Shown one piece after another: positions 1 to 64,000 of a DNA stretch of 64,000 bases (position 1 is its first letter; each line of letters begins with the position of its first letter). Origin of the DNA: Alkalimarinus coralli (lineage in GTDB: Bacteria; Pseudomonadota; Gammaproteobacteria; Pseudomonadales; Oleiphilaceae); NCBI RefSeq assembly GCF_023650515.1, contig NZ_CP096016.1, positions 738,513 to 802,512 of the forward strand, given 5' to 3'. The position numbers were made by a program, and so were the translations under genes. The notes under the pieces were generated by a model. It was not told where the DNA came from. It saw only the letters and a list, made by a program, of their open reading frames with translations, and made no database searches.

Positions 1-1
1 A

Positions 2-1771
2 GTATTTGCCAATCAGTTATCGCTAGACTTTGAAATGGCGCAGGATGTTGCCAATAAGCAAGACTTAGTAACATTGCGCATTACAGAGCCTAGAAACAGG
101 CAGGACATTTTTAATCTAAGTCGACAAATCCTGGCTAATTACGGAGTGTTAATTGTTCGTCAGGGAGATGTTTTGCGTTTTGTATTAGGTACCGCACCAG
201 GCATTTCATCAGAGCCGCCTCTTATTGTTACGGGTACGGCGTTACCCAGTGTGCCATCAACCCATCGGCCAATATTTTTAATTAGAAGTTTAAAAGTTAT
301 CAGTAATAGTGATGCGTATAGCATGCTAAAGACAGTCTTTGAAAAACAATCGTTGAAAGTGGCTCGGGATAACTCGCGCAATGCGGTTACCTTGCAGGGG
401 GCGCCAGATATTGTAAAAAGAGCGGCTGCAGTGCTTGATCTGATAGACAAACCAAAAATGAAAGGTCGGCATAGTTTGCGAATAGAGCCGATGTATACGG
501 ATGCAGAAACACTATCAAAAGGGCTTGTGTCCGCCATGGAGCCCCAAGGGTATGATATTGGTAATACCTCAAAAAACACGACATTAGTGCCAATCAATGA
601 ACTTAATGCGTTGTTTGTATTTGCGCCCAATGAAGAGATCTTATCGATTGTTCGCCAATGGGTCGAACAATTGGACAGAGTTGTTCAAAAGCCAAATCAA
701 AAAGATGGTTTTTATTGGTATAAGGTAAAGAATACTGGTGCTATACAGTTATCCGAAACGCTTAATGCAATAATGGGGAATAGTTCAGGTCGTACGGGGG
801 AACGTGCGAGTCAGGGTAAAGGTGAGGCTAGCTCAAAAAAAACAACAACGTCTTCAATAGCGGTTGCGGCTTCTTCTCGCAAGAGTGGAAGTTTTGTGGT
901 GGATCAGGCAAGGAATATGTTGCTTTTCCGGGGTGAAGCTGCTCAGTGGCAAGAAATACTGCCTTTAATTCATGACTTAGACAAAGCGCCAGCGCAAGTA
1001 ATGGTTGAGGTGGTTGTGGCTGATGTAACACTTTCTGAAACATTCAAATTTGGCGTGGAGTGGTCTGTTGACGGGGCTTTAGGTAGTGTGAGTAGCTTGT
1101 TTGGTGATGGTGGAGCCGGTGCAGGTATTGGCGGGACAGGGCTAAAGTGGGCTTATTTAAGTAGTTCTGGGGCTACTCGAATTGCTTTAAACGCCTTTGC
1201 GAGTGACAATAATGTGTCGATATTGCAAACGCCTAAGGTGCTAGTTAGAAGTGGGGAGACTGCTAGTGTAAATGTGGGTGAGAAAATCCCGGTATTAACG
1301 TCTAGAACTGCTGAAGATGAAATTATCGACGGAGATAGTGCTGTTTCACAGCAAATTGAATATCGCGATGTGGGTATTAAGTTAACGGTAACGCCTACCG
1401 TTTTTTCGGGTGGTAGAATAGATATGGAGGTATCTCAAGATGTGAGCGCCTCAACAGGGGATGCAAGTACGCCTTCTCTTACACCGATTATCACAACGCG
1501 TAACATAGAGACCAATTTAAGTCTGCATGATGGCGGTTCCGTTTTGCTGGGGGGGTTGATTACTAAAAATCAGTCAAAGGGAAACTCTCGCGTGCCTATA
1601 CTGGGAGATATCCCATGGATAGGGCAATTATTTAGAACTGATAGCACGCAGGCAGGTTCAACAGAGTTAATGATACTCATTGTGCCTTACCTTATAGAGG
1701 AACCAGGTCAAGCAGAGGCGTTGACGCGTTCCTTTCGCGAGCAATTGCAGTTGCATCCGGAGAATATTTAA
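2..1771 (+). CDS. gspD: Type II secretion secretin GspD-like, 5' end outside window
   Basis: The reading frame is open from base 2, upstream of the first ATG at 35, so the gene is cut by the window edge and the signal peptide is missing. The C-terminal half is a classic secretin domain: a VEVVVADV strand, a glycine-rich stretch, VGIKLTVTPTV, an LGGLI turn, then VPILGDIPWIGQLFR and ELMILIVPYLIEEP. N-domains precede it, with a serine/glycine-rich insertion around residues 245-285. GspD multimers form the outer-membrane channel through which folded proteins leave the periplasm. The next gene encodes a secreted protein, so this may be a dedicated secretion line rather than the general one; the remaining gsp genes would lie upstream, out of view. 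A type IV pilus secretin (PilQ) is less likely because the closing motif is GspD-like. Confidence 0.88.
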   Translation, partial: VFANQLSLDFEMAQDVANKQDLVTLRITEPRNRQDIFNLSRQILANYGVLIVRQGDVLRFVLGTAPGISSEPPLIVTGTALPSVPSTHRPIFLIRSLKVISNSDAYSMLKTVFEKQSLKVARDNSRNAVTLQGAPDIVKRAAAVLDLIDKPKMKGRHSLRIEPMYTDAETLSKGLVSAMEPQGYDIGNTSKNTTLVPINELNALFVFAPNEEILSIVRQWVEQLDRVVQKPNQKDGFYWYKVKNTGAIQLSETLNAIMGNSSGRTGERASQGKGEASSKKTTTSSIAVAASSRKSGSFVVDQARNMLLFRGEAAQWQEILPLIHDLDKAPAQVMVEVVVADVTLSETFKFGVEWSVDGALGSVSSLFGDGGAGAGIGGTGLKWAYLSSSGATRIALNAFASDNNVSILQTPKVLVRSGETASVNVGEKIPVLTSRTAEDEIIDGDSAVSQQIEYRDVGIKLTVTPTVFSGGRIDMEVSQDVSASTGDASTPSLTPIITTRNIETNLSLHDGGSVLLGGLITKNQSKGNSRVPILGDIPWIGQLFRTDSTQAGSTELMILIVPYLIEEPGQAEALTRSFREQLQLHPENI

Positions 1772-1927
1772 ATTTTTGCTTGGCTTGCAGCTGGTTTTGG
1801 CGTAAGTTAACCGTGAAATTGATGGATTTGGCTCACGTTTGGTGTTCTTTATAAATGGGATGCAAACGTGGGCCGATACAGTGATGGGAATATATAGAAA
1901 AGGATACATTGCGTTGCAAAAAAAAAC

Positions 1928-1957
1928 TTGCATGTTTGCGAATGTCTCCTCTACAAT
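1928..1957 (+). promoter_or_regulatory. Sigma-70-like promoter of the surface-layer-like gene
   Basis: TTGCAT (1928-1933) and TACAAT (1952-1957) are separated by 18 bases and lie about 100 bases upstream of the 2056 start. The 5' leader contains AAAGGA just before the gene as a ribosome site. The 284-base gap after gspD holds no gene, so the downstream gene probably has its own transcription start. Found by eye, not by matrix scoring. Confidence 0.5.
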
Positions 1958-2055
1958 TCTCGTTGTTAGCAGGCGGAGCGCTTCGTCTGCGATTATTTTT
2001 AATAAGTTAAGATAAATACCTTACGTAAGTTATTAAATAAAGGATATATGAGAAT

Positions 2056-3720
2056 ATGAAAAAAATTCTGCAGAAAACAACGCTTGCTTTAGCAGTGGCT
2101 GCTGCTTCCACTGGCGCTATGGCAGGAGATTTGGCTTATACTGCGGCGACTAGTGGTGCTGTTGTAATGGCAAACGAAGTATTTGGTGCTGGCTCAGAGG
2201 AAACGTTGGTTGCTGTGCCAGATGTGACTTTTACTGTTGATGTGGTTGACGCTTTAGCTCTAAATGAATTGGTTACTGTGAAATTTACACTCGATAGTGG
2301 TGCAGTTTTTGGTGAAGATCTTTCATCTTTGGATAAGTGGGAAGATGCGGGTGTGACGCTAGTTTTTGCAACTGACGGTCTTAATGACTTGGTTGTAGGT
2401 GGTGTTGGCGCTGGTCAAACTGCAGGCCTTGGTGCCGCTGCTGCTGCCTCTGGTATGAGTGCGGTTTCCGTAACTCAGGGTGGTGCTATTGGTGATAACA
2501 CGGTTACATTCCAGTTGACTGTTCAAGATGCAACTGACCTAACTAGTGCACGAGTTGATGGCTTTAAAGTTAAAAACTTAACTGCTGCTCTAGAACGTGG
2601 TGTTGCTAACCCTGCTGTTAGGTTGGGCGCAGAGTACCGTAACGTAACCAAAGGTAATGTTACTGATACTGATACTGCTCTGGTTATTTTCTCATCTCAA
2701 GATGGTGTTGAGTTAACGGGTACTTTAACTGACTACACTGCTGCCCCAGGTGGTCGTGCACGTATTGATGTTGCCGATACCGAGCTAAGCTTTACTGGTA
2801 ATCTTGCTGGTAATACTGGTGCAAATGCTGCGCAGGACTTTGACGAGACCGATAACGTTGCGTTTGTTACTCTGGGTGACTTGCAAGTGGTTCGTAGTCA
2901 GTATACTGATGCATTAACGAACACTGTAAATGTTAAGAAAGAAGATGCTAACGACTTCGACTTTAACGGATCGGATACTATTGATCTAGTAGTGACTTCA
3001 TCTGCATCTTTGGCAAGTTACAGTTCAGTATATTTGAGAACTGCACCTGGTGCGTGTTCTGCAACTACTGGGGCGGGTGATTTTGTTGGAACAGCTGTTG
3101 TAGGTGATCCAAACTCTGTTAACGTTAGTCTAACTGGTGAAACGACTGCTGCATTAAGTGCTGGTTATACTGTTTGTGGTATCGCAGCTGGTACTGCGGC
3201 TATTCCAGAATCAACTGTAACAGCAAATCTTGACGTTAACTACTTTAACCCAAGATACACTAACTCTCAGGATACCCTAGACTACGGTCAGATCCTGCGT
3301 AACGGTTGTCAGGTAACGTTGTTTAACGTTCCAAACCCAACCGCTGGTGATAAGGCATTTATCCGATTGACTAACGTTTCTGAGAAGCCTGGAGCGGTTC
3401 GCGCATACATGTGGGATCAGAACGGTACTCAAATTGACTTGAATTCTGAGTTGGTTGGTTCTTTGGCTGCACACGCAACTGTTGCCCTTAACACTAACCC
3501 AGGTCAAGCTGGCTACTTAGGTGATAACATGCCTACTTACGCAGCTCAGACTTCTGGTCGTAACCGTCTGGTTATTCAGGGTGCATTCCCAGCTTGTGAA
3601 GCGCTTGGTCTGGTTCGTACGCCTGCAAACGTACTGACTAACATGACTAGCACTACATACTCTGGTGATTCTAGCCGTTTAGGTGCTCAAAACAATGGTA
3701 CTTCTAACACGTCTAACTAA
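2056..3720 (+). CDS. Secreted surface-layer-like protein, function unproven
   Basis: This is a 554-residue protein with a textbook signal peptide (MKKILQKTTLALAVAAASTGAMA, cleavage after residue 23). The mature part is rich in A, G, T, V, D and N and poor in basic residues and aromatics, with repeated beta-strand-like segments. It has four cysteines (ACSA, TVCG, NGCQ, PACE), an even number suited to disulfides. Codon choice (GGT, GCT, ACT, GTT, CGT, AAC) is strongly biased, like the ribosomal protein genes later in the window and unlike the flanking genes. It also has its own promoter and a strong terminator. These traits fit an abundant exported structural protein such as an S-layer subunit, possibly secreted by the adjacent GspD system. 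I recognise no specific family; a secreted adhesin is the main alternative. Confidence 0.6.
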   Translation: MKKILQKTTLALAVAAASTGAMAGDLAYTAATSGAVVMANEVFGAGSEETLVAVPDVTFTVDVVDALALNELVTVKFTLDSGAVFGEDLSSLDKWEDAGVTLVFATDGLNDLVVGGVGAGQTAGLGAAAAASGMSAVSVTQGGAIGDNTVTFQLTVQDATDLTSARVDGFKVKNLTAALERGVANPAVRLGAEYRNVTKGNVTDTDTALVIFSSQDGVELTGTLTDYTAAPGGRARIDVADTELSFTGNLAGNTGANAAQDFDETDNVAFVTLGDLQVVRSQYTDALTNTVNVKKEDANDFDFNGSDTIDLVVTSSASLASYSSVYLRTAPGACSATTGAGDFVGTAVVGDPNSVNVSLTGETTAALSAGYTVCGIAAGTAAIPESTVTANLDVNYFNPRYTNSQDTLDYGQILRNGCQVTLFNVPNPTAGDKAFIRLTNVSEKPGAVRAYMWDQNGTQIDLNSELVGSLAAHATVALNTNPGQAGYLGDNMPTYAAQTSGRNRLVIQGAFPACEALGLVRTPANVLTNMTSTTYSGDSSRLGAQNNGTSNTSN

Positions 3721-3765
3721 GTGTAAGAAATACTATACCGGTACGATATAGTATCGGGTTCAAGA

Positions 3766-3790
3766 AAGGCTCCTTCGGGAGCCTTTTTTA
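3766..3790 (+). terminator. Rho-independent terminator after the surface-layer-like gene
   Basis: AAGGCTCC-TTCG-GGAGCCTT forms an 8-bp stem with a UUCG tetraloop (3766-3785) followed by a run of T. It lies 46 bases past the stop codon and isolates the gene from the dsbA-like gene downstream. Confidence 0.9.
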
Positions 3791-3843
3791 TTGATAGAAT
3801 TCTTTATTTTAGGGTTGGTCGTGACAGTGATCGGCCGATTAAA

Positions 3844-4485
3844 ATGGTCGAAAATTTTATGTTAAAAAAAATGATGTTTGCGTTACTGATGATAGTGGCG
3901 CTAAGTGGTGGTGTGTCAGCTAATGAACTAATGGCAAGCAATAGTTTTGAGCAGGGAAGGCATTACGAAGTGTTAGATACACCTATTAGCACAGGCGCCG
4001 CGCCTGTGATGGAATTTTTCTACTACGGTTGCCGAACCTGCTATCAGTTGGTTCCGGCTATTGCCGAGTGGAGTCACAAAACGGGCATTGGTGTTTCTTT
4101 GGTTCCTGCTCACAGTGAGAGTACTTTGGTTAAGGCGGCGCGCTTGCATCATACATTCGCTGAAATGGGAGTGTTAGCGACGATGTATGAATTAGGGTAT
4201 GTAATATTTCAAACTGAAGAGTCAACACTTCAGGGTGCTGAGCGTATAGATGATTATTTGTCGCGACATAATGTGGATAAAGAACGCTTCTGGCAAGTCT
4301 GGGAAAGTGATGCTGTTAATAAGCGTATGGCTGGTTCTTTGGCGCTAACCAGACAGGCGAAAGTATTTAAAACCCCTGCTTTTGTTGTTCAGGGAAGATA
4401 TGTGGTAGATATAGAGTCTATTACCAGTGTGGATCAACTATTTGAATTGTTGTCTTATCTTGCCGAAAAGCCAAGAGATAAATAA
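3844..4485 (+). CDS. DsbA-like thiol:disulfide oxidoreductase
   Basis: A periplasmic thioredoxin-fold protein of 213 residues. It has an N-terminal signal sequence (hydrophobic MMFALLMIVALSGGVSA), then the DsbA-type active site FFYYGCRTCYQL with CRTC in place of the usual CPHC, and a late cis-proline segment KTPAFVVQGRY. Length and architecture match DsbA. It would oxidise cysteine pairs in exported proteins; the preceding gene encodes an exported protein with four cysteines. The active-site dipeptide RT is atypical and should change the redox potential. Two starts are possible (ATG 3844 or ATG 3859); neither has a clear ribosome site, and the second gives a more standard signal peptide. Confidence 0.85.
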   Translation: MVENFMLKKMMFALLMIVALSGGVSANELMASNSFEQGRHYEVLDTPISTGAAPVMEFFYYGCRTCYQLVPAIAEWSHKTGIGVSLVPAHSESTLVKAARLHHTFAEMGVLATMYELGYVIFQTEESTLQGAERIDDYLSRHNVDKERFWQVWESDAVNKRMAGSLALTRQAKVFKTPAFVVQGRYVVDIESITSVDQLFELLSYLAEKPRDK

Positions 4486-4499
4486 GGAGTTGTCTTAAT

Positions 4500-5513
4500 A
4501 TGTTGAAGCGGCTATCTCGGTGGAGTGCTTCTTTTTTTTCCGGGGTTGAACGCAGGGTTTGGTTTTACCGCGATTATACGGGATTTACTGGAGGGCATTT
4601 GAAGCATGCCCACTATTACCGGAATGTTCAGGCATTGGACGGTTATCAGGCCAGGATTGTCTTTTCTCATGAAGCGCGTTCCGAGAGGGAGGCTGAAGAA
4701 AGGGCAGAGCTTTGGCCTCAGTCAGAGGTTGGTAGTGACAACTGGAGGGCTTCTCAAGGTGATCTTTTATTTCTCGCAGGCCTGGATTGGAAGTTTCTTT
4801 TATCGGAGGGAGGGCCAGCCTTAGGATTGCCGAAAATCAACCTGATACAGCATGTGCGTCATGCTGATGCTCGAACTGATCTGTATAGCTTTTTAACACA
4901 GAAAGCAGTCAGGATATGTGTTAGCCAAGAGGTGGCGGACGCAATCATTGCTACCAAAAGGGTGAATGGTCCTGTAATTGCGATACCCAATGGTGTTGAT
5001 GTGCCCCAAATAACAGCAGCAGCGTTAGATTCCCGTTGCGAAGCTGTGTATAAGAACCAAAAAGTACTGATAGTTGGTTATAAAATGCCGTCAGTTGCGC
5101 AGGGTTTGGCCGATGAGTTGGGCCAACTGGGTATTGAGTGCCGGTTGGTAAACACACTGTTAGACAGAAATCTATTTCTAGCAGCGTTAAGTGAGTATAG
5201 TATAGTGGTGTGTTGCCCAAATTTTACAGAAGGTTTCTATTTGCCAGCGATAGAGGTGATGGCAGCGGGGGCTGTTTTAATTGTGCCTGATTGTGTTGGG
5301 AATCGAGGTTTTTGCGTGCATGGTGAAACGTGTTTTATGCCATCTTACACCATACCTGAAATGCTAAAATCAGTTTTAACGGCCCTATCGTTAAACACAT
5401 CTCAGCGGAATGAGCTGCTGAGTGGGGCGTTAGAAATGGTAAGTCGATACTCATTGGATAGGGAAAGAGAGGCATTTTATTCGGTTTTGAAAAATTTGGA
5501 TCAGCTATGGTAA
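4500..5513 (+). CDS. GT-B-fold glycosyltransferase (GT4-like)
   Basis: A 337-residue cytoplasmic glycosyltransferase. It has a central IAIPNGVDVP segment (around residue 162), typical of GT4 acceptor/nucleotide-domain junctions, and a C-terminal TEGFYLPAIEVMAAGAVLI motif (EX7E-like, about residues 243-258) that contacts the nucleotide-sugar donor. A good ribosome site (AAGGAG) precedes the ATG. The stop overlaps the start of the sulfotransferase gene by 7 bases, so the two are translationally coupled. It is the first gene of the polysaccharide block. Donor and linkage cannot be told from sequence. Confidence 0.75.
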   Translation: MLKRLSRWSASFFSGVERRVWFYRDYTGFTGGHLKHAHYYRNVQALDGYQARIVFSHEARSEREAEERAELWPQSEVGSDNWRASQGDLLFLAGLDWKFLLSEGGPALGLPKINLIQHVRHADARTDLYSFLTQKAVRICVSQEVADAIIATKRVNGPVIAIPNGVDVPQITAAALDSRCEAVYKNQKVLIVGYKMPSVAQGLADELGQLGIECRLVNTLLDRNLFLAALSEYSIVVCCPNFTEGFYLPAIEVMAAGAVLIVPDCVGNRGFCVHGETCFMPSYTIPEMLKSVLTALSLNTSQRNELLSGALEMVSRYSLDREREAFYSVLKNLDQLW

Positions 5514-6349
5514 ATCAAAATATTATACTGACTGGAATACCTCGCTCAGGTACAACATTAAGCTGTCACCTCCTTAATCAGTTGCAAAATGTACTTGCCA
5601 TGGTAGAACCTATGGATATAGGGGGTCTGCTCGCGCAGCCAGATCGTGAAGCCAGAGCGGGTTACATAAACCGGTTTTTTTCATCGGTAAGAGAAGATGT
5701 ACATAATAAAGGGGTTATAGTCGGGAATCTTGTTGAAGGTGATACCAATACGTTTAACCAGAATGAATCGGGTAAGCGGCAACCCTCGTTAATTAAACCG
5801 GGTGCTGTAAAGGTTGGGGCAAACTTTAGCAACGATTTCAGATTAATTATAAAGCACCCTAACGCATTTTCTGCGCTTTTACCTGAGTTGATAGCGACAT
5901 TTTCATGTTTTGCCATTATCAGAAACCCGCTATCAGTACTGTCCTCATGGAACTCTCTAGATCACCCTTTGGCTAAAGGTCATGCGCCTATGGCTGAGGC
6001 GTTTGATGATGAATTGCATCAAAAACTGAATGAAGAAGTGGATAATCTTGAGCGCCAGTTAATGCTCCTAAACTGGTATTACCAGCAGTATGCCAGGTAC
6101 TTAAATGCGAATAATATTATTCGTTATGAAGATATTGTTTCATCACAGGGCCGAGCCCTTTACCCCATTGCTCCAGCGGCACTTGAGCTAAAAGAGAGTT
6201 TGGTCAGCAAAAACTCAAATAGCTTGTATGATACTGATTTTATGAAAAGTGTATTCGAACGACTCATTGTGAGTGAGTGTCATGGCTGTTGGCAATTTTA
6301 TAGCAAACATGAAATTGCCGCAGTGCTTGATGAAGCGAGTGCGGGTTAG
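5507..6349 (+). CDS. PAPS-dependent sulfotransferase-like protein
   Basis: A 280-residue protein with the 5'-phosphosulfate loop GIPRSGTT at residues 10-17 and a 3'-phosphate binding segment AIIRNPLSVLSSW around residues 135-148, the two hallmarks of the carbohydrate sulfotransferase fold. Such enzymes move sulfate from PAPS to a sugar hydroxyl or amine. It sits between a glycosyltransferase and the Wzm/Wzt exporter, so the likely acceptor is a polysaccharide or its lipid-linked precursor in the cytoplasm. It is one of three sulfotransferase-type domains within about 5 kb. Acceptor specificity is unknown. Confidence 0.8.
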   Translation: MVNQNIILTGIPRSGTTLSCHLLNQLQNVLAMVEPMDIGGLLAQPDREARAGYINRFFSSVREDVHNKGVIVGNLVEGDTNTFNQNESGKRQPSLIKPGAVKVGANFSNDFRLIIKHPNAFSALLPELIATFSCFAIIRNPLSVLSSWNSLDHPLAKGHAPMAEAFDDELHQKLNEEVDNLERQLMLLNWYYQQYARYLNANNIIRYEDIVSSQGRALYPIAPAALELKESLVSKNSNSLYDTDFMKSVFERLIVSECHGCWQFYSKHEIAAVLDEASAG

Positions 6350-6489
6350 TGTTTCGCTTGGCGGTAATGAACTAAATTTTTTCTTAGTAGCAGGGTTAAA
6401 TCTGTTAGAATGGCCGCCAATTTCAACAGGGTGTTATGTTTCGTTTAAATTCATTACAAATATAAGCGCTCATTATTTGGTTGTTAGCT

Positions 6490-7278
6490 ATGGTAAGCTC
6501 TTTTTGGACTCATCGTACATTGGTCTGGCAGTTATTGGTTAGGGATATTCACTCCCGCTATCGAGGCTCTTTAATGGGGCTGATTTGGTCCTTCGTAACA
6601 CCATTATTGATGTTGTTTATTTATACCTTTGTTTTTAAATATGTGTTTAAGGCCCGGTGGGGGGTAGCAGGTGAGGTGCAACTTAATTTTGCCATGGTAT
6701 TGTTTTTAGGGTTGACAATACATGCTATTTTGTCAGATATAATAAGTCGTTCCCCCGGGTTAATTCTTTCAAATGTAAACTTTGTTAAAAAGGTAGTGTT
6801 CCCGCTGGAAATATTACCATGGGTGGCTTTTTTAAGCGCACTGTTTAACTTTGCAATTGGCTTTTTATTACTGTTTTGCTTTATTTTGATTGAGCTGCAC
6901 TCGATTCCTGTTGCTGCCTTATATCTGCCTTTAATACTGCTTCCTTATTTTGTGTTGGTACTTGGGTTGTCATGGATATTGGCGGCACTAGGCGTGTATG
7001 TGAGAGATATTCAGCATATATCGGGTACATTAGCGACACTTCTGCTTTTTATGAGTCCTGTTTTTTACTCAATAGATAATTTGCCAGAAACATTTCAGTC
7101 GTGGATATTATTGAACCCTATCGCTTTAATTGTAGAGGAGTGCCGCACAGTGCTGTTTTATAATGAAGCGCCAGACTTCAAAGCGTTGGCTATTTATTCA
7201 TGTGTTGCCTTGTTAGTTGTAGTACTTGGTTTTTGGATGTTCCAAAAGTCTAGAAAGGGGTTTGCTGATGTACTTTAG
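6490..7278 (+). CDS. wzm: ABC-2 polysaccharide exporter permease (Wzm)
   Basis: This is the membrane subunit of an O-antigen/capsule ABC exporter. It carries the RDIHSRYRGSLMGLIWSFVTPLLMLFIYTFVF signature region near the N-terminus and six hydrophobic segments, and its length (262 residues) matches Wzm/TagG. The frame also allows a TTG start at 6481, but ATG 6490 is the simpler choice. The paired ATPase gene follows after 69 bases. It would flip a complete lipid-linked polysaccharide across the inner membrane. Confidence 0.88.
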   Translation: MVSSFWTHRTLVWQLLVRDIHSRYRGSLMGLIWSFVTPLLMLFIYTFVFKYVFKARWGVAGEVQLNFAMVLFLGLTIHAILSDIISRSPGLILSNVNFVKKVVFPLEILPWVAFLSALFNFAIGFLLLFCFILIELHSIPVAALYLPLILLPYFVLVLGLSWILAALGVYVRDIQHISGTLATLLLFMSPVFYSIDNLPETFQSWILLNPIALIVEECRTVLFYNEAPDFKALAIYSCVALLVVVLGFWMFQKSRKGFADVL

Positions 7279-7347
7279 TTCTGCATAAACCCTTGTGCGG
7301 GTATTCGCTCTGGTAAAAATTTGAATGTAAAAAGTTGAATAAGTATT

Positions 7348-8589
7348 GTGATACGCGTTAATAATATATCTAAAGTCTATTTTGTTTGGAAAACCCCTTT
7401 AAGCCGGCTGTTAGTGCCTCTCGCCAAGCGTTTCTTAAGCGCCATTTTTCCAGATTGGTATCAGCGATTTGAGAATAATCGATGCCAGCAAGTTAACGCA
7501 CTGGAAAATGTTAGCTTTGAAATAGAGCGTGGAGGAAGTCTTGGTATTATAGGGCTTAACGGCAGTGGTAAAAGTACGCTGCTACAAATCATTGCCGGTA
7601 CTTTGCCAGCAACCTCTGGCTCGGTTGATGTAACAGGAAGAGTGGCAGCTCTGCTTGAACTCGGTAGCGGGTTCGACCTTGAGTTCACCGGCCATGAAAA
7701 TGTTTATTTAAATGCGTCAATTCTGGGCCTGTCCAGGGCAGATATCGATACCCGTTATGAAGATATTGTGGCATTTGCAGACATTGGTGACTTTATTCAT
7801 CGTCCGGTTAAAACCTACAGTTCTGGCATGATGGTGCGACTAGCCTTTGCTGTTCAGGTACATGTTGATCCAGAGGTATTGATTGTTGATGAGGCCCTGG
7901 CTGTCGGTGATGCCCGTTTTCAGGCAAAGGCACTAACCAAAATTGAAGAAATTTTGGGTAAGGGAACAACGCTGCTGTTCGTTGGGCATGACTTGAATAC
8001 CGTTCGAGCATTCTGCAAGCAAGCTATGTTGCTCGACAAAGGTCGTGTTGTTCAATATGGGTTTCCTGATGATGTTACCATGACTTATTTACAGAACGTG
8101 CAGAGGGAAGGTATAGAAAAGCAAAGAGAAAAAATGCCTTCAATTGAAAACGGTAAGGGGTTTGCTATTGATGGCTGGGGTATAACTCAAGCGCATTTGG
8201 AAGGGCATGGCCATCATGCAAGCTTGCAATATGATGAAGCTGTAACGGTTTGCCTTACTGTGACGTTAGGTCACTTAATTGATTCTCCGTATCTCATTCT
8301 GGATTTGGTTGATGCTAAGGGGCTACAGTTGACAGGTAAGCGGATCCCTATTCCACCAGGGGAAAAAAGCTCAGATTTGAAAGTAACGATCAAGTGTGCA
8401 TTTCAAAAAGGGATATATCGATTCCGCATGAGGCTAGTTGATGCACCTGGTTTAGATCGAACAAGGCTAATTAGCCGTCAGGACGACCTGCTGTCTTTGG
8501 AAGTAATTGAAGATGTGCGGCACCTCTTTACAGGTTTGTTTCCAGTTCCATTGACGTATGAGTGGCTTGAGCGACCCAATAATGGATGA
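7348..8589 (+). CDS. wzt: Polysaccharide ABC exporter ATPase (Wzt) with C-terminal recognition domain
   Basis: A 413-residue ATPase starting with GTG. The Walker A loop GLNGSGKST is at residues 69-77, the ABC signature SSGMM at about 158-162, and Walker B VLIVDEAL at about 177-184. Residues after about 250 form an extra beta-rich domain, as in Wzt proteins that recognise a modified non-reducing end of the O-polysaccharide before export. Sulfotransferase genes lie on both sides, so a sulfated terminus is a plausible export signal (inference). The N-terminal extension of about 48 residues before ALENVSF is also usual for TagH/Wzt. Confidence 0.92.
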   Translation: MIRVNNISKVYFVWKTPLSRLLVPLAKRFLSAIFPDWYQRFENNRCQQVNALENVSFEIERGGSLGIIGLNGSGKSTLLQIIAGTLPATSGSVDVTGRVAALLELGSGFDLEFTGHENVYLNASILGLSRADIDTRYEDIVAFADIGDFIHRPVKTYSSGMMVRLAFAVQVHVDPEVLIVDEALAVGDARFQAKALTKIEEILGKGTTLLFVGHDLNTVRAFCKQAMLLDKGRVVQYGFPDDVTMTYLQNVQREGIEKQREKMPSIENGKGFAIDGWGITQAHLEGHGHHASLQYDEAVTVCLTVTLGHLIDSPYLILDLVDAKGLQLTGKRIPIPPGEKSSDLKVTIKCAFQKGIYRFRMRLVDAPGLDRTRLISRQDDLLSLEVIEDVRHLFTGLFPVPLTYEWLERPNNG

Positions 8590-9346
8590 CGTTAGCAATC
8601 AAAACCCTCAGATGAATTTGGCAATTGTAGGCGGGCAGAAGTGTGGTACAACAGCGTTGGCCAACTTTATTGCTCAGCACCCTGATATTTTTGTCGTGAA
8701 CGGTAAGGAAGGCCATATATTTGATGCGCCCGACATTGACTCACTTTCGCTCGCAGATATTCAGGCGAGGTATAAACTAATAATGGGGGGTTATAAGGGT
8801 GAAAGGTGGGTGTGTGATGCCACGCCAATCTATGCGTATTGGCAAGATATCCCAGCTAGATTAGTCGCGTATAATCCAAACATTAAAGTTATTTTCCTGA
8901 CTAGAGACCCTGTTGACCGAGCGGTTTCTCATTACTTCATGGAAAAAAACAGAGGTGATGAAACATTAAGTATTCTGCGCGCCTTTTTATCTGAAAGGAA
9001 ACGGCTTCTTAATAGCCGGGGAGATAAGGGGTGGGAGTCATCATGGCGACATCACTCTTATCTAGACAGGGGTAGGTATAACGCACAGATTGAAAACCTA
9101 AAGCGTAGTTTAGCCACTGAAAATATCTTGATAATGACGAATCGTGAGCTTCGCCATCAGCAACAGCAAGCGCTAGCGCGTGTGTTTTCATTTCTAGGGG
9201 TTAATAGCATACAGGTGCCTGAGAAAGACGTTTTTGAAGGGCGATATAACACAGATAAATTGGCTGTTAAGATTGCTCGATGGTATGCATCATTTAAACT
9301 AAAGCATGAACGAAAGCTGTTCAGATCTTTTGAAATAAATCGCTAG
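8582..9346 (+). CDS. Sulfotransferase, heparan/NodH-like
   Basis: This protein has the 5'-phosphosulfate loop GGQKCGTTAL near the N-terminus and the 3'-phosphate motif VIFLTRDPVDRAVSHYF in the middle, plus a GRYNAQIENL segment typical of heparan-sulfate-type and bacterial glycan sulfotransferases. ATG 8582 overlaps the wzt stop by 8 bases; an in-frame ATG at 8558 would add eight residues. Coupling to wzt suggests it acts on the same exported glycan, possibly as the terminal modification read by Wzt. The acceptor is unknown. It is distinct in sequence from the sulfotransferase at 5507. Confidence 0.85.
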   Translation: MDDVSNQNPQMNLAIVGGQKCGTTALANFIAQHPDIFVVNGKEGHIFDAPDIDSLSLADIQARYKLIMGGYKGERWVCDATPIYAYWQDIPARLVAYNPNIKVIFLTRDPVDRAVSHYFMEKNRGDETLSILRAFLSERKRLLNSRGDKGWESSWRHHSYLDRGRYNAQIENLKRSLATENILIMTNRELRHQQQQALARVFSFLGVNSIQVPEKDVFEGRYNTDKLAVKIARWYASFKLKHERKLFRSFEINR

Positions 9347-9381
9347 GCTCTGCCACTATACGGTATTAAAACCTGTTAGTA

Positions 9382-9542
9382 GAGAGTTTTGCACGACGAC
9401 TGCGCTTACAAATACAGCGTTAAAAAATGACTCAAAATGATGCGCTCTCCTGGGTCGGGCGGGACTTATAGGCCATAAACTGCGCTTTTTCGTCATGTTT
9501 TGCCTTGTCTTTGATTTGCTCATAACGTCGTGCAAAGCTCTC
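9382..9542. mobile_element. 161-bp MITE-like element, copy 1
   Basis: A non-coding element with terminal inverted repeats GAGAGTTTTGCACGAC and GTCGTGCAAAGCTCTC (one mismatch over 16 bases). A perfect 5-bp direct repeat TAGTA flanks it at 9377-9381 and 9543-9547, as expected of a target-site duplication. It is the same length as the copy at 59364-59524 and aligns to it without gaps, with about 17 differences counted by hand. It has no transposase, so it must be moved in trans. It fills most of the gap between the sulfotransferase gene and the 1081-residue fusion gene, ending 41 bases before that gene's GTG start, where it may affect transcription. Confidence 0.85.
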
Positions 9543-9583
9543 TAGTAGTGAATTCAAGTTGTATTTGGTAAAAGGACAAAAGA

Positions 9584-12500
9584 GTGTCAACAGAAAAAAG
9601 TACAAAGATTGACAGTACAAAAAATAGCGGTACAAAAAACAAAAAACAAGCTGTGTTAGTGCTGGGTATGCACCGATCTGGCACGAGCGCATTTAGTCGG
9701 GCGGTAAAAACATTAGGCTATAGTGTCGGTAATAATCTCATGCCGGCGAGTGAGGATAATCAAAAAGGTTACTGGGAAGATATGGGGATTGTAACCCTGA
9801 ATGAAGCGCTTCTTTCTAAATGTCATGCCGCGTGGGATAGGCCTGGTGTGTTACGGGGCTCGGCGCTAATATCTGCCCAAATAGCTGGACACAAAGATGA
9901 GATTCGTGCGCTTATCTCTAAAAGCTTCCCCAAAAAAAATCGAATTGCCATTAAAGACCCCCGAATTTCACTACTTTCGCCTATTTGGCGTGAATGCTTA
10001 AAAGATGCCGGGTTTTCAACTAAAACGATTTTATGTTTACGCCACCCGCAAGCGGTTGCTAACTCACTCAATACCCGAGATCATTTTAGCGACTTAAAAT
10101 CTTACCATTTGTGGTACCACTATAACTTGGCGCTATTAGAGCAAGCAGTCGATGATGTATTAGTGGTTAGTTATGAAAATTTACTCAAAAATCCTGAGTC
10201 TGAACTAAAGAGGATAGGGGCGTTTCTAGCGCTCGACCCAGATGAGTGGAGCGCTGAAACCAGTAAAGAAGTAAACGCTTACTGTAGGGAATTTATTGAT
10301 AGTGATTTATGTCGTGCTGATGACGATATTAGCGAACGCTTTGCAAACGCACCGGCTTATCTTACTGCCTTCTATGAGGCGTTGAAAAAATATGATTCGG
10401 TTCCAAAACTTAAAGCCGAACAAATCAAGGCTGTTTTACACGCCTCGGCTAAATTTGAGGGTGATCGGCAGCTGCAAAATGAGCTTTATTTGCTTCATGA
10501 CGAGCTGAACGAAAAAGGGGAGGCGATAAAACATTATTGTGATGAGTTGCAGGACGCAGAAGCGAAAATCTTCTCAGCGATAGATATTCGTAACCAGACC
10601 GCTGAAGCAAATGCCGGACTTAGAGAGGCTAACGATTCACTCAAGGCGCTGAATCTAAGTCTGCAAAATCAGCAAAAAGTTCTGCAATCAACTATTCATG
10701 AGAACCAGCAACAACATCAGGCTGATGCTCAACAACACCAAAAAGAGATCGATGAAAAAGTGGCTGAACTCGGCCGTTTAACTCAAACCATTGCTGATCA
10801 GCAACAGACTAATCAGGCGCTACAACAGCAGCTGAAGATATATCATGAATCAACTTCCTGGCGAGTCACCGAACCATTGAGGGCTTTGACTGTAAACGCA
10901 AGAAATATAAAACTGGCTGTACGGAGTGCCTTCAGCTTTGTTAGGTATTATGGTTTGGCTCAGCTCTTTGCTAATGTCATGAGAATTTGGCGTCAGGAAG
11001 GGGTTCTGGGTATAAAGTACAGGCTTAAGTTCGGCCCGGCACAAACCCGTTCATCGTCGGTGCCTGTCGTGGCCGCTTCTGCAACGGGCTTCGGCACTTT
11101 TCAACCTGCTTTTACCGGATCTGCCGCCATTGTAAAGTCAGATGAAGGCTATTCATTGGCGACTTCTTCGGCTGGGTATACCTATATCCCTCCCAGAAAA
11201 CCAGCCAATATGATGGAAATAATTGGCGATAAATCAGCCGCACCGTTGTTTTCAATCGTGGTACCGCTTTACAATACGCCATTAGATTTATTAGAAAAAA
11301 TGATAGGGTCAGTAGAGTCCCAGTGGTATCCGCATTGGCAGTTAATTTTAGCAGACGATGCCAGTCCTTCAGCTAGTGTTAAAGATTACTTAAAAAATAT
11401 CACCCACCCATCAATAGAACTACTGTATCTTGAAGAAAATCAGGGGATTGCCGGTGCAACTAACGCTGCTATAGATCAGGCGCGTGGTGATTATATAGTG
11501 TTACTTGATCATGATGATGAACTGACGGATGACTGCTTATTTGAGTTAGCGAAGTGTATAAAACGAGATAATCCTGATTTTATTTACAGCGATGAAGATA
11601 AAATAGACCCTGATGGGAGTTTTACTCAACCGCACTTTAAACCAGGTTGGTCACCCGATACGATGATGAGCACAATGTATACTTGCCATGTGGCATGCAT
11701 ACGCAAAAGCTTATTAAATGAAGTTGGGGGATTACGTTCGCAATATGATGGTTGTCAAGACTGGGATTTAGTATTACGCATTACCGAAGCGACGAACCGA
11801 ATAAGTCATATTCCCAAGGTTTTGTATCATTGGAGAATAATTCCTGCCTCAATAGCAGCTGATCTTTCGGCTAAGCCTTATGCATTAGAAGCTTCAAAGA
11901 ACGTTCGGCTTGATGCGTTGAAACGCCGAGGGCTTATTGGAGAGTTGGAAGCCGTCTCTCAGGTTGATGGTTATTTTAATGTGGTTTATGACCTTCAAAA
12001 CGAACCGCTTATCTCCATCATTATTCCAACAAGAGATAATGTGAAGGTATTGCGCCGTTGTATTGAATCCATATTTAAGAAAAGTAGTTATCGAAGCTTC
12101 GAAATTATCATTCTTGATAACGGTTCTATTGAAAAAGAATGTTTAGACTACTTTGAAGAAGTAAGTCAACAAGAAGATGTGTCGGTTATAAGGCATGATG
12201 CTCCGTTTAATTTTTCTGAACTTAATAATATTGGTGCACAAGAGGCAAAGGGAGAGTTACTTCTTTTCTTAAATGATGACACAGAAGTTATTAGTGCAGA
12301 CTGGCTGGAACGAATGGGAGGATATGCTCAGCTTTCGCATATTGGTGCTGTTGGTGCAAAATTACTTTACCCTGAGGGCAATAAAATACAGCATGCTGGA
12401 GTGCTAAATTTACAAGACGGGCCAGGGCACGCTTTTATAAGGCAAGATTGCGATACACCGGGATATTATATGCGGAATTTACTGGAATATAATTGGTTAG

Positions 12501-12829
12501 CGGTAACAGGCGCTTGTTTAATGATGGAAGCAAAGAAGTTTCATTCCGTTGGCACCTTTAATGAAGCATTCCCCGTTGCCTATAATGATGTTGACCTTTG
12601 TATGCGTCTATGTGATCAAGGTTTATTTAATGTTGTCTGTCAGTCTGTGCGTTTGACCCATTATGAGTCTGTAAGCAGAGGAATAGATAATATAGATCCT
12701 GAAAAAGTTGCCAGGCTTAAACGAGAGCTGCAGGCTTTAAATGAGGCTCATCCTCAGTATTTCCAATATGATCCATTTTATAGTGTCAATTTACACCCTA
12801 ATGGCATTAATTTTGAGGTGCCACAATGA
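9584..12829 (+). CDS. Fusion: sulfotransferase-like domain, coiled coil, two GT2 glycosyltransferase domains
   Basis: A 1081-residue multidomain protein starting with GTG after AAAGGAC. Residues about 20-260 carry a sulfotransferase-type P-loop (LVLGMHRSGTSAF) and CLRHPQAVANSL. Residues about 290-420 are a Q/E-rich coiled coil ending in the STSWRVTEPLRAL motif often found before GT2 domains in rhamnan synthesis proteins. GT2 domain A starts near 556 (FSIVVPLYNTP, LLDHDDEL near 640). GT2 domain B starts near 809 (ISIIIPTRDNV, LNDDTEV near 896, late CMRL). The two GT2 domains would add two sugars or alternate linkages; the first domain could sulfate or bind the chain. The stop overlaps the next start by 4 bases. 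Specificities are not inferable. Confidence 0.85.
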   Translation: MSTEKSTKIDSTKNSGTKNKKQAVLVLGMHRSGTSAFSRAVKTLGYSVGNNLMPASEDNQKGYWEDMGIVTLNEALLSKCHAAWDRPGVLRGSALISAQIAGHKDEIRALISKSFPKKNRIAIKDPRISLLSPIWRECLKDAGFSTKTILCLRHPQAVANSLNTRDHFSDLKSYHLWYHYNLALLEQAVDDVLVVSYENLLKNPESELKRIGAFLALDPDEWSAETSKEVNAYCREFIDSDLCRADDDISERFANAPAYLTAFYEALKKYDSVPKLKAEQIKAVLHASAKFEGDRQLQNELYLLHDELNEKGEAIKHYCDELQDAEAKIFSAIDIRNQTAEANAGLREANDSLKALNLSLQNQQKVLQSTIHENQQQHQADAQQHQKEIDEKVAELGRLTQTIADQQQTNQALQQQLKIYHESTSWRVTEPLRALTVNARNIKLAVRSAFSFVRYYGLAQLFANVMRIWRQEGVLGIKYRLKFGPAQTRSSSVPVVAASATGFGTFQPAFTGSAAIVKSDEGYSLATSSAGYTYIPPRKPANMMEIIGDKSAAPLFSIVVPLYNTPLDLLEKMIGSVESQWYPHWQLILADDASPSASVKDYLKNITHPSIELLYLEENQGIAGATNAAIDQARGDYIVLLDHDDELTDDCLFELAKCIKRDNPDFIYSDEDKIDPDGSFTQPHFKPGWSPDTMMSTMYTCHVACIRKSLLNEVGGLRSQYDGCQDWDLVLRITEATNRISHIPKVLYHWRIIPASIAADLSAKPYALEASKNVRLDALKRRGLIGELEAVSQVDGYFNVVYDLQNEPLISIIIPTRDNVKVLRRCIESIFKKSSYRSFEIIILDNGSIEKECLDYFEEVSQQEDVSVIRHDAPFNFSELNNIGAQEAKGELLLFLNDDTEVISADWLERMGGYAQLSHIGAVGAKLLYPEGNKIQHAGVLNLQDGPGHAFIRQDCDTPGYYMRNLLEYNWLAVTGACLMMEAKKFHSVGTFNEAFPVAYNDVDLCMRLCDQGLFNVVCQSVRLTHYESVSRGIDNIDPEKVARLKRELQALNEAHPQYFQYDPFYSVNLHPNGINFEVPQ

Positions 12830-14640
12830 ATAATTCAGACATAAACTCAATTGCAAAACGTTCTCCGTGCTTAATAGATTTAGAGCGAAAGATTGAGAAT
12901 GTTGAAGTGGTATCGTTTGATTTTTTCGATACTCTATTTATCAGGCCGCTTTGTAACCCTGAAGATGCGTTTGATATTTTAGGTAATGTATTAGGTATAG
13001 ATAACTTTCGAGTATTGCGGAAAAAAGCTCAGGTCGATGCTTTCGCAGAGATGCAGTGTGCAGGCCTTAAAGAAATCACATTAAAGGGCATCTATAGTTG
13101 CTTTCCTGCATGTGCTTATAGCCAGGAAGATCTGGCGCTTGCCGAATATCAGTTAGAGCAAGCATTGGTGCACCCTAACCCCGAAATGATCCATTTATAC
13201 CGGCACGCCATCACCAAAGGAAAAACCGTTGTCATTACGTCAGATATGTATTTATCAGGTGATTTTTTTGTCGAATCGTTAGCTAAGCATAACATTGAGA
13301 ATGTTCCGTTATACATATCATCTGACCTTAATGCGACCAAAAGAGATTCCGGAGAGCTTTTTAAAGTATTGGCTAAAGACCTGGATGTAGCGCCCGCGAA
13401 TATACTACATATTGGCGATAATGAACTCGCGGATGTTAAGCAGGCAGCCTCAAAGGGCTTACGGACATTCTTTTATCGTCGTGAAAGAGTACCTCAAAAG
13501 CTTGACCGGTACGCGGTATCGGCATCGTTAGCGCGGGGCCTAATCAATTTATATGCTGATAAAATACCTGAAAAATCCTGCTTGGAGGCGGGGTTTTATT
13601 ATGGGGGACCTGCCTCGGTTGGTTTTTTGAAGTGGATTGAACAACAGTCTACCCGAGACCAAATTGATTATGTTCTGTTTTTATCGAGAGATGGCTATTT
13701 ACTCAGTAAACTAACAGAATGTCATCAATGCAACCTGACGGCTAAGTCTGATTATTTCCTGGGGTCTAGAACGGCGTTTATGCTAGCGGCTATTAATGAA
13801 CATAATTTTGTTAGTTTTATGCCTTACTTTCTATCAGGTGCTGAAGGGCTTTCTCCTTTTGAGTTACTAGAACGGATTGGGGTGCCTGCGCCAGACAGTG
13901 AGGTGATGCGAACGTTAGGTTTAGCTGACTCACAATTGATTGACTTGCAGGACACAGCGTCTTTGCAGCAATTTTTGTATGCATACCGTTGGCAAATCCT
14001 GAAGGTTTGCAGAAGAAATCGACAAGGATTATTGGGTAGTCTAACCCAGCTCGGCATAAAGTCGGGGCATAACCTGGCATTAGTGGATGTCGGTTGGAGT
14101 GGGTCTACTCAAGAAGCGTTTGAGCTTGCGGTAGATAGCATGATGGATGTTAATGTGCACGGTTATTATTTTTGCTTAGCGGACACCGCTGAAAAACGCC
14201 AACGGGAGAGTAAGCAAAAAATGTCGGCATTGTTCTCAACAAAAACAGAGCCCCGGGATGTCATTGATAACATTTATAGGAATAGAGTTGCCATTGAAAC
14301 ATTTTTCTCAGCTCCTCACGATACTGTTATTGGCTTGGAGTGGCATAACGGCCGCACAGTGGCGTTAGAAGATGCAGGAAGAGGGAACACAGAAGGGACA
14401 TCTGATAAGATATCAGACATTACCCGTGGAGGAGAAATATTCGCTAACGCGTATTTTGAACTAATCTCTAACATCAACATGAATGACGATGCTAAAGACT
14501 TGGCATGGCCTGTTATAGATTTTTGCACACGGCAGGATTTGCACAACTGGACAGTGTTTTCTGAGATTAATAATTTTGATACCTGGGCAAGTACGGGTAA
14601 TAAAAATACAGCTCCCTTAGATTATACCCAATCACCCTGA
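12826..14640 (+). CDS. HAD-superfamily hydrolase-like protein (COG5610-type) of polysaccharide loci
   Basis: A 604-residue protein. HAD motif I is VVSFDFFDTLF with the nucleophile at D32; the second Asp of the usual DxD is Phe and an Asp follows it. Motif II is VVITSDMYLS, a lysine follows in NATKRDSGELF, and motif IV is ILHIGDNELADV. The large C-terminal half contains further conserved-looking segments (YVLFLSRDGYLL, LALVDVGWSGSTQ). Proteins of this kind sit in O-antigen/rhamnan loci next to large GT2 proteins, but their reaction is not established. It is coupled to the preceding gene by a 4-base overlap. It could remove or transfer a phosphate on a glycan, or play an accessory role. Confidence 0.7.
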   Translation: MNNSDINSIAKRSPCLIDLERKIENVEVVSFDFFDTLFIRPLCNPEDAFDILGNVLGIDNFRVLRKKAQVDAFAEMQCAGLKEITLKGIYSCFPACAYSQEDLALAEYQLEQALVHPNPEMIHLYRHAITKGKTVVITSDMYLSGDFFVESLAKHNIENVPLYISSDLNATKRDSGELFKVLAKDLDVAPANILHIGDNELADVKQAASKGLRTFFYRRERVPQKLDRYAVSASLARGLINLYADKIPEKSCLEAGFYYGGPASVGFLKWIEQQSTRDQIDYVLFLSRDGYLLSKLTECHQCNLTAKSDYFLGSRTAFMLAAINEHNFVSFMPYFLSGAEGLSPFELLERIGVPAPDSEVMRTLGLADSQLIDLQDTASLQQFLYAYRWQILKVCRRNRQGLLGSLTQLGIKSGHNLALVDVGWSGSTQEAFELAVDSMMDVNVHGYYFCLADTAEKRQRESKQKMSALFSTKTEPRDVIDNIYRNRVAIETFFSAPHDTVIGLEWHNGRTVALEDAGRGNTEGTSDKISDITRGGEIFANAYFELISNINMNDDAKDLAWPVIDFCTRQDLHNWTVFSEINNFDTWASTGNKNTAPLDYTQSP

Positions 14641-14694
14641 AGTGGGGGCATTGAGTGTACTCGTTATAGTTGGCCTAAACGGTAATGGAAACTA

Positions 14695-15654
14695 GTGGCA
14701 AGTGAGAAAGAAAAACATGTGAATGATGCGCCGGCAGCAGTGCATGATCACATTAAACAATGTGTTACGGCTGTTATTGTTACTTATATGCCAAACCTGG
14801 AATCGTTAAGCTCGTTGCTTAAAACGCTTTCCGGCCAATGCGAGCGCATGATTTTGGTCGATAATGCTTCTAATCAGAATGATCAGCTGTCAGATTTGGC
14901 TAAAGCTTATTCTTGTACTACTATACTTTTGCATGAAAATATAGGCATAGCTGCGGCTCATAATATGGGTATCATTGAAGCCATTAGTCTCCGCAGCAGT
15001 CATGTTTTACTAATGGACCAAGACAGCGAACCTGCGCCCGATATGGTTTATCAGTTGCTAAAAGCCGAAGAAGAAATTAAAACGTTTGGCCATAAGGTTG
15101 CAGCTATCGGACCTGAGCACAGAGATGCACGTACAAACAAACCTTCCCCTTTTATTTCATCTAAAAACATTAGTGTGGGCAAAGTTTCTTCACCTGATGC
15201 TAATGCACGATGGTGTAAGGCTGATTTTATTATTTCATCGGGGTCATTAATAGACATTAACGTTTTTAATGATATTGGAATGATGGAAGAGCCGCTGTTT
15301 ATCGATTGTGTCGATATTGAGTGGGGGTTTCGTGCCGCATCAAAAGGTTATCAGTGTTTTGGGGCTTTTGATGCAAAAATGATACATGCCATAGGTGATA
15401 AACCTCTCTTATTGTTTGGGGGGGCTAGGCAAATAACGATGCATAGTCCGCTAAGGCACTACTATTTTTACAGGAACTTAATGGTATTGTGTAAGCGGGG
15501 CTATCTTCCAGGTTCGTGGAAAGCTCATGTATTGTTTAAGTCCATCCTGCAGCTCATTATATTTTCAACACTCACAAAGCAGCGGAAAGAACACTTTTTG
15601 ATGATAGTTAAGGGAGTGTATCACGGCTTAACAAATAGGCTGGGTAAATTATGA
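14695..15654 (+). CDS. GT2 glycosyltransferase, rhamnosyltransferase-like
   Basis: A 319-residue GT-A enzyme with a GTG start. It has TAVIVTYMPNLESLSSLL at the nucleotide-binding start, ILVDNASNQND, NIGIAAAHNMGI, the metal-binding LLMDQDSEP (about residue 106), and FIDCVDIEWGFRAASKG, which matches the RfbF/WbbL-like rhamnosyltransferase pattern. It probably adds a deoxysugar to the polysaccharide. It is the last plus-strand gene of this block; the following gene converges on it. The rhamnose assignment rests on the family pattern only, and no dTDP-rhamnose genes are in the window. Confidence 0.78.
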   Translation: MASEKEKHVNDAPAAVHDHIKQCVTAVIVTYMPNLESLSSLLKTLSGQCERMILVDNASNQNDQLSDLAKAYSCTTILLHENIGIAAAHNMGIIEAISLRSSHVLLMDQDSEPAPDMVYQLLKAEEEIKTFGHKVAAIGPEHRDARTNKPSPFISSKNISVGKVSSPDANARWCKADFIISSGSLIDINVFNDIGMMEEPLFIDCVDIEWGFRAASKGYQCFGAFDAKMIHAIGDKPLLLFGGARQITMHSPLRHYYFYRNLMVLCKRGYLPGSWKAHVLFKSILQLIIFSTLTKQRKEHFLMIVKGVYHGLTNRLGKL

Positions 15655-15710
15655 GGCGAGCACGGCATAGAACGTTTAAGATGTCTATTTAGAGAGTGAG
15701 TCAGTTAAAT

Positions 15711-16862
15711 TTAGAGCTGTTTTTGCTTTGATTTCCGTTCGTTTTTTAATAAAAAGTCATAGGCTTCTTTATAGCAGTCAATAACAAAGTCTATAGTGAA
15801 CTTCTCTTCAATTGACTGTCTAGCCCGATGGCCATGTAACAATCTTAAATCCCGATCCTGGTAGACTTGAAGAGCAGACGCAAGCTGTTCTATATTTCTG
15901 GGGGCCACAAGCTGACCATTATAATTGTGTTTTATTAAGCTATTACAGCCCGGGTTGTCTGTTGTTACTATTGCGCGCCCGGCAGAAGCTGCCTCCAGAA
16001 GAATTCTTGGTAACCCTTCTGCATAACGGGTTGGTAGTGCGACAATGTTGACCTCCTTTAACAAGCCAGGAATATCTTCAACTTGCCCCAGCCAATTAAT
16101 CTTCCCTGCTTGTTGCCAGTAGGAAATTTGTGACTGTGGGATACTTTCAGGGGACTCTGCGTCGATAATACCAGCAACATCAAGTTGAAAAATTTTTCTT
16201 TTTTGGTTGAGCAGGTCAATTGCCTTTATTAAATCTTCTAACCCCTTGCCATAAATTAGTCGTGCGGCAAATAAAACCCTTATTTTATTATCAGGCGATG
16301 CTATGTCTGCATTGAATTTAAATTTACTTAGATCAATACCTGCGCCTGGCGATAGTGCACTATTTTGAGGGGCGCAAATTGAAAGCTTGGTAAACAATCG
16401 TTTATCGCTTGGGTTCTCAAAAACAAAATAACAGTTGTTCTTGGCTATAACTTTGTACAGAAAAAGAATAATTTTTCGATAAACGCTAAACTTTAAGCTG
16501 CCAGTTGAAAAAACACTACCTAAACCAGGAATTGTTATTAGTATTGGAATTTTCCTGGAGCGTGCAATTAGTCCAAAAAAGAGATTAGGCTTGACGGTTA
16601 CTGAATGAATAATAGAGGGTTGGCTATTATTGACTATTTTTATGCAGCTTAAAAAAGTTTTTAAGTTGCTGACCGGATTGATACTTGACCTGTGTAAGCT
16701 GTAGGTGATTGTTTCAATATCGTCGTTTGTTACGGTGTACTCTTCTGTTTTTGAGTAACACACCTGTGTTTTTAGCCCTTTGGTCATTCGAGAAAAGATA
16801 CGATCTTTCCAGTGTAGATTAAAATACCAGTCTACGTTGATTGCGAAGAGCATATTTTTCAT
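15711..16862 (-). CDS. GT4 glycosyltransferase on the opposite strand
   Basis: A 383-residue GT-B enzyme and the only minus-strand gene of the polysaccharide locus. Features are HSVTVKPNLFFGLIAR in the N-terminal domain, IPGLGSVFS, the mid-domain RVLFAARLIYGKGLEDLI, and the donor motif YAEGLPRILLEAASAGRAIVTTD with EX7E. These resemble PglA/CapM-like N-acetylhexosaminyl transferases. It is convergent with the GT2 gene (56-base gap) and divergent from the wzz-like gene across a 518-base gap. It therefore marks the seam between the ABC-type and the Wzx/Wzy-type blocks and must have its own promoter in that gap. Confidence 0.8.
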   Translation of the reverse strand: MKNMLFAINVDWYFNLHWKDRIFSRMTKGLKTQVCYSKTEEYTVTNDDIETITYSLHRSSINPVSNLKTFLSCIKIVNNSQPSIIHSVTVKPNLFFGLIARSRKIPILITIPGLGSVFSTGSLKFSVYRKIILFLYKVIAKNNCYFVFENPSDKRLFTKLSICAPQNSALSPGAGIDLSKFKFNADIASPDNKIRVLFAARLIYGKGLEDLIKAIDLLNQKRKIFQLDVAGIIDAESPESIPQSQISYWQQAGKINWLGQVEDIPGLLKEVNIVALPTRYAEGLPRILLEAASAGRAIVTTDNPGCNSLIKHNYNGQLVAPRNIEQLASALQVYQDRDLRLLHGHRARQSIEEKFTIDFVIDCYKEAYDFLLKNERKSKQKQL

Positions 16863-17380
16863 TTAGAGGGGGCCTTTGTATATACAATTACTTCTTTGTG
16901 TTGATAAAATTACTGCGCTAGCGATTGATTCCTTTGGAGGGAACGCGGGTAAACTCTAACGACATGCGGTGAAAATTTTAAAGTCCAATATAGGTTTTTT
17001 AGACAGGACATAGCTTCTACAACCCGCTTAATTGCAAATAATATCACAATACTGTATTCGAAACTTTTAAATTTCTGATGATGTGTCGAGAAGTAAACAC
17101 CTTAATGGTTGTAGCGGCCCAGGCATCTATTAAGGTTTATGGATGTCAATATCCTCTCGGTCCACCCTTTCTTTAATGTTAACTTCAAATCTGCTGACCC
17201 GTATGAGGCAGAAATTGGGGGAGGTAAAATGATTCGGGGAAACAGGTATGGAGGAGGGGATTAATTGCTCATGGTTAGTTTATCCCTCAACATCAATCAT
17301 TATAAACCCATTGAGTTCCTGCTTTGTATTTGGGTTAGAAGTTACATATTATCGCCAGGTAATTATTAAAGGAGCCTACG
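16863..17380. other. 518-base gene-free divergent intergenic region
   Basis: I see no convincing gene here. The region must hold the promoter of the minus-strand GT4 gene and that of the Wzx/Wzy block. AAAGGAG lies 7 bases before the wzz-like ATG as a strong ribosome site. A weak ops-like sequence GGTTGTAGCGGC (near 17106-17117) matches 8 of 12 positions of the RfaH element, too few to call. No hairpin with a T-run was noticed. Confidence 0.5.
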
Positions 17381-18058
17381 ATGTCTCAAAAAGAACATCT
17401 TCAAGAAATTGAATTAACAGACCTTATTCGTTTTCTTGTTGAAAGGTGGGGGCGATTGCTGAGCGTTCTGTTAATAGTGTCTATCCTGGTTTTTTTATCA
17501 CTTACAGGCAAACAATTTATTGTTCATGGATCTTTCGTCAATGAACCGGATATAGCAAAGGGTGTTTCTGCACAAGCTTATCGCGCAAGTGCGCTAGTTG
17601 AACTCGGGCAGGTGCTTACGCATGGAGGGGATGCAAGGCCTATTGTGAGCCCTGATTTACTGGTGGAAATTTATAGCACGGATGAACTTGAATTATCAGT
17701 GTTTGATGCAGGTGAGAAGGATAACCCCCCGAATGGTCTTTGGGTTTCGGCAGAGAATGAAGTTAGTGCCGACGCAGAGTCTCTAGTTAAGAGTGCGACT
17801 GAAGCGATAGTTGCCCATGCTCACGGGAAAGAGCAGGCCGCAAAACAAAACAAGAATAAAGCATATTCTGTGATAGGTATAACGCGCGTTGCGAAATTAG
17901 AGGTGATAGAGCCTGAAGTGCAGAATGAGCTGCTCCTCGGCATTAAATTGTTATTTAAGTTTGCAATGTTGAGCATTATAATAGGCTTTTTCGCATCTCT
18001 CTTTTACGCCATAGCATCGAAAATATACTTAGACTACAAAACAAAATACCCCTCCTAA
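17381..18058 (+). CDS. Wzz-like chain-length regulator, short form
   Basis: A 225-residue protein with the Wzz N-terminal pattern (EIELTDLIRFLVERWGRLL), a first membrane segment at about 24-42, a periplasmic domain, and a second membrane segment at about 190-213 followed by a basic tail. Wzz proteins set the modal length of Wzy-made O-antigen or capsule. This one is about one third shorter than typical Wzz (about 320 residues), with a reduced periplasmic domain and no visible long coiled coil. It may be a divergent length regulator or an accessory protein. It heads the Wzx/Wzy block, immediately upstream of the flippase gene. Confidence 0.65.
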   Translation: MSQKEHLQEIELTDLIRFLVERWGRLLSVLLIVSILVFLSLTGKQFIVHGSFVNEPDIAKGVSAQAYRASALVELGQVLTHGGDARPIVSPDLLVEIYSTDELELSVFDAGEKDNPPNGLWVSAENEVSADAESLVKSATEAIVAHAHGKEQAAKQNKNKAYSVIGITRVAKLEVIEPEVQNELLLGIKLLFKFAMLSIIIGFFASLFYAIASKIYLDYKTKYPS

Positions 18059-18086
18059 CCCTGCGTTGGCTATAAGGCTTAGTTAA

Positions 18087-19601
18087 TTGAAACTCCCTAA
18101 ACTTGAATTAGCAATCAATCTTACCGCAAGGTTGGTTGCTGCTGTCCTATCGTTTCTGGTTGTTCCGTTCTATACCGAGTTATTAGGCGTTGAGGCTTAC
18201 GGGTTAATCGGTTTTTTTACAACCTTTCAAGCAATATTTTTCTTACTGGAAATGGGGGTGGTCGGAGCTTTTGTAAGGCAAACGGCAATGGCTTCTGAGT
18301 CCTCTCGGGAGAGGGGGGGCGAGTTAAAAAAATTAGCCTCAACACTTAATACGCTTTTTTTGATATTAGGTTTTGTTGTTTCAATATTGGTTTATTACGT
18401 AAGTGGGTTAATTGCAGAGAACTGGGTAAGTAGTGATGGTTTGCCTCACGAGCATGTTGAACGAGCTATACAGTTGATGGGGGTTGTGATTGGAGCACAG
18501 TTTCCATTTCTTATCTATCAGGCAGGTTTATTGGGCTTGCATAAGCACCTCCAATTAAACGTATTACTTATTGTGGTGGCTTTGCTGCGCTATCTGGGGG
18601 CGCTGATTATTCTTATGTCTGTGGAGTCAAGTATAACGGCTTACTTTGCATGGCAATTACTTGTTAGCCTTTTCCAGTCTGCTATATCAAAGTTTCTTTT
18701 ATGGAGAAACTACCCACGGAAAGCTGAAGTTAAGCATTTTGATATTGACCAGTTGAAGAAAATCTGGCGATTCTCGGCGGGCATGGCGGGCATTGCTATG
18801 ACGACTGTAGCTATGATGCAAGTGGATAAAGTCGTTGTGTCAGGTGTTCTGAGTCTAACTGAGTTTGGTTATTATAGTATGGCTGTTCTGATTGCCAGTG
18901 TGCCTCTACTAGTTGCAGGCCCGTTTTATAATGTGTATTACCCAAAATTGAGTCAGTTTGTAAGTGTTGGCAATCAAGAAAAACTGGTGGAATGTTATCA
19001 TCAGGGCGCTCAATTGATTGCGGCTTTTATTATTCCGCTTGGGGGGATGATCGCGCTTTTTGCTGAGCCGATTTCATTAATTTGGATTCGTGATCAATTT
19101 ATGTCTTCGCAAATTAGTCCATTAATCACCATTCTTTGCTTAGGCACCACACTGGCAGGTGTCATGCACATCCCATATTCCCTACAAATTGCACATGGGT
19201 GGACGAAGTTGACTTTCAGAGCAAATCTTATTGCTGTGATGCTCATGATACCGCTTATGATGAAGTACATCCCTGAATACGGAGCCATAGCGGCTTGTTA
19301 TTGCTGGTTGTTAATGAATGTCGGGTTTGTCGTATTTAATACCAGTATTATGCACCGCCGCTTATTGATTGGAGAGATAAAACGCTGGTATATCCAGAGC
19401 TTATTGCTACCTACCTTCGGGGTTTTGATAATAGGCATGATATTGGTCGATTTGTTTTATCAATTCGAGATTGATCGTGCCAGTACTGTTAGTCAAATAG
19501 CTTATCTGAATTTTTCGTTTATTGTACTCATGTTTATAGGCATGGTTGGTACACCTGCTTCTCGTCAGATTCTGTTTTCTATTTTGCAACGAGGTAAGTA
19601 G
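18087..19601 (+). CDS. wzx: Wzx-type polysaccharide flippase
   Basis: A 504-residue polytopic protein of the MATE/Wzx (polysaccharide_synt) fold with about 12-14 membrane segments. It begins LELAINLTARLVAAVLSFLVVPFYTELLGVEAYGLIGFF, the usual Wzx opening. The only sensible start is TTG 18087. It flips undecaprenyl-diphosphate-linked repeat units to the periplasm. The next gene, encoding the polymerase, begins one base after its stop. Its presence beside Wzm/Wzt means the locus encodes two different export routes. Confidence 0.88.
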   Translation: MKLPKLELAINLTARLVAAVLSFLVVPFYTELLGVEAYGLIGFFTTFQAIFFLLEMGVVGAFVRQTAMASESSRERGGELKKLASTLNTLFLILGFVVSILVYYVSGLIAENWVSSDGLPHEHVERAIQLMGVVIGAQFPFLIYQAGLLGLHKHLQLNVLLIVVALLRYLGALIILMSVESSITAYFAWQLLVSLFQSAISKFLLWRNYPRKAEVKHFDIDQLKKIWRFSAGMAGIAMTTVAMMQVDKVVVSGVLSLTEFGYYSMAVLIASVPLLVAGPFYNVYYPKLSQFVSVGNQEKLVECYHQGAQLIAAFIIPLGGMIALFAEPISLIWIRDQFMSSQISPLITILCLGTTLAGVMHIPYSLQIAHGWTKLTFRANLIAVMLMIPLMMKYIPEYGAIAACYCWLLMNVGFVVFNTSIMHRRLLIGEIKRWYIQSLLLPTFGVLIIGMILVDLFYQFEIDRASTVSQIAYLNFSFIVLMFIGMVGTPASRQILFSILQRGK

Positions 19602-19602
19602 A

Positions 19603-20700
19603 GTGATTTATGCTATTTACACGTTTATATGCAGTTTGGGCATGGTGGTCTCATTTACAAAACTAGACTTAATAGCCAGGAAATTATTTTTTTGGTTTAT
19701 CATTCTCTTGACAGTTTTTATTGCTGGATTAAGGTGGAAAACCGGTACGGATTGGAACGCCTATCATGACTATTTTGTGATGGGTGGAGGGTTAAGTCGC
19801 TACTTAAGTCATCCTCATTTTGAAATAGGGTTCGGCTGGTTGAACTGGGCGGCAAATTCTTTGGTAGGAAGCTACTCGATTTGGTTGCTGATATTTACCT
19901 CGACGACCCTGCTAATTAAACTATACACCATAAAAACTCGACCCTATGTTTTATTATTTTTTATGGTTAACTTGGCATTTGGGTTAGCTGATTTTTTTCC
20001 AACTCGCCAATTCCTTGCGGGTGCTTTGTCTTTGTTAGCTATCTACTTATATTCCAGACGTGGCCCTGTATGGTGTTTAGTTCTTTTATTGCTCGCCGCT
20101 TTAATTCATAAAACGGTGTTGGTATTGTTAATAGCACCTATCATACTGAGGCTAACGTTAACGACAGTCGTTGTCTTCGCAGTTTTATCTGGAATAATCT
20201 TTGGCTTGACCTTTTTTCCACTTGCTCACCAAGTCGCATCGTTTCTGGGGTTGGAGTACATTGTTAGCCAAATTGAATCATATCAAGTCGAGTATCCGGG
20301 GCGTGTTAGCATTAACTCAATCGCCTATAAAGGGATTATCTTTACTGGGTTGTTATATGTTTTTAACTCGGTTCGAGCGCAATTAACCCAATACGAAATA
20401 AACGCAGTAAAGCTCTTTCTTTTCGGTTTGGTGTTTGGCATTTTAGTTGAGGCGCACTCTTCTATTTTTAATCGGTTCTCATTCTATTTTGTTATCTTTG
20501 AATTAGTGGCTGTACCTTCTGTTTTTTATTTTTGTATAAAGGAGAGGGTGTTAAAAGGTTATATGCCTGATGTTGTCATCTGGTGCACCCTTTTTTGCTG
20601 CATATACCTGCTGAGATTTTTCTCAGGTTTGATGAACTATTGGGAGTTGTATGTACCTTATGAAAGTATTTTCGAAATGGCTCACAAGAGTGTGTTTTAG
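19603..20700 (+). CDS. wzy: EpsG-like O-antigen/EPS polymerase (Wzy)
   Basis: A polytopic protein of about 365 residues with the EpsG-family hallmark FIAGLRWKTGTDWNAYHDYF after the second membrane segment, then FGLADFFPTRQFLAGALSLLAIYLYSRR and many hydrophobic segments. It would polymerise flipped repeat units in the periplasm. The frame is open further upstream (ATG 19546), but GTG 19603 lies right after the wzx stop with GAGGTAAG before it and gives the normal N-terminus. The strong AGGAGG at its end serves the next gene. Confidence 0.8.
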   Translation: MIYAIYTFICSLGMVVSFTKLDLIARKLFFWFIILLTVFIAGLRWKTGTDWNAYHDYFVMGGGLSRYLSHPHFEIGFGWLNWAANSLVGSYSIWLLIFTSTTLLIKLYTIKTRPYVLLFFMVNLAFGLADFFPTRQFLAGALSLLAIYLYSRRGPVWCLVLLLLAALIHKTVLVLLIAPIILRLTLTTVVVFAVLSGIIFGLTFFPLAHQVASFLGLEYIVSQIESYQVEYPGRVSINSIAYKGIIFTGLLYVFNSVRAQLTQYEINAVKLFLFGLVFGILVEAHSSIFNRFSFYFVIFELVAVPSVFYFCIKERVLKGYMPDVVIWCTLFCCIYLLRFFSGLMNYWELYVPYESIFEMAHKSVF

Positions 20701-20708
20701 GAGGTTGT

Positions 20709-21848
20709 TTGATCGTTTTTGAAGGAAATATGAAGAAAGAGCAGCACAAAATTATTAATGAGCTTTTTCTCAGGTCAGCTATAGACAGCGGGAAAAAAGT
20801 GAATTTATGGTGCCACTCCTCCAGCTCGATGAACCAGTTCTCCAGTAAGGTCGCTGCAATAAATCATATTCTTGTGCTTGATCCGGGTGGTGTGCGTAAT
20901 TTGTTTAAGCCACTTCTTGAAATGCTTTTTGTTGTGTGTGCTTCAATTGTGCTTTTATTTGAAAGAAATAAACAAGAGAGAACTATTCTGTTTCTTTCTC
21001 TTTCGCCGGTATCGACCTATTTAATAACTTGTGTGGCTAAGCTATTCAGCACTATTAAATATATCTTAGTTCACCATGGAGAGTTAGAGTTCGTGAGCCC
21101 AGGTAGGACTGGCATGCTGTCACCCGGGTTTTGGGTTGATAGGTCTTTAAAGTGTGCTTCTAAGGCGCCCGTTCATAGAATTGTGCTGGGTCGCCATATT
21201 AAATCAGAATTAAACCGGCGTTACCCAGGATGCGATGAGAGGGTATCTGTTATTGAACATCCGATTGATTTTATCCCGACTGAACGGCAACAGAAAAGCG
21301 GGCATAAGACGTTGATTACATTTGGAGTGGTTGGTGAGTTGGCTAAGCCAGGCATTCAGGCGAATATAGCGGAATTGGTCACTCAGTTATCTGCACTGGG
21401 GGAAAGGGATCATTTTGAGTGTATTTTTATGGGGAGAGGAACGCCTTTAATCGAGTCGCTTTTTGAAGGTTTGCCAGAATCCTCAATTGTGAATGGCGAA
21501 GGTATTTCAAAAGAGTTTATTCCGAGTGATAAGTATTCCAGTCAATTAGATAAAATTGACTGCTTTTTGGTGCTTTATCCCAGTGGGGAATATCAATTAA
21601 CGGCTTCAGGTGTTTTTGCTGAGATGGCATCAAGAAATAAAAAATACATTTCTCTACACAATGGTTATTTTAGCGCGATTAATAGTAGCTTTCCTGATAG
21701 TGGATATTTAGTTAATGATGTAAGTGAAATGGTCATAAAAATGCAGTCGTTGGCTTCAGTTGGTGAAGAGGCGACGTATGATACCTGTGCTCTGGAGGAA
21801 GCGTTTTCTCAAAAAAACGTGGCGAGACAGCTGAAAGCTTTATTATAA
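20709..21848 (+). CDS. Putative glycosyltransferase, GT-B-like
   Basis: A 379-residue protein. I recognise no precise family. The N-terminal half has hydrophobic strands and an ILVHHGELEFVSPGR segment. The middle has RIVLGRHIKSELNRRYPG and SVIEHPIDFIP, followed by LITFGVVGELAKPG, which resembles the start of a GT-B C-terminal domain. A late DCFLVLYPSGEYQLTASGVFAEMASRNK resembles a degenerate donor-binding region. The TTG start has AGGAGG four bases upstream; ATG 20730 is an alternative. Position between Wzy and a GT4 enzyme supports a repeat-unit glycosyltransferase. Confidence 0.6.
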   Translation: MIVFEGNMKKEQHKIINELFLRSAIDSGKKVNLWCHSSSSMNQFSSKVAAINHILVLDPGGVRNLFKPLLEMLFVVCASIVLLFERNKQERTILFLSLSPVSTYLITCVAKLFSTIKYILVHHGELEFVSPGRTGMLSPGFWVDRSLKCASKAPVHRIVLGRHIKSELNRRYPGCDERVSVIEHPIDFIPTERQQKSGHKTLITFGVVGELAKPGIQANIAELVTQLSALGERDHFECIFMGRGTPLIESLFEGLPESSIVNGEGISKEFIPSDKYSSQLDKIDCFLVLYPSGEYQLTASGVFAEMASRNKKYISLHNGYFSAINSSFPDSGYLVNDVSEMVIKMQSLASVGEEATYDTCALEEAFSQKNVARQLKALL

Positions 21849-21876
21849 ATAGAGTTCACACGGTGAGCTGAAAAAG

Positions 21877-23085
21877 ATGGGCTTGAGGTGCACAAATAAT
21901 ATGCGAGAACAGAAAAAAACAACAGTACTGTTACTGTTAGATTACTACCTTCCGGGCTATAAGGCGGGGGGCCCCATTACCACCGTCAAGAACCTATTGA
22001 TGGCGCTGAATGAGGAGGTGGATTTTAAAATTGTAACCCGAAACTGGGATCTCGGGGATCAGCAGGAGTATGGAGGTGTAGAATCCGATAAATGGGTTAA
22101 GATCAAAGGAGGGGAAGTATTTTATATCAGCCGAAATAAGCTTAACTTCATGCATCTTAGGCAGATATTGAAAGGCACGAAGCATGAAGTTCTCTATATT
22201 AATAGCTTTTTCTCGGTTTACTTTTCGTTTTTACCTGTGCTCATGAGATGGCTGGGGCTTGTTGATTCGCAGAAACTGGTATTGGCTCCTCGAGGGGAGT
22301 TTTCTGTGGGGGCTCTATCTTTGAAAAGTACAAGAAAAAAATTATTTGTGCGTTTTTCAAAAATTGTAGGACTTCATAGGTCTGTTTTATGGCAGTCTTC
22401 CAGTGAGTTGGAGCGTTTTGATATTCTTCAGGTGTTTAAAGGTAGTGAGGTATTTATCGCACCTGATCTCCCTCCGGTGTTGCATTCAAATAATGGCGTT
22501 GTTAGTCAGTCATTGCTAAAAAATACCGGTCAGTTAAAGGTGCTGTTCTTATCGAGGGTGTCCCCCATGAAAGGGTTAGATCACGCCATCAAGGCTTTTA
22601 GAGGTGTTTCGGGGGATGTGGAATTTGATATATACGGGCCGATTGAAGATGAAGCTTATTGGGGGCACTGTTCCTCGCTTATTGAATCATTGCAACAGAA
22701 TATTTCTATACAATACAAAGGTGCTGTAAAGCCAACACAAATTTCCGGTATAATGCAGAGCTACCATGTATTTTTACTTCCAACAAAAGGTGAAAATTAT
22801 GGCCATGTCATTCTTGAGGCGCTCAGCAATGGATGTCCTGTATTAATTAGTGACCAAACTCAATGGGATGCGTTGTCTGAATTTAAGGCGGGATATGAAT
22901 TTTCATTAAATGATATCAATCATGCAACTCATCTTCTGCAGACGTTTGTTAATATGCCGCAGAAAGAATGGGAGAAGCACAGGTCAGGAGCTATTCAATA
23001 CATTTCAAAAAAGTTGAAAACTCAAAAAGCCATTCAACAGAACAAAATTCTTTTCGCTAAGGATTTCCGGCATGATAAGCACTGA
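21877..23085 (+). CDS. GT4 glycosyltransferase
   Basis: A 402-residue GT-B enzyme. It shows YYLPGYKAGGPITTVKNLL at the N-terminus (glycine-rich acceptor loop), LVLAPRGEFSVGAL, the domain-2 start LKVLFLSRVSPMKGLDHAI, and the donor motif GENYGHVILEALSNGCPVLISD with EX7E. The pattern is close to family members that add sugars to lipid-linked intermediates in O-antigen assembly. ATG 21877 and ATG 21901 are both possible; the latter removes MGLRCTNN and leaves a more typical N-terminus. Confidence 0.8.
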   Translation: MGLRCTNNMREQKKTTVLLLLDYYLPGYKAGGPITTVKNLLMALNEEVDFKIVTRNWDLGDQQEYGGVESDKWVKIKGGEVFYISRNKLNFMHLRQILKGTKHEVLYINSFFSVYFSFLPVLMRWLGLVDSQKLVLAPRGEFSVGALSLKSTRKKLFVRFSKIVGLHRSVLWQSSSELERFDILQVFKGSEVFIAPDLPPVLHSNNGVVSQSLLKNTGQLKVLFLSRVSPMKGLDHAIKAFRGVSGDVEFDIYGPIEDEAYWGHCSSLIESLQQNISIQYKGAVKPTQISGIMQSYHVFLLPTKGENYGHVILEALSNGCPVLISDQTQWDALSEFKAGYEFSLNDINHATHLLQTFVNMPQKEWEKHRSGAIQYISKKLKTQKAIQQNKILFAKDFRHDKH

Positions 23086-23152
23086 TATGACATCCATTTT
23101 GCTTATCCAAATTTTTAATGAACACTGGGCGATATAGCAGGCACCTTACTAA

Positions 23153-24190
23153 ATGTTTGAAAACAAGGTTTTATTGATTACAGGTGGGACAGGGTCATTC
23201 GGTAATGCGGTTTTAAAACGCTTTTTAGATACCGATATTGCTGAAATTCGTATTTTCAGCCGAGACGAGAAGAAACAAGATGATATGCGTAAGCAGTATA
23301 ATCATCCAAAGCTCAGGTTTTATATTGGTGATGTTCGAGACTATCAGGGTGTTTCAAATGCAATGCGTGGCGTTGACTATGTTTATCACGCAGCGGCATT
23401 GAAACAGGTTCCTTCGTGTGAGTTTTACCCCTTAGAGGCGGTGAAAACCAATGTTATCGGTACAGAAAACGTTCTTGAAGCGTCAATTTTTCATGGCGTA
23501 GAACGTGTTGTTTGCTTAAGCACTGATAAGGCAGTTTACCCAATTAATGCAATGGGTATTTCGAAAGCGATGATGGAGAAAGTGATTGTCGCAAAAAGCC
23601 GTAATTTACAGAGCACTAATACCACTATTTGCTGTACTCGATACGGTAATGTAATGGCATCAAGGGGGTCGGTCATCCCGTTGTTCATTAGGCAAGTTGT
23701 AAATGGTGACCCCATTACGATTACCGACCCGTTGATGACTCGGTTTATGATGACCTTGGATGATGCGGTAGACTTGGTGTTGCATGCATTTGAACATGGC
23801 GAGAACGGCGATATTTTTGTACAAAAGGCACCAGCTGCCACAATTGATGTGCTCGTAAAGTCGTTACTTGAGATATTAGATGCGGTGGATCATACCGTTA
23901 ATGTCATTGGTACGCGCCATGGCGAAAAGCTATTTGAAGCCTTATGTAGTCGGGAGGAAATGTTCGTAGCCGAAGAGCAAGGGGAATATTATCGTATTCC
24001 TGCTGATAACCGTGATTTAAATTACTCTAAATTTTTTGAAGATGGGGAGTCAGACTTATCTGCGGTGGAAGATTATAACTCTCACAATACTGAGCGCCTT
24101 GATATTGAAGGGATGAAGACGTTGTTGAGAAAGTTGGATTTTATTCGTGAAATAGAAAGTGGAAATGTATTTGTGCCAGAGGGTGTTTAA
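23153..24190 (+). CDS. UDP-GlcNAc C5-inverting 4,6-dehydratase, CapE/WbjB-like
   Basis: A 345-residue short-chain dehydrogenase with NAD(P) loop TGGTGSFG (residues 10-17), DVRDYQGVSNAMRGVDYVYHAAALKQVP, and an active-site stretch YPINAMGISKAMMEK. There Met replaces the Tyr of YxxxK, the known feature of the FlaA1/CapE dehydratase branch. It converts UDP-GlcNAc to a UDP-4-keto-6-deoxy-L-arabino/talo sugar. The next two genes encode a reductase and a 2-epimerase, completing the three-step UDP-L-FucNAc or UDP-L-QuiNAc route. It lacks the N-terminal membrane part found in the WbpM-like protein at 29139. Confidence 0.88.
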   Translation: MFENKVLLITGGTGSFGNAVLKRFLDTDIAEIRIFSRDEKKQDDMRKQYNHPKLRFYIGDVRDYQGVSNAMRGVDYVYHAAALKQVPSCEFYPLEAVKTNVIGTENVLEASIFHGVERVVCLSTDKAVYPINAMGISKAMMEKVIVAKSRNLQSTNTTICCTRYGNVMASRGSVIPLFIRQVVNGDPITITDPLMTRFMMTLDDAVDLVLHAFEHGENGDIFVQKAPAATIDVLVKSLLEILDAVDHTVNVIGTRHGEKLFEALCSREEMFVAEEQGEYYRIPADNRDLNYSKFFEDGESDLSAVEDYNSHNTERLDIEGMKTLLRKLDFIREIESGNVFVPEGV

Positions 24191-25063
24191 ATGCGTATTT
24201 TAATATTAGGCGCCACTGGCATGCTAGGTTATAGCCTGTTTTCAAATTTACGTGAATATGCCGGGTTAGAGGTATTTGGTACGGTTAGAAGCGTTAAAGG
24301 TAAAGAGGCTTTTTTTGAAGACTGTTCGTCCTCTTTGGTGTTTGATGTTGATGTGATGGATGTTGCTCAGTTAGAGCACGCCATTCAGTCCACAAATCCA
24401 ACGGTTGTAATTAATTGCATTGGACTGATTAAACAGCATGATGTATCAAAGCAGCACATTAATGCAATTGAAATTAATGCACTTCTGCCACATCAAATCG
24501 CTCGATTATGTGTTCAAAACGGCGCAAAGTTAATTCACTTTTCAACAGATTGCGTATTTTCTGGTAAAACAGGTGGCTACACTGAGGATAGTTTGCCTGA
24601 TGCTATTGACTTATATGGTCGATCTAAGTGTCTGGGGGAGGTAGACTACTCGCCACACTTAACGTTGAGAACCTCTATCATAGGGCATGAGTTGAACTCT
24701 TCGGTAAGCTTGGTGGACTGGTTTTTGTCGCAGACCGGGGAGGTAAAAGGGTTCTCAAAGGCCATATTTTCTGGCTTGCCAACCTGCTATATCGCCAAGT
24801 TGCTGGCTGAGGAAATTCTAAAAAAAACGGAGCTTACGGGGTTGTACCATTTGTCTGTAGCGCCTATTGATAAATATGCTTTGTTAACGCTGGTGGGTGA
24901 AATCTACGGTAAGCGTATTGTTATTAATGAATTTTCAGATCTGGAGATTGATCGTTCATTGAATTCTCAACGCTTGAAGGAGAAGCTAGCGCTAACCTTA
25001 CCATCATGGCCTGAGTTAATTGATTTTATGCATAAAGATTTCTTGAAAAGGTACCCGCAGTGA
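24191..25063 (+). CDS. RmlD-like UDP-4-keto-sugar reductase
   Basis: A 290-residue SDR protein with GATGMLG at residues 7-13, INCIGLIKQ, IHFSTDCVFSGKTGGY and the catalytic YGRSK. It is the reductase of the amino-deoxysugar route and starts immediately after the dehydratase gene. WbjC/CapF reductases of the UDP-L-FucNAc route usually have about 370 residues because of a C-terminal cupin; this protein ends without one. In that respect it matches the RmlD-like reductase reported for UDP-L-QuiNAc synthesis in Vibrio cholerae O37. The product is therefore more likely L-QuiNAc than L-FucNAc (inference). Confidence 0.82.
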   Translation: MRILILGATGMLGYSLFSNLREYAGLEVFGTVRSVKGKEAFFEDCSSSLVFDVDVMDVAQLEHAIQSTNPTVVINCIGLIKQHDVSKQHINAIEINALLPHQIARLCVQNGAKLIHFSTDCVFSGKTGGYTEDSLPDAIDLYGRSKCLGEVDYSPHLTLRTSIIGHELNSSVSLVDWFLSQTGEVKGFSKAIFSGLPTCYIAKLLAEEILKKTELTGLYHLSVAPIDKYALLTLVGEIYGKRIVINEFSDLEIDRSLNSQRLKEKLALTLPSWPELIDFMHKDFLKRYPQ

Positions 25064-26190
25064 AAAAGTTAAAGGTCGTTACTGTCGTGGGTACTAGGCC
25101 AGAGATTATTCGCCTATCTAGAACTATTGCCAAGCTAGATCAGTACTGTGAACACGTTTTAGTTCATACCGGTCAAAATTATGACTATGAGTTAAATCAG
25201 ATATTTTTTGAAGATATGGGGATTCGTGCGCCAGACGTATTTTTAGAGTGCGCAGGCGAAACGGCTGCAGATACGATGGCGCAAGTTATTAGCAAGTCAG
25301 ATAAAATGTTTACTGAAATATCACCTGAAGCATTACTTATTTTAGGTGATACCAATAGCGCTCTTTCGGCTATCTCGGCAAAGCGAAGGAAAATTCCCAT
25401 TTTTCATATGGAGGCGGGGAATCGCTGTTTTGATTTACGTGTTCCCGAGGAAATAAATCGCAAAATCGTGGACCATATATCAGATGTAAATATGCCTTAC
25501 AGTGATATTGCCAGAGAATATCTATTAAGCGAGGGAGTTAAGCCTGATCTCATTGTGAAAACAGGTAGCCCTATGGATGAGGTATTGTCTTTCTATAAAG
25601 ATAAAATAGACTCATCAGCTGTCTTAGAAACACTTGATCTTAATAGAGGTCAATACTTTGTTGTCAGTGTGCATCGTGAAGAGAATGTGGATTCTGATAA
25701 AAATATTCACAGTTATGTTGATGTGTTGGCAGCGTTAGCTGATAAGTTTGGCCTGCCCATTATAGTGTCTACTCACCCTCGTACACGTAAGAAAATTGAA
25801 TCGCTGAATTTGAAATTCCACCCCTTAGTACGCTTAATGAAGCCGCTAGGCTTCAGTGACTATGTAAAATTGCAAATGGATTCCAAACTGGTTTTAAGTG
25901 ATAGTGGGACGATTACAGAAGAGTCTTCAATTTTGAATTTCGCTGCTGTTAATATTCGCGATGCACAAGAAAGGCCTGAGGGTTTTGAAGAAGGCGCCGT
26001 TATGTTTACTGGTATGAATGTTGAGCGAATTTTACAAGCTGTTGAGATTCTAAAAGCTCAGTCAACGGGTGAAAATCGCTTAATTAATGTCGTCCAAAAC
26101 TATATTGCACCTAATGTGTCCGAAAAAGTGGTTCGCACCATCATTAGTTACACAGATTACGTTAACAGAGTTGTGTGGAAAAAGTACTAA
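25060..26190 (+). CDS. UDP-N-acetylglucosamine 2-epimerase family enzyme, WbjD/CapG-like
   Basis: A 376-residue WecB-family enzyme with VVGTRPEIIRLSRTI at the start, HTGQNYDYELNQIFF, ILGDTNSALSAI, HMEAGNRCFDLRVPEEINRKIVDHISD, VHREENVD and SDSGTITEESS, all hallmarks of hydrolysing/non-hydrolysing 2-epimerases. In this gene trio it would epimerise C2 of the 6-deoxy-L-sugar as the last step. GTG 25060 overlaps the reductase stop by 4 bases. Ordinary UDP-ManNAc synthesis by WecB is less likely because of the operon partners. Confidence 0.87.
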   Translation: MKKLKVVTVVGTRPEIIRLSRTIAKLDQYCEHVLVHTGQNYDYELNQIFFEDMGIRAPDVFLECAGETAADTMAQVISKSDKMFTEISPEALLILGDTNSALSAISAKRRKIPIFHMEAGNRCFDLRVPEEINRKIVDHISDVNMPYSDIAREYLLSEGVKPDLIVKTGSPMDEVLSFYKDKIDSSAVLETLDLNRGQYFVVSVHREENVDSDKNIHSYVDVLAALADKFGLPIIVSTHPRTRKKIESLNLKFHPLVRLMKPLGFSDYVKLQMDSKLVLSDSGTITEESSILNFAAVNIRDAQERPEGFEEGAVMFTGMNVERILQAVEILKAQSTGENRLINVVQNYIAPNVSEKVVRTIISYTDYVNRVVWKKY

Positions 26191-27398
26191 TGCGCTTGGC
26201 CATAATAACCGATGATTACCTCCCGCATAGTACATTGGTGCATGCGAAGATGCTTCATGAATTAGCGTTGACACTTGTTCGAAGTGGGCATGACCCTATC
26301 ATCATAACACCAGGTTCACCCACTCAAGGTAAGCGATTGGTTATTGATACCGTTGAAGGTATTTCTGTTTGGCGATTTAGAAATGGTAGAACCAGAGGTG
26401 TTAGTAAAATAAGGCGCGCATTAAATGAAACGCTGTTATCTTTTAATGCATGGCGTGCAATAAGAAGGCAGGTTGAGGGCGCTTCTTTTGACGGTGTTAT
26501 CTATTATTCTCCGTCGATTTTCTTTGGGTTACTGGCAAAGAAGATAAAATCTCAAAGTCGATGCTTGTCTTATCTTATTTTGCGTGATCTATTTCCTCAG
26601 TGGGCAATTGACGAAAACCTGATAAAACAGGGCTCTTTGATAGAGAAATACTTCCGTTTTTTTGAAATGTTGAATTATACCTCTGCCGACAAAATTGGCT
26701 TAATGTCACCTAAAAATCTGGAGTTATTTGATAAAACGCATAAAAATAGATTCGATACTCACGTGCTTTTTAATTGGGCCGACACTGCGCGACCTGAGCT
26801 ACAGCCAGAAAAACTGAATTTACGTGATAGGCTAGGCCTTGAAAGGAAAATAATTTTTTTCTACGGTGGAAATATTGGTCATGCACAGGATATGGCTAAT
26901 TTAATGAAACTAGCCATATCCCTGCAAGGCTATCATGATATTCATTTTCTGTTTATTGGCCAGGGGGATGAAGTTGACTTAGTTAAAAGTACTATAAAAC
27001 GAGAATCCTTGGGTAACACTACATTTTTACCCTCTGTTTCTCAAGATGAGTTTAAGCATATTCTCAGGCAGGTCGATATTGGTTTGTTTTCTTTGGCTTA
27101 TTCACATCAAACGCATAATTTCCCAGGAAAATTGCTGGGCTATATGGTGGAGTCAGTTCCCATTTTAGGGAGTGTTAACCCCGGAAATGATTTGTTAGAG
27201 GTTGTTTCAAATGCGGGGGCGGGTTACGTTTTTATCAATGGAGAAGATGATAAATTACGTAATGCTGCAATAGCGCTGGCGACGGACGAAAATCTAAGGC
27301 GAAAGCTAGGGGCGGGCGCTAATGACCTGCTTAACCACTCTTTCTCTGTTGATTCCGCAGCAGGTGTCATAGTTGAAAATTTAGCATATAAGTCTTAG
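26190..27398 (+). CDS. GT4 glycosyltransferase, WbuB-like
   Basis: A GT-B enzyme of about 402 residues whose opening (RLAIITDDYLPHSTLVHAKMLHELALTL) and IGLMSPKN and FNWADTARP segments match the WbuB family that transfers L-FucNAc-type sugars. The frame opens at GTG 26175, but ATG 26190 overlaps the epimerase stop by one base and is the better start. Its place right after the three synthesis genes for an L-amino-6-deoxysugar suggests that sugar is its donor. It would add the second residue of the repeat unit on undecaprenyl-diphosphate. Confidence 0.78.
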   Translation: MRLAIITDDYLPHSTLVHAKMLHELALTLVRSGHDPIIITPGSPTQGKRLVIDTVEGISVWRFRNGRTRGVSKIRRALNETLLSFNAWRAIRRQVEGASFDGVIYYSPSIFFGLLAKKIKSQSRCLSYLILRDLFPQWAIDENLIKQGSLIEKYFRFFEMLNYTSADKIGLMSPKNLELFDKTHKNRFDTHVLFNWADTARPELQPEKLNLRDRLGLERKIIFFYGGNIGHAQDMANLMKLAISLQGYHDIHFLFIGQGDEVDLVKSTIKRESLGNTTFLPSVSQDEFKHILRQVDIGLFSLAYSHQTHNFPGKLLGYMVESVPILGSVNPGNDLLEVVSNAGAGYVFINGEDDKLRNAAIALATDENLRRKLGAGANDLLNHSFSVDSAAGVIVENLAYKS

Positions 27399-27413
27399 TT
27401 TAAAGGTTGTGTC

Positions 27414-28367
27414 TTGAATATTCTTATTACGGGTGGTACAGGGTTTCTTGGCGGGGCGGTTGCTCGGTCACTTTCATCGAACAATCAATGTAACTTGGTC
27501 GCTACGGTTAGGAAAGAGCAAGAGATAGCTGAAGGCATTAAGCATGTACCAGTAGAAGAAATTGATGGCTCAACGGTTTGGTCTGAAGCGGTTGCCGGTT
27601 GTGAGGTGGTCATTCACTGCGCTGCTCGAGTTCATGTGATGGATGATTCTGCAGTTGATCCTTTAACTGAGTTTCGCACCGTAAATACCGATGGTACTTT
27701 AAATCTTGCTAAACAAGCTGCGGAAGCAGGCGTTAAGCGCTTTATTTTTGTTAGCTCGATTAAAGTAAATGGCGAGTACACTATAGCGGGGGCGCCGTTT
27801 AAACCGGATGATGTCCATGTTCCTGCCGACCCTTACGGTTTGAGCAAGTATGAGGCTGAAGTCGGCTTGCGCAAATTATCACAAGAAACAGGCATGGAAG
27901 TAGTTATCATAAGGCCGCCCTTAGTTTATGGTAATGGGGTAAAAGGGAACTTTGTAAGCATGATGCGGTGGTTGAAAAAAGGTATTCCGCTTCCGCTTGG
28001 AGCGATAAGTAACCAGCGAAGTTTAGTTTCACTGGATAACCTGGTTGATCTTATAAAGGTTTGTATTGCGCACCCAAAGGCGGCGAATGAAACATTTCTG
28101 GTTTCAGATGATAACGATATATCAACGACACGGTTGTTATCAAAGCTTGCAGGGGGCTTGGGCGCTCCGAATAGGCTACTGCCCGTTCCTGTAGTCATGC
28201 TGAATGTTTGTGCCCTTTTGTTAGGCAAAAAAGATATCGCACAGCGCTTATTAGGCTCGCTACAAGTAGATATTTCTAAAACTAAATCGCTTTTAGAGTG
28301 GGCCCCTCCATATACAGTTGATGAAAGTCTGAAAAAAACATCACAGTCTTTTTTAAAATTACAATAA
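27414..28367 (+). CDS. NAD-dependent epimerase/4-reductase, WbpV-like
   Basis: A 317-residue extended SDR enzyme with GGTGFLGGAVA near the N-terminus, VVIHCAARVHVMDD, FVSSIKVNGE and the catalytic YGLSK. These HVMDD and SSIKVNGE patterns are typical of the WbpV/WbpK-type 4-reductases paired with WbpM that make UDP-D-QuiNAc or UDP-D-FucNAc. The WbpM-like dehydratase is encoded 0.8 kb downstream, and the intervening gene encodes the initiating phosphoglycosyltransferase. The start is TTG with AAAGG upstream. Confidence 0.8.
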   Translation: MNILITGGTGFLGGAVARSLSSNNQCNLVATVRKEQEIAEGIKHVPVEEIDGSTVWSEAVAGCEVVIHCAARVHVMDDSAVDPLTEFRTVNTDGTLNLAKQAAEAGVKRFIFVSSIKVNGEYTIAGAPFKPDDVHVPADPYGLSKYEAEVGLRKLSQETGMEVVIIRPPLVYGNGVKGNFVSMMRWLKKGIPLPLGAISNQRSLVSLDNLVDLIKVCIAHPKAANETFLVSDDNDISTTRLLSKLAGGLGAPNRLLPVPVVMLNVCALLLGKKDIAQRLLGSLQVDISKTKSLLEWAPPYTVDESLKKTSQSFLKLQ

Positions 28368-28418
28368 AGGCTGAATTTGCCAACATAGTTTGACGTTACA
28401 CAACATAAAGTAGTTATT

Positions 28419-28985
28419 ATGAGCTCGTTATTTTTTAGATTACTAGATTTTAGTGCTGCATTTTTCGGTTTGCTTCTGACTGCACCTGTGTTGCTGGTTG
28501 TTATCATTGCAGGCTACTTTGACACAGGTTCACCTATATTTATGCAGCAGCGTGTAGGTAAAAACAAGAAACCCTTTACCTTAATTAAATTCCGTACCAT
28601 GAGTGTTGATACTCAATCTGTCGCTAGTCATTTAGCGAGTACTACGTCGATAACAAAAATGGGTGCGTTTCTTCGTAAAACAAAAATTGATGAACTGCCG
28701 CAGTTGATTAATGTATTAAAAGGGGAAATGAGCTTGGTTGGGCCGCGACCTAATTTGTTCAATCAAGACGCGCTAATTAAAGAACGGGATGAATTAGGGG
28801 TTTATGATGTATTACCAGGTATCACAGGGCTTGCACAGGTAAATAACATTGATATGTCGACCCCGAAACTACTAGCGAAGACAGATAAAAAAATGATCGA
28901 AACGTTAAACCTAAAAGGTTATTTTAAGTATATGATTATGACTGTGACTGGACGTGGAAGGGGTGATGCCGTTGGCCCTGGATAG
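28419..28985 (+). CDS. Initiating phosphoglycosyltransferase, PglC-like
   Basis: A 188-residue monotopic sugar-phosphate transferase with a single N-terminal hydrophobic re-entrant segment ([24 protein letters not shown]). The conserved core follows: [24 protein letters not shown], the catalytic-region [25 protein letters not shown] (Asp-Glu pair DE) and [11 protein letters not shown]. It transfers a sugar phosphate, probably D-QuiNAc-1-P or D-FucNAc-1-P from the neighbouring WbpV/WbpM products, to undecaprenyl phosphate. This small form lacks the extra membrane helices of WcaJ/WbaP. Confidence 0.88.
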
Positions 28986-29138
28986 CGGTTGTATGCTGCG
29001 TATCCCGGTTTAGGTGGCGGTCTGTACCTTGCCTTTTGCTTTAAGCGGAGAGAATGATTAGAATGCCAATGCTATTTGTCGGTATAAAAACAATTCATAT
29101 ACATCACCATAGAATGTCTGGTCAACTTAGGGGTCTTC

Positions 29139-31091
29139 GTGTTCGATTATCTTCTTAATTTACCCCGTTATCAAAAAAGAATATTTTCGGTAATTACAGA
29201 CACTATTTTTATCCTCTTAGCCCTTTGGCTATCAATATGTGTCCGTTTAGAAGAGTTTCATGTTCCTGAAAATAACCTTGTTTTACTCTCGTTTGGTATC
29301 ACTTTAACAATTACTATCGCTGTATTTGTTCGTCTAGGCCTCTACCGAGCCGTCATTCGCTACTTATCAAACCACGCCTTAATTGCAGTCGTATCGGGAG
29401 TGTCTGTTTCAGCATTAGTCTTTTCTGCCTCCAGTTTTCTATTAAAAGCCCCCGTACCCCGTTCAGCCCCATTCATCTATTGGGGGCTCGCTTTGCTATT
29501 TGTAGGCGGTTCCCGAATGTTGGTTCGCTCCTATGTTCACCAGACTCAGCGAAAACTTAAAGAAAAAGTGGTCATATATGGAGCTGGTACGTCAGGGATT
29601 CAGTTGGCAAACGCCTTATTTCAGGGGCAGGAATTCCAGCCTATTGCCTATGTAGATGATAATAAAAGTAGGCAGGGGAGTGTATTTCAAGGCCTTAGAG
29701 TTCATAGCCCTGCGGAACTTTCTAGAATTATTGAAAAGTATGGGGTTAACAAACTTTTGTTAGCCATAGGAAGCGCACCTCACTCTCAACGTTCTTTAAT
29801 ATTGCGTTATCTTGAGCCCCTTCCTATTCAAGTTCAAACAATCCCTGATATGGCTGACGTCATCAGTGGCCGAGCAAAAATTGAAGAAATTAAAGATATT
29901 GAGATCGAAGATCTACTGGGGCGAGACCCGATTGCGCCAGATGACAAGCTGCTGGATGAGTTTATAAAGGATAGGGTTGTCATGGTGACAGGGGCCGGTG
30001 GCTCAATTGGTTCGGAGCTTTGTCGTCAAATTGTTCAATATAAACCAAAGACATTGGTATTGTTTGAACTGTCTGAGTTCAATCTATACGCTATCCACCA
30101 AGAGCTAATTACTTTAGTAAGTGAATTTGATCTGGACGTAGATATTAAACCCGTAATGGGCTCCGTTCAAAGAGAGCATCGCCTCGAAGTCATTATGAAG
30201 TCGTTTGGTGTTCAAACGGTTTACCATGCGGCGGCATACAAGCATGTGCCGTTGGTTGAGCATAACGTGGTGGAAGGTGTAAGAAATAATGTATTCGGTA
30301 CGTGGTATACCGCAGAAGCAGCGATAAAGGCTAAAGTAGAGACGTTTGTTCTTATTTCAACTGATAAGGCAGTGAGGCCTACCAATGTCATGGGGGCAAG
30401 TAAGCGAATGGCCGAGCTGGTGCTTCAAGGGCTTGCGGAGCGGCAAACAAATACGCGCTTTTGTATGGTTCGGTTTGGCAATGTTTTGGGCTCATCCGGC
30501 TCTGTTGTCCCTCTATTTAGAGAGCAAATAAGAAAGGGCGGGCCGGTTACGGTCACCCACCCCGATATTATCCGTTATTTTATGACCATCCCCGAAGCTG
30601 CACAGCTGGTTTTACAAGCAGGGAATATGGGCCATGGTGGTGATGTCTTTGTTTTGGATATGGGGGAGCAGGTTAAAATAGCAGATCTGGCTAAAAAAAT
30701 GGTTCACCTGATGGGGCTTGAAGTCAAAGACGAAAAGAACCCTGATGGAGATATAGAGATATCCTATACAGGTTTGCGCCCAGGTGAAAAGCTCTATGAA
30801 GAGCTATTAATTGGCGATGACCCGCAGGGAACTGACCACCCTCGTATAATGAAAGCGCGTGAACTATCGTTAACCTGGTCAGAGGTTGAAGAAATACTGG
30901 AGCGCCTAGACCGCGCTTGCCATGTTTTTGATTGTGATAAAGTTAGGGATATTCTCGAGTCAACACCGCTTGGTTTTTCACCCAACAATGCAATAGAAGA
31001 TTTGGTATGGAAGCAGGATCAGTGTGATATCTCTTTGTCTGAAAATGTTAGTAGGATTGAAGTTGTTGAATTGGAAAGAGGCGCGTCTTAA
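29139..31091 (+). CDS. wbpM: Membrane-bound UDP-GlcNAc 4,6-dehydratase, WbpM-like
   Basis: A 650-residue protein. Four N-terminal membrane segments (within residues about 12-130) precede a first Rossmann domain (VVIYGAGTSGIQLANAL) and a catalytic SDR domain (VMVTGAGGSIGSELCRQI near 282; Met-type active site VMGASKRMAELV). Length and layout match WbpM/PglF-type enzymes. It converts UDP-GlcNAc to UDP-4-keto-6-deoxy-GlcNAc, feeding the WbpV-like reductase. The start is GTG. A 153-base gap separates it from the PglC-like gene, so it may have its own transcription start. Confidence 0.9.
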   Translation: MFDYLLNLPRYQKRIFSVITDTIFILLALWLSICVRLEEFHVPENNLVLLSFGITLTITIAVFVRLGLYRAVIRYLSNHALIAVVSGVSVSALVFSASSFLLKAPVPRSAPFIYWGLALLFVGGSRMLVRSYVHQTQRKLKEKVVIYGAGTSGIQLANALFQGQEFQPIAYVDDNKSRQGSVFQGLRVHSPAELSRIIEKYGVNKLLLAIGSAPHSQRSLILRYLEPLPIQVQTIPDMADVISGRAKIEEIKDIEIEDLLGRDPIAPDDKLLDEFIKDRVVMVTGAGGSIGSELCRQIVQYKPKTLVLFELSEFNLYAIHQELITLVSEFDLDVDIKPVMGSVQREHRLEVIMKSFGVQTVYHAAAYKHVPLVEHNVVEGVRNNVFGTWYTAEAAIKAKVETFVLISTDKAVRPTNVMGASKRMAELVLQGLAERQTNTRFCMVRFGNVLGSSGSVVPLFREQIRKGGPVTVTHPDIIRYFMTIPEAAQLVLQAGNMGHGGDVFVLDMGEQVKIADLAKKMVHLMGLEVKDEKNPDGDIEISYTGLRPGEKLYEELLIGDDPQGTDHPRIMKARELSLTWSEVEEILERLDRACHVFDCDKVRDILESTPLGFSPNNAIEDLVWKQDQCDISLSENVSRIEVVELERGAS

Positions 31092-31175
31092 ATAGTTGAG
31101 CTGGGAGATAGGTTATCTCCTTGGCTAAGTCGTCGTTACACTCTACAATAACCGAAACATATTGTATTCGGAGAA

Positions 31176-32591
31176 ATGGATTTGATTACCCCTGTTATTC
31201 TTTCTGGCGGTTCTGGAACGCGTCTTTGGCCTCTTTCGCGTGAGGCATACCCCAAACAGTTTATTAGTCTCGTCAACAATAATAGTTTACTGGGGGATAC
31301 CGTTGAGCGCGTTGAAGCGCTGGATGATGTTCAACACTTAATTGTCGTTTCAAATGAAGAGCATCGGTTTATGGTGGCCGGGTGTCTGCAAACACACGAT
31401 CACTTAAACAATAGTTCGATTATTTTAGAGCCTGTTGGCAGGAATACCGCGCCTGCAATTGCATTGGCGGCTTTTAAAGCGCTTGAAGTCGATGCTGATG
31501 CTGTTTTACTGATTATGCCTGCCGATCATGTGATTAAAGACAGCCCCAAATTTGCGGAAGCGGTGCTAAAGGGGAAGAAAGCGGCCTTGGATGGAAAATT
31601 GGCGACCTTTGGCATTGTTCCTGATTCGCCGCATACAGGCTATGGTTATATTCAATCGGGCGAACATCAGGGTGACTGGTCTAAGGTTGACCATTTTGTT
31701 GAAAAGCCGGATGAAGCGACTGCAAAGAAATACATTAGCTCAGGCGACTATTACTGGAATAGCGGCATGTTTATGTTCCGCGCCGATCGTTATCTGGAGG
31801 AGCTTGAAAAGTTCAACCCCGAAATGGTCTCGACTTGTAAACGTTCCCTGGAAAAAAGTACACCGGATTTGGACTTTATCCGTGTCGATGCCGAAACCTT
31901 TGCCTCTAGCCCTGATGATTCCATTGATTATGCGGTAATGGAAAAGACTGATGCCGCGGTGGTAGTTCCATTGGACGCAGGGTGGAGTGATGTAGGGTCA
32001 TGGTCTGCACTATGGGAAATCCATCAGCAGGATGAACAAGGAAATGTTTGCAAAGGGGATGTGATAACTGAAGACGTTAACAATTCTTATATTCACTCCG
32101 AGTCCCGTTTAGTGGCCGCTATTGGAGTGGAGGATCATGTCATTGTTGAAACCGATGACGTTATTCTTGTGGCCGACAAGTCACGTGTTCAGGATGTAAA
32201 GAAATTAGTTGCGCAAGTGAAAAAGCAAGACCGATATGAGCATCAGTTCCATAAAAAGGTTCACCGCCCTTGGGGAACCTATGAGGGGGTTGCGAATAGC
32301 AACCGCTTTCAGGTGAAGCGAATAATGGTTAAGCCCGGTTCTAAACTGTCGTTGCAAAAGCATCACCATAGAGCAGAACACTGGGTGGTTGTGCAGGGGA
32401 CAGCGCTGATTACCAGAGGTGAGGAACAACTGTTATTGACTGAGGATCAGTCAACTTATATACCCTTGGGAACGGTACATCGCTTGGAAAATCCTGGCGT
32501 GATACCGCTTGAAATAATTGAGGTTCAAACCGGTAGTTACTTAGGCGAAGATGATATCGTTCGCCTGGAAGATACTTACGGCAGGGTGTAA
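31176..32591 (+). CDS. manC: Mannose-1-phosphate guanylyltransferase / mannose-6-phosphate isomerase
   Basis: A 471-residue bifunctional type II enzyme. The pyrophosphorylase signature GGSGTRLWP is at residues 11-19, FVEKPD lies near the middle, and the C-terminal cupin isomerase domain is HRPWGTYEGV, then KLSLQKHHHRAEHWVVVQG and LGTVHRLENP. It makes GDP-mannose from mannose-1-P and GTP, and mannose-6-P from fructose-6-P. No phosphomannomutase or GDP-mannose dehydratase gene is visible, so GDP-mannose may be used directly or completed elsewhere. Its stop overlaps the next ATG by one base. Confidence 0.95.
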   Translation: MDLITPVILSGGSGTRLWPLSREAYPKQFISLVNNNSLLGDTVERVEALDDVQHLIVVSNEEHRFMVAGCLQTHDHLNNSSIILEPVGRNTAPAIALAAFKALEVDADAVLLIMPADHVIKDSPKFAEAVLKGKKAALDGKLATFGIVPDSPHTGYGYIQSGEHQGDWSKVDHFVEKPDEATAKKYISSGDYYWNSGMFMFRADRYLEELEKFNPEMVSTCKRSLEKSTPDLDFIRVDAETFASSPDDSIDYAVMEKTDAAVVVPLDAGWSDVGSWSALWEIHQQDEQGNVCKGDVITEDVNNSYIHSESRLVAAIGVEDHVIVETDDVILVADKSRVQDVKKLVAQVKKQDRYEHQFHKKVHRPWGTYEGVANSNRFQVKRIMVKPGSKLSLQKHHHRAEHWVVVQGTALITRGEEQLLLTEDQSTYIPLGTVHRLENPGVIPLEIIEVQTGSYLGEDDIVRLEDTYGRV

Positions 32592-32983
32592 TGACTGAGA
32601 TGCTAATCCTAACTGCGTTGTCAAAGGCTGTCTGCTCACTTGAGCTGGCCTTGGCTCAGCCCAAGAATGAGTTTATTCGTGATGCGGTTATTCAGCGATT
32701 TGAGTACACTTATGAGCTTTGCTGGAAAATGTTACGCCGTTACCTTATATCAGATATTGGGGTGGAAGAGGTAAATAGACTGCCGAGAAAAGATCTGTTT
32801 CGTGTCGCTGCGGAGAAACAGATTATAACTGATCCTGTCTGCTGGTTTACTTACCATAAAGCAAGAAACGAAACATCTCATACCTACGATGAAAACAAGG
32901 CAGAAGAGACGTACTCTATTGCTAGTAAGTTTTGTGATGATGCAAAAGCTTTATTATTTCGGCTGGAAGAGCTAAATGTTTGA
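32591..32983 (+). CDS. hepT: HepT-like RNase toxin (HI0074 family) of type VII toxin-antitoxin
   Basis: A 130-residue four-helix protein of the HEPN/HI0074 family (nucleotidyltransferase substrate-binding). The HEPN catalytic motif RX4HXY is intact as R92-N-E-T-S-H97-T-Y99. In characterised HepT/MntA pairs this protein is an RNase, and its motif tyrosine is AMPylated by the partner. It overlaps the partner gene by 8 bases and the manC stop by one, so it may ride on the polysaccharide operon transcript. An earlier view of this family is a substrate-binding subunit of a nucleotidyltransferase; both views fit the sequence. Confidence 0.85.
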   Translation: MTEMLILTALSKAVCSLELALAQPKNEFIRDAVIQRFEYTYELCWKMLRRYLISDIGVEEVNRLPRKDLFRVAAEKQIITDPVCWFTYHKARNETSHTYDENKAEETYSIASKFCDDAKALLFRLEELNV

Positions 32984-33305
32984 CCTGTCGGATGCAGAGC
33001 GTCAGGTTGTGTCTGATATTATAAATACCTATATTTCAGGGGACTATAGGGTATTTGTCTTTGGTTCCCGAGCCAAACTGACCAATCACGCTCACTCTGA
33101 TCTGGATATCGTGATTCAATCAGCAGAGCCGATTGATTTGAGCACACTGGCATTAGTGTCTGACGCTTTTTCGGAGTCGGATTTACCGTTTAGAGTCGAC
33201 TTTGTCGACTGGAATAGAATAGGGAAGGAGTTTCGCTCACATATTCAGCAGCACTGGGTTCCCTGGAACGGTGCAGAAAGTGAAAATAGAGTGACTAACC
33301 CTTAA
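32976..33305 (+). CDS. mntA: MntA-like minimal nucleotidyltransferase antitoxin
   Basis: A 109-residue protein with a perfect GSX10DXD motif (G30-S31 ... D42-L43-D44) and a downstream RVDFVDW carrying the third acidic residue. This is the minimal nucleotidyltransferase fold of HI0073/MntA. It is predicted to AMPylate and silence the HepT-like toxin. The gene order toxin then antitoxin, with an 8-base overlap, is usual for this type VII system. The pair sits exactly between the polysaccharide and type VI secretion genes, a typical place for a small acquired stabilising module. Confidence 0.86.
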   Translation: MFDLSDAERQVVSDIINTYISGDYRVFVFGSRAKLTNHAHSDLDIVIQSAEPIDLSTLALVSDAFSESDLPFRVDFVDWNRIGKEFRSHIQQHWVPWNGAESENRVTNP

Positions 33306-33333
33306 TTGATTAACTCACGTTCAAGGAAGAACT

Positions 33334-33621
33334 ATGAAACCTATCGCACTAGTAGGGAATTATCATCAATGTCCGGCCTATTGCGGGCCGGTTCCACACG
33401 TTGGCGGGCCTATTGTTAAAGGGGCCTCAACTGTTTTCGTTAATGGTCGACCTATTGCCAGAGTTGGCGATCAAGCAGCTTGCAATGGGCCTATGGATGT
33501 AATAGTTGAGGGATCTGGGTCAGTATTTGTTGAAGGGCTTCCCGCCGCTAGAGTCGGGGATAAAACCGCTCATGGAGGTGTGATTATGGAGGGTGATTCA
33601 ACAGTGATTTCTGGCGGTTAA
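33334..33621 (+). CDS. PAAR-domain spike protein of type VI secretion
   Basis: A 95-residue single-domain PAAR protein with GNYHQCPAYCGPVPHVGGPI, an internal repeat of the type VFVNGRPIARVGDQAAC / VFVEGLPAARVGDKTAHGG, and a closing GDSTVISGG. PAAR proteins cap the VgrG trimer with a sharp zinc-binding tip and often carry effectors; this one has no C-terminal extension. The ribosome site AAGGAAG is near. It precedes the tss genes by 235 bases and probably belongs to the same system. Confidence 0.92.
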   Translation: MKPIALVGNYHQCPAYCGPVPHVGGPIVKGASTVFVNGRPIARVGDQAACNGPMDVIVEGSGSVFVEGLPAARVGDKTAHGGVIMEGDSTVISGG

Positions 33622-33653
33622 GTACATTAACTAACCAAATTTTCAAAATTGGG

Positions 33654-33682
33654 TTAACAATTAGCCTGCGACGCTATATAAT
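33654..33682 (+). promoter_or_regulatory. Sigma-70-like promoter upstream of the tss operon
   Basis: TTAACA (33654-33659) and a perfect TATAAT (33677-33682) are separated by 17 bases. It lies in the PAAR-tssA gap, where an AT-rich imperfect dyad (TTAACTAACCAAATTTT and AAAATTGGGTTAA) overlaps the -35 region and could be an operator. The tss operon probably starts here, about 50 bases before the small upstream ORF. Identified by eye. Confidence 0.6.
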
Positions 33683-33744
33683 CCCACCGTATTAAGTCCA
33701 AAGGATTTGGATTACGTTCAAGCAGACGATGTCAAGGAGTGACA

Positions 33745-33864
33745 ATGTCATTATCTTTTTTGCGTGTTATGCAATACCGTAGCATCGCATCAGTCATTAT
33801 TTTATCTCTCAATCAATTACCGTTTTGGCAGCGCTACCTGTTTTTAGGGATGCGAGATGCTTAG
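33745..33864 (+). CDS. Possible 39-residue leader peptide overlapping the tssA start
   Basis: An ORF too short for usual annotation (begins MSLSFLRVMQYR, ends RDA). It has a strong AAGGAG ribosome site 5 bases before its ATG, stronger than that of tssA itself. The middle is hydrophobic (SVIILSL) and the ends are basic. Its stop codon lies 8 bases inside tssA in another frame, an arrangement that allows translational coupling. It could be a small T6SS membrane peptide, a regulatory leader peptide, or chance. No homologue is known to me. Confidence 0.35.
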   Translation: MSLSFLRVMQYRSIASVIILSLNQLPFWQRYLFLGMRDA

Positions 33865-35620
33865 TCTGACACAGTGGCGTGATGGAGCGCTCAGCCCGGT
33901 TGATAAAAAATGCCCCGTTGGCAACAGCGCACGGTTGAGTGATGAGTTTGACAAGCTCCAGCTGGAAGTAAGCAACGAGTTAGCATTGGATAGTGATCCG
34001 ACGGACTGGGGCGCGGTACTGAATTTATCTCATGAAATTTTATCATCGCAATCGAAAGATCTACTGGTGCTTGTCTATAGCATTCGAGCACTTGTTGATA
34101 GCTATCGATATGAAGGTCTCTCAGAATCCCTAACCCTATTAAAAGACTATATTCAGTTGTATTGGGTGGAAAGTTTTCCGCCTTTAAAACGAAAACGTGC
34201 TCGGGTTTCTGCATTGGAGTGGCTTGCACAGCAGCTCGAAGTGTGGGTAGACAGTAATAAGCCTGACCAGAAAGAAAGAAGTGCTTTGGAAGAGGTGCTG
34301 AGTGCAACAAAGGTGGTCGATCAATGTTTGTCAGAGCTTGAGGGTGAATGGTCGCTTGATCTTTTTATAATGAAGCGTAAGTTAAACGCTTACCTTGCTG
34401 AGTTACCAGAAGAGCAAGAAGGTTTAATTGCTGGCGTTCAGGAGGGGCTTGCCGCTGACTCAGTGCTTGATAGCAAAAGTAACGCAGCGCCAACACCGCA
34501 TCAAGCTGATGTTGTACCCATTGTACCACCTCAAACAGCTTCAGAATCCTCTACTACCCACACCAACGTATCAGCTGGCAGCCCGAATCTGTCTGATGCT
34601 AAGGCCATTATAGCGCCCCTGGCTCAAGCTGAAATAGCAGACGAAAAGTCTTATGCTCAGAGTGTTCGCACTATTCAGTCGTCGTTGAAACAGTTGGCCA
34701 GGTATCGTTTATCCAAAAACATTGCTGACGCCCGGGCCTATGAGATAAATAGGTTTGGTATGTGGCTACCGGTTTCTGAGCTGCCGATTAACCAGGATGG
34801 CTTGACACCGTTGCGTTCAATACCCGCTGAGAAAAGGCATCTGTTTCACACGCTTTTTGAGCAAACGCAATATGAAGTACTAATTGTTGAGCTGGAGAGC
34901 AGCCTATCTAGTTCCCCTTTTTGGCTTGATGGCCACCGAATGGTGGTTGATTCACTAAAGGCGATGGAAGCATTGAGTGAAAATAGTCGCAATAGAAGGG
35001 ATTATCAAAGGCCTATTGAAACGGTATCGCGGCTAGTTAAATCGTTTGTGACCCGGCTAGAGGGTATAGAGACCCTTAAATTCTCTGACGAATCTCCTTT
35101 TGCAAATGATGAAACACGATCCTGGCTCTCAAGTGTTGAAGAGTTTGCAGCAGGCAGTGCACCGAATTTTGTTAATAACTCTACTCACCTGAGTCTTGCT
35201 TCTGATAGACATGATGCTACCGACTTCAGTGAAGAAGGGAATGCAGAAGCTAAAATAATTGAAGAGTCTAACAAGGCCTGTAAAAATGGCGGGTTTTCTG
35301 ATGGCCTATCAATTATTGATCAACACTGTAGGCGGCAAACTAATAAAAAAGAGTGGTTTAATGCCCGTTTACTAATGGTTGATTACTGCTTTTCTGCAAA
35401 AGACTTCGCTCTCGCCGAGCAAATACTGATCGAACTGGATGAAACCTGTGTCGACCATAGCTTAGATCAATGGTTGCCTGATATGGTCAGCGAGATGTTG
35501 TCGAAGATGCTCGTATGTAAGAGCAAACTAAAACGAAAAAACCAGCTAGATGGTTACTATCAGCGCCTTGTGCGAATTAATGTAATGCAAGGTCATGAGA
35601 TGAAATCATTTGCTAGCTGA
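33857..35620 (+). CDS. tssA: Type VI secretion protein TssA
   Basis: A 587-residue protein. The N-terminal ImpA_N domain shows the expected pattern: CPVGNSARLSDEFDKLQLEV, then DWGAVLNLSHEILSSQSKDLLVLVYSIRALVD and LYWVESFPPLKRKRARVSALEWL. A variable Ala/Pro/Thr-rich linker lies around residues 205-260, and the C-terminal half is VasJ-like. TssA caps or primes assembly of sheath and inner tube at the baseplate. It opens the tss operon; tssB follows after 40 bases. Confidence 0.88.
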   Translation: MLSLTQWRDGALSPVDKKCPVGNSARLSDEFDKLQLEVSNELALDSDPTDWGAVLNLSHEILSSQSKDLLVLVYSIRALVDSYRYEGLSESLTLLKDYIQLYWVESFPPLKRKRARVSALEWLAQQLEVWVDSNKPDQKERSALEEVLSATKVVDQCLSELEGEWSLDLFIMKRKLNAYLAELPEEQEGLIAGVQEGLAADSVLDSKSNAAPTPHQADVVPIVPPQTASESSTTHTNVSAGSPNLSDAKAIIAPLAQAEIADEKSYAQSVRTIQSSLKQLARYRLSKNIADARAYEINRFGMWLPVSELPINQDGLTPLRSIPAEKRHLFHTLFEQTQYEVLIVELESSLSSSPFWLDGHRMVVDSLKAMEALSENSRNRRDYQRPIETVSRLVKSFVTRLEGIETLKFSDESPFANDETRSWLSSVEEFAAGSAPNFVNNSTHLSLASDRHDATDFSEEGNAEAKIIEESNKACKNGGFSDGLSIIDQHCRRQTNKKEWFNARLLMVDYCFSAKDFALAEQILIELDETCVDHSLDQWLPDMVSEMLSKMLVCKSKLKRKNQLDGYYQRLVRINVMQGHEMKSFAS

Positions 35621-35660
35621 TGCAAATAAGCTGTAACGCAAATTTATAATTCAGGAGAAT

Positions 35661-36143
35661 ATGATGTCCAAGGAAGGTTCAGTCGCGCCGCGCGAACGAA
35701 TAAATATACAGTATAAATCAGAAAAAGGTGCAGCACAGGAGAATGTAGAGCTACCTTTGAAAATGCTTGTCGCGGGTGACTTTACATCCCGAACGGACGA
35801 ACGTCCGGTTGAAGATAGAAAGCCCATCAACATTGATAAAGATAATTTCAATGATGTGCTTAAGAATCAGAATATTGAGCTGCAGTTGGACGTTCCGAAC
35901 CGTCTTGTTGATGAAGAGGATGCAGAGGCATCCGTCGCCATAAAGCTAAACTCAATAAAGGATTTCTCACCCGAAAATATAGCCAGGCAAGTTCCTGAGC
36001 TTAATGAGCTACTTAAACTTAGAGAGGCGTTAGTGGCGCTGAAGGGGCCCTTGGGCAACATGCCTGCATTTCGCAAGATGATTGAAAGCAGCCTTCAGGA
36101 TGAAGAACTTAAGCAGCAGATATTAGCTGAATTAAGCGCTTAA
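35661..36143 (+). CDS. tssB: Type VI sheath small subunit TssB (VipA)
   Basis: A 160-residue protein with the TssB pattern: SVAPRERINIQYKSEKGAAQENVELPLKMLVAGDFT, the INIDKDNFNDVLKNQNIELQL segment and a C-terminal helix-rich NMPAFRKMIESSLQDEELKQQIL. It pairs with TssC to form the contractile sheath around the Hcp tube. Ribosome site AGGAG precedes it. tssC follows 32 bases later. Confidence 0.95.
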   Translation: MMSKEGSVAPRERINIQYKSEKGAAQENVELPLKMLVAGDFTSRTDERPVEDRKPINIDKDNFNDVLKNQNIELQLDVPNRLVDEEDAEASVAIKLNSIKDFSPENIARQVPELNELLKLREALVALKGPLGNMPAFRKMIESSLQDEELKQQILAELSA

Positions 36144-36175
36144 TAACTCAACCACAACAAATAAAAGGAATTAAC

Positions 36176-37663
36176 ATGTCTAACTACGAAAGGATGTTAG
36201 CCACGGGTAATCGAGCGGTTGAACTAGAAGAGAGTTCCTTGCTTGACCAGATTGTTCAGCAAACAAAAATGCAACCATCAGATGATGGTTATGATATTGC
36301 CAAGCGAGGCGTTGGTGCATTCATCGCTGAGCTCCTGAGTGATGAAAACCAGGATGAAAGAGTAAACAAGAACCTGATTGACAGAATGATTGCCGAGCTG
36401 GACTGCAAATTAAGTCAACAGGTAGATGAGATTCTGCACCACCAGGATTTTCAGAAACTTGAATCCGCTTGGCGTGGGCTAAAGTTGTTGGTTGATCGTA
36501 CAGACTTTACTCAAAACATAAAAATATCACTGTTAAATGTGTCAAAAGAAGACCTATATGATGACTTTGAAGATGCGCCAGACGTAACTCGCTCCGGGCT
36601 ATATAAACTGGTCTATAGCAGTGAATATGGTCAGTTTGGTGGCGAGCCTGTTGGTGGCATCATTGCAAACTATGACCTTGGCCCTGGCGCACTGGATATG
36701 AAAGTGATGCAAAGCTGTGCGGCTGTAGCGTCTATGTCTCATGCGCCTTTTATTGCTGCAGCAGCGCCTAAGTTTTTTGGTATCGATAGCTATGAAGAGT
36801 TACCAAACTTAAAGGAGCTACACTCGATATTTGAAGGCCCTCAGTATGCAAAATGGCAGAGTTTCAGGGAGTCCGAAGATGCAAAATACGTAGGCCTTAC
36901 TGCCCCTCGATTTTTGCTCCGAGCGCCATATGATGCCGAAAATAACCCGGTGAAGTCGTTTGAGTACAATGAGAACATCGAGGGTAAGCACTCAAACTAC
37001 TTATGGGGCAATACGGCTTTTTCGTTTGCGACCCGGTTAACCGACAGTTTTGCCAAGTACCGCTGGTGTCCAAATATTGTTGGCCCCCGAAGCGGTGGCG
37101 CGGTGGAGGATCTTCCTGTCCATCATTTTGAATCACTGGGGGAAATTGAGTCTAAAATACCGACAGAAGTGCTTATTTCTGACCGGCGAGAGTTTGAGTT
37201 AGCCGAGGAAGGTTTTATTCCGCTAACAATGAGAAAAGGTAGTGATAATGCCGCTTTTTTCTCGGCGAACTCCACGATGAAAGTGAAATATTTTGGCAAT
37301 AGCGAAGAAGCAAAGCGAAGTGAGCTTAACCATCGTTTGAGTACTCAGCTTCCCTATATGTTCATTATTAATCGTCTGGCACATTACCTGAAAGTTCTTC
37401 AGCGCGAAAATATAGGCAGCTGGAAAGAACGAACGGATATCGAAAATGAGCTCAATGTCTGGATTAGTGGCTATATAGCAGACCAGGAAAATCCAAGTGC
37501 TGAGGTGAGAAGTCAGCGGCCCCTGCGAGCAGCTCAAGTGACTGTTAACGAAGTTGAAGGGCAACCGGGTATTTATAAAGTGGGCTTGAGCGTAAGACCT
37601 CACTTTAAATATATGGGGGCAGACTTTGAGTTGTCACTGGTAGGGAAGTTAGAAAAGTCATAA
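36176..37663 (+). CDS. tssC: Type VI sheath large subunit TssC (VipB)
   Basis: A 495-residue protein with the strongly conserved TssC segments: LESAWRGLKLLVDRTDFTQNIKISLLNVSKEDL, the FGGEPVGGIIANYDLG region, HAPFIAAAAPKFFG, SFAYNEN-like motif and LWGNTAFSFATRL, and C-terminal AAQVTVNEVEGQPGIYKVGLSVRPHFKYMGADFELSLVGKL. It makes the outer body of the sheath and its N-terminus is the ClpV recognition site. Length matches the family. Confidence 0.96.
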   Translation: MSNYERMLATGNRAVELEESSLLDQIVQQTKMQPSDDGYDIAKRGVGAFIAELLSDENQDERVNKNLIDRMIAELDCKLSQQVDEILHHQDFQKLESAWRGLKLLVDRTDFTQNIKISLLNVSKEDLYDDFEDAPDVTRSGLYKLVYSSEYGQFGGEPVGGIIANYDLGPGALDMKVMQSCAAVASMSHAPFIAAAAPKFFGIDSYEELPNLKELHSIFEGPQYAKWQSFRESEDAKYVGLTAPRFLLRAPYDAENNPVKSFEYNENIEGKHSNYLWGNTAFSFATRLTDSFAKYRWCPNIVGPRSGGAVEDLPVHHFESLGEIESKIPTEVLISDRREFELAEEGFIPLTMRKGSDNAAFFSANSTMKVKYFGNSEEAKRSELNHRLSTQLPYMFIINRLAHYLKVLQRENIGSWKERTDIENELNVWISGYIADQENPSAEVRSQRPLRAAQVTVNEVEGQPGIYKVGLSVRPHFKYMGADFELSLVGKLEKS

Positions 37664-37679
37664 CCGGCAGGCACGCACA

Positions 37680-38099
37680 ATGTTAAAAGAGCTTTCATTG
37701 TTTGAGCGGCTGGAAGCCGATAGTTCACGTGCATATTCGACGGGGATTGATCATCAATCGTTGATTGGGTCAGTAAAATCGAATTTACAGCAGATGCTCA
37801 ACGTAAGAGAGGGTAGTGTATCTCCACTACCTGATTATGGAATGCCTGACTTTAATGACTTGGTTTACGAATTTCCTGATGCCATATACCAGCTTCAGGT
37901 CGCAATACGGCAGTTTCTGTTGAGGTATGAGCCTCGTATCGATGAAGTGTTGGTTAGTTATATTCCTGATAGCACGCAGCCTTTACAGCTCAAATATCAG
38001 GTGGAAGTCAGTTTGAAATCTGCCTCAGAGGCATCGGGCACCTTTCAGTTTGAAACGGTCATAACTGGTTCAGGTCAGGCATTTGTGCGTGCGGCTTAG
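37680..38099 (+). CDS. tssE: Type VI baseplate wedge protein TssE (gp25-like)
   Basis: A 139-residue gp25-like protein with LFERLEADS at the start, SVKSNLQQMLNVREGSVSPLPDYGMPDFNDL and a late LRYEPRIDEVLVSYIPD. TssE joins the sheath to the baseplate wedge with TssF and TssG. It lies 17 bases after tssC in the order B-C-E-F-G-H. Confidence 0.93.
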   Translation: MLKELSLFERLEADSSRAYSTGIDHQSLIGSVKSNLQQMLNVREGSVSPLPDYGMPDFNDLVYEFPDAIYQLQVAIRQFLLRYEPRIDEVLVSYIPDSTQPLQLKYQVEVSLKSASEASGTFQFETVITGSGQAFVRAA

Positions 38100-38148
38100 C
38101 TTAGCCGTCATTGCACGTGAACACGAATAGAAACACTAATATGGCAGG

Positions 38149-39990
38149 ATGCCAATGCAGTATAGTCGTTATTTTCAACAAGAACTTTCAGCGCTAAGGG
38201 AGTTGGGGCGAGAGTTCTCCGAGCTAAACCCTCGGCTCGCTCCTTTTCTGTCAGTAGAGGGGCAAGACCCGGATGTAGAGCGCTTGCTCGAAGGGTTTGC
38301 ATTTCTAACCGGCCGAATCAGGCAAAAGCTGGATGATGACATTCCTGAGTTTGCATGGTCGCTTATCAAACTGATTTGGCCACACTTTCTGCAGACAGTC
38401 CCCTCGATTACCACGGTTGAATTCAGGCCGAAGCAGATCGTATCTGAGCGGCAGAAACTGGCAAAAGGTGCGGAGGTTAAATCAATTCCTGTCGATGGAA
38501 CTTCATGTATTTTCCAGACTGCAAATGAGGTAGACATACAACCCATGAGCGTAAAGTCAGTAGGGGTGACTGAACGTGGGGGCGTGTCGACAATATCACT
38601 TAATCTGGAGCTTTTTCAGCATGTAAGTTTAAAGGATATCGCGTTTGATGATTTGAAGTTTCATTTGCATGGCGCGCTCCCTAAAACCAGCTTATGGTAC
38701 TACTTACTTAGGCAAAGGGTTGTCAATGTTGATATTTGGGGTGTATGTGAAGGTGAGAAAGTAAAACTAGGGACGTTGGAGGCGTCCTCAATAAAGCCTG
38801 GAGGAATAGAGGCAGAAAACAGTTTGTTTGCTTCATCGAACCAACAGTTTCTGGGGCACCGCTTGTTACTGGAGTATTTTTGCTTTCCGGAAAAGTTTCT
38901 ATATCTTGATATGAAGGGGATAGGGCGCCTCATTCGAACGTTCGAAGAGCGAGATCAAGATAACAACTTGGCGGTCAGGAACGTTTTGGTTGAGTTCAAT
39001 CTGGATCATGTTCTCCCTGTTTCTGATCATTTATCGACGGACAATATTCGTTTGTTTTGCTCGCCTGCTGTTAATCAGTTTAAGGCATCAACCCGGCCTT
39101 TTTTGCTGGATCCAACAAAAATTGAGCATCGTTTAAGTGTAGAGGCACCTACTCCTGATCATTATGAAATTATGACGGTCGATAAAATCGAAGGGTGGAG
39201 TCCAGAAACCAGAGAGGTTGTATGCTATTCGTCACTGGAGTCTTTTTGCCCTGGCCAAACGAAGGGGTTCAAATCCAGCCCAGAGTTTAAAACATATTGG
39301 AGCCAACAAAAGCCTTCAATAACGGGTAAAGGGCAAGAGACTTACCTTTCGTTTATGTCTGTATCGCAGAGCAAGGCCAGCCCAGAGAAGAGGGAGTCCA
39401 TCCAGAAAAGTATAAACTCACTTAAATCTGAAACAATAAGCGGTCAGGTCACCTGCAGCAATAGGGGACTGCCAAGCATGTTAAGAGTTGGCGATGTGTG
39501 TGTTGAAAGCTCTTCGGTTCCTGAGTATCTTGACTGTAGCAATATCTCCTCCGTTACCCCTTCTTACTCGCCCGCGACAAAAATGAATTGGATTTGGCGA
39601 CTGATTTCCCACTCTGCACTCAATATCAATAAGCTGCGTGATTTGGATTCGCTTAAGGCGCTGATTAGCCAATTTGACGTTCGAGGTTTATTTGACAAGC
39701 AACAGCACGCAGCAACAAAACTAAAAATAGAGGGCTTAATGAGTTTAACGACTAAGCCTTCAACAAGGCTGTTCAAAGGGGTTCCGGTTACAGGTAACGA
39801 AGTTGAAATAAATCTGGCTAGCCAGAACTTTTCTGGCATAGGCGATATTTTTCTATTTGGAGAAATATTAAATGAGTTCTTTGCCGCCAGCGCTTCAGTT
39901 AATCACTATCATCGGTTAACGATTAAAGCGCTGCCGGAAGGCGATGTAATGCAGTGGGAAGCGAGGGTTGGAGATTGCCTGCTGAATTGA
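38149..39990 (+). CDS. tssF: Type VI baseplate protein TssF (VasA/ImpG)
   Basis: A 613-residue protein opening with the TssF signature YFQQELSALRELGREFSELNPRLAPFLSVEGQDPDVERLLEGFAFLTGRI and DDDIPEFAWSLIKLIWPHFLQTVPSITTVEF, with later SSLESFCPGQ-like and NRGLP segments. TssF is the largest wedge component and two copies embrace one TssG. The ATG at 38149 is followed by a second in-frame ATG two codons on. The 3' end overlaps tssG by 37 bases. Confidence 0.94.
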   Translation: MPMQYSRYFQQELSALRELGREFSELNPRLAPFLSVEGQDPDVERLLEGFAFLTGRIRQKLDDDIPEFAWSLIKLIWPHFLQTVPSITTVEFRPKQIVSERQKLAKGAEVKSIPVDGTSCIFQTANEVDIQPMSVKSVGVTERGGVSTISLNLELFQHVSLKDIAFDDLKFHLHGALPKTSLWYYLLRQRVVNVDIWGVCEGEKVKLGTLEASSIKPGGIEAENSLFASSNQQFLGHRLLLEYFCFPEKFLYLDMKGIGRLIRTFEERDQDNNLAVRNVLVEFNLDHVLPVSDHLSTDNIRLFCSPAVNQFKASTRPFLLDPTKIEHRLSVEAPTPDHYEIMTVDKIEGWSPETREVVCYSSLESFCPGQTKGFKSSPEFKTYWSQQKPSITGKGQETYLSFMSVSQSKASPEKRESIQKSINSLKSETISGQVTCSNRGLPSMLRVGDVCVESSSVPEYLDCSNISSVTPSYSPATKMNWIWRLISHSALNINKLRDLDSLKALISQFDVRGLFDKQQHAATKLKIEGLMSLTTKPSTRLFKGVPVTGNEVEINLASQNFSGIGDIFLFGEILNEFFAASASVNHYHRLTIKALPEGDVMQWEARVGDCLLN

Positions 39991-41006
39991 ATACCTGCCT
40001 GTTGAGTTCGGCCCGAAGTTTTAGCTTCCTTGCATACCGGTCATTTCTATGCAACCAAGGTATTGACTCGGCGTCTATACGTTTTCGTGGTACGGCTGGT
40101 CTGGCCCACCCAGCCAGTGAAGTCTCGGGAGCCTGGCTGAATGACTCAAATGCTGAAGCTCGCGTAACGATTGACGTCAGTATCATGGGGTTATACGGCA
40201 CCACATCACCGTTGCCTGCTTTTTACACCGAGCGAATATTGGGGATTGATAGTGAATCTGCATTGAACCGGGGATCGACCGGGGGCAACCCGGTTGCTAA
40301 GGCTGAAACAGAGGATGGCGTTGCTTTAAAACAGTTTTATGACCTTTTTAATCATCAAGCCATTTCACTGTTCTATGATGCTTGGAAAAAGTACCGTCTA
40401 TCAAATTGCTTTACCAAAGGTACATGCTCTGACGCTGGTGTAACAGAGCATTTAGTACCTGACAACCCTTTCTCTACTGCTTTGTTGGCGCTGTGGGGGA
40501 TTGAAAAACACCGAATGGCATCATTTAAGCATTTGACGCTTTCACGTTTGATGCCGTTGGCTGGCGTGCTTGCTAGCAGGTGCGCCTCAAGATCTTCATT
40601 AAACCAGGCACTTAGTGAACTCTTTCCAGGGGAGGATATTGTTGTTCGGGACTTCGTTCATCGATCAATTGGCATACCTGCCGACCAACTGAACAGTTTA
40701 GGGCTAGACAATGCTACCCTGGGTGAGTCTTTGGTAATAGGGGAGAGGGTGAATGACTACAATGGTATTGCCGTCGTTGTAACGCTTGCGTCATCAGACT
40801 GCATAGTAAAGTGGCTTCCTGGCGGGGAGCAGAATGAAGCGGCAAGGGAGCTGATCTCACTGCTGCTAAATACGCCATATGAGTATCAATTGATCATTGA
40901 TGCCCCTGGAGGGGTGCCTAGCGAGGAAGGGCTCGGTGTATTTGGTAGTGGGGTGGGGAGAGGTGATGCGCTTGGTATTTCAAACGGGGCGCTGATTACC
41001 GTATAA
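39954..41006 (+). CDS. tssG: Type VI baseplate protein TssG (VasB/ImpH)
   Basis: A 350-residue protein with SFSFLAYRSFLCNQGIDSASIRFRGTAGLAHPASEV at the start, MGLYGTTSPLPAFYTERIL, and FYDLFNHQAISLFYDAWKKYRL, the central TssG signature. The predicted GTG start lies inside tssF (37-base overlap), implying coupled translation; the true start could be slightly downstream. The C-terminal part (LLNTPYEYQLII) is also typical. Confidence 0.92.
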   Translation: MGSEGWRLPAELNTCLLSSARSFSFLAYRSFLCNQGIDSASIRFRGTAGLAHPASEVSGAWLNDSNAEARVTIDVSIMGLYGTTSPLPAFYTERILGIDSESALNRGSTGGNPVAKAETEDGVALKQFYDLFNHQAISLFYDAWKKYRLSNCFTKGTCSDAGVTEHLVPDNPFSTALLALWGIEKHRMASFKHLTLSRLMPLAGVLASRCASRSSLNQALSELFPGEDIVVRDFVHRSIGIPADQLNSLGLDNATLGESLVIGERVNDYNGIAVVVTLASSDCIVKWLPGGEQNEAARELISLLLNTPYEYQLIIDAPGGVPSEEGLGVFGSGVGRGDALGISNGALITV

Positions 41007-41060
41007 GCCAGCTCGCCACCTTGTTTTGGACTAATAACTCAGGATGTAAGGAATAACCCA

Positions 41061-43742
41061 ATGGAACTGGAAAAACTAATCGATAAGCTACATTCAGAAA
41101 CCAGACTCGCTGTTGAGCAGGCTGCATTGGCCTGCATTGAACGTAAAGGTATTGAGATCACACTTGAGGACTTACTGCTTACATTAATCGACGGTCAGAC
41201 AGAGTTTTCCAAGGTATTGCTGCAGTTTGATATTGATATCGCCAGCTTTCGTTCAGCCGTGCAGTTTGAGCAAGATACTCGATCAATGATGTGCGCTAAA
41301 CCCGTTTTTTCTGAGCTGCTCATAAACACTCTTCAGGAAGCCTGGCTGATTGCTTCGCTTGAGTTGTCACTGCCTTCGCTCAGCTCTGGAACGATCATTA
41401 TGGTGTTGCTAAAAAATCAGCTTCGGTATGGTCATCGTCGCTATATCGACGTGTTAAGCGATGGCGTGTCATATGATCATCTGGTAGTGCTGATTCAAGG
41501 TCTCCATAGTGCAGAAGCAGCCACGAATGCCGGACTAACAAACAGGTCAAATATTGAGGCAGGAAAGAGCACAGAGCATGAAGAAATACTTCAAAAGGTA
41601 ACGACTAGCCTTACAGAACTTGCGCAGAACCAGCAGCTTGACCCGGTTGTCGGGCGTGACGAAGAAATACGGCAAACTATTGATATTCTATGTCGGCGTA
41701 GAAAAAATAACCCTATCCTGTTAGGAGAAGCTGGCGTCGGAAAAACGGCTATCGTAGAAGGTCTGGCACAAAAAATAGCTGAAGGGAATGTACCTGTAGA
41801 CCTTGTCGATGTAGATCTCAGGTTACTGGATTTAGCCGCATTACAAGCGGGTGCAAGTGTTAAAGGAGAATTTGAGCGTAGGGTTTCGTTGCTGATTGAT
41901 GCCATTCAGGTATCGAATAAGCCTGTAATTTTGTTTATTGATGAAGCTCATCTAATGGTAGGGGCAGGCTCAAATGAGGGAGGAGGGGATGTTGCTAACT
42001 TGTTAAAACCTGCGCTTGCGAGAGGGGAATTACGTACAGTTGCTGCAACCACTTTGGTTGAATATAAACGATATATTGAAAAAGACCCAGCGTTGGTGAG
42101 ACGTTTCCAGTCGGTAAAGGTTGGGGAGCCTACAATTGATCAAACGGTCACCCTGCTACGGGGACTCAGAGATCGCTATGAACAACAGCATGGCGTCTAT
42201 ATTCGTGATGATGCCCTTGTTGCGGCTGCTTCAATGTCCTCACGCTATCTTATGGGGAGGCAACTGCCAGATAAAGCGATTGATTTGATTGATACTGCAT
42301 GCGCAAGAGTTAAAGCAGGACTGGTAGGAAAGCCTACCTCGGTTGAATTTTTGGAGCTTCAAGTAGAAACGGTGCAACGAGAAATCGATGCGCTAACTCG
42401 TGACTTAGTCAATGATGGCTATAGCATTAAGGAGGCTCGCCCAGCAACGGATAATCCGAATGAACTTGATGAACTATATCAACGAATTGACCAGCTTACA
42501 TTGCAATTGGCTGCAGTGGAGGCTACATGGCATCAAGAGCGAGCGCTGGTCAGAGAGGTCGTAACGCACCGAGACAACCTTGATGATGAATATGATGGCA
42601 GCAAAAAGCTCCAGCGGTTAAGAAATGAAATAAGTGAGATGCAGGGTGAATCACCTTTGGTTCACTACGAAGTTACCGCGCTGCAAATTGGTGAGATTTT
42701 ATCGAGTTGGACAGGCATTCCTGCCGGCAAAATGCTGATGGGAGAGGCTCAGAAACTGGGCGCTTTATCAACACAGCTGGAGATGAGGGTCAAAGGGCAG
42801 TCGAATGCAACACAGCAAATTAGTGAACGTTTGTGTCAAGCGAGAGCAGGCTTAAATGACCCGGAAAAACCATTGGCGGTATTTCTGTTGGTAGGCCCGA
42901 GCGGCGTTGGGAAAACGGAAACGGCATTGACCATCGCTGATACTCTGTTTGGTGGAGAGAAGTACTTAACAACAATAAATATGTCAGAGTTTCAGGAGAA
43001 GCACACCGTATCACGCTTAATTGGGTCGCCTCCTGGGTATGTTGGATATGGAGAAGGAGGTGTTCTGACTGAAGCGGTGAGACAAAAACCTTTTTCGGTT
43101 GTATTGTTAGATGAAGTTGAAAAGGCTGACCCGGATGTGCTGAATATTTTCTACCAGGTCTTTGATAAAGGCACAATGAACGATGGAGAAGGTCGGTTGA
43201 TAGATTTTCGGAATACTGTCATCGTACTGACGAGCAATTTGGCATCAGATCAAATAGAAACACTTTGTGCATCTTCCCTTGATGAAAATGAGAGTGATGA
43301 AGATGCTATTGATGACGCAGTACTTCTGGAAAAGATACGACCTACCTTAAACCACTACTTTAAGCCCGCACTACTGGCGCGAATGGAGGTACTCACTTAT
43401 CGCCCCCTTGAAAAGTCGACGCTACGGTTGTTGGTTGGCAGTAAACTGGAAAAACTATCTCTGCGGTTATCGGCACAGGGGATTTGCTTACACGTTGCTG
43501 ATTCAGTGTTGAGTGCGCTATCCAGCAGGTGTGTATTGGTTGAGGCCGGAGCAAGGCATATTGATAAACTGATTAACCAGCATATTGCAGCTAAACTATC
43601 TAAAATCATCTTGCTGTCAGTGGAACAGCAAGAATCACTGGCAGATGTATATGTGAGTTATCAGGAGAATGAGTTCGTCGTATCCAGGTTGCCCGTCAAT
43701 GAGAGCTCAGAGGCTAATGCAGATCTGTTGGGTCAACTCTAA
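41061..43742 (+). CDS. tssH: Type VI sheath-recycling ATPase TssH (ClpV)
   Basis: An 893-residue class I AAA+ unfoldase. An N-terminal sheath-binding domain (residues 1-160) precedes AAA1 (Walker A GEAGVGKTA near 223, VILFIDEAHLMVGAG), a middle coiled-coil domain with NELDELYQRIDQL, and AAA2 (Walker A GPSGVGKTE near 613, FSVVLLDEVEKADPDVLN). It disassembles contracted TssBC sheath. It ends the tss operon; no tssJ, K, L, M, hcp or vgrG follow before slyX on the other strand. Confidence 0.94.
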   Translation: MELEKLIDKLHSETRLAVEQAALACIERKGIEITLEDLLLTLIDGQTEFSKVLLQFDIDIASFRSAVQFEQDTRSMMCAKPVFSELLINTLQEAWLIASLELSLPSLSSGTIIMVLLKNQLRYGHRRYIDVLSDGVSYDHLVVLIQGLHSAEAATNAGLTNRSNIEAGKSTEHEEILQKVTTSLTELAQNQQLDPVVGRDEEIRQTIDILCRRRKNNPILLGEAGVGKTAIVEGLAQKIAEGNVPVDLVDVDLRLLDLAALQAGASVKGEFERRVSLLIDAIQVSNKPVILFIDEAHLMVGAGSNEGGGDVANLLKPALARGELRTVAATTLVEYKRYIEKDPALVRRFQSVKVGEPTIDQTVTLLRGLRDRYEQQHGVYIRDDALVAAASMSSRYLMGRQLPDKAIDLIDTACARVKAGLVGKPTSVEFLELQVETVQREIDALTRDLVNDGYSIKEARPATDNPNELDELYQRIDQLTLQLAAVEATWHQERALVREVVTHRDNLDDEYDGSKKLQRLRNEISEMQGESPLVHYEVTALQIGEILSSWTGIPAGKMLMGEAQKLGALSTQLEMRVKGQSNATQQISERLCQARAGLNDPEKPLAVFLLVGPSGVGKTETALTIADTLFGGEKYLTTINMSEFQEKHTVSRLIGSPPGYVGYGEGGVLTEAVRQKPFSVVLLDEVEKADPDVLNIFYQVFDKGTMNDGEGRLIDFRNTVIVLTSNLASDQIETLCASSLDENESDEDAIDDAVLLEKIRPTLNHYFKPALLARMEVLTYRPLEKSTLRLLVGSKLEKLSLRLSAQGICLHVADSVLSALSSRCVLVEAGARHIDKLINQHIAAKLSKIILLSVEQQESLADVYVSYQENEFVVSRLPVNESSEANADLLGQL

Positions 43743-43810
43743 GCGTGTTTACACAGGAGCGGCTTCAATAACATAGCTAATTGGTGCTAACAAACTTGAA
43801 CGGCAGCAGC

Positions 43811-44017
43811 TTAGTAGTGAGGGGGCGGGGCTTCATTTCCTGCCTCTCCAACGGCATTATGAACTGTATCCAGTTGGCTTTTTAGCATTCGGTTAGCTTG
43901 CCACAGCTTATCCAGCTGTTGTTCCTGCCTGGCGATGACATCATTCAAATCCTGTAAGAGATCTTCCTGAAAGGCCATCTTTGTTTCTAATTCGATCAGT
44001 CGATCTTCGATGTTCAT
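43811..44017 (-). CDS. slyX: SlyX protein
   Basis: A 68-residue coiled-coil protein (RLIELETKMAFQEDLLQDLNDVIARQEQQLDKL) ending in the family's characteristic PPPHY tail. Its function is not firmly established; in enterobacteria the gene neighbours slyD. It converges on tssH across a 68-base gap without an obvious terminator, and marks the return to core-genome genes after the T6SS block. Confidence 0.92.
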   Translation of the reverse strand: MNIEDRLIELETKMAFQEDLLQDLNDVIARQEQQLDKLWQANRMLKSQLDTVHNAVGEAGNEAPPPHY

Positions 44018-44459
44018 ATGTAACCCTTAGCAAAACGTTTGTAAAAAGTGGCATTGATACTGCCCAAAACATCATACGAAATAGAAAATTATTACTTTGT
44101 TTGAATTTTATACATCACATTTATTTTTTTGCTATCATTGCAGTGTGGGCCGACATAATTATAAGGAATCATAATTCCAAACACTAATCTTTTGAGGCCT
44201 ACCGTCCGCAATTTCGCACAGTTCGCTCTGTATTGCAGCTCTCATTGCTATGGACTTATCACTATGAAGTTATTCATATTGGTGTGGTTTATGTTGGGTA
44301 TTGTGAGGCTGTTTGAATGAAGTGTGTGAAGAGTAATTGATAGGGCAATTTTAATGGTACCTGATTTGTTCGAGCTTTGCTGCGTAATTTAGACGTGACG
44401 CGCACTATGGTGAGAGTCAGGATGATTTAATATTTTTAATAGTTATTGAGATACATTAC
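44018..44459. other. 442-base gene-free divergent region between slyX and the cold-shock gene
   Basis: I see no convincing gene; an 18-codon ATG ORF near 44264 has no support. The region is AT-rich on its left half and must hold promoters for slyX and the cold-shock-domain gene. A long leader would fit cold-shock regulation as in cspA, but I found no conserved element that I can name. Confidence 0.45.
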
Positions 44460-44963
44460 ATGAATAACCAAACTGTAAAGGCGATTGTAACCGGACTTAT
44501 TTTCGCGATACCAACCCCGTTTGTACTGGGTTATCTTATTCTTGCTGTAACAGGTGATGCCATTAGTTTTGAAGGTGTTAGCGCTGAAGCGGCAACGGCT
44601 GTGTCAAAATTAATGGGCTTTTTAGGAACGGGAGCTGGGGTCTCTGCGTATATTACCTCTGCTGTGGTAATCGGGTTAGTTGCGGCTTTGGGCACTCTTA
44701 CATCAACGGGTGGGTCAAGTGCGTACTATGGAGATGACGATGATGATTCCCCAGAAGGTGACGAGCAAGGCACAGTAAAATGGTTTAACGTCAACAAAGG
44801 ATTTGGTTTTATCACCCGCGACGCAGGAGACGATGTATTTGTTCACTTTCGGTCAATTCGTGGTCATGGCCGTCGTTCATTACGTCAGGGCCAGCAGGTT
44901 CGCTTTAATGTAACGCAGGGAGACAAAGGTCTTCAGGCTGAGAACGTATCGGTCGTTAGGTAG
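44460..44963 (+). CDS. Membrane-anchored cold-shock-domain protein
   Basis: A 167-residue protein. Two hydrophobic membrane segments (about 8-30 and 60-80) and an acidic linker ([14 protein letters not shown]) precede a complete cold-shock domain from about 103: [18 protein letters not shown] contains RNP1 and DVFVHF is RNP2. Cold-shock domains bind single-stranded RNA or DNA. Ordinary Csp proteins are soluble and about 70 residues; this one would hold the domain at the inner membrane facing the cytoplasm if both ends are inside. The role is unknown; membrane-proximal mRNA handling is one idea. It is followed by a strong terminator. Confidence 0.85.
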
Positions 44964-44991
44964 CATTTATTCTTAATGCTATAACAACGTT

Positions 44992-45029
44992 AAATGCCAC
45001 CGCAAACTCTTTTTCGGTGGCATTTTTGT
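44992..45029 (+). terminator. Terminator between convergent genes
   Basis: AAATGCCACCG (44992-45002) pairs perfectly with CGGTGGCATTT (45015-45025) over a 12-base loop, followed by T-rich sequence. It serves the cold-shock-domain gene and may also act on the convergent minus-strand gene that ends at 45030. Confidence 0.88.
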
Positions 45030-45437
45030 TTACCAGTTCACCACTTCTTTACCTTCTTTTGTGACTTTCCACCACTGATTATCTGAGTCTTCTGATTCTT
45101 CCCAGCTATTTGTTGCACATCTGACTTCCTTGTCCAGGGTCACAGCAATTTGGCTTGCACAATCGATATCACTTGCCCATGGCGTTTGATCTGACTGAAA
45201 CCAGAGGCTGGTAAATAGTTTTCCTGCTGCACCGATATAAATAGTAAGAGGAATAGTTTGCTCTGCTAACATACAGGTTAGGTTGATTGATGTTTTTTCC
45301 AGATCGTCCTGAGCATCAACGTCATCAAAAATGTCATTGAGCCATGTGATTATTTCTTGGACTGTACAATTTTTTATATAGACTTCTATATCCGGTTGAC
45401 GCTGATATTCATCGTGTTGTTCAGTCTGCTTGGCCAT
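45030..45437 (-). CDS. Conserved-looking hypothetical protein
   Basis: A 135-residue soluble, acidic protein I do not recognise. It has no signal peptide or membrane segment; it has alternating strands and helices (VEVYIKNC-like start, IITWLNDIFDDVD, TIPLTIYIGAAGKLFTSLWF) and a Trp-rich end (WWKVTKEGKEVVNW). It lies 14 bases downstream of another small gene on the same strand and probably shares the rlmA-dapE transcript. Coding character looks normal for the region. Confidence 0.6.
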   Translation of the reverse strand: MAKQTEQHDEYQRQPDIEVYIKNCTVQEIITWLNDIFDDVDAQDDLEKTSINLTCMLAEQTIPLTIYIGAAGKLFTSLWFQSDQTPWASDIDCASQIAVTLDKEVRCATNSWEESEDSDNQWWKVTKEGKEVVNW

Positions 45438-45451
45438 GAATATTACTCAGT

Positions 45452-45711
45452 CTATGAACGGTTAATAAAATGATTAATTCTGCTTAGTAAAAGCTTTACG
45501 TACCCAATAATAGCCATTATTGCGCCTAAAAAGGCAATGACCAACGAAAATAGTGTCACTAGCTCCTGCTTAAGCGAAGGGGGGATGTAAAAATGGGCAG
45601 CAACAACCACACTGAGTCCCCCAAGCAAAAGAAGTGCGCCTATCGCAAACAGCTTGAAGTTACGCTGCTGAGGCGTTAATTCGTGTTTGGGCTTTCTCAA
45701 AAACGTTTGCT

Positions 45712-45724
<13 letters not shown>
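45452..45724 (-). CDS. Small inner-membrane hypothetical protein
   Basis: A 90-residue protein with two membrane segments (about 25-46 and 55-80) and a basic N-terminus (LRKPKHELTPQQRNFKLFAIG). I recognise no function. Its start overlaps the rlmA stop by 13 bases, suggesting co-transcription and translational coupling. Confidence 0.6.
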
Positions 45725-47915
<2,191 letters not shown>

Positions 47916-47917
47916 TC

Positions 47918-47937
47918 ATTCCCGCGCAGGCGGGAAT
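47918..47937. repeat. Hairpin repeat, ATTCCC...GGGAAT type
   Basis: A perfect 8-bp inverted repeat ATTCCCGC / GCGGGAAT around a GCAG loop, inside the longer context GTCATTCCCGCGCAGGCGGG. This is a widespread intergenic hairpin seen in many proteobacteria and resembles the dRS3 repeat of Neisseria. It sits in the 180-base gap between dapD and dapE, where it could act as a transcript-processing or partial termination hairpin. Confidence 0.7.
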
Positions 47938-47996
47938 CCATTCTTGCCGAACTTCCAAACGCTATGGAGCCCTGCCTGCGCGCCTGTTAACGAATA

Positions 47997-49025
47997 CTAG
48001 TTATTCGCATGTAGCTCTTCGTTAAGCTCGATGGCGGTCTTGTTAGTCTTGCACTCTACCTGGCCATTAACAGAGTTTCTGCGGAATAGTAAGTCTGACT
48101 TACCGGCCAAGTCTCGGGCTTTTATTGTTTCGACGGAGTTGTTCTGGTCATCAAGCATCATTACCTTTGTGCCAGCAGTGATGTATAACCCGGCTTCAAC
48201 GGTGCAACGATCACCCAATGGGATGCCGATACCCGCATTGGCACCAAGCAGGCAATTCTCGCCCACTGATATGACCATGTTGCCTCCACCAGATAGTGTT
48301 CCCATTGTTGAGCAGCCGCCGCCCAAGTCTGAGCCTTCTCCTATCATAACGCCAGCGGAAATCCGTCCTTCTACCATTGAAGTACCTTCTGTCCCGGCGT
48401 TAAAGTTTACGAAACCTTCGTGCATGATCGTTGTTCCTTCGCCTATGTAGGCTCCAAGACGTACCCGTGAAGTTGCGGCAATACGTACACCAGCAGGGAC
48501 AACGTAGTCAGCCATAGGAGGGAACTTATCGACGGACTTAACGGCAAGAAGTTCACCGTTGATGCGTGCCTCAAGTTGCTTTTGAGTCAGCTCACTCAGG
48601 TCAACAGCGCCTTTGTTTGTCCATGCCACATTAGGTAGCAAACCAAACATGCCATTCAGGTTAACGCCATGAGGCTTAACGAGTCTGTGCGAGAGCAGGT
48701 GAAGCTTGAGATAGACTTCTGGCGTTGTCGAGGACTGGCTGTCTTCTTCCAGAATAGTGATGACAACAGGGCTCTTGCTGTCCTTTGCAGATTGAGCGAT
48801 CGCCGCTTGTTCTGTCTCACCCTGGCTACCAAGTACGGCTGCTAACGTATTTAATTTATCGCTGCTTGCTTCAATAGCCTGATTTCCACCTTCGTAACCC
48901 AACGCCTCTTTAGCTGCCGCAAGAAGCGTTTCTGATGGTTGATAAACGGGCTTGGCGTAGAATACTTCCAACCATTCATTTTTCTGATTTTTGGTACCAA
49001 CACCAATTGCAAACGCTAAACTCAT
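47997..49025 (-). CDS. dapD: Tetrahydrodipicolinate N-succinyltransferase, long form
   Basis: A 342-residue enzyme of the long (Pseudomonas-type) DapD family. It has a left-handed beta-helix core with hexapeptide repeats (VRLGAYIGEGTTIMHEGFVNFNAGTEG, GVMIGEGSDLGGGCSTMGTLSGGG). It transfers succinyl from succinyl-CoA to tetrahydrodipicolinate, the first committed step of the succinylase route to diaminopimelate and lysine. The partners dapE and dapC are encoded on either side. Confidence 0.95.
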   Translation of the reverse strand: MSLAFAIGVGTKNQKNEWLEVFYAKPVYQPSETLLAAAKEALGYEGGNQAIEASSDKLNTLAAVLGSQGETEQAAIAQSAKDSKSPVVITILEEDSQSSTTPEVYLKLHLLSHRLVKPHGVNLNGMFGLLPNVAWTNKGAVDLSELTQKQLEARINGELLAVKSVDKFPPMADYVVPAGVRIAATSRVRLGAYIGEGTTIMHEGFVNFNAGTEGTSMVEGRISAGVMIGEGSDLGGGCSTMGTLSGGGNMVISVGENCLLGANAGIGIPLGDRCTVEAGLYITAGTKVMMLDDQNNSVETIKARDLAGKSDLLFRRNSVNGQVECKTNKTAIELNEELHANN

Positions 49026-49097
49026 GTTAATTTCCTGTTTGATATCTAATTAATCGTTATGCTTTGTAAATCTTCAGTTCATTATGATGGCAAAAAG

Positions 49098-49442
49098 TTA
49101 CTTAAATGCGCTCTCATACTCTTCTGCTTTAAATCCCAAAATCCGTTTGCCTTCGTGCTCAAGCAGGGGGCGCTTAATAATAGAAGGGTTCTCCATCATA
49201 ACGGCTAATGCAGAACTGTTATCCATACTGCTTTTCTGTTCTTCTGATAGCTTGCGCCAAGTCGTGCCTCGGCGATTAATGACGGCTTCCCACCCCAGAG
49301 AGGACAACCAGTCCTGAAAGAGCGCTTCGTTAGTTCCGTCTTTTTTGTAATCATGAAAAGTGTAGCCGATACCCTTTTCGTCAAGCCACTTACGTGCTTT
49401 TTTAATGGTATCGCAATTTTTGATTCCGTACATGGTCGTCAC
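49098..49442 (-). CDS. ArsC/Spx-family protein, YffB-like
   Basis: A 114-residue thioredoxin-fold protein with YGIKNCDTIKKARKWLDEKG, in which one cysteine follows the first strand, then TTWRKLSEEQK and NPSIIKRPLLEHEGKRILGF. This is the YffB/ArsC-like family commonly encoded between dapC and dapD. It is probably a glutathione-linked reductase rather than a true arsenate reductase; its role is not established. It is a member of the minus-strand dap operon. Confidence 0.88.
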   Translation of the reverse strand: MTTMYGIKNCDTIKKARKWLDEKGIGYTFHDYKKDGTNEALFQDWLSSLGWEAVINRRGTTWRKLSEEQKSSMDNSSALAVMMENPSIIKRPLLEHEGKRILGFKAEEYESAFK

Positions 49443-49463
49443 AGTTGTTATCCTTATATACGA

Positions 49464-50705
49464 TTAGTTGGCGATTATGCTGTTGACAAAGTCGCGAATT
49501 CTTTCTGCGGCATCTATGCATTCGTTTAAAGGCGCAACTAAAGCAAGCCTAACCCGATTTTCACCTGGGTTTATGCCATCTACCGTTCGTGATAAGTAGC
49601 TGCCTGGTAAAACGGTCACATGCTTCTGTTGAAATAACTGCTGGGCAAACAGGTCATCGGCTATAGGTGTTTTGAGCCAAAGGTAGAAACTTGCGTCCGT
49701 TTGCTCTACGGCCAGAGCTTCTCTCAAAATTGGTAGAACGGCTGCGAATTTCTCGCGATAAAATGTCCTATTCTCTTTTACATGAGTTTCGTCATCCCAG
49801 GCTGCGATGCTGGCATGCTGGTGTTGAATAGGCATCGCGCAACCGTGGTAGGTTCGGTACTTTAAAAACTGTTCAATGATGGCTGCATCTCCCGCAACGA
49901 ACCCCGAACGCAAGCCAGGGAGATTGGAGCGTTTCGATAAGCTATGAAATACTACACAGCGCTCGTAACCATTGCGGTTCATTTCTGCACAAGCTTGTAA
50001 TAGACCTACCGGAGGGCGAGACTCCTCGCAGTAGACTTCCGAATAACACTCGTCTGACGCAATGATAAAGTTGTGTTCATCTGCTAAACGAATGAGTTTT
50101 TGAAGTACTTCTGCAGGAATGACGGCCCCAGTGGGGTTGCCGGGGCTACATAGAAATAGCAGTTGGCAGCGTTGCCATACGTCTGGGGTGACTGCGTCAA
50201 AATCGGGTATGAACCGGTTTTCCTCCTGGCAAGGTAAGAAATGAGGCTCAGCACCGGCCAAAAATGCAGCGCCTTCATAAATCTGATAAAACGGATTAGG
50301 ACAAACCACCAGAGGTGTATCTTTTTGATGGTCAATAGGGTTGCTCGTCCTGTTTTGGCTACGATCAATGACGGCTTGCGTTAACGAAAAAATTGCCTCT
50401 CTTGTGCCGTTAACGGGCAATATGTGCTGCTCGGCATCGAGGGCGTCCGGCTGCAGATTAAATCGTTTGGTCAACCAGTTTGCGATGCTTTGACGCAGTT
50501 CCGGGATGCCTTTGGTCGAAGGGTATACCGATAATTTGTCCAGTTGTCGGGTTAACTCTTTTAAAACAAAGTCAGGGGATGCGTGTTTGGGCTCGCCAAT
50601 TGAGAGCGCAATATGTGAATAGTCAGAGCTTGGAGTCACTTCACTTTTAAGTCGGTTAAGCTTCTCAAATGGGTAGGGTTGTAACTTGTTTAAATCTGAA
50701 TTCAT
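49464..50705 (-). CDS. dapC: Succinyldiaminopimelate aminotransferase
   Basis: A 413-residue fold-type I PLP enzyme. It has the N-terminal LNKLQPYPFEKLNRLKSEV typical of DapC, LPVNGTREAIFSL, NPTGAVIP, the PLP-lysine region FHSLSKRSNLPGLRSGFVAGD, and the carboxylate-binding RVRLALVAPL. It interconverts N-succinyl-2-amino-6-ketopimelate and N-succinyl-diaminopimelate. It completes the dapC-dapD-dapE set of the window. Confidence 0.93.
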   Translation of the reverse strand: MNSDLNKLQPYPFEKLNRLKSEVTPSSDYSHIALSIGEPKHASPDFVLKELTRQLDKLSVYPSTKGIPELRQSIANWLTKRFNLQPDALDAEQHILPVNGTREAIFSLTQAVIDRSQNRTSNPIDHQKDTPLVVCPNPFYQIYEGAAFLAGAEPHFLPCQEENRFIPDFDAVTPDVWQRCQLLFLCSPGNPTGAVIPAEVLQKLIRLADEHNFIIASDECYSEVYCEESRPPVGLLQACAEMNRNGYERCVVFHSLSKRSNLPGLRSGFVAGDAAIIEQFLKYRTYHGCAMPIQHQHASIAAWDDETHVKENRTFYREKFAAVLPILREALAVEQTDASFYLWLKTPIADDLFAQQLFQQKHVTVLPGSYLSRTVDGINPGENRVRLALVAPLNECIDAAERIRDFVNSIIAN

Positions 50706-50765
50706 CCTAACGTGCTCGTCCTGTCGTATTATACTCTGATTTTAAAAAGTGAAATGATCGTTGTG

Positions 50766-53486
50766 CTAGCTTGCCTGGACGTGTTCATCCAACTGTTCAC
50801 AAATATCCTTTTGTAATTTTTCGCATAGCATAGGGTCACTAATCGGTTGGCCGCCGTCATCGGTAATAAAGAAAACATCTTCTACGCGTTCGCCCAGGGT
50901 TGCGATTTTGGCGTTAACCAATGCAACGTTATTCTCAACCAGTATGCAGCCAATTCTGGCGAGCAGGCCGGGCCGGTCTGGGGTAATGACTTCCATTACC
51001 GTGCGCTGGTTAATCATATCATTGCTGAATGTTACTTCAGTAGGGAACGAAAAATGCTTCAGCTGTCGCGGCGTTCGGCGCTGAATAATTTCCGGGTAGT
51101 CGTCAGCATCGTCCAGTTCATCCAGTAGGCGATGATGAACTTTTGCCTTGCGTTCGGGGTCACGGGCTAGTGACTGATTTAGTTCATCGAGTACCACAAA
51201 AGTACTTAGGCTGCAGGGGCCTTTTCCTGAATTGATTCTTGCGCTTACGATGTTTAGGTTTAGCTGCTCAAGAACGGCTGTAGTTGCTGCAAATAGCCCC
51301 GTACCATTTCGGAGATAGATCATGATCTGGGTATAGCCTTCGCCTTGATGATCCTCTATATCTTTTATCAGTATTAGTGGCTCTTCGCTTTCACCATGGT
51401 TAATGATTGAGGATGTTTGCCAGGCGATCTCCATGGTTGAGTCCTGTAAGAAGTAGTCATCTTCCAGGGTGTTCCATATCGCGTCAATTTGACGACTGCT
51501 AATGCCTTGATCATGAAGAATATCCTGAACTTCGGCCTGTGTGGCAGATATCCACTTATCTTTGTCGAGCGGGTTTTCAATGCCTCGCCTAAGTGCTCTG
51601 CGGGCTTCCAGGTAGAGCTGTCTTAAAAGTGATGCTCGCCATGTATTCCACAATATCGGGTTGGTGGCATCAATGTCAGCGACCGTTAGAACGTAGAGGT
51701 AGTCGAGGTGAACCTGACTCGGCACTTCGACTGCGAAGCTATGAATAATATCCGGGTCTTGGATGTCTTTCTTTTGAGCTGTCATTGACATTAAAAGGTG
51801 ATTCTCGACTAGCCAGCAGACCAGCTGAGTATCACGAGTACTTAGGTGATGGCGCTGACAGAATTTTTGAGCGTCAATTGAACCCAGGTCAGAGTGGTTG
51901 CCGCCCCGGCCTTTTGCGATATCGTGGTATAGCCCGGCGATATAAAGTAACTCAAGTTTAGGTAGGCGGTGTATTAGTCTTGAGGCCAGCGGGTACTTGG
52001 CTCTGGCAGAGGTCTCTCTGAGATTTACCATGTTCTTGATCACGCGTATGGTGTGAGCATCAACGGTGTACGCGTGAAATAAATCGTGCTGCATTTGGCC
52101 AATAATTTTGCCAAACTCTGGAAGGTATCGGCCCAGCACGTTGTAGCGTTTCATGAATGACAGCGTTCGATGAAAATCATGCGGTGTTCGCATCAGTTCC
52201 ATGAATAAAGAGGTGACGGCAATATCGCGTCTAAATGACTTGTCGATAAGGTGCCTATGAGCTCGCAATGCTCGAATTGTGGTTGCCCTGATTCCTTTGA
52301 TGTGGGGGTTTTGTGCAATGAGTAAAAATATTTCCATAATAGCGTAGGGCGCATATGCAAATATTTGATTGTTGACCGCTTCGATATATTGATTCTTTAG
52401 CTGAAAGCGTTTGTTTAATGGGTGTACAACTTCTTGTTCGTTGCTACGAAGAATAGCTTCGTCAAAGTGTTGCAGTATAACGTCTGTTAACTCCGCCAGC
52501 CCGAGTACGACCCGGTAGTATTGCTGCATCATTATTTCGACACCAAGTTTCTTCTCGGAGTCTTCGAACCCTAGCATGCTGGTTAGCTTGCGTTGATGAT
52601 CAAATAACAGTCGGTTCTCATTTCTGTTGGCTATGATTTGAAGCCCGTAGCGCATTTTCCATAAGAAACGTTCCCCATCGACCAGCATCTGATACTCTTC
52701 ATTGGTAAGAAACTCATATCTCGTTAGCTCGGATGTGCAGCTTAAGCCGAAGTGGCGCTTAGTTATCCAGCCGATTGTTTGAATGTCGCGCAAGGTGCCA
52801 GGAGAAGATTTTAAATTGGGCTCCAGGTTGTACTCAGTATCGCTATATTTTTCGTGCCGTAGCCGTTGTTCTTCTTTTTTGGCTATAAAATACGCTCGGT
52901 CTGAACATACTTCATCTGAATAAGCTCTGGTGCTAAGCAGTTCTCGTAAGATATCGTTGCCGGCGATTGTCCGGCTTTCCAGAAGGTTGGTGGCTATCGT
53001 AATGTCTTGAGATGCTGACTCGATGCATTCATCAATGGTTCTTACGCTGTGCCCGATATCCAGTTTCAAGTCCCACAAGAGCGTAACGAAGTCTGTTATT
53101 GCTTCGGCGTATTGGGGGCCGATTTCAGCTTGGGCCAGAATCAATATATCAATATCAGAATGAGGGTGTAGCTCTCCACGACCATATCCGCCTACTGCTA
53201 TTAGACTAATATTGTCTTTCCCTTTCCAGTCAAACTGCTCCCAAAGAAATCTCAATATCTGATCGACAAACCATGCTCGGGCCTCAACTATCTGCTTAAT
53301 ATCGTGGTCGCTCATAAAAAAGCTATCAAGCTGTTCTGATGCTTTTTTTAGTGCATTGCGAGCTGCAATTGCAGGAGCGGTAGCTGACTTGATCGTTAAT
53401 TTTAAACGTTCAAGTGACAGCTCATCACTCTCTCTGAAAGCCTCAATAATTGGGCTGTTAGCGATCATGTTTTGGTGTTGCTCCAT
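50766..53486 (-). CDS. glnD: PII uridylyltransferase / uridylyl-removing enzyme
   Basis: A 906-residue bifunctional nitrogen sensor. The nucleotidyltransferase motif AVGGYGRGELHPHSDIDILIL lies near residue 100, an HD hydrolase domain has AGLYHDIAKGRGGNHSDLG, and two C-terminal ACT domains begin around residues 715 and 830 (IMIYLRNGTGLFAATTAVLEQL; MEVITPDRPGLLARIGCILVEN). Glutamine binding to the ACT domains switches between adding and removing UMP on PII. It is followed in transcription by dapC. Confidence 0.96.
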   Translation of the reverse strand: MEQHQNMIANSPIIEAFRESDELSLERLKLTIKSATAPAIAARNALKKASEQLDSFFMSDHDIKQIVEARAWFVDQILRFLWEQFDWKGKDNISLIAVGGYGRGELHPHSDIDILILAQAEIGPQYAEAITDFVTLLWDLKLDIGHSVRTIDECIESASQDITIATNLLESRTIAGNDILRELLSTRAYSDEVCSDRAYFIAKKEEQRLRHEKYSDTEYNLEPNLKSSPGTLRDIQTIGWITKRHFGLSCTSELTRYEFLTNEEYQMLVDGERFLWKMRYGLQIIANRNENRLLFDHQRKLTSMLGFEDSEKKLGVEIMMQQYYRVVLGLAELTDVILQHFDEAILRSNEQEVVHPLNKRFQLKNQYIEAVNNQIFAYAPYAIMEIFLLIAQNPHIKGIRATTIRALRAHRHLIDKSFRRDIAVTSLFMELMRTPHDFHRTLSFMKRYNVLGRYLPEFGKIIGQMQHDLFHAYTVDAHTIRVIKNMVNLRETSARAKYPLASRLIHRLPKLELLYIAGLYHDIAKGRGGNHSDLGSIDAQKFCQRHHLSTRDTQLVCWLVENHLLMSMTAQKKDIQDPDIIHSFAVEVPSQVHLDYLYVLTVADIDATNPILWNTWRASLLRQLYLEARRALRRGIENPLDKDKWISATQAEVQDILHDQGISSRQIDAIWNTLEDDYFLQDSTMEIAWQTSSIINHGESEEPLILIKDIEDHQGEGYTQIMIYLRNGTGLFAATTAVLEQLNLNIVSARINSGKGPCSLSTFVVLDELNQSLARDPERKAKVHHRLLDELDDADDYPEIIQRRTPRQLKHFSFPTEVTFSNDMINQRTVMEVITPDRPGLLARIGCILVENNVALVNAKIATLGERVEDVFFITDDGGQPISDPMLCEKLQKDICEQLDEHVQAS

Positions 53487-53581
53487 TAATCTCGGTTACT
53501 GCAATCTGGGTTACTGCAGTTCCTGTGGCGATAGCTTTGGTCGTGAAGCCCAAGGGGGCCAATTGTTTTCGGCGAATGGCT

Positions 53582-54361
53582 TCAGGCGAAAAGTTCGCGC
53601 TCTTCTTCTCTCAGAGTTAGAATTTCAAAACCGTCTGAGGTGACTAAAACGGTGTGTTCCCATTGCGCTGATAGTTTTCTGTCTTTGGTGACTACCGTCC
53701 ACTCGTCTGGAAGTAGCTTGCAATGGCGCTTCCCTTGGTTAATCATCGGCTCAATGGTGAAAATCATCCCCTCTTTAAGCGTTAGTCCTGTCCCTTTCGT
53801 CCCGTAATGCATAACCTGGGGCTCTTCATGGAAAACTTTGCCAATTCCGTGGCCGCAGTACTCTCTTACTACAGAGTAATAGTTTGATTCAGCATGTTGT
53901 TGAATGACGTGCCCGATATCACCCAGTCGGGCTCCGGGGCGCACCAGTTCTATCCCCTTGTACATACATTCCTGTGTGATTTTTACCAGGCGCTCTGCTG
54001 CGCTTGTTGGCTTGCCAACAAAAAACATTTTACTGGTGTCGCCATGATACTGATCTTTGATGACAGTAATGTCGATATTGATAATATCACCGTTCTTCAA
54101 TATTTTTTTATCGCTTGGGATGCCATGGCAAATAACTTGATTGACGGAGGTGCAGATTGATTTAGGAAACCCTTTATAATTAAGCGGAGCCGGAATCGCA
54201 TTTTGCTTTTCAGTGATATATTTATGGCAGATGTCGTTCAGCTCTCCTGTCGAGACGCCTGCTTTGACATGAGGCTCGATCATTTCCAGTACTTCTGCCG
54301 CCAGTCGGCCGACCACACGCATTTTTTCGATTTCTTCAGGCGTCTTAATTGTTACTTTCAT
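53582..54361 (-). CDS. map: Type I methionine aminopeptidase
   Basis: A 259-residue enzyme with all metal-ligand motifs in order: INIDITVIKDQYHGDTSKMF (two Asp), CGHGIGKVFHEEPQV (His), GMIFTIEPMI (Glu) and SAQWEHTVLVT (Glu). It removes the initiator methionine from nascent proteins. It is divergent from rpsB, the common gammaproteobacterial arrangement, and has glnD downstream. Confidence 0.97.
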   Translation of the reverse strand: MKVTIKTPEEIEKMRVVGRLAAEVLEMIEPHVKAGVSTGELNDICHKYITEKQNAIPAPLNYKGFPKSICTSVNQVICHGIPSDKKILKNGDIINIDITVIKDQYHGDTSKMFFVGKPTSAAERLVKITQECMYKGIELVRPGARLGDIGHVIQQHAESNYYSVVREYCGHGIGKVFHEEPQVMHYGTKGTGLTLKEGMIFTIEPMINQGKRHCKLLPDEWTVVTKDRKLSAQWEHTVLVTSDGFEILTLREEERELFA

Positions 54362-54821
54362 TTTTGTCTCTAAATATCAAAGTCATTGGTATGCCAAACT
54401 AGGTAGTTGACCCCCATTGGGTTTTCAAGATTATCAGTGCTAAATTGAAGGTTGTCGACTAATTAAAATGGCGTTCCCTATCATCACGCAGGGTATTTTA
54501 CCCTGTTGTGTGTGATATGAGAAATGATCTCATTTATTAGTTGGATATTTAATATTTGGCTTCTGTTTAGGCGCTTTATATGGTATAAAGCGCCGCTCTA
54601 TTCAATAACTGTTTAAAGATGTATTTGAGAATAAGTAAAACGGTTCTCAGGTTTACCTTAAATAATATTGTTAGAGCAAAATTCGCACATATGCCGACAC
54701 GTTGTTCTGGGTGCTCGTGGTGATTGAAGCGCTACCATTGATGGGGTGTTTGATCCTTAAGAGAGTTGAATGATGGGGCATGTGGAGGTCTAACCCAATT
54801 AATAGTTAAGGAATTTTTATA
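54362..54821. promoter_or_regulatory. map-rpsB divergent regulatory region with a 25-base palindrome
   Basis: A 460-base gap without a gene. It holds promoters for map and rpsB and the rpsB leader, where ribosomal protein S2 is known to repress its own operon in gammaproteobacteria. A perfect 11-bp inverted repeat around a 3-base centre (GGCGCTTTATA-TGG-TATAAAGCGCC, 54570-54594) is present, plus a weaker pair TGAGAA/TTCTCA further right. The rpsB ribosome site is AAGGAA near 54809. Confidence 0.6.
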
Positions 54822-55568
54822 ATGGCTGCAGTTTCTATGCGCGACCTGCTTAAAGCAGGTGTACACTTCGGACACCAAACCCGTTACTGGAACCCTAAAA
54901 TGGGTAAGTACATATTTGGTGCACGTAACAAAATTCATATAATTAACCTTGAGCACACTGTTCCTGCTTTTAACCAGTCTCTTAATGTTATTAAGAGTCT
55001 GGCTGAGAACAAAAACAAGGTTCTTATTGTTGGCACCAAGCGTGCTGCAAGCAAAATAGTTAAAGATGAAGCTATTCGTGCTGGCATGCCTTACGTAAAC
55101 CACCGCTGGTTAGGTGGTATGCTGACAAACTACAAGACTATTCGTCAGTCAATTCGTCGTTATAGAGATCTTGCAACTCAAAGCCAAGATGGCACATTTG
55201 AGAAAATCACCAAGAAAGAAGCTTTAATGCTGACTCGTGAGATGGATAAGCTTGAGCGTAGTATTGGTGGTATTAAAGATATGGGTGGTCTGCCGGATGC
55301 GTTGTTCGTAATCGACGTTGACCATGAGCGCATCGCTATAAAAGAAGCAAACAAGCTGGGTATTCCAGTCATCGGTATTGTTGATACTAACAGTGATCCA
55401 GATGGCGTTGACTATATCATCCCAGGTAATGATGATGCGATTCGCGCTATCCAGGTTTATGCAAAAGCCGTTGCGGATGCATGCCTTGAAGGGACTGCTG
55501 GTGGCGCAAGTGCAGACGAGTTCGTTGAGGTAAGCGAAGAGGAAAGCGAGCAACCAGCAGCAGAATAA
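54822..55568 (+). CDS. rpsB: 30S ribosomal protein S2
   Basis: A 248-residue protein with the S2 signatures [30 protein letters not shown] and [21 protein letters not shown], and [26 protein letters not shown]. It ends in an acidic tail ([12 protein letters not shown]). It binds the small subunit late in assembly and bridges to S1. Codon use is strongly biased as for highly expressed genes. A terminator-like hairpin separates it from tsf. Confidence 0.98.
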
Positions 55569-55670
55569 TCTGTTGGGTGCTGCCCTTGTTTGCATTGCCT
55601 GGCAGCGTTGCATCATGCACGTATTATGTAGTTTATTCGAATTGTATGATGTGTGGCTGTTAGGCAGTTA

Positions 55671-55693
55671 AAAGGGGCGATGCCCCTTTTTTT
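55671..55693 (+). terminator. Intrinsic terminator/attenuator between rpsB and tsf
   Basis: AAAGGGGC (55671-55678), loop GAT, GCCCCTTT (55682-55689) and a T-run to 55693. A terminator here is a known way to make more S2 than EF-Ts transcript by partial read-through. Confidence 0.9.
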
Positions 55694-55746
55694 ATAAACT
55701 AATTTAATTTGAATGCCTGTAGGCATTAAAATCAAGAGGAATTAAC

Positions 55747-56619
55747 ATGGCTGCTATTTCTGCCTCTTTGGTGAAAGAGCTTCGTGATCGCACAGGTCTG
55801 GGCATGATGGAGTGTAAAAAAGCACTCAAAGAGTCCGGTGGCGATATTGATGCTGCAATTGAAGAGATGCGTAAAAACAGTGGTATGAAGGCTGCTAAAA
55901 AAGCAGGTCGTACTGCTGCTGATGGTGTTGTAAAAGCAAAAGTTGCAGATGATGCTTCATTTGGTGTACTGGTAGAAGTTAACAGTGAAACTGACTTCGC
56001 GGCGCGAGACGAAGGCTTCTTGGCGTTTGTTAATGCTGTTGTGGATAAGGCATTTGAAACACGCGAAACAGATGTTGCAAAATTAATGGAAGGCGAGCTG
56101 GAAGTAGCTCGTGAAGCATTGGTTCAGAAAATCGGTGAAAACATTGGTGTTCGCCGTGTTGTGACAACTGAGAATGCCGTGGTTGGTCAATACGTACACG
56201 GAACTAACCGTATCGGTGTTTTGATTGGTTTGTCTGCGGGTGATAGTGAGCTGGCAAAAGATATCGCAATGCACACTGCTGCTGTTAACCCTCAGTTTAT
56301 TAAGCAGTCTGATGTTCCAGCTGAAGTGGTTGAAAAAGAGAAGTCTATTTTCACTGCTCAAGCAGAACAGAGTGGAAAGCCAGCCGAAATTATCGAAAAG
56401 ATGATTGGTGGGCGAATTAATAAGTTCCTTGCTGAAATCAGCTTGGTTGACCAGCCTTTCGTTAAAGACCCTGAAGTTAAAATTGGCGCGCTTGCTAAGA
56501 AAGCAGGTGCTGAGGTTGAGTTCATGGTTCGCTACGAAGTGGGTGAAGGTATCGAGAAAGAAGAAGTTGACTTTGCTACTGAGGTAGCTCAGCAAGCTGC
56601 AGCGGCTAAAAAGTCTTAA
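55747..56619 (+). CDS. tsf: Elongation factor Ts
   Basis: A 290-residue nucleotide exchange factor for EF-Tu. The N-terminal UBA-like domain has [31 protein letters not shown]; the EF-Tu-contact motif appears as SETDFAARD near residue 80 (TDFVARN is usual); then [10 protein letters not shown] and [20 protein letters not shown]. Length and motifs are standard. Confidence 0.98.
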
Positions 56620-56630
56620 TTTTTTCTTTA

Positions 56631-56661
56631 GCATGCCAATGTAAATCTTGCGTTGGCATGC
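56631..56661 (+). terminator. Hairpin after tsf
   Basis: GCATGCCAA (56631-56639) pairs perfectly with TTGGCATGC (56653-56661). The following T content is modest, so it may be a weak terminator or an mRNA-stabilising hairpin. pyrH begins 222 bases later. Confidence 0.55.
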
Positions 56662-56883
56662 TTGTACAACCGCATATCGGCGACAGCTGAGTGCGGTTGA
56701 TTTTTATAAGGGGAAAGAATGCAGTTTGCAATTTCTCTTACTGCTTCACTAGGGGCTAATATATAGTCCCGACAGGTATCGGCTGATTTTTGCTGATGCT
56801 GTTCAGAGGTTGAATGCGAATCTCTGACGTCTGATTGTTGATTTTTTAAAAGCCCATTGCCGATTTTAAAAGAGAGTTAACAT

Positions 56884-57624
56884 ATGCCTACACCAACTAA
56901 AGCCAAGCCAAGATATAAGCGCGTGCTACTCAAACTGAGTGGAGAAGCACTCATGGGGGATGGGGATTTTGGTATCGACCCACAGGTTCTTGACAGAATG
57001 GCGCTCGAAATCGGGCAGCTGATTGGGATTGGTGTTCAGGTTGGTTTAGTTGTCGGTGGCGGGAACCTTTTCCGAGGTGCTGCGTTGCAAGAAGCGGGTA
57101 TGGATCGTGTGACCGGTGATCACATGGGTATGCTGGCAACGGTGATGAATGCTTTGGCAATGCGCGATGCATTGGAGCGCTCCAACATATCCACAAGGGT
57201 GATGTCTGCGATTCCTATGAGTGGTGTTGTTGAGCACTATGACCGTCGTAGGGCAATTCGGCACCTGAAAGATGGTGATGTAGTGATTTTCAGTGCCGGA
57301 ACCGGAAACCCTTTCTTTACAACTGACTCAGCTGCATGTCTTAGAGGTATCGAGATAGAGGCTGATGTTGTATTGAAAGCAACCAAGGTTGATGGTGTGT
57401 ATAATGCCGACCCAATGAAAGACTCCAGTGCTGTTAAGTATGACCGCTTAACCTACGATGAAGTACTGGATAGAAAGTTAGGCGTGATGGACTTAACTGC
57501 GATTTGCCTCTGCCGAGATCATAATATGCCCGTGCGGGTTTTTAATATGAATAAGCCGAGTGCGGTTGCCAATATTCTTGTTGGTGAAAACGAAGGCACT
57601 GTCATTGAGCAAGAGAGCGAGTAA
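56884..57624 (+). CDS. pyrH: UMP kinase
   Basis: A 246-residue bacterial UMP kinase of the amino-acid-kinase fold: [96 protein letters not shown] and GTVIEQE at the end. It phosphorylates UMP to UDP, is activated by GTP and inhibited by UTP. Position between tsf and frr is conserved. Confidence 0.98.
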
Positions 57625-57686
57625 GCTCAGTTAGGTAAGCTTTACTATTATTTTATTTGAAATAGGCAATCTGAGCGGGCTAAGTA

Positions 57687-57722
57687 TAGCTGTACAGAAA
57701 AGAGTGTAGCTGTACAGAAAAG
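57687..57722 (+). repeat. Short tandem duplication upstream of frr
   Basis: TAGCTGTACAGAAAAG occurs twice (57687-57702 and 57707-57722) with a period of 20 bases, in the pyrH-frr gap. It contains TGTACA, a palindromic core. It could be a duplicated regulator site or a simple slippage product. Confidence 0.6.
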
Positions 57723-57787
57723 GCGGAGCTTCGCGCTTAAAGTATGAGGCCGTCTCAGAAGGCAGTAGAAGAAACGAGGGGATAAAC

Positions 57788-58345
57788 GTGCTTAACGAAA
57801 TAAAGAGTGAAACCGAAGAGCGTATGAAGAAAAGCTTGGAAGCTCTACATACTGCTTTCAACAAAATAAGAACAGGGCGAGCGCACCCGAGCATCCTTGA
57901 CGGTGTTATGGTGCCATACTACGGAAGCGATACTCCGCTAAAACAAGTTGCCAATATTTCGGTAGAAGACGGGCGAACGCTTGCTGTTACTGCTTGGGAA
58001 AAGCCTTTAATACCTGTAATCGAAAAAGCGATTATGAAAGCTGATTTGGGGCTAAACCCTGCGACTACTGGCGATATTATCCGTTTGCCGATGCCTGCAT
58101 TGACAGAAGAAACGCGTAAAAATATGGTTAAGCTGGCTCGTGGTGATGCCGAGAGCGGAAGAGTCTCTATCCGTAATGCTCGTCGCGATGCACTATCTGA
58201 CTCAAAAGAGCTTTTGAAAGAAAAAGAGATCACGGAAGATGAAGATCGACGTTTTTCTGATGACATTCAGAAACTTACTGATAAGTATGTAGCTGAAGTT
58301 GAGAAAATGCTTCAGGCAAAAGAGTCTGACTTAATGGAAGTGTAG
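57788..58345 (+). CDS. frr: Ribosome recycling factor
   Basis: A 185-residue protein with a GTG start. It shows [88 protein letters not shown] and [10 protein letters not shown]. It splits post-termination ribosomes together with EF-G. Length and motifs are standard. Confidence 0.98.
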
Positions 58346-58560
58346 GTTCAAGCGCTGTTACTTATTGCGCCGGTACCCACTATTCCAAATGGAAAATACT
58401 GGCGCGCTAAACAGCACTGATATGATAGGTCGAATGGGGTAACCGGAGTTTGGTTAGTGATACCGGTTATTCAGGAAGGATTCTAAGTAATAGGCTGTAA
58501 TTAAAAATGTATGCAAAAGACTATACATTGAAGATTGCAGCTGATTTTTAAGAGAGATAT

Positions 58561-59319
58561 ATGACAGAAAGCGTAACCGCCGATATACCCACTTCAGCTG
58601 CAGATAAGCCCCGTCATGTGGCTATTATCATGGATGGCAATAACCGCTGGGCGAAAAAGAAAAAGTTATTAGGTGTCTCTGGGCATAAAGCAGGCGTTGA
58701 TGCGGTGCGGGCTGTTGTTGAAACCTGTGTGGAAGAAGGCATTGAAGCGTTAACGCTATTTGCATTTAGCAGCGAGAATTGGCGCCGGCCAGCCGACGAA
58801 GTCTCTGCATTGATGAAGCTGTTTTTACTGGCGCTTCAGAGAGAAGTTAAGAAACTACATAAAAACAATATCCGTCTGCGAATAATTGGTGACAGGAGTA
58901 AATTTAGTCCTATTCTCCAGGAGCATATGGAAAAAGCTGAAACGTTAACGGCTAACAATACGCGGTTAACACTGGTGATTGCAGCCAATTACGGTGGTCA
59001 CTGGGATATTACGCAAGCCACACAGAAAATTGCGGGAATGGTTGAGGGCGGCGAATTGAGCGCGGCAGATGTCAATGATGACCTGATTCAGAGCCATCTG
59101 TCTTTAGGTGACCTTCCCATGCCTGACTTATGTATAAGAACCGCTGGCGAACAACGTATTAGTAACTTTATGTTATGGCAGTTTGCCTACACTGAGCTTT
59201 ATTTCTCAGAGGTCTACTGGCCGGATTTTCAGCATGAGGAAATGCGCAAGGCTCTTGCGGCTTATTCAACACGACAGCGCAGATTTGGTCAAACGGATGA
59301 CCAGATCAAAAAAGCTTAA
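58561..59319 (+). CDS. uppS: Undecaprenyl diphosphate synthase
   Basis: A 252-residue cis-prenyltransferase. The catalytic HVAIIMDGNNRWAKKK (Asp25) is near the start, followed by LTLFAFSSENWRRP, IAANYGGHWDI and the C-terminal DLCIRTAGEQRISNFMLWQFAYTELYF. It makes the C55 lipid carrier precursor used by peptidoglycan and by all polysaccharide assembly encoded at 4.5-32.6 kb. The gene is separated from cdsA by a MITE insertion. Confidence 0.97.
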   Translation: MTESVTADIPTSAADKPRHVAIIMDGNNRWAKKKKLLGVSGHKAGVDAVRAVVETCVEEGIEALTLFAFSSENWRRPADEVSALMKLFLLALQREVKKLHKNNIRLRIIGDRSKFSPILQEHMEKAETLTANNTRLTLVIAANYGGHWDITQATQKIAGMVEGGELSAADVNDDLIQSHLSLGDLPMPDLCIRTAGEQRISNFMLWQFAYTELYFSEVYWPDFQHEEMRKALAAYSTRQRRFGQTDDQIKKA

Positions 59320-59363
59320 TTGGTTTGGGGCTAGTATGTCTCTGCTTATGCAAAATATAAGAA

Positions 59364-59524
59364 GAGACCTTTGCACGACTACTGCGCTTACAAATACAGC
59401 GTTAAAAAATGACTCAAAATTGTGCGCTCTCCTGGGTCGACCGGGACTTATTACTCATAAACTGCGCTTTTTCTTCATTTTTTGCCTTGTCTTTGCTTCG
59501 CTCGTAACGTCGTGCAAAGGTCTC
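59364..59524. mobile_element. 161-bp MITE-like element, copy 2
   Basis: A non-coding element with perfect 16-bp terminal inverted repeats GAGACCTTTGCACGAC and GTCGTGCAAAGGTCTC. It is flanked by a perfect 5-bp direct repeat AAGAA (59359-59363 and 59525-59529). It has the same length as copy 1 (9382-9542) with conserved internal blocks such as TACAAATACAGCGTTAAAAA and GCGCTCTCCTGGGTCG. Each copy also contains ACTGCGCTT twice, 80 bases apart. It lies inside the uppS-cdsA gap of an otherwise highly conserved operon, so read-through transcripts carry it and could fold it back through its ends. Confidence 0.9.
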
Positions 59525-59581
59525 AAGAACTTTAAAATTTACCCCAATAGCGTCGCTATTGATAATAAAGTGATATGAACT

Positions 59582-60412
59582 GTGCTTAAACAACGGATTA
59601 TTACCGGATTAATTCTCGCGCCTATTGCTGTTGGTGGGATCTTCTTTTTACCCCCTGTCGAATTCTCTTGGTTTATTGGAATCATTATTGCCATTGGTGG
59701 CTGGGAGTGGGCTAACCTGGCGGGCTATAGTCGGCAGGTAGAGCGACTTGGTTATGCGGGCCTCATTGCACTTCTTCTATATCTTTCGACGTTTGTTAAC
59801 TCTACCTATGTACTTGGGGGTAGTGTTGTTGGCTGGTTTGTCTCGCTTTACCTTATCTCTCAGTACCCAAATAAGAATTCGCTGTGGGCCTCTCGTTTGA
59901 GGCGACTGCTAATAGGCTTTTTTGTGCTTATTCCAGCGTGGAGTGGGCTTGTTGCCATTAGAAAAGCGGGCGTTTTGTCCTATGAAGGGCAGTTGGTCGA
60001 TGTGCGCTATTTGATCCTGTATATCATGTTTATCGTATGGGGGGCAGATGTTGGTGCGTATTTCTCCGGTAAAGCGTGGGGTAACAAAAAACTGGCACCT
60101 AATGTTTCTCCTGGCAAGTCGTGGGCGGGCGTATATGGAGGCCTTGCCACCACGGCATTGTTTGCATTAATTGCATCTTATATGCTGGGTATGTCACTTT
60201 TCGATATGTTTATTTTAATGGTCATTACATTAATTACCGGTATTTTTTCTGTAGTTGGTGACTTATTGGAAAGCATGCTAAAGCGGCATCGGGGGATAAA
60301 AGATAGCAGCCAGCTGTTGCCTGGGCATGGTGGTGTGCTAGATCGAATTGATAGCCTCACTGCTGCTGTTCCCGTATTAACCTTCCTTTTAATCCTTGCT
60401 GGCTGGTTTTAG
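59582..60412 (+). CDS. cdsA: Phosphatidate cytidylyltransferase
   Basis: A 276-residue membrane protein with about eight hydrophobic segments, a GTG start, WGADVGAYFSGKAWGNKKLAPNVSPGKSWAG and the C-terminal CdsA signature SVVGDLLESMLKRHRGIKDSSQLLPGHGGVLDRIDSL. It makes CDP-diacylglycerol for phospholipid synthesis. The conserved operon place after uppS supports the call. Confidence 0.97.
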   Translation: MLKQRIITGLILAPIAVGGIFFLPPVEFSWFIGIIIAIGGWEWANLAGYSRQVERLGYAGLIALLLYLSTFVNSTYVLGGSVVGWFVSLYLISQYPNKNSLWASRLRRLLIGFFVLIPAWSGLVAIRKAGVLSYEGQLVDVRYLILYIMFIVWGADVGAYFSGKAWGNKKLAPNVSPGKSWAGVYGGLATTALFALIASYMLGMSLFDMFILMVITLITGIFSVVGDLLESMLKRHRGIKDSSQLLPGHGGVLDRIDSLTAAVPVLTFLLILAGWF

Positions 60413-60449
60413 TTTCAGTGGGCTTTGAACATATTCAGTATTGTAAATC

Positions 60450-61628
60450 ATGAAGCAGATTACCGTTCTTGGTGCGACAGGTTCTATTGGCTTAAGTACG
60501 CTGGATGTTATTTCAAGTCATCGGGACAAATTTTCAGTATTCGCGTTAACTGCAAATACTAATGTTGAAGAAATGTTTCGACAGTGTTGCGAATTTAGCC
60601 CCCGGTACGCAGTAATGAGTTGCGATGAGTCTGCGAATCAGTTGCGCAAGCTTGTCGAAAAAACACAACTCGATACTGAGATTTTATCCGGCAAGAAAGG
60701 GCTGGAAACGGTGTCTGAGCACTCTGGTGTTGATGTTGTTATGGCGGCTATCGTCGGTGCTGCGGGCTTAAGGCCAACATTGGCAGCAGTTAACGCGGGA
60801 AAAAGGATATTACTGGCAAACAAAGAGGCCTTGGTGATGGCCGGTAGCTTGTTTATGGCGGCGGCGAAAGAAGCAGGAGCAGAAATATTGCCGATTGATA
60901 GTGAGCATAATGCCATTTATCAATGCTTGCCTACAGGTTACCGGAGCGGCATGCCGCTTAAGCATATTCGGAGAATTCTGTTAACTGCTTCGGGTGGCCC
61001 GTTTCGGGATATGCCTTTAGCCGAGCTGGCTAATGTGACACCCGATCAAGCCTGTAAACATCCTAATTGGTCGATGGGGCGGAAGATTTCCGTTGACTCT
61101 GCCACCATGATGAATAAGGGGTTGGAACTCATTGAAGCGTGTTGGCTTTTTGATACCAATCCTGAAAATGTGGAAGTTCATGTTCATCCGGAAAGCATTA
61201 TTCACTCCATGGTTGAATATGATGATGGTTCAGTGCTCGCCCAAATGGGTTGCCCTGACATGCGAACGCCGATTGCGTATGGTCTTGGGTGGCCGGAACG
61301 CATAGAGTCAGGTGTCTCTTCACTAGACCTGTTTAAGGTTGCACAGCTTAATTTCGAAAAGCCGGATGAGCAGCGTTTTCCTTGTTTGAGGTTGGCGGCT
61401 GAAGCTTATCGTAAGGGGGGGACGGCGTGCGCTATTCTTAACGCAGCAAACGAAGTTGCGGTAGATGCATTTCTTAACAACCGCATTCGGTTTGACCAGA
61501 TTGCAACACTAATTGAAAGCGTGATGGCGCTAATTGTTCCTCGCCAGCAGCCAAGTTTTGATATGATATTCGAAGATGACTTGGCGGCTCGTGCCAAGGC
61601 AGAAGAATTGATTGACCAAGGGCTATAA
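60450..61628 (+). CDS. dxr: 1-deoxy-D-xylulose 5-phosphate reductoisomerase
   Basis: A 392-residue enzyme of the MEP isoprenoid pathway. It has the NADPH loop [15 protein letters not shown] at the N-terminus, [14 protein letters not shown], the metal/substrate region [22 protein letters not shown], and [23 protein letters not shown]. It feeds the isoprenoid units used by UppS. It lies 37 bases after cdsA and 4 bases before rseP. Confidence 0.97.
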
Positions 61629-61632
61629 CTAG

Positions 61633-62988
61633 ATGGAAGTTTTGCAGTCTATCCTCTCTTTAATTGTGACGCTTGGCATTTTAGTCACAATTCATGAGTA
61701 TGGCCATTTTTGGGTGGCTCGCCGCTGTGGTGTTAAAGTTCTCCGTTTCTCTGTAGGTTTTGGCAACCCTATATTCAGTTGGCATGATCGTAAGGGAACA
61801 GAATTTGCCGTGGCAGCAATTCCTTTGGGCGGCTACGTTAAAATGCTTGATGAGCGGGAGGGAGAGGTTCCTGCTGATCAACTTCACCTAGCATTTAATC
61901 GTCAGAAATTATCTAAACGAGTCGCTATCGTTGCGGCTGGCCCCATTGCAAACTTTATCTTCGCAATATTTGCTTACTGGTTAATGTTTATTCTTGGTTT
62001 TACTGTTGTTGCGCCAGTTATTGGGAGTGTTGATGAGCAGTCAGTTGCCGCTGAAGCAGGCGTTGTCGCAGAGCAAGAGATTGTAGCCGTCGATGGCGAA
62101 GCAACCAACAGTTGGCAGCGTGTTAATTTAAGCTTACTGAACCGGTTGGGCGACACAGGGCAAATTGAGCTCACGCTGAAAGATATGGGGGATGACTCTC
62201 CCAAAAGAGCCGTTATCAATGTTGACCAATGGCTTTCAGATCAGGAAATGCCAAACCCTATCGGTGCTATAGGCATTCACCCCTATAGGCCACAAATTCC
62301 TCCTTTGATTGGCTTGGTTTCGGAGGGCGGAAGCGCGTCTGTTGCAGGCATGAAACCCGGAGATAGAGTGCTTACCGTAAATGGCAATTCCGTCGATGAT
62401 TGGATGGATTTTGTTGACGTTGTAAGAAACTCTGCGAATAAGCCTCTGTTAGTGGAGCTTTTGCGTGAAGGGAATGTAATAAAAGTTGATCTTACGCCAA
62501 ATGAAAAGAGCGTGGCGGAAGGGCATGTTGTAGGCTTTATTGGCGCAGGCGTGCAGCAGCCTGAGTGGCCCCCTCACATGATTCGAGAAGTTCATTATGG
62601 CCCAGTGGAGGCGGTAGGCGCAGCCTTGGCTAAGACCTGGGATGACACTGCAATGACGCTGGTTTCAATTAAAAAAATGATCGAGGGACTTATTTCTGTA
62701 AAGAATTTAAGTGGCCCTATTACAATTGCAAGAATTGCTAACTCAACCATCCAATCTGGACTTGAAACCTTTCTCAGTTTTCTGGCATTGTTAAGCGTTA
62801 GTCTGGGGGTGTTAAATCTATTGCCAATTCCGGTATTAGATGGTGGGCATTTACTGTATTATTTTGTCGAGTTTGTCAGGGGGAAGCCCCTTTCCGAAAA
62901 AGCCCAGTTGGCTGGGTTAAAAATAGGTATTACGTTAGTGGTCATGTTAATGTTCGTTGCGTTCTATAACGATCTGCTGAGGCTTTAA
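61633..62988 (+). CDS. rseP: Site-2 intramembrane zinc protease RseP
   Basis: A 451-residue membrane metalloprotease. HEYGH in the first membrane segment is the HExxH zinc motif, GGYVKMLDEREG follows, two PDZ domains occupy the periplasmic part (VDEQSVAAEAGVV and SEGGSASVAGMKPGDRVLTVNG), and LLPIPVLDGGHLLYY carries the third zinc ligand. It cleaves the anti-sigma-E factor RseA and remnant signal peptides. It lies directly upstream of bamA as in most gammaproteobacteria. Confidence 0.96.
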   Translation: MEVLQSILSLIVTLGILVTIHEYGHFWVARRCGVKVLRFSVGFGNPIFSWHDRKGTEFAVAAIPLGGYVKMLDEREGEVPADQLHLAFNRQKLSKRVAIVAAGPIANFIFAIFAYWLMFILGFTVVAPVIGSVDEQSVAAEAGVVAEQEIVAVDGEATNSWQRVNLSLLNRLGDTGQIELTLKDMGDDSPKRAVINVDQWLSDQEMPNPIGAIGIHPYRPQIPPLIGLVSEGGSASVAGMKPGDRVLTVNGNSVDDWMDFVDVVRNSANKPLLVELLREGNVIKVDLTPNEKSVAEGHVVGFIGAGVQQPEWPPHMIREVHYGPVEAVGAALAKTWDDTAMTLVSIKKMIEGLISVKNLSGPITIARIANSTIQSGLETFLSFLALLSVSLGVLNLLPIPVLDGGHLLYYFVEFVRGKPLSEKAQLAGLKIGITLVVMLMFVAFYNDLLRL

Positions 62989-63124
62989 GGGCATAAAAAG
63001 GTTTTAGCATCACCGCGAACTTAGTTAAATCACGCATCAAACCAAACTGTACGAATCATATTGTACGAAACTTTAAATTTTACGCATAGCCTCGTTTGAA
63101 GGTCTTGTTGGTAGCTATTACTTC

Positions 63125-64000
63125 ATGATAAAACGCAGTAAGTTTCTTTTCAGTGCCTTGTCATTTTTCACATATTTAATATTCGGTCTGACGGCTCTGG
63201 GGGTTCAGGCAGAAGAGTTCTCAGTAAAAGATATTCGTGTAGAGGGGTTGCAGCGAGTGTCTGCTGGCACGGTGTTCAGTGCTTTTCCCGTTAATGTTGG
63301 GGATGAAGTCGATTCAGTTAGGCTGGTTGAAGCGTCAAAGAATTTATTTAAAAGCGGCCTGTTTACAGACATTCAGCTCGGTCGTGAGGATGATGACTTA
63401 ATTATTACCGTGGTTGAGCGACCTTCCATCAGCAAGATCGAAATCGATGGAAACAAGGATATTTCAACAGAAGATTTAATGGATGGGCTCAAGTCTGCTG
63501 GCATGAATGAAGGTCAAGTATTCCAACGTGTAACAATGGAAAGGCTTGAGTTGGAGATACTTCGCTCTTATGTGGCTCAGGGCCGCTACAATGCTTCGGT
63601 AGAAGCGGAGATTGAAGAGCAACCAAGAAACCGGGTTGCAATTAAGCTTAATATTAATGAAGGGGATGTTGCCTCTATTCAACACATTAATGTAGTAGGA
63701 AATAAGGCGTTTTCCGATGAGCAGCTTCTTGATCTGATGGAGCTGAAAACTCCTGGCCTGTTTTCAGTGTTTACCAGTGATGACAAATACGCTAAAGAAA
63801 AATTGAGCGGAGACTTAGAGAGAATTCGCTCTTTCTACCTCGACAGAGGCTATATCAAGTTCAATATTGAATCGACGCAGGTCGCAATATCGCCTAGCAA
63901 AGAAGATGTCTTTATAACGCTAAATATCACAGAAGGGCCTTTGTATACGATTAGCGACATACAGTTAAAAGGTGAGTTGATCGTTGATGAAGAAGAGATT
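63125..64000 (+). CDS. bamA: Outer-membrane assembly factor BamA, 3' end outside window
   Basis: The frame starts at ATG 63125 and is still open at base 64000, so only about 292 residues are seen. A signal peptide (MIKRSKFLFSALSFF to VQA, cleaved before EEFSV) is followed by POTRA repeats: FSVKDIRVEGLQRVSAGTVFSAFPVNVGD, ISKIEIDGNKDISTEDLMDGL, and IQHINVVGNKAFSDEQLLDLMEL. BamA inserts beta-barrel proteins, which would include the GspD-type secretin. The preceding 136-base gap contains two TGTACGAA repeats. Confidence 0.96.
   Translation, partial: MIKRSKFLFSALSFFTYLIFGLTALGVQAEEFSVKDIRVEGLQRVSAGTVFSAFPVNVGDEVDSVRLVEASKNLFKSGLFTDIQLGREDDDLIITVVERPSISKIEIDGNKDISTEDLMDGLKSAGMNEGQVFQRVTMERLELEILRSYVAQGRYNASVEAEIEEQPRNRVAIKLNINEGDVASIQHINVVGNKAFSDEQLLDLMELKTPGLFSVFTSDDKYAKEKLSGDLERIRSFYLDRGYIKFNIESTQVAISPSKEDVFITLNITEGPLYTISDIQLKGELIVDEEEI

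Follow-up and report, generated by a model that had tools for sequence, protein, structure and literature searches.

A mobile MITE family of Alkalimarinus coralli carries a paired hairpin core that recurs behind different ends across a bacterial class

Our analysis describes a family of MITEs in Alkalimarinus coralli that has moved within the genus, and whose interior is a conserved, paired hairpin core placed behind varied ends in many genomes of the bacterial class of the host. MITEs are usually taken as IS remnants whose identity resides in their ends; here the ends vary while the middle persists, in many genomes of one bacterial class, a pattern that hints at one old hairpin surviving by borrowed ends. 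If this reading is right, many small repeats that are now viewed separately are one family, with ERIC perhaps among them, and the effect of a conserved hairpin on a mobile element becomes open to direct test.

Copies, forms and movement in the host genome

The window, by which we mean the whole stretch of 64,000 bases analysed (738513-802512 of the single 4,826,299-base contig of the host genome), contains two copies of the element, both of a 161-bp form and both on the plus strand. Copy 1 (9382..9542), identified in the sequence and in a genome-wide census, lies between two TAGTA target duplications (9377..9381 and 9543..9547) and is bounded by 16-bp inverted ends, GAGAGTTTTGCACGACG on the left (9382..9397, plus strand) and the complement of CGTCGTGCAAAGCTCTC on the right (9527..9542, minus strand), which differ by one mismatch and are also recovered by a genome-wide count of ends. 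Copy 2 (59364..59524) is of equal length, differs from copy 1 at exactly 17 positions without gaps, and is flanked on both sides by AAGAA (59359..59363 and 59525..59529), a duplication seen in the sequence and in the comparison with congeners. The initial annotation, which had described both copies and counted about 17 differences between them, is borne out in these points by the sequence, as is its remark that the element lacks coding capacity, 161 bp being too short for a transposase. Its distance of 41 bases from the end of copy 1 to the downstream gene (9584..12829, plus strand; putatively named there a sulfotransferase-GT fusion) also agrees with the GTG at 9584, but its suggestion that copy 1 could supply the promoter of that gene finds no counterpart in the sequence around the copy, where 9330-9620 holds no promoter-like or terminator-like match. 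Copy 2 is preceded by a gene at 58561..59319 and followed by another at 59582..60412, both on the plus strand, which by their sequence we take to be uppS-like and cdsA-like. Elsewhere in the window, a t44 RNA match of 64 bits (54666-54794) lies upstream of an rpsB-like gene.

BLAST with the element against the host genome gave at least 40 matches scored among 128 candidates. The 16-base family end, with up to two mismatches, occurs 93 times in forward and 95 times in reverse orientation, compared with 1 and 0 for the reversed control, and we therefore put the number of copies at roughly 90, mainly of 140 or 161 bp. The census comprised 92 loci (20 from BLAST and 72 fetched), and in 82 of them the ends could be paired at 60 bp or more; forty of these copies measure 140 bp and twenty-four 161 bp, the longer form having an extra central stretch that contains a near-palindrome. 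One pairing among the 82, of 279 bp at L304, is probably false, as a closer look gives a 37-bp form. The forty 140-bp copies are close to one another, with a median nearest-neighbour identity of 0.979 and a maximum of 1.000. Four of the ten loci unpaired at this length are mini forms (L287, 39 bp; L301, 50 bp; L315, 47 bp; L333, 50 bp), and the other six are single ends or a chance pair. Exact 5-bp duplications surround the mini forms L287 and L333, and the congener G002 has a 39-bp form with AAACT on either side (L075). The 39-bp form, present in two species, resembles a deletion between CTTTGC repeats. Inserted, partly palindromic stretches like that of the 161-bp form were noticed by eye at L102, L381, L387 and L390, in several genomes. 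The whole element matched nothing in the plasmid and phage collections.

Movement of the element is shown by its duplications and by empty sites. An exact 5-bp repeat flanks 51 of the 82 end-paired copies, where about 0.1 would be expected; a further 17 have a 5-bp duplication with one mismatch, and the remaining 14 have two or more. Flanking repeats of other lengths are few by comparison (2 bp, 14 copies against 6 expected; 3 bp, 2 against 1.6; 4 bp, 1 against 0.4; 6 bp, 2). The exact duplications are AT-bounded, with A or T as the first base in 49 of the 51 and as the last base in 42. Copy 2 is missing from the uppS-cdsA spacer in all four congeners: against the 166 bp expected for the element plus its duplication, the spacer in the BLAST alignments is shorter by 165 bp in G001 and by 163 bp in both G002 and G003, and these three share the host's sequence on the right-hand side of the insertion, while the spacer of G004 is shorter by 77 bp and holds other sequence. 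By eye, this G004 spacer (L264, L270) is different and repeat-like. The reading of the two copies as products of true transposition thus stands, with the further copies and separate duplications that a genome-wide BLAST had been expected to reveal. The family is short, has terminal inverted repeats and 5-bp duplications, occupies many unrelated sites and is absent from orthologous ones, as is characteristic of MITEs.

A conserved core behind different ends

Among 58 relatives searched, 13 (host included) gave matches, which outside the genus fell mostly on the interior of the element; the non-genus interior matches that we inspected have ends that differ from those of the two copies in the window. 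An ungapped alignment of 120 columns accommodates seven elements, of which two come from the host, and both partners have changed in 19 of its 45 pairs. With a threshold of E 1e-4 and no more than nine matches counted per genome, the covariance model R1 finds the core in 129 of the 369 class genomes and in 108 of 272 genera. In the window, with default filters, its only matches are the two copies, whose cores lie on the plus strand at 9392..9532 (76.3 bits, E 3.6e-18) and 59374..59514 (88.2 bits, E 2.1e-21). A scan of genome contigs with the core pattern returned at least 119 stretches; among the 80 listed, the carriers include many Pseudomonas, Halomonas and its relatives, Salinicola, Chromohalobacter, Marinomonas, Thiotrichaceae, Chromatiales, Ectothiorhodospiraceae, Granulosicoccaceae, Methylococcales, Nitrosomonadales, Gallionella and one Desulfobacteraceae assembly. 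Three viral contigs also contain the pattern.

The pairing of the core is maintained as its sequence changes. Across 33 aligned cores, 93.3% of cells pair compared with 81.1% after shuffling, both partners have changed in 14 of 28 pairs compared with 9.5, and the cells changed on both sides number 106 compared with 24.5 in shuffles, which ignore relatedness, and at most 22 with the partner slid, a comparison that keeps relatedness but favours a structure drawn from the same sequences. The length is nearly constant: of 35 full-length matches, all selected by the model, 34 span 115-122 bases and the remaining one 172. Alignment A5 excludes L102 and an additional partial match at L107, and A6 excludes L121 as well. 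Folded as DNA, the 140-bp form of the host has a z of -7.8, and elements L057, L055 and L056 reach -6.8, -5.4 and -4.4, while the fold of L053 barely beats its shuffles (z -1.4, 17 of 200 shuffles folding as well). L057, which is also 140 bp long and comes from another family, gives a bracket string nearly identical to that of the host form, while the outer 16 bases of the two differ. Copy 1 folded as RNA has a z of -4.5.

As an alternative to transposition, the initial annotation had named a structured segment conserved in the same place in relatives; the structure is indeed present, as a class-wide core, but the constancy of place is not, and transposition and a structured segment both hold because the core is conserved in the class at different places. 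The curated models of Rfam give no match to the element. Literature searches by words and by sequence string, covering open papers and, for strings, those in which the letters are printed, returned no description of the core; PMC5864184 is unrelated to it.

The ends were typed at 83 of 122 loci (the 80 listed and the three viral) by loose, hand-made patterns, which gave eight types with 34, 8, 8, 7, 4, 4, 2 and 1 members and left 15 loci unclassified; the end type of the window's two copies is absent among them. A likely exchange of ends is illustrated within Pseudomonas alcaliphila. Its locus L149, with the left end CTAGCAGGTGTTGAAAAAC, is unclassified by the script and of the first, CTAGCAGG type by eye, and inside the ends it is 91.7% identical to L206, which has the unlike end GGGCGCCTCT, compared with 88.4% to L164, also of the CTAGCAGG type; L164 and L206, again with unlike ends, are 86.0% identical. 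Drawn from a single genome and from a crude, ungapped measure of identity, this comparison serves as an example and not as a rate.

Two of the end types lead to the IS5 family. The first type matches plasmids of P. putida over 21 of 21 bases, and in NZ_MN961670.1 the sequence CTAGCAGGCCGTTGAAAAACT forms the outer boundary of an element whose annotation reads IS5-like, ISPst12 family; this element is 1339 bp long, its second end having two mismatches. This 21-bp end of ISPst12 is the end of the core-bearing Pseudomonas elements; unlike the MITE, ISPst12 carries a transposase, and its end type is not that of the window's two copies. For a few dozen bases inside its ends we saw, by eye, no core-like sequence. 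Seven Bradyrhizobium plasmids likewise contain matches to the ISPst12-type end, which in the one examined (L368) lies beside nif genes. The second end type matches at 19 of 20 bases beside an IS5-family transposase gene of Methylomonas, and all 20 of 20 bases recur in a plasmid of Microbulbifer, where a short gene close by bears the annotation transposase; the other end of this type was found in neither of the two loci. Against plasmids, the 16-base end of the MITE family and the end queries GAGACCTTTGCACGAC, GAGAGGGTGTTTACAAAAT and GGGCACCTCTAAAAAC gave no match, all being short queries near the detection limit.

The target duplications of IS5 subgroups mostly differ in length from 5 bp. The assignment of the element to the IS5 family, offered as a guess in the initial annotation, is plausible, since the family consensus agrees over 12 bases with the end of an IS5-family element, ISNme1, and another end type of the core belongs to ISPst12. 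The end of ISNme1 is printed as GAGACCTTTGCAAAA in PMC4596501; the consensus and copy 2 both begin with bases that equal it at 12 of 12, and copy 1 differs at two positions. Among IS5-family MITEs, the ATR repeats of Neisseria, which have ISNme1 ends, share with the consensus its first 12 bases, GAGACCTTTGCA. By description, the interior of ATR is AT-rich and that of BrickBuilt in Porphyromonas is a 23-nt minisatellite, in contrast to the class-wide hairpin core of the MITE studied here.

The end type of the window's two copies is in turn joined to more than one interior. An exact GAGACCTTTGCACGA occurs in 15 of 390 genomes of the order, host included, with 40 + 45 matches in G686 and 8 + 5 in G525; some of the other matches stand alone within coding sequence or lack a partner. 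R2, applied to 17 of these loci, recognises eight at E 6.4e-7 or better and two at 0.018 and 0.15, and has no match at E 1 in the other seven, which include all five from G686. In G525, G486 and G432 this end type is thus joined to somewhat different cores, and in G686 it encloses interiors that R2 fails to recognise. G686 belongs to another family, and its loci L373, L386, L391, L393 and L395 have interiors of like length without an R2 match.

The transposase and the role of the core

The initial annotation had implied a trans-acting transposase elsewhere, to be sought in an IS with the same 16-bp ends. No transposase gene bounded by the ends of this MITE was found at the 14 PF01609 loci of the host genome, and PF13586 has no match there. 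Twelve of the 14 loci (L058-L069) are copies of one element with other ends, GAGGCTGTGAAAGTAT, whose open frame of 546 aa belongs to the DDE_Tnp_1 family; we presume this element to be IS1182-like. Each of the seven of its copies whose flanks were seen lies, by eye, within another palindromic repeat with a 3-base duplication. Inspection by eye of the listed ends of the host, about 100 out of 188, revealed no IS-sized pair of matching ends. In G179, Salinicola, the draft genomes of a Halomonas and of strain MFB021, and two Pseudomonas genomes, short pairs or single ends were all that could be seen by eye, and a third genome of the Pseudomonas group had no end match at all. The genes beside 158 loci form 16 clusters that recur at three or more loci, the largest at 7, and by eye none is transposase-like.

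On balance we think it somewhat more probable than not that the element is non-autonomous and of two parts, with replaceable IS5-type ends and a lasting core that, as folded DNA, aids transposition. The outer part would be a terminal inverted repeat of IS5 type, about 16 bp long and the substrate of an IS5-type transposase that would act in trans and cut AT-rich DNA with a stagger of 5 bp; this enzyme may now be absent, or may belong to another transposase family. The inner part is the conserved imperfect hairpin of about 120 bp, which would last as ends were replaced with the coming and going of transposases. Least certain is the last step, in which the core, folded as a single-strand hairpin or a cruciform, might bring the two ends together and might make the element a good substrate for any IS5-type transposase present. 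The mini forms without a core, with exact duplications at L287, L333 and L075, suggest that the core may be unneeded for movement, unless it was deleted later.

The main rival to a role of the DNA is that the core works as co-transcribed RNA, which folds, sets the stability or processing of mRNA, and is kept for that; this we consider possible, although rather doubtful. It accords with the strong covariation of the core, both in the seven elements and in the 33, and it has precedents: PMC2229807 and PMC10969869 describe effects on mRNA stability or processing exerted by ERIC copies of Yersinia and by the Correia/NEMIS repeats of Neisseria. When genes are called with a simple ORF criterion, the 82 end-paired copies divide into 46 with tandem neighbours, 23 with divergent and 6 with convergent ones, and 7 inside a called ORF, some of these near the ORF ends; the tandem and divergent settings suit a transcribed element. 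Orientation argues for DNA over sense RNA, because among the 33 of the 46 tandem-gene copies with known orientation 16 run along the genes and 17 against them, and the lack of an Rfam match also weighs against the RNA reading. Mismatches in the core are more often A-C than G-T (29 to 16 and 55 to 26, gappy rows of A7 left out), as they are in the host copies (61 to 40); this excess is compatible with wobble pairs on the minus strand and could be a mild hint towards selection on a minus-strand RNA. We favour a role of the folded DNA in transposition.

It is improbable that the element is an ordinary MITE whose interior is functionless, leftover IS DNA spread horizontally. Its size, ends and duplications would suit any MITE, but such a remnant sits poorly with the compensatory changes in the core, with the near-constant length of the model-selected matches and with one core behind eight end types, and the few dozen subterminal bases of ISPst12 showed, by eye, no likeness to the core. 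Least of all can we credit a two-way transcription terminator that renders insertions harmless, a reading suggested by an inner inverted repeat followed by a T run on the plus strand and dropped in view of the 6 of 82 convergent settings, the position of copy 2 between uppS and cdsA and the lack of a terminator-like match around copy 1.

Resemblance to ERIC and other intergenic repeats

The core resembles the ERIC (IRU, RU-1) repeats of enterobacteria, which are likewise intergenic, multicopy, imperfect palindromes of similar size; the tests of this kinship are mixed, and from sequence comparison it is suggestive. The likeness was first noticed with the ERIC primers, and ERIC copies were then taken from E. 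coli. Both repeats present the blocks CTCA, TCAYTTAC, loop, GTAARCT and GCCTT in the same order, and wherever an alignment scored, ERIC took the expected strand and register. In PMC2229807 ERIC is listed as measuring 127 bp with TA at its termini, whereas the MITE studied here has GAG ends.

Model searches bear on this in both directions. R1 has no match to the ERIC loci at E 10, and nhmmer with profile A6 found no ERIC locus at E 100, a threshold at which chance matches do appear. The best match of R2 in each of three ERIC loci is the exact centre of the repeat, at 9.8 bits and E 0.14 over 1.9 kb. R3, whose seed includes diverged members, was run on 51 kb of E. coli sequence; ERIC copies account for four of its five best matches there (14-14.6 bits, E 0.29-0.4), two of the four being the same pgk-fbaA repeat in two strains, and one chance match at 15.8 bits outscores them all.

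Full-length profile alignment to ERIC, made with the gappy rows of A7 left out, gives a z of 4.2 for A6, 2.2 for A7 and 5.8 for A8, and with all three profiles the expected strand wins. The value for A8 is flattered because that profile was assembled after the likeness had been seen, with the ERIC-like L108, L109, L111 and L118, and the value for A7 is if anything too low because this profile derives largely from a pattern with an invariant T at a position where ERIC carries C. The ERIC score was reached by 1, 4 and 0 of 200 dinucleotide shuffles for A6, A7 and A8, and by 0, 4 and 0 of 200 random E. coli windows; in a first A8 run it was reached by 0 of 150 shuffles and 0 of 150 random windows. 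A tentative extension, which we rate as possible and somewhat short of even, is that ERIC and the MITE family form one gammaproteobacterial superfamily, in which an old structured core would persist by exchanging ends among IS5-type transposases. If this is true, the unknown mobiliser of ERIC is to be sought among IS5-type enzymes.

REP/REPIN elements are structured intergenic repeats moved in trans with RAYT, and in this they are like the MITE described here. REPs are given as 20-40 bp in the abstract of PMC3733652, whereas the MITE copies are mainly of 140 and 161 bp and so lie well above the size of a REP.
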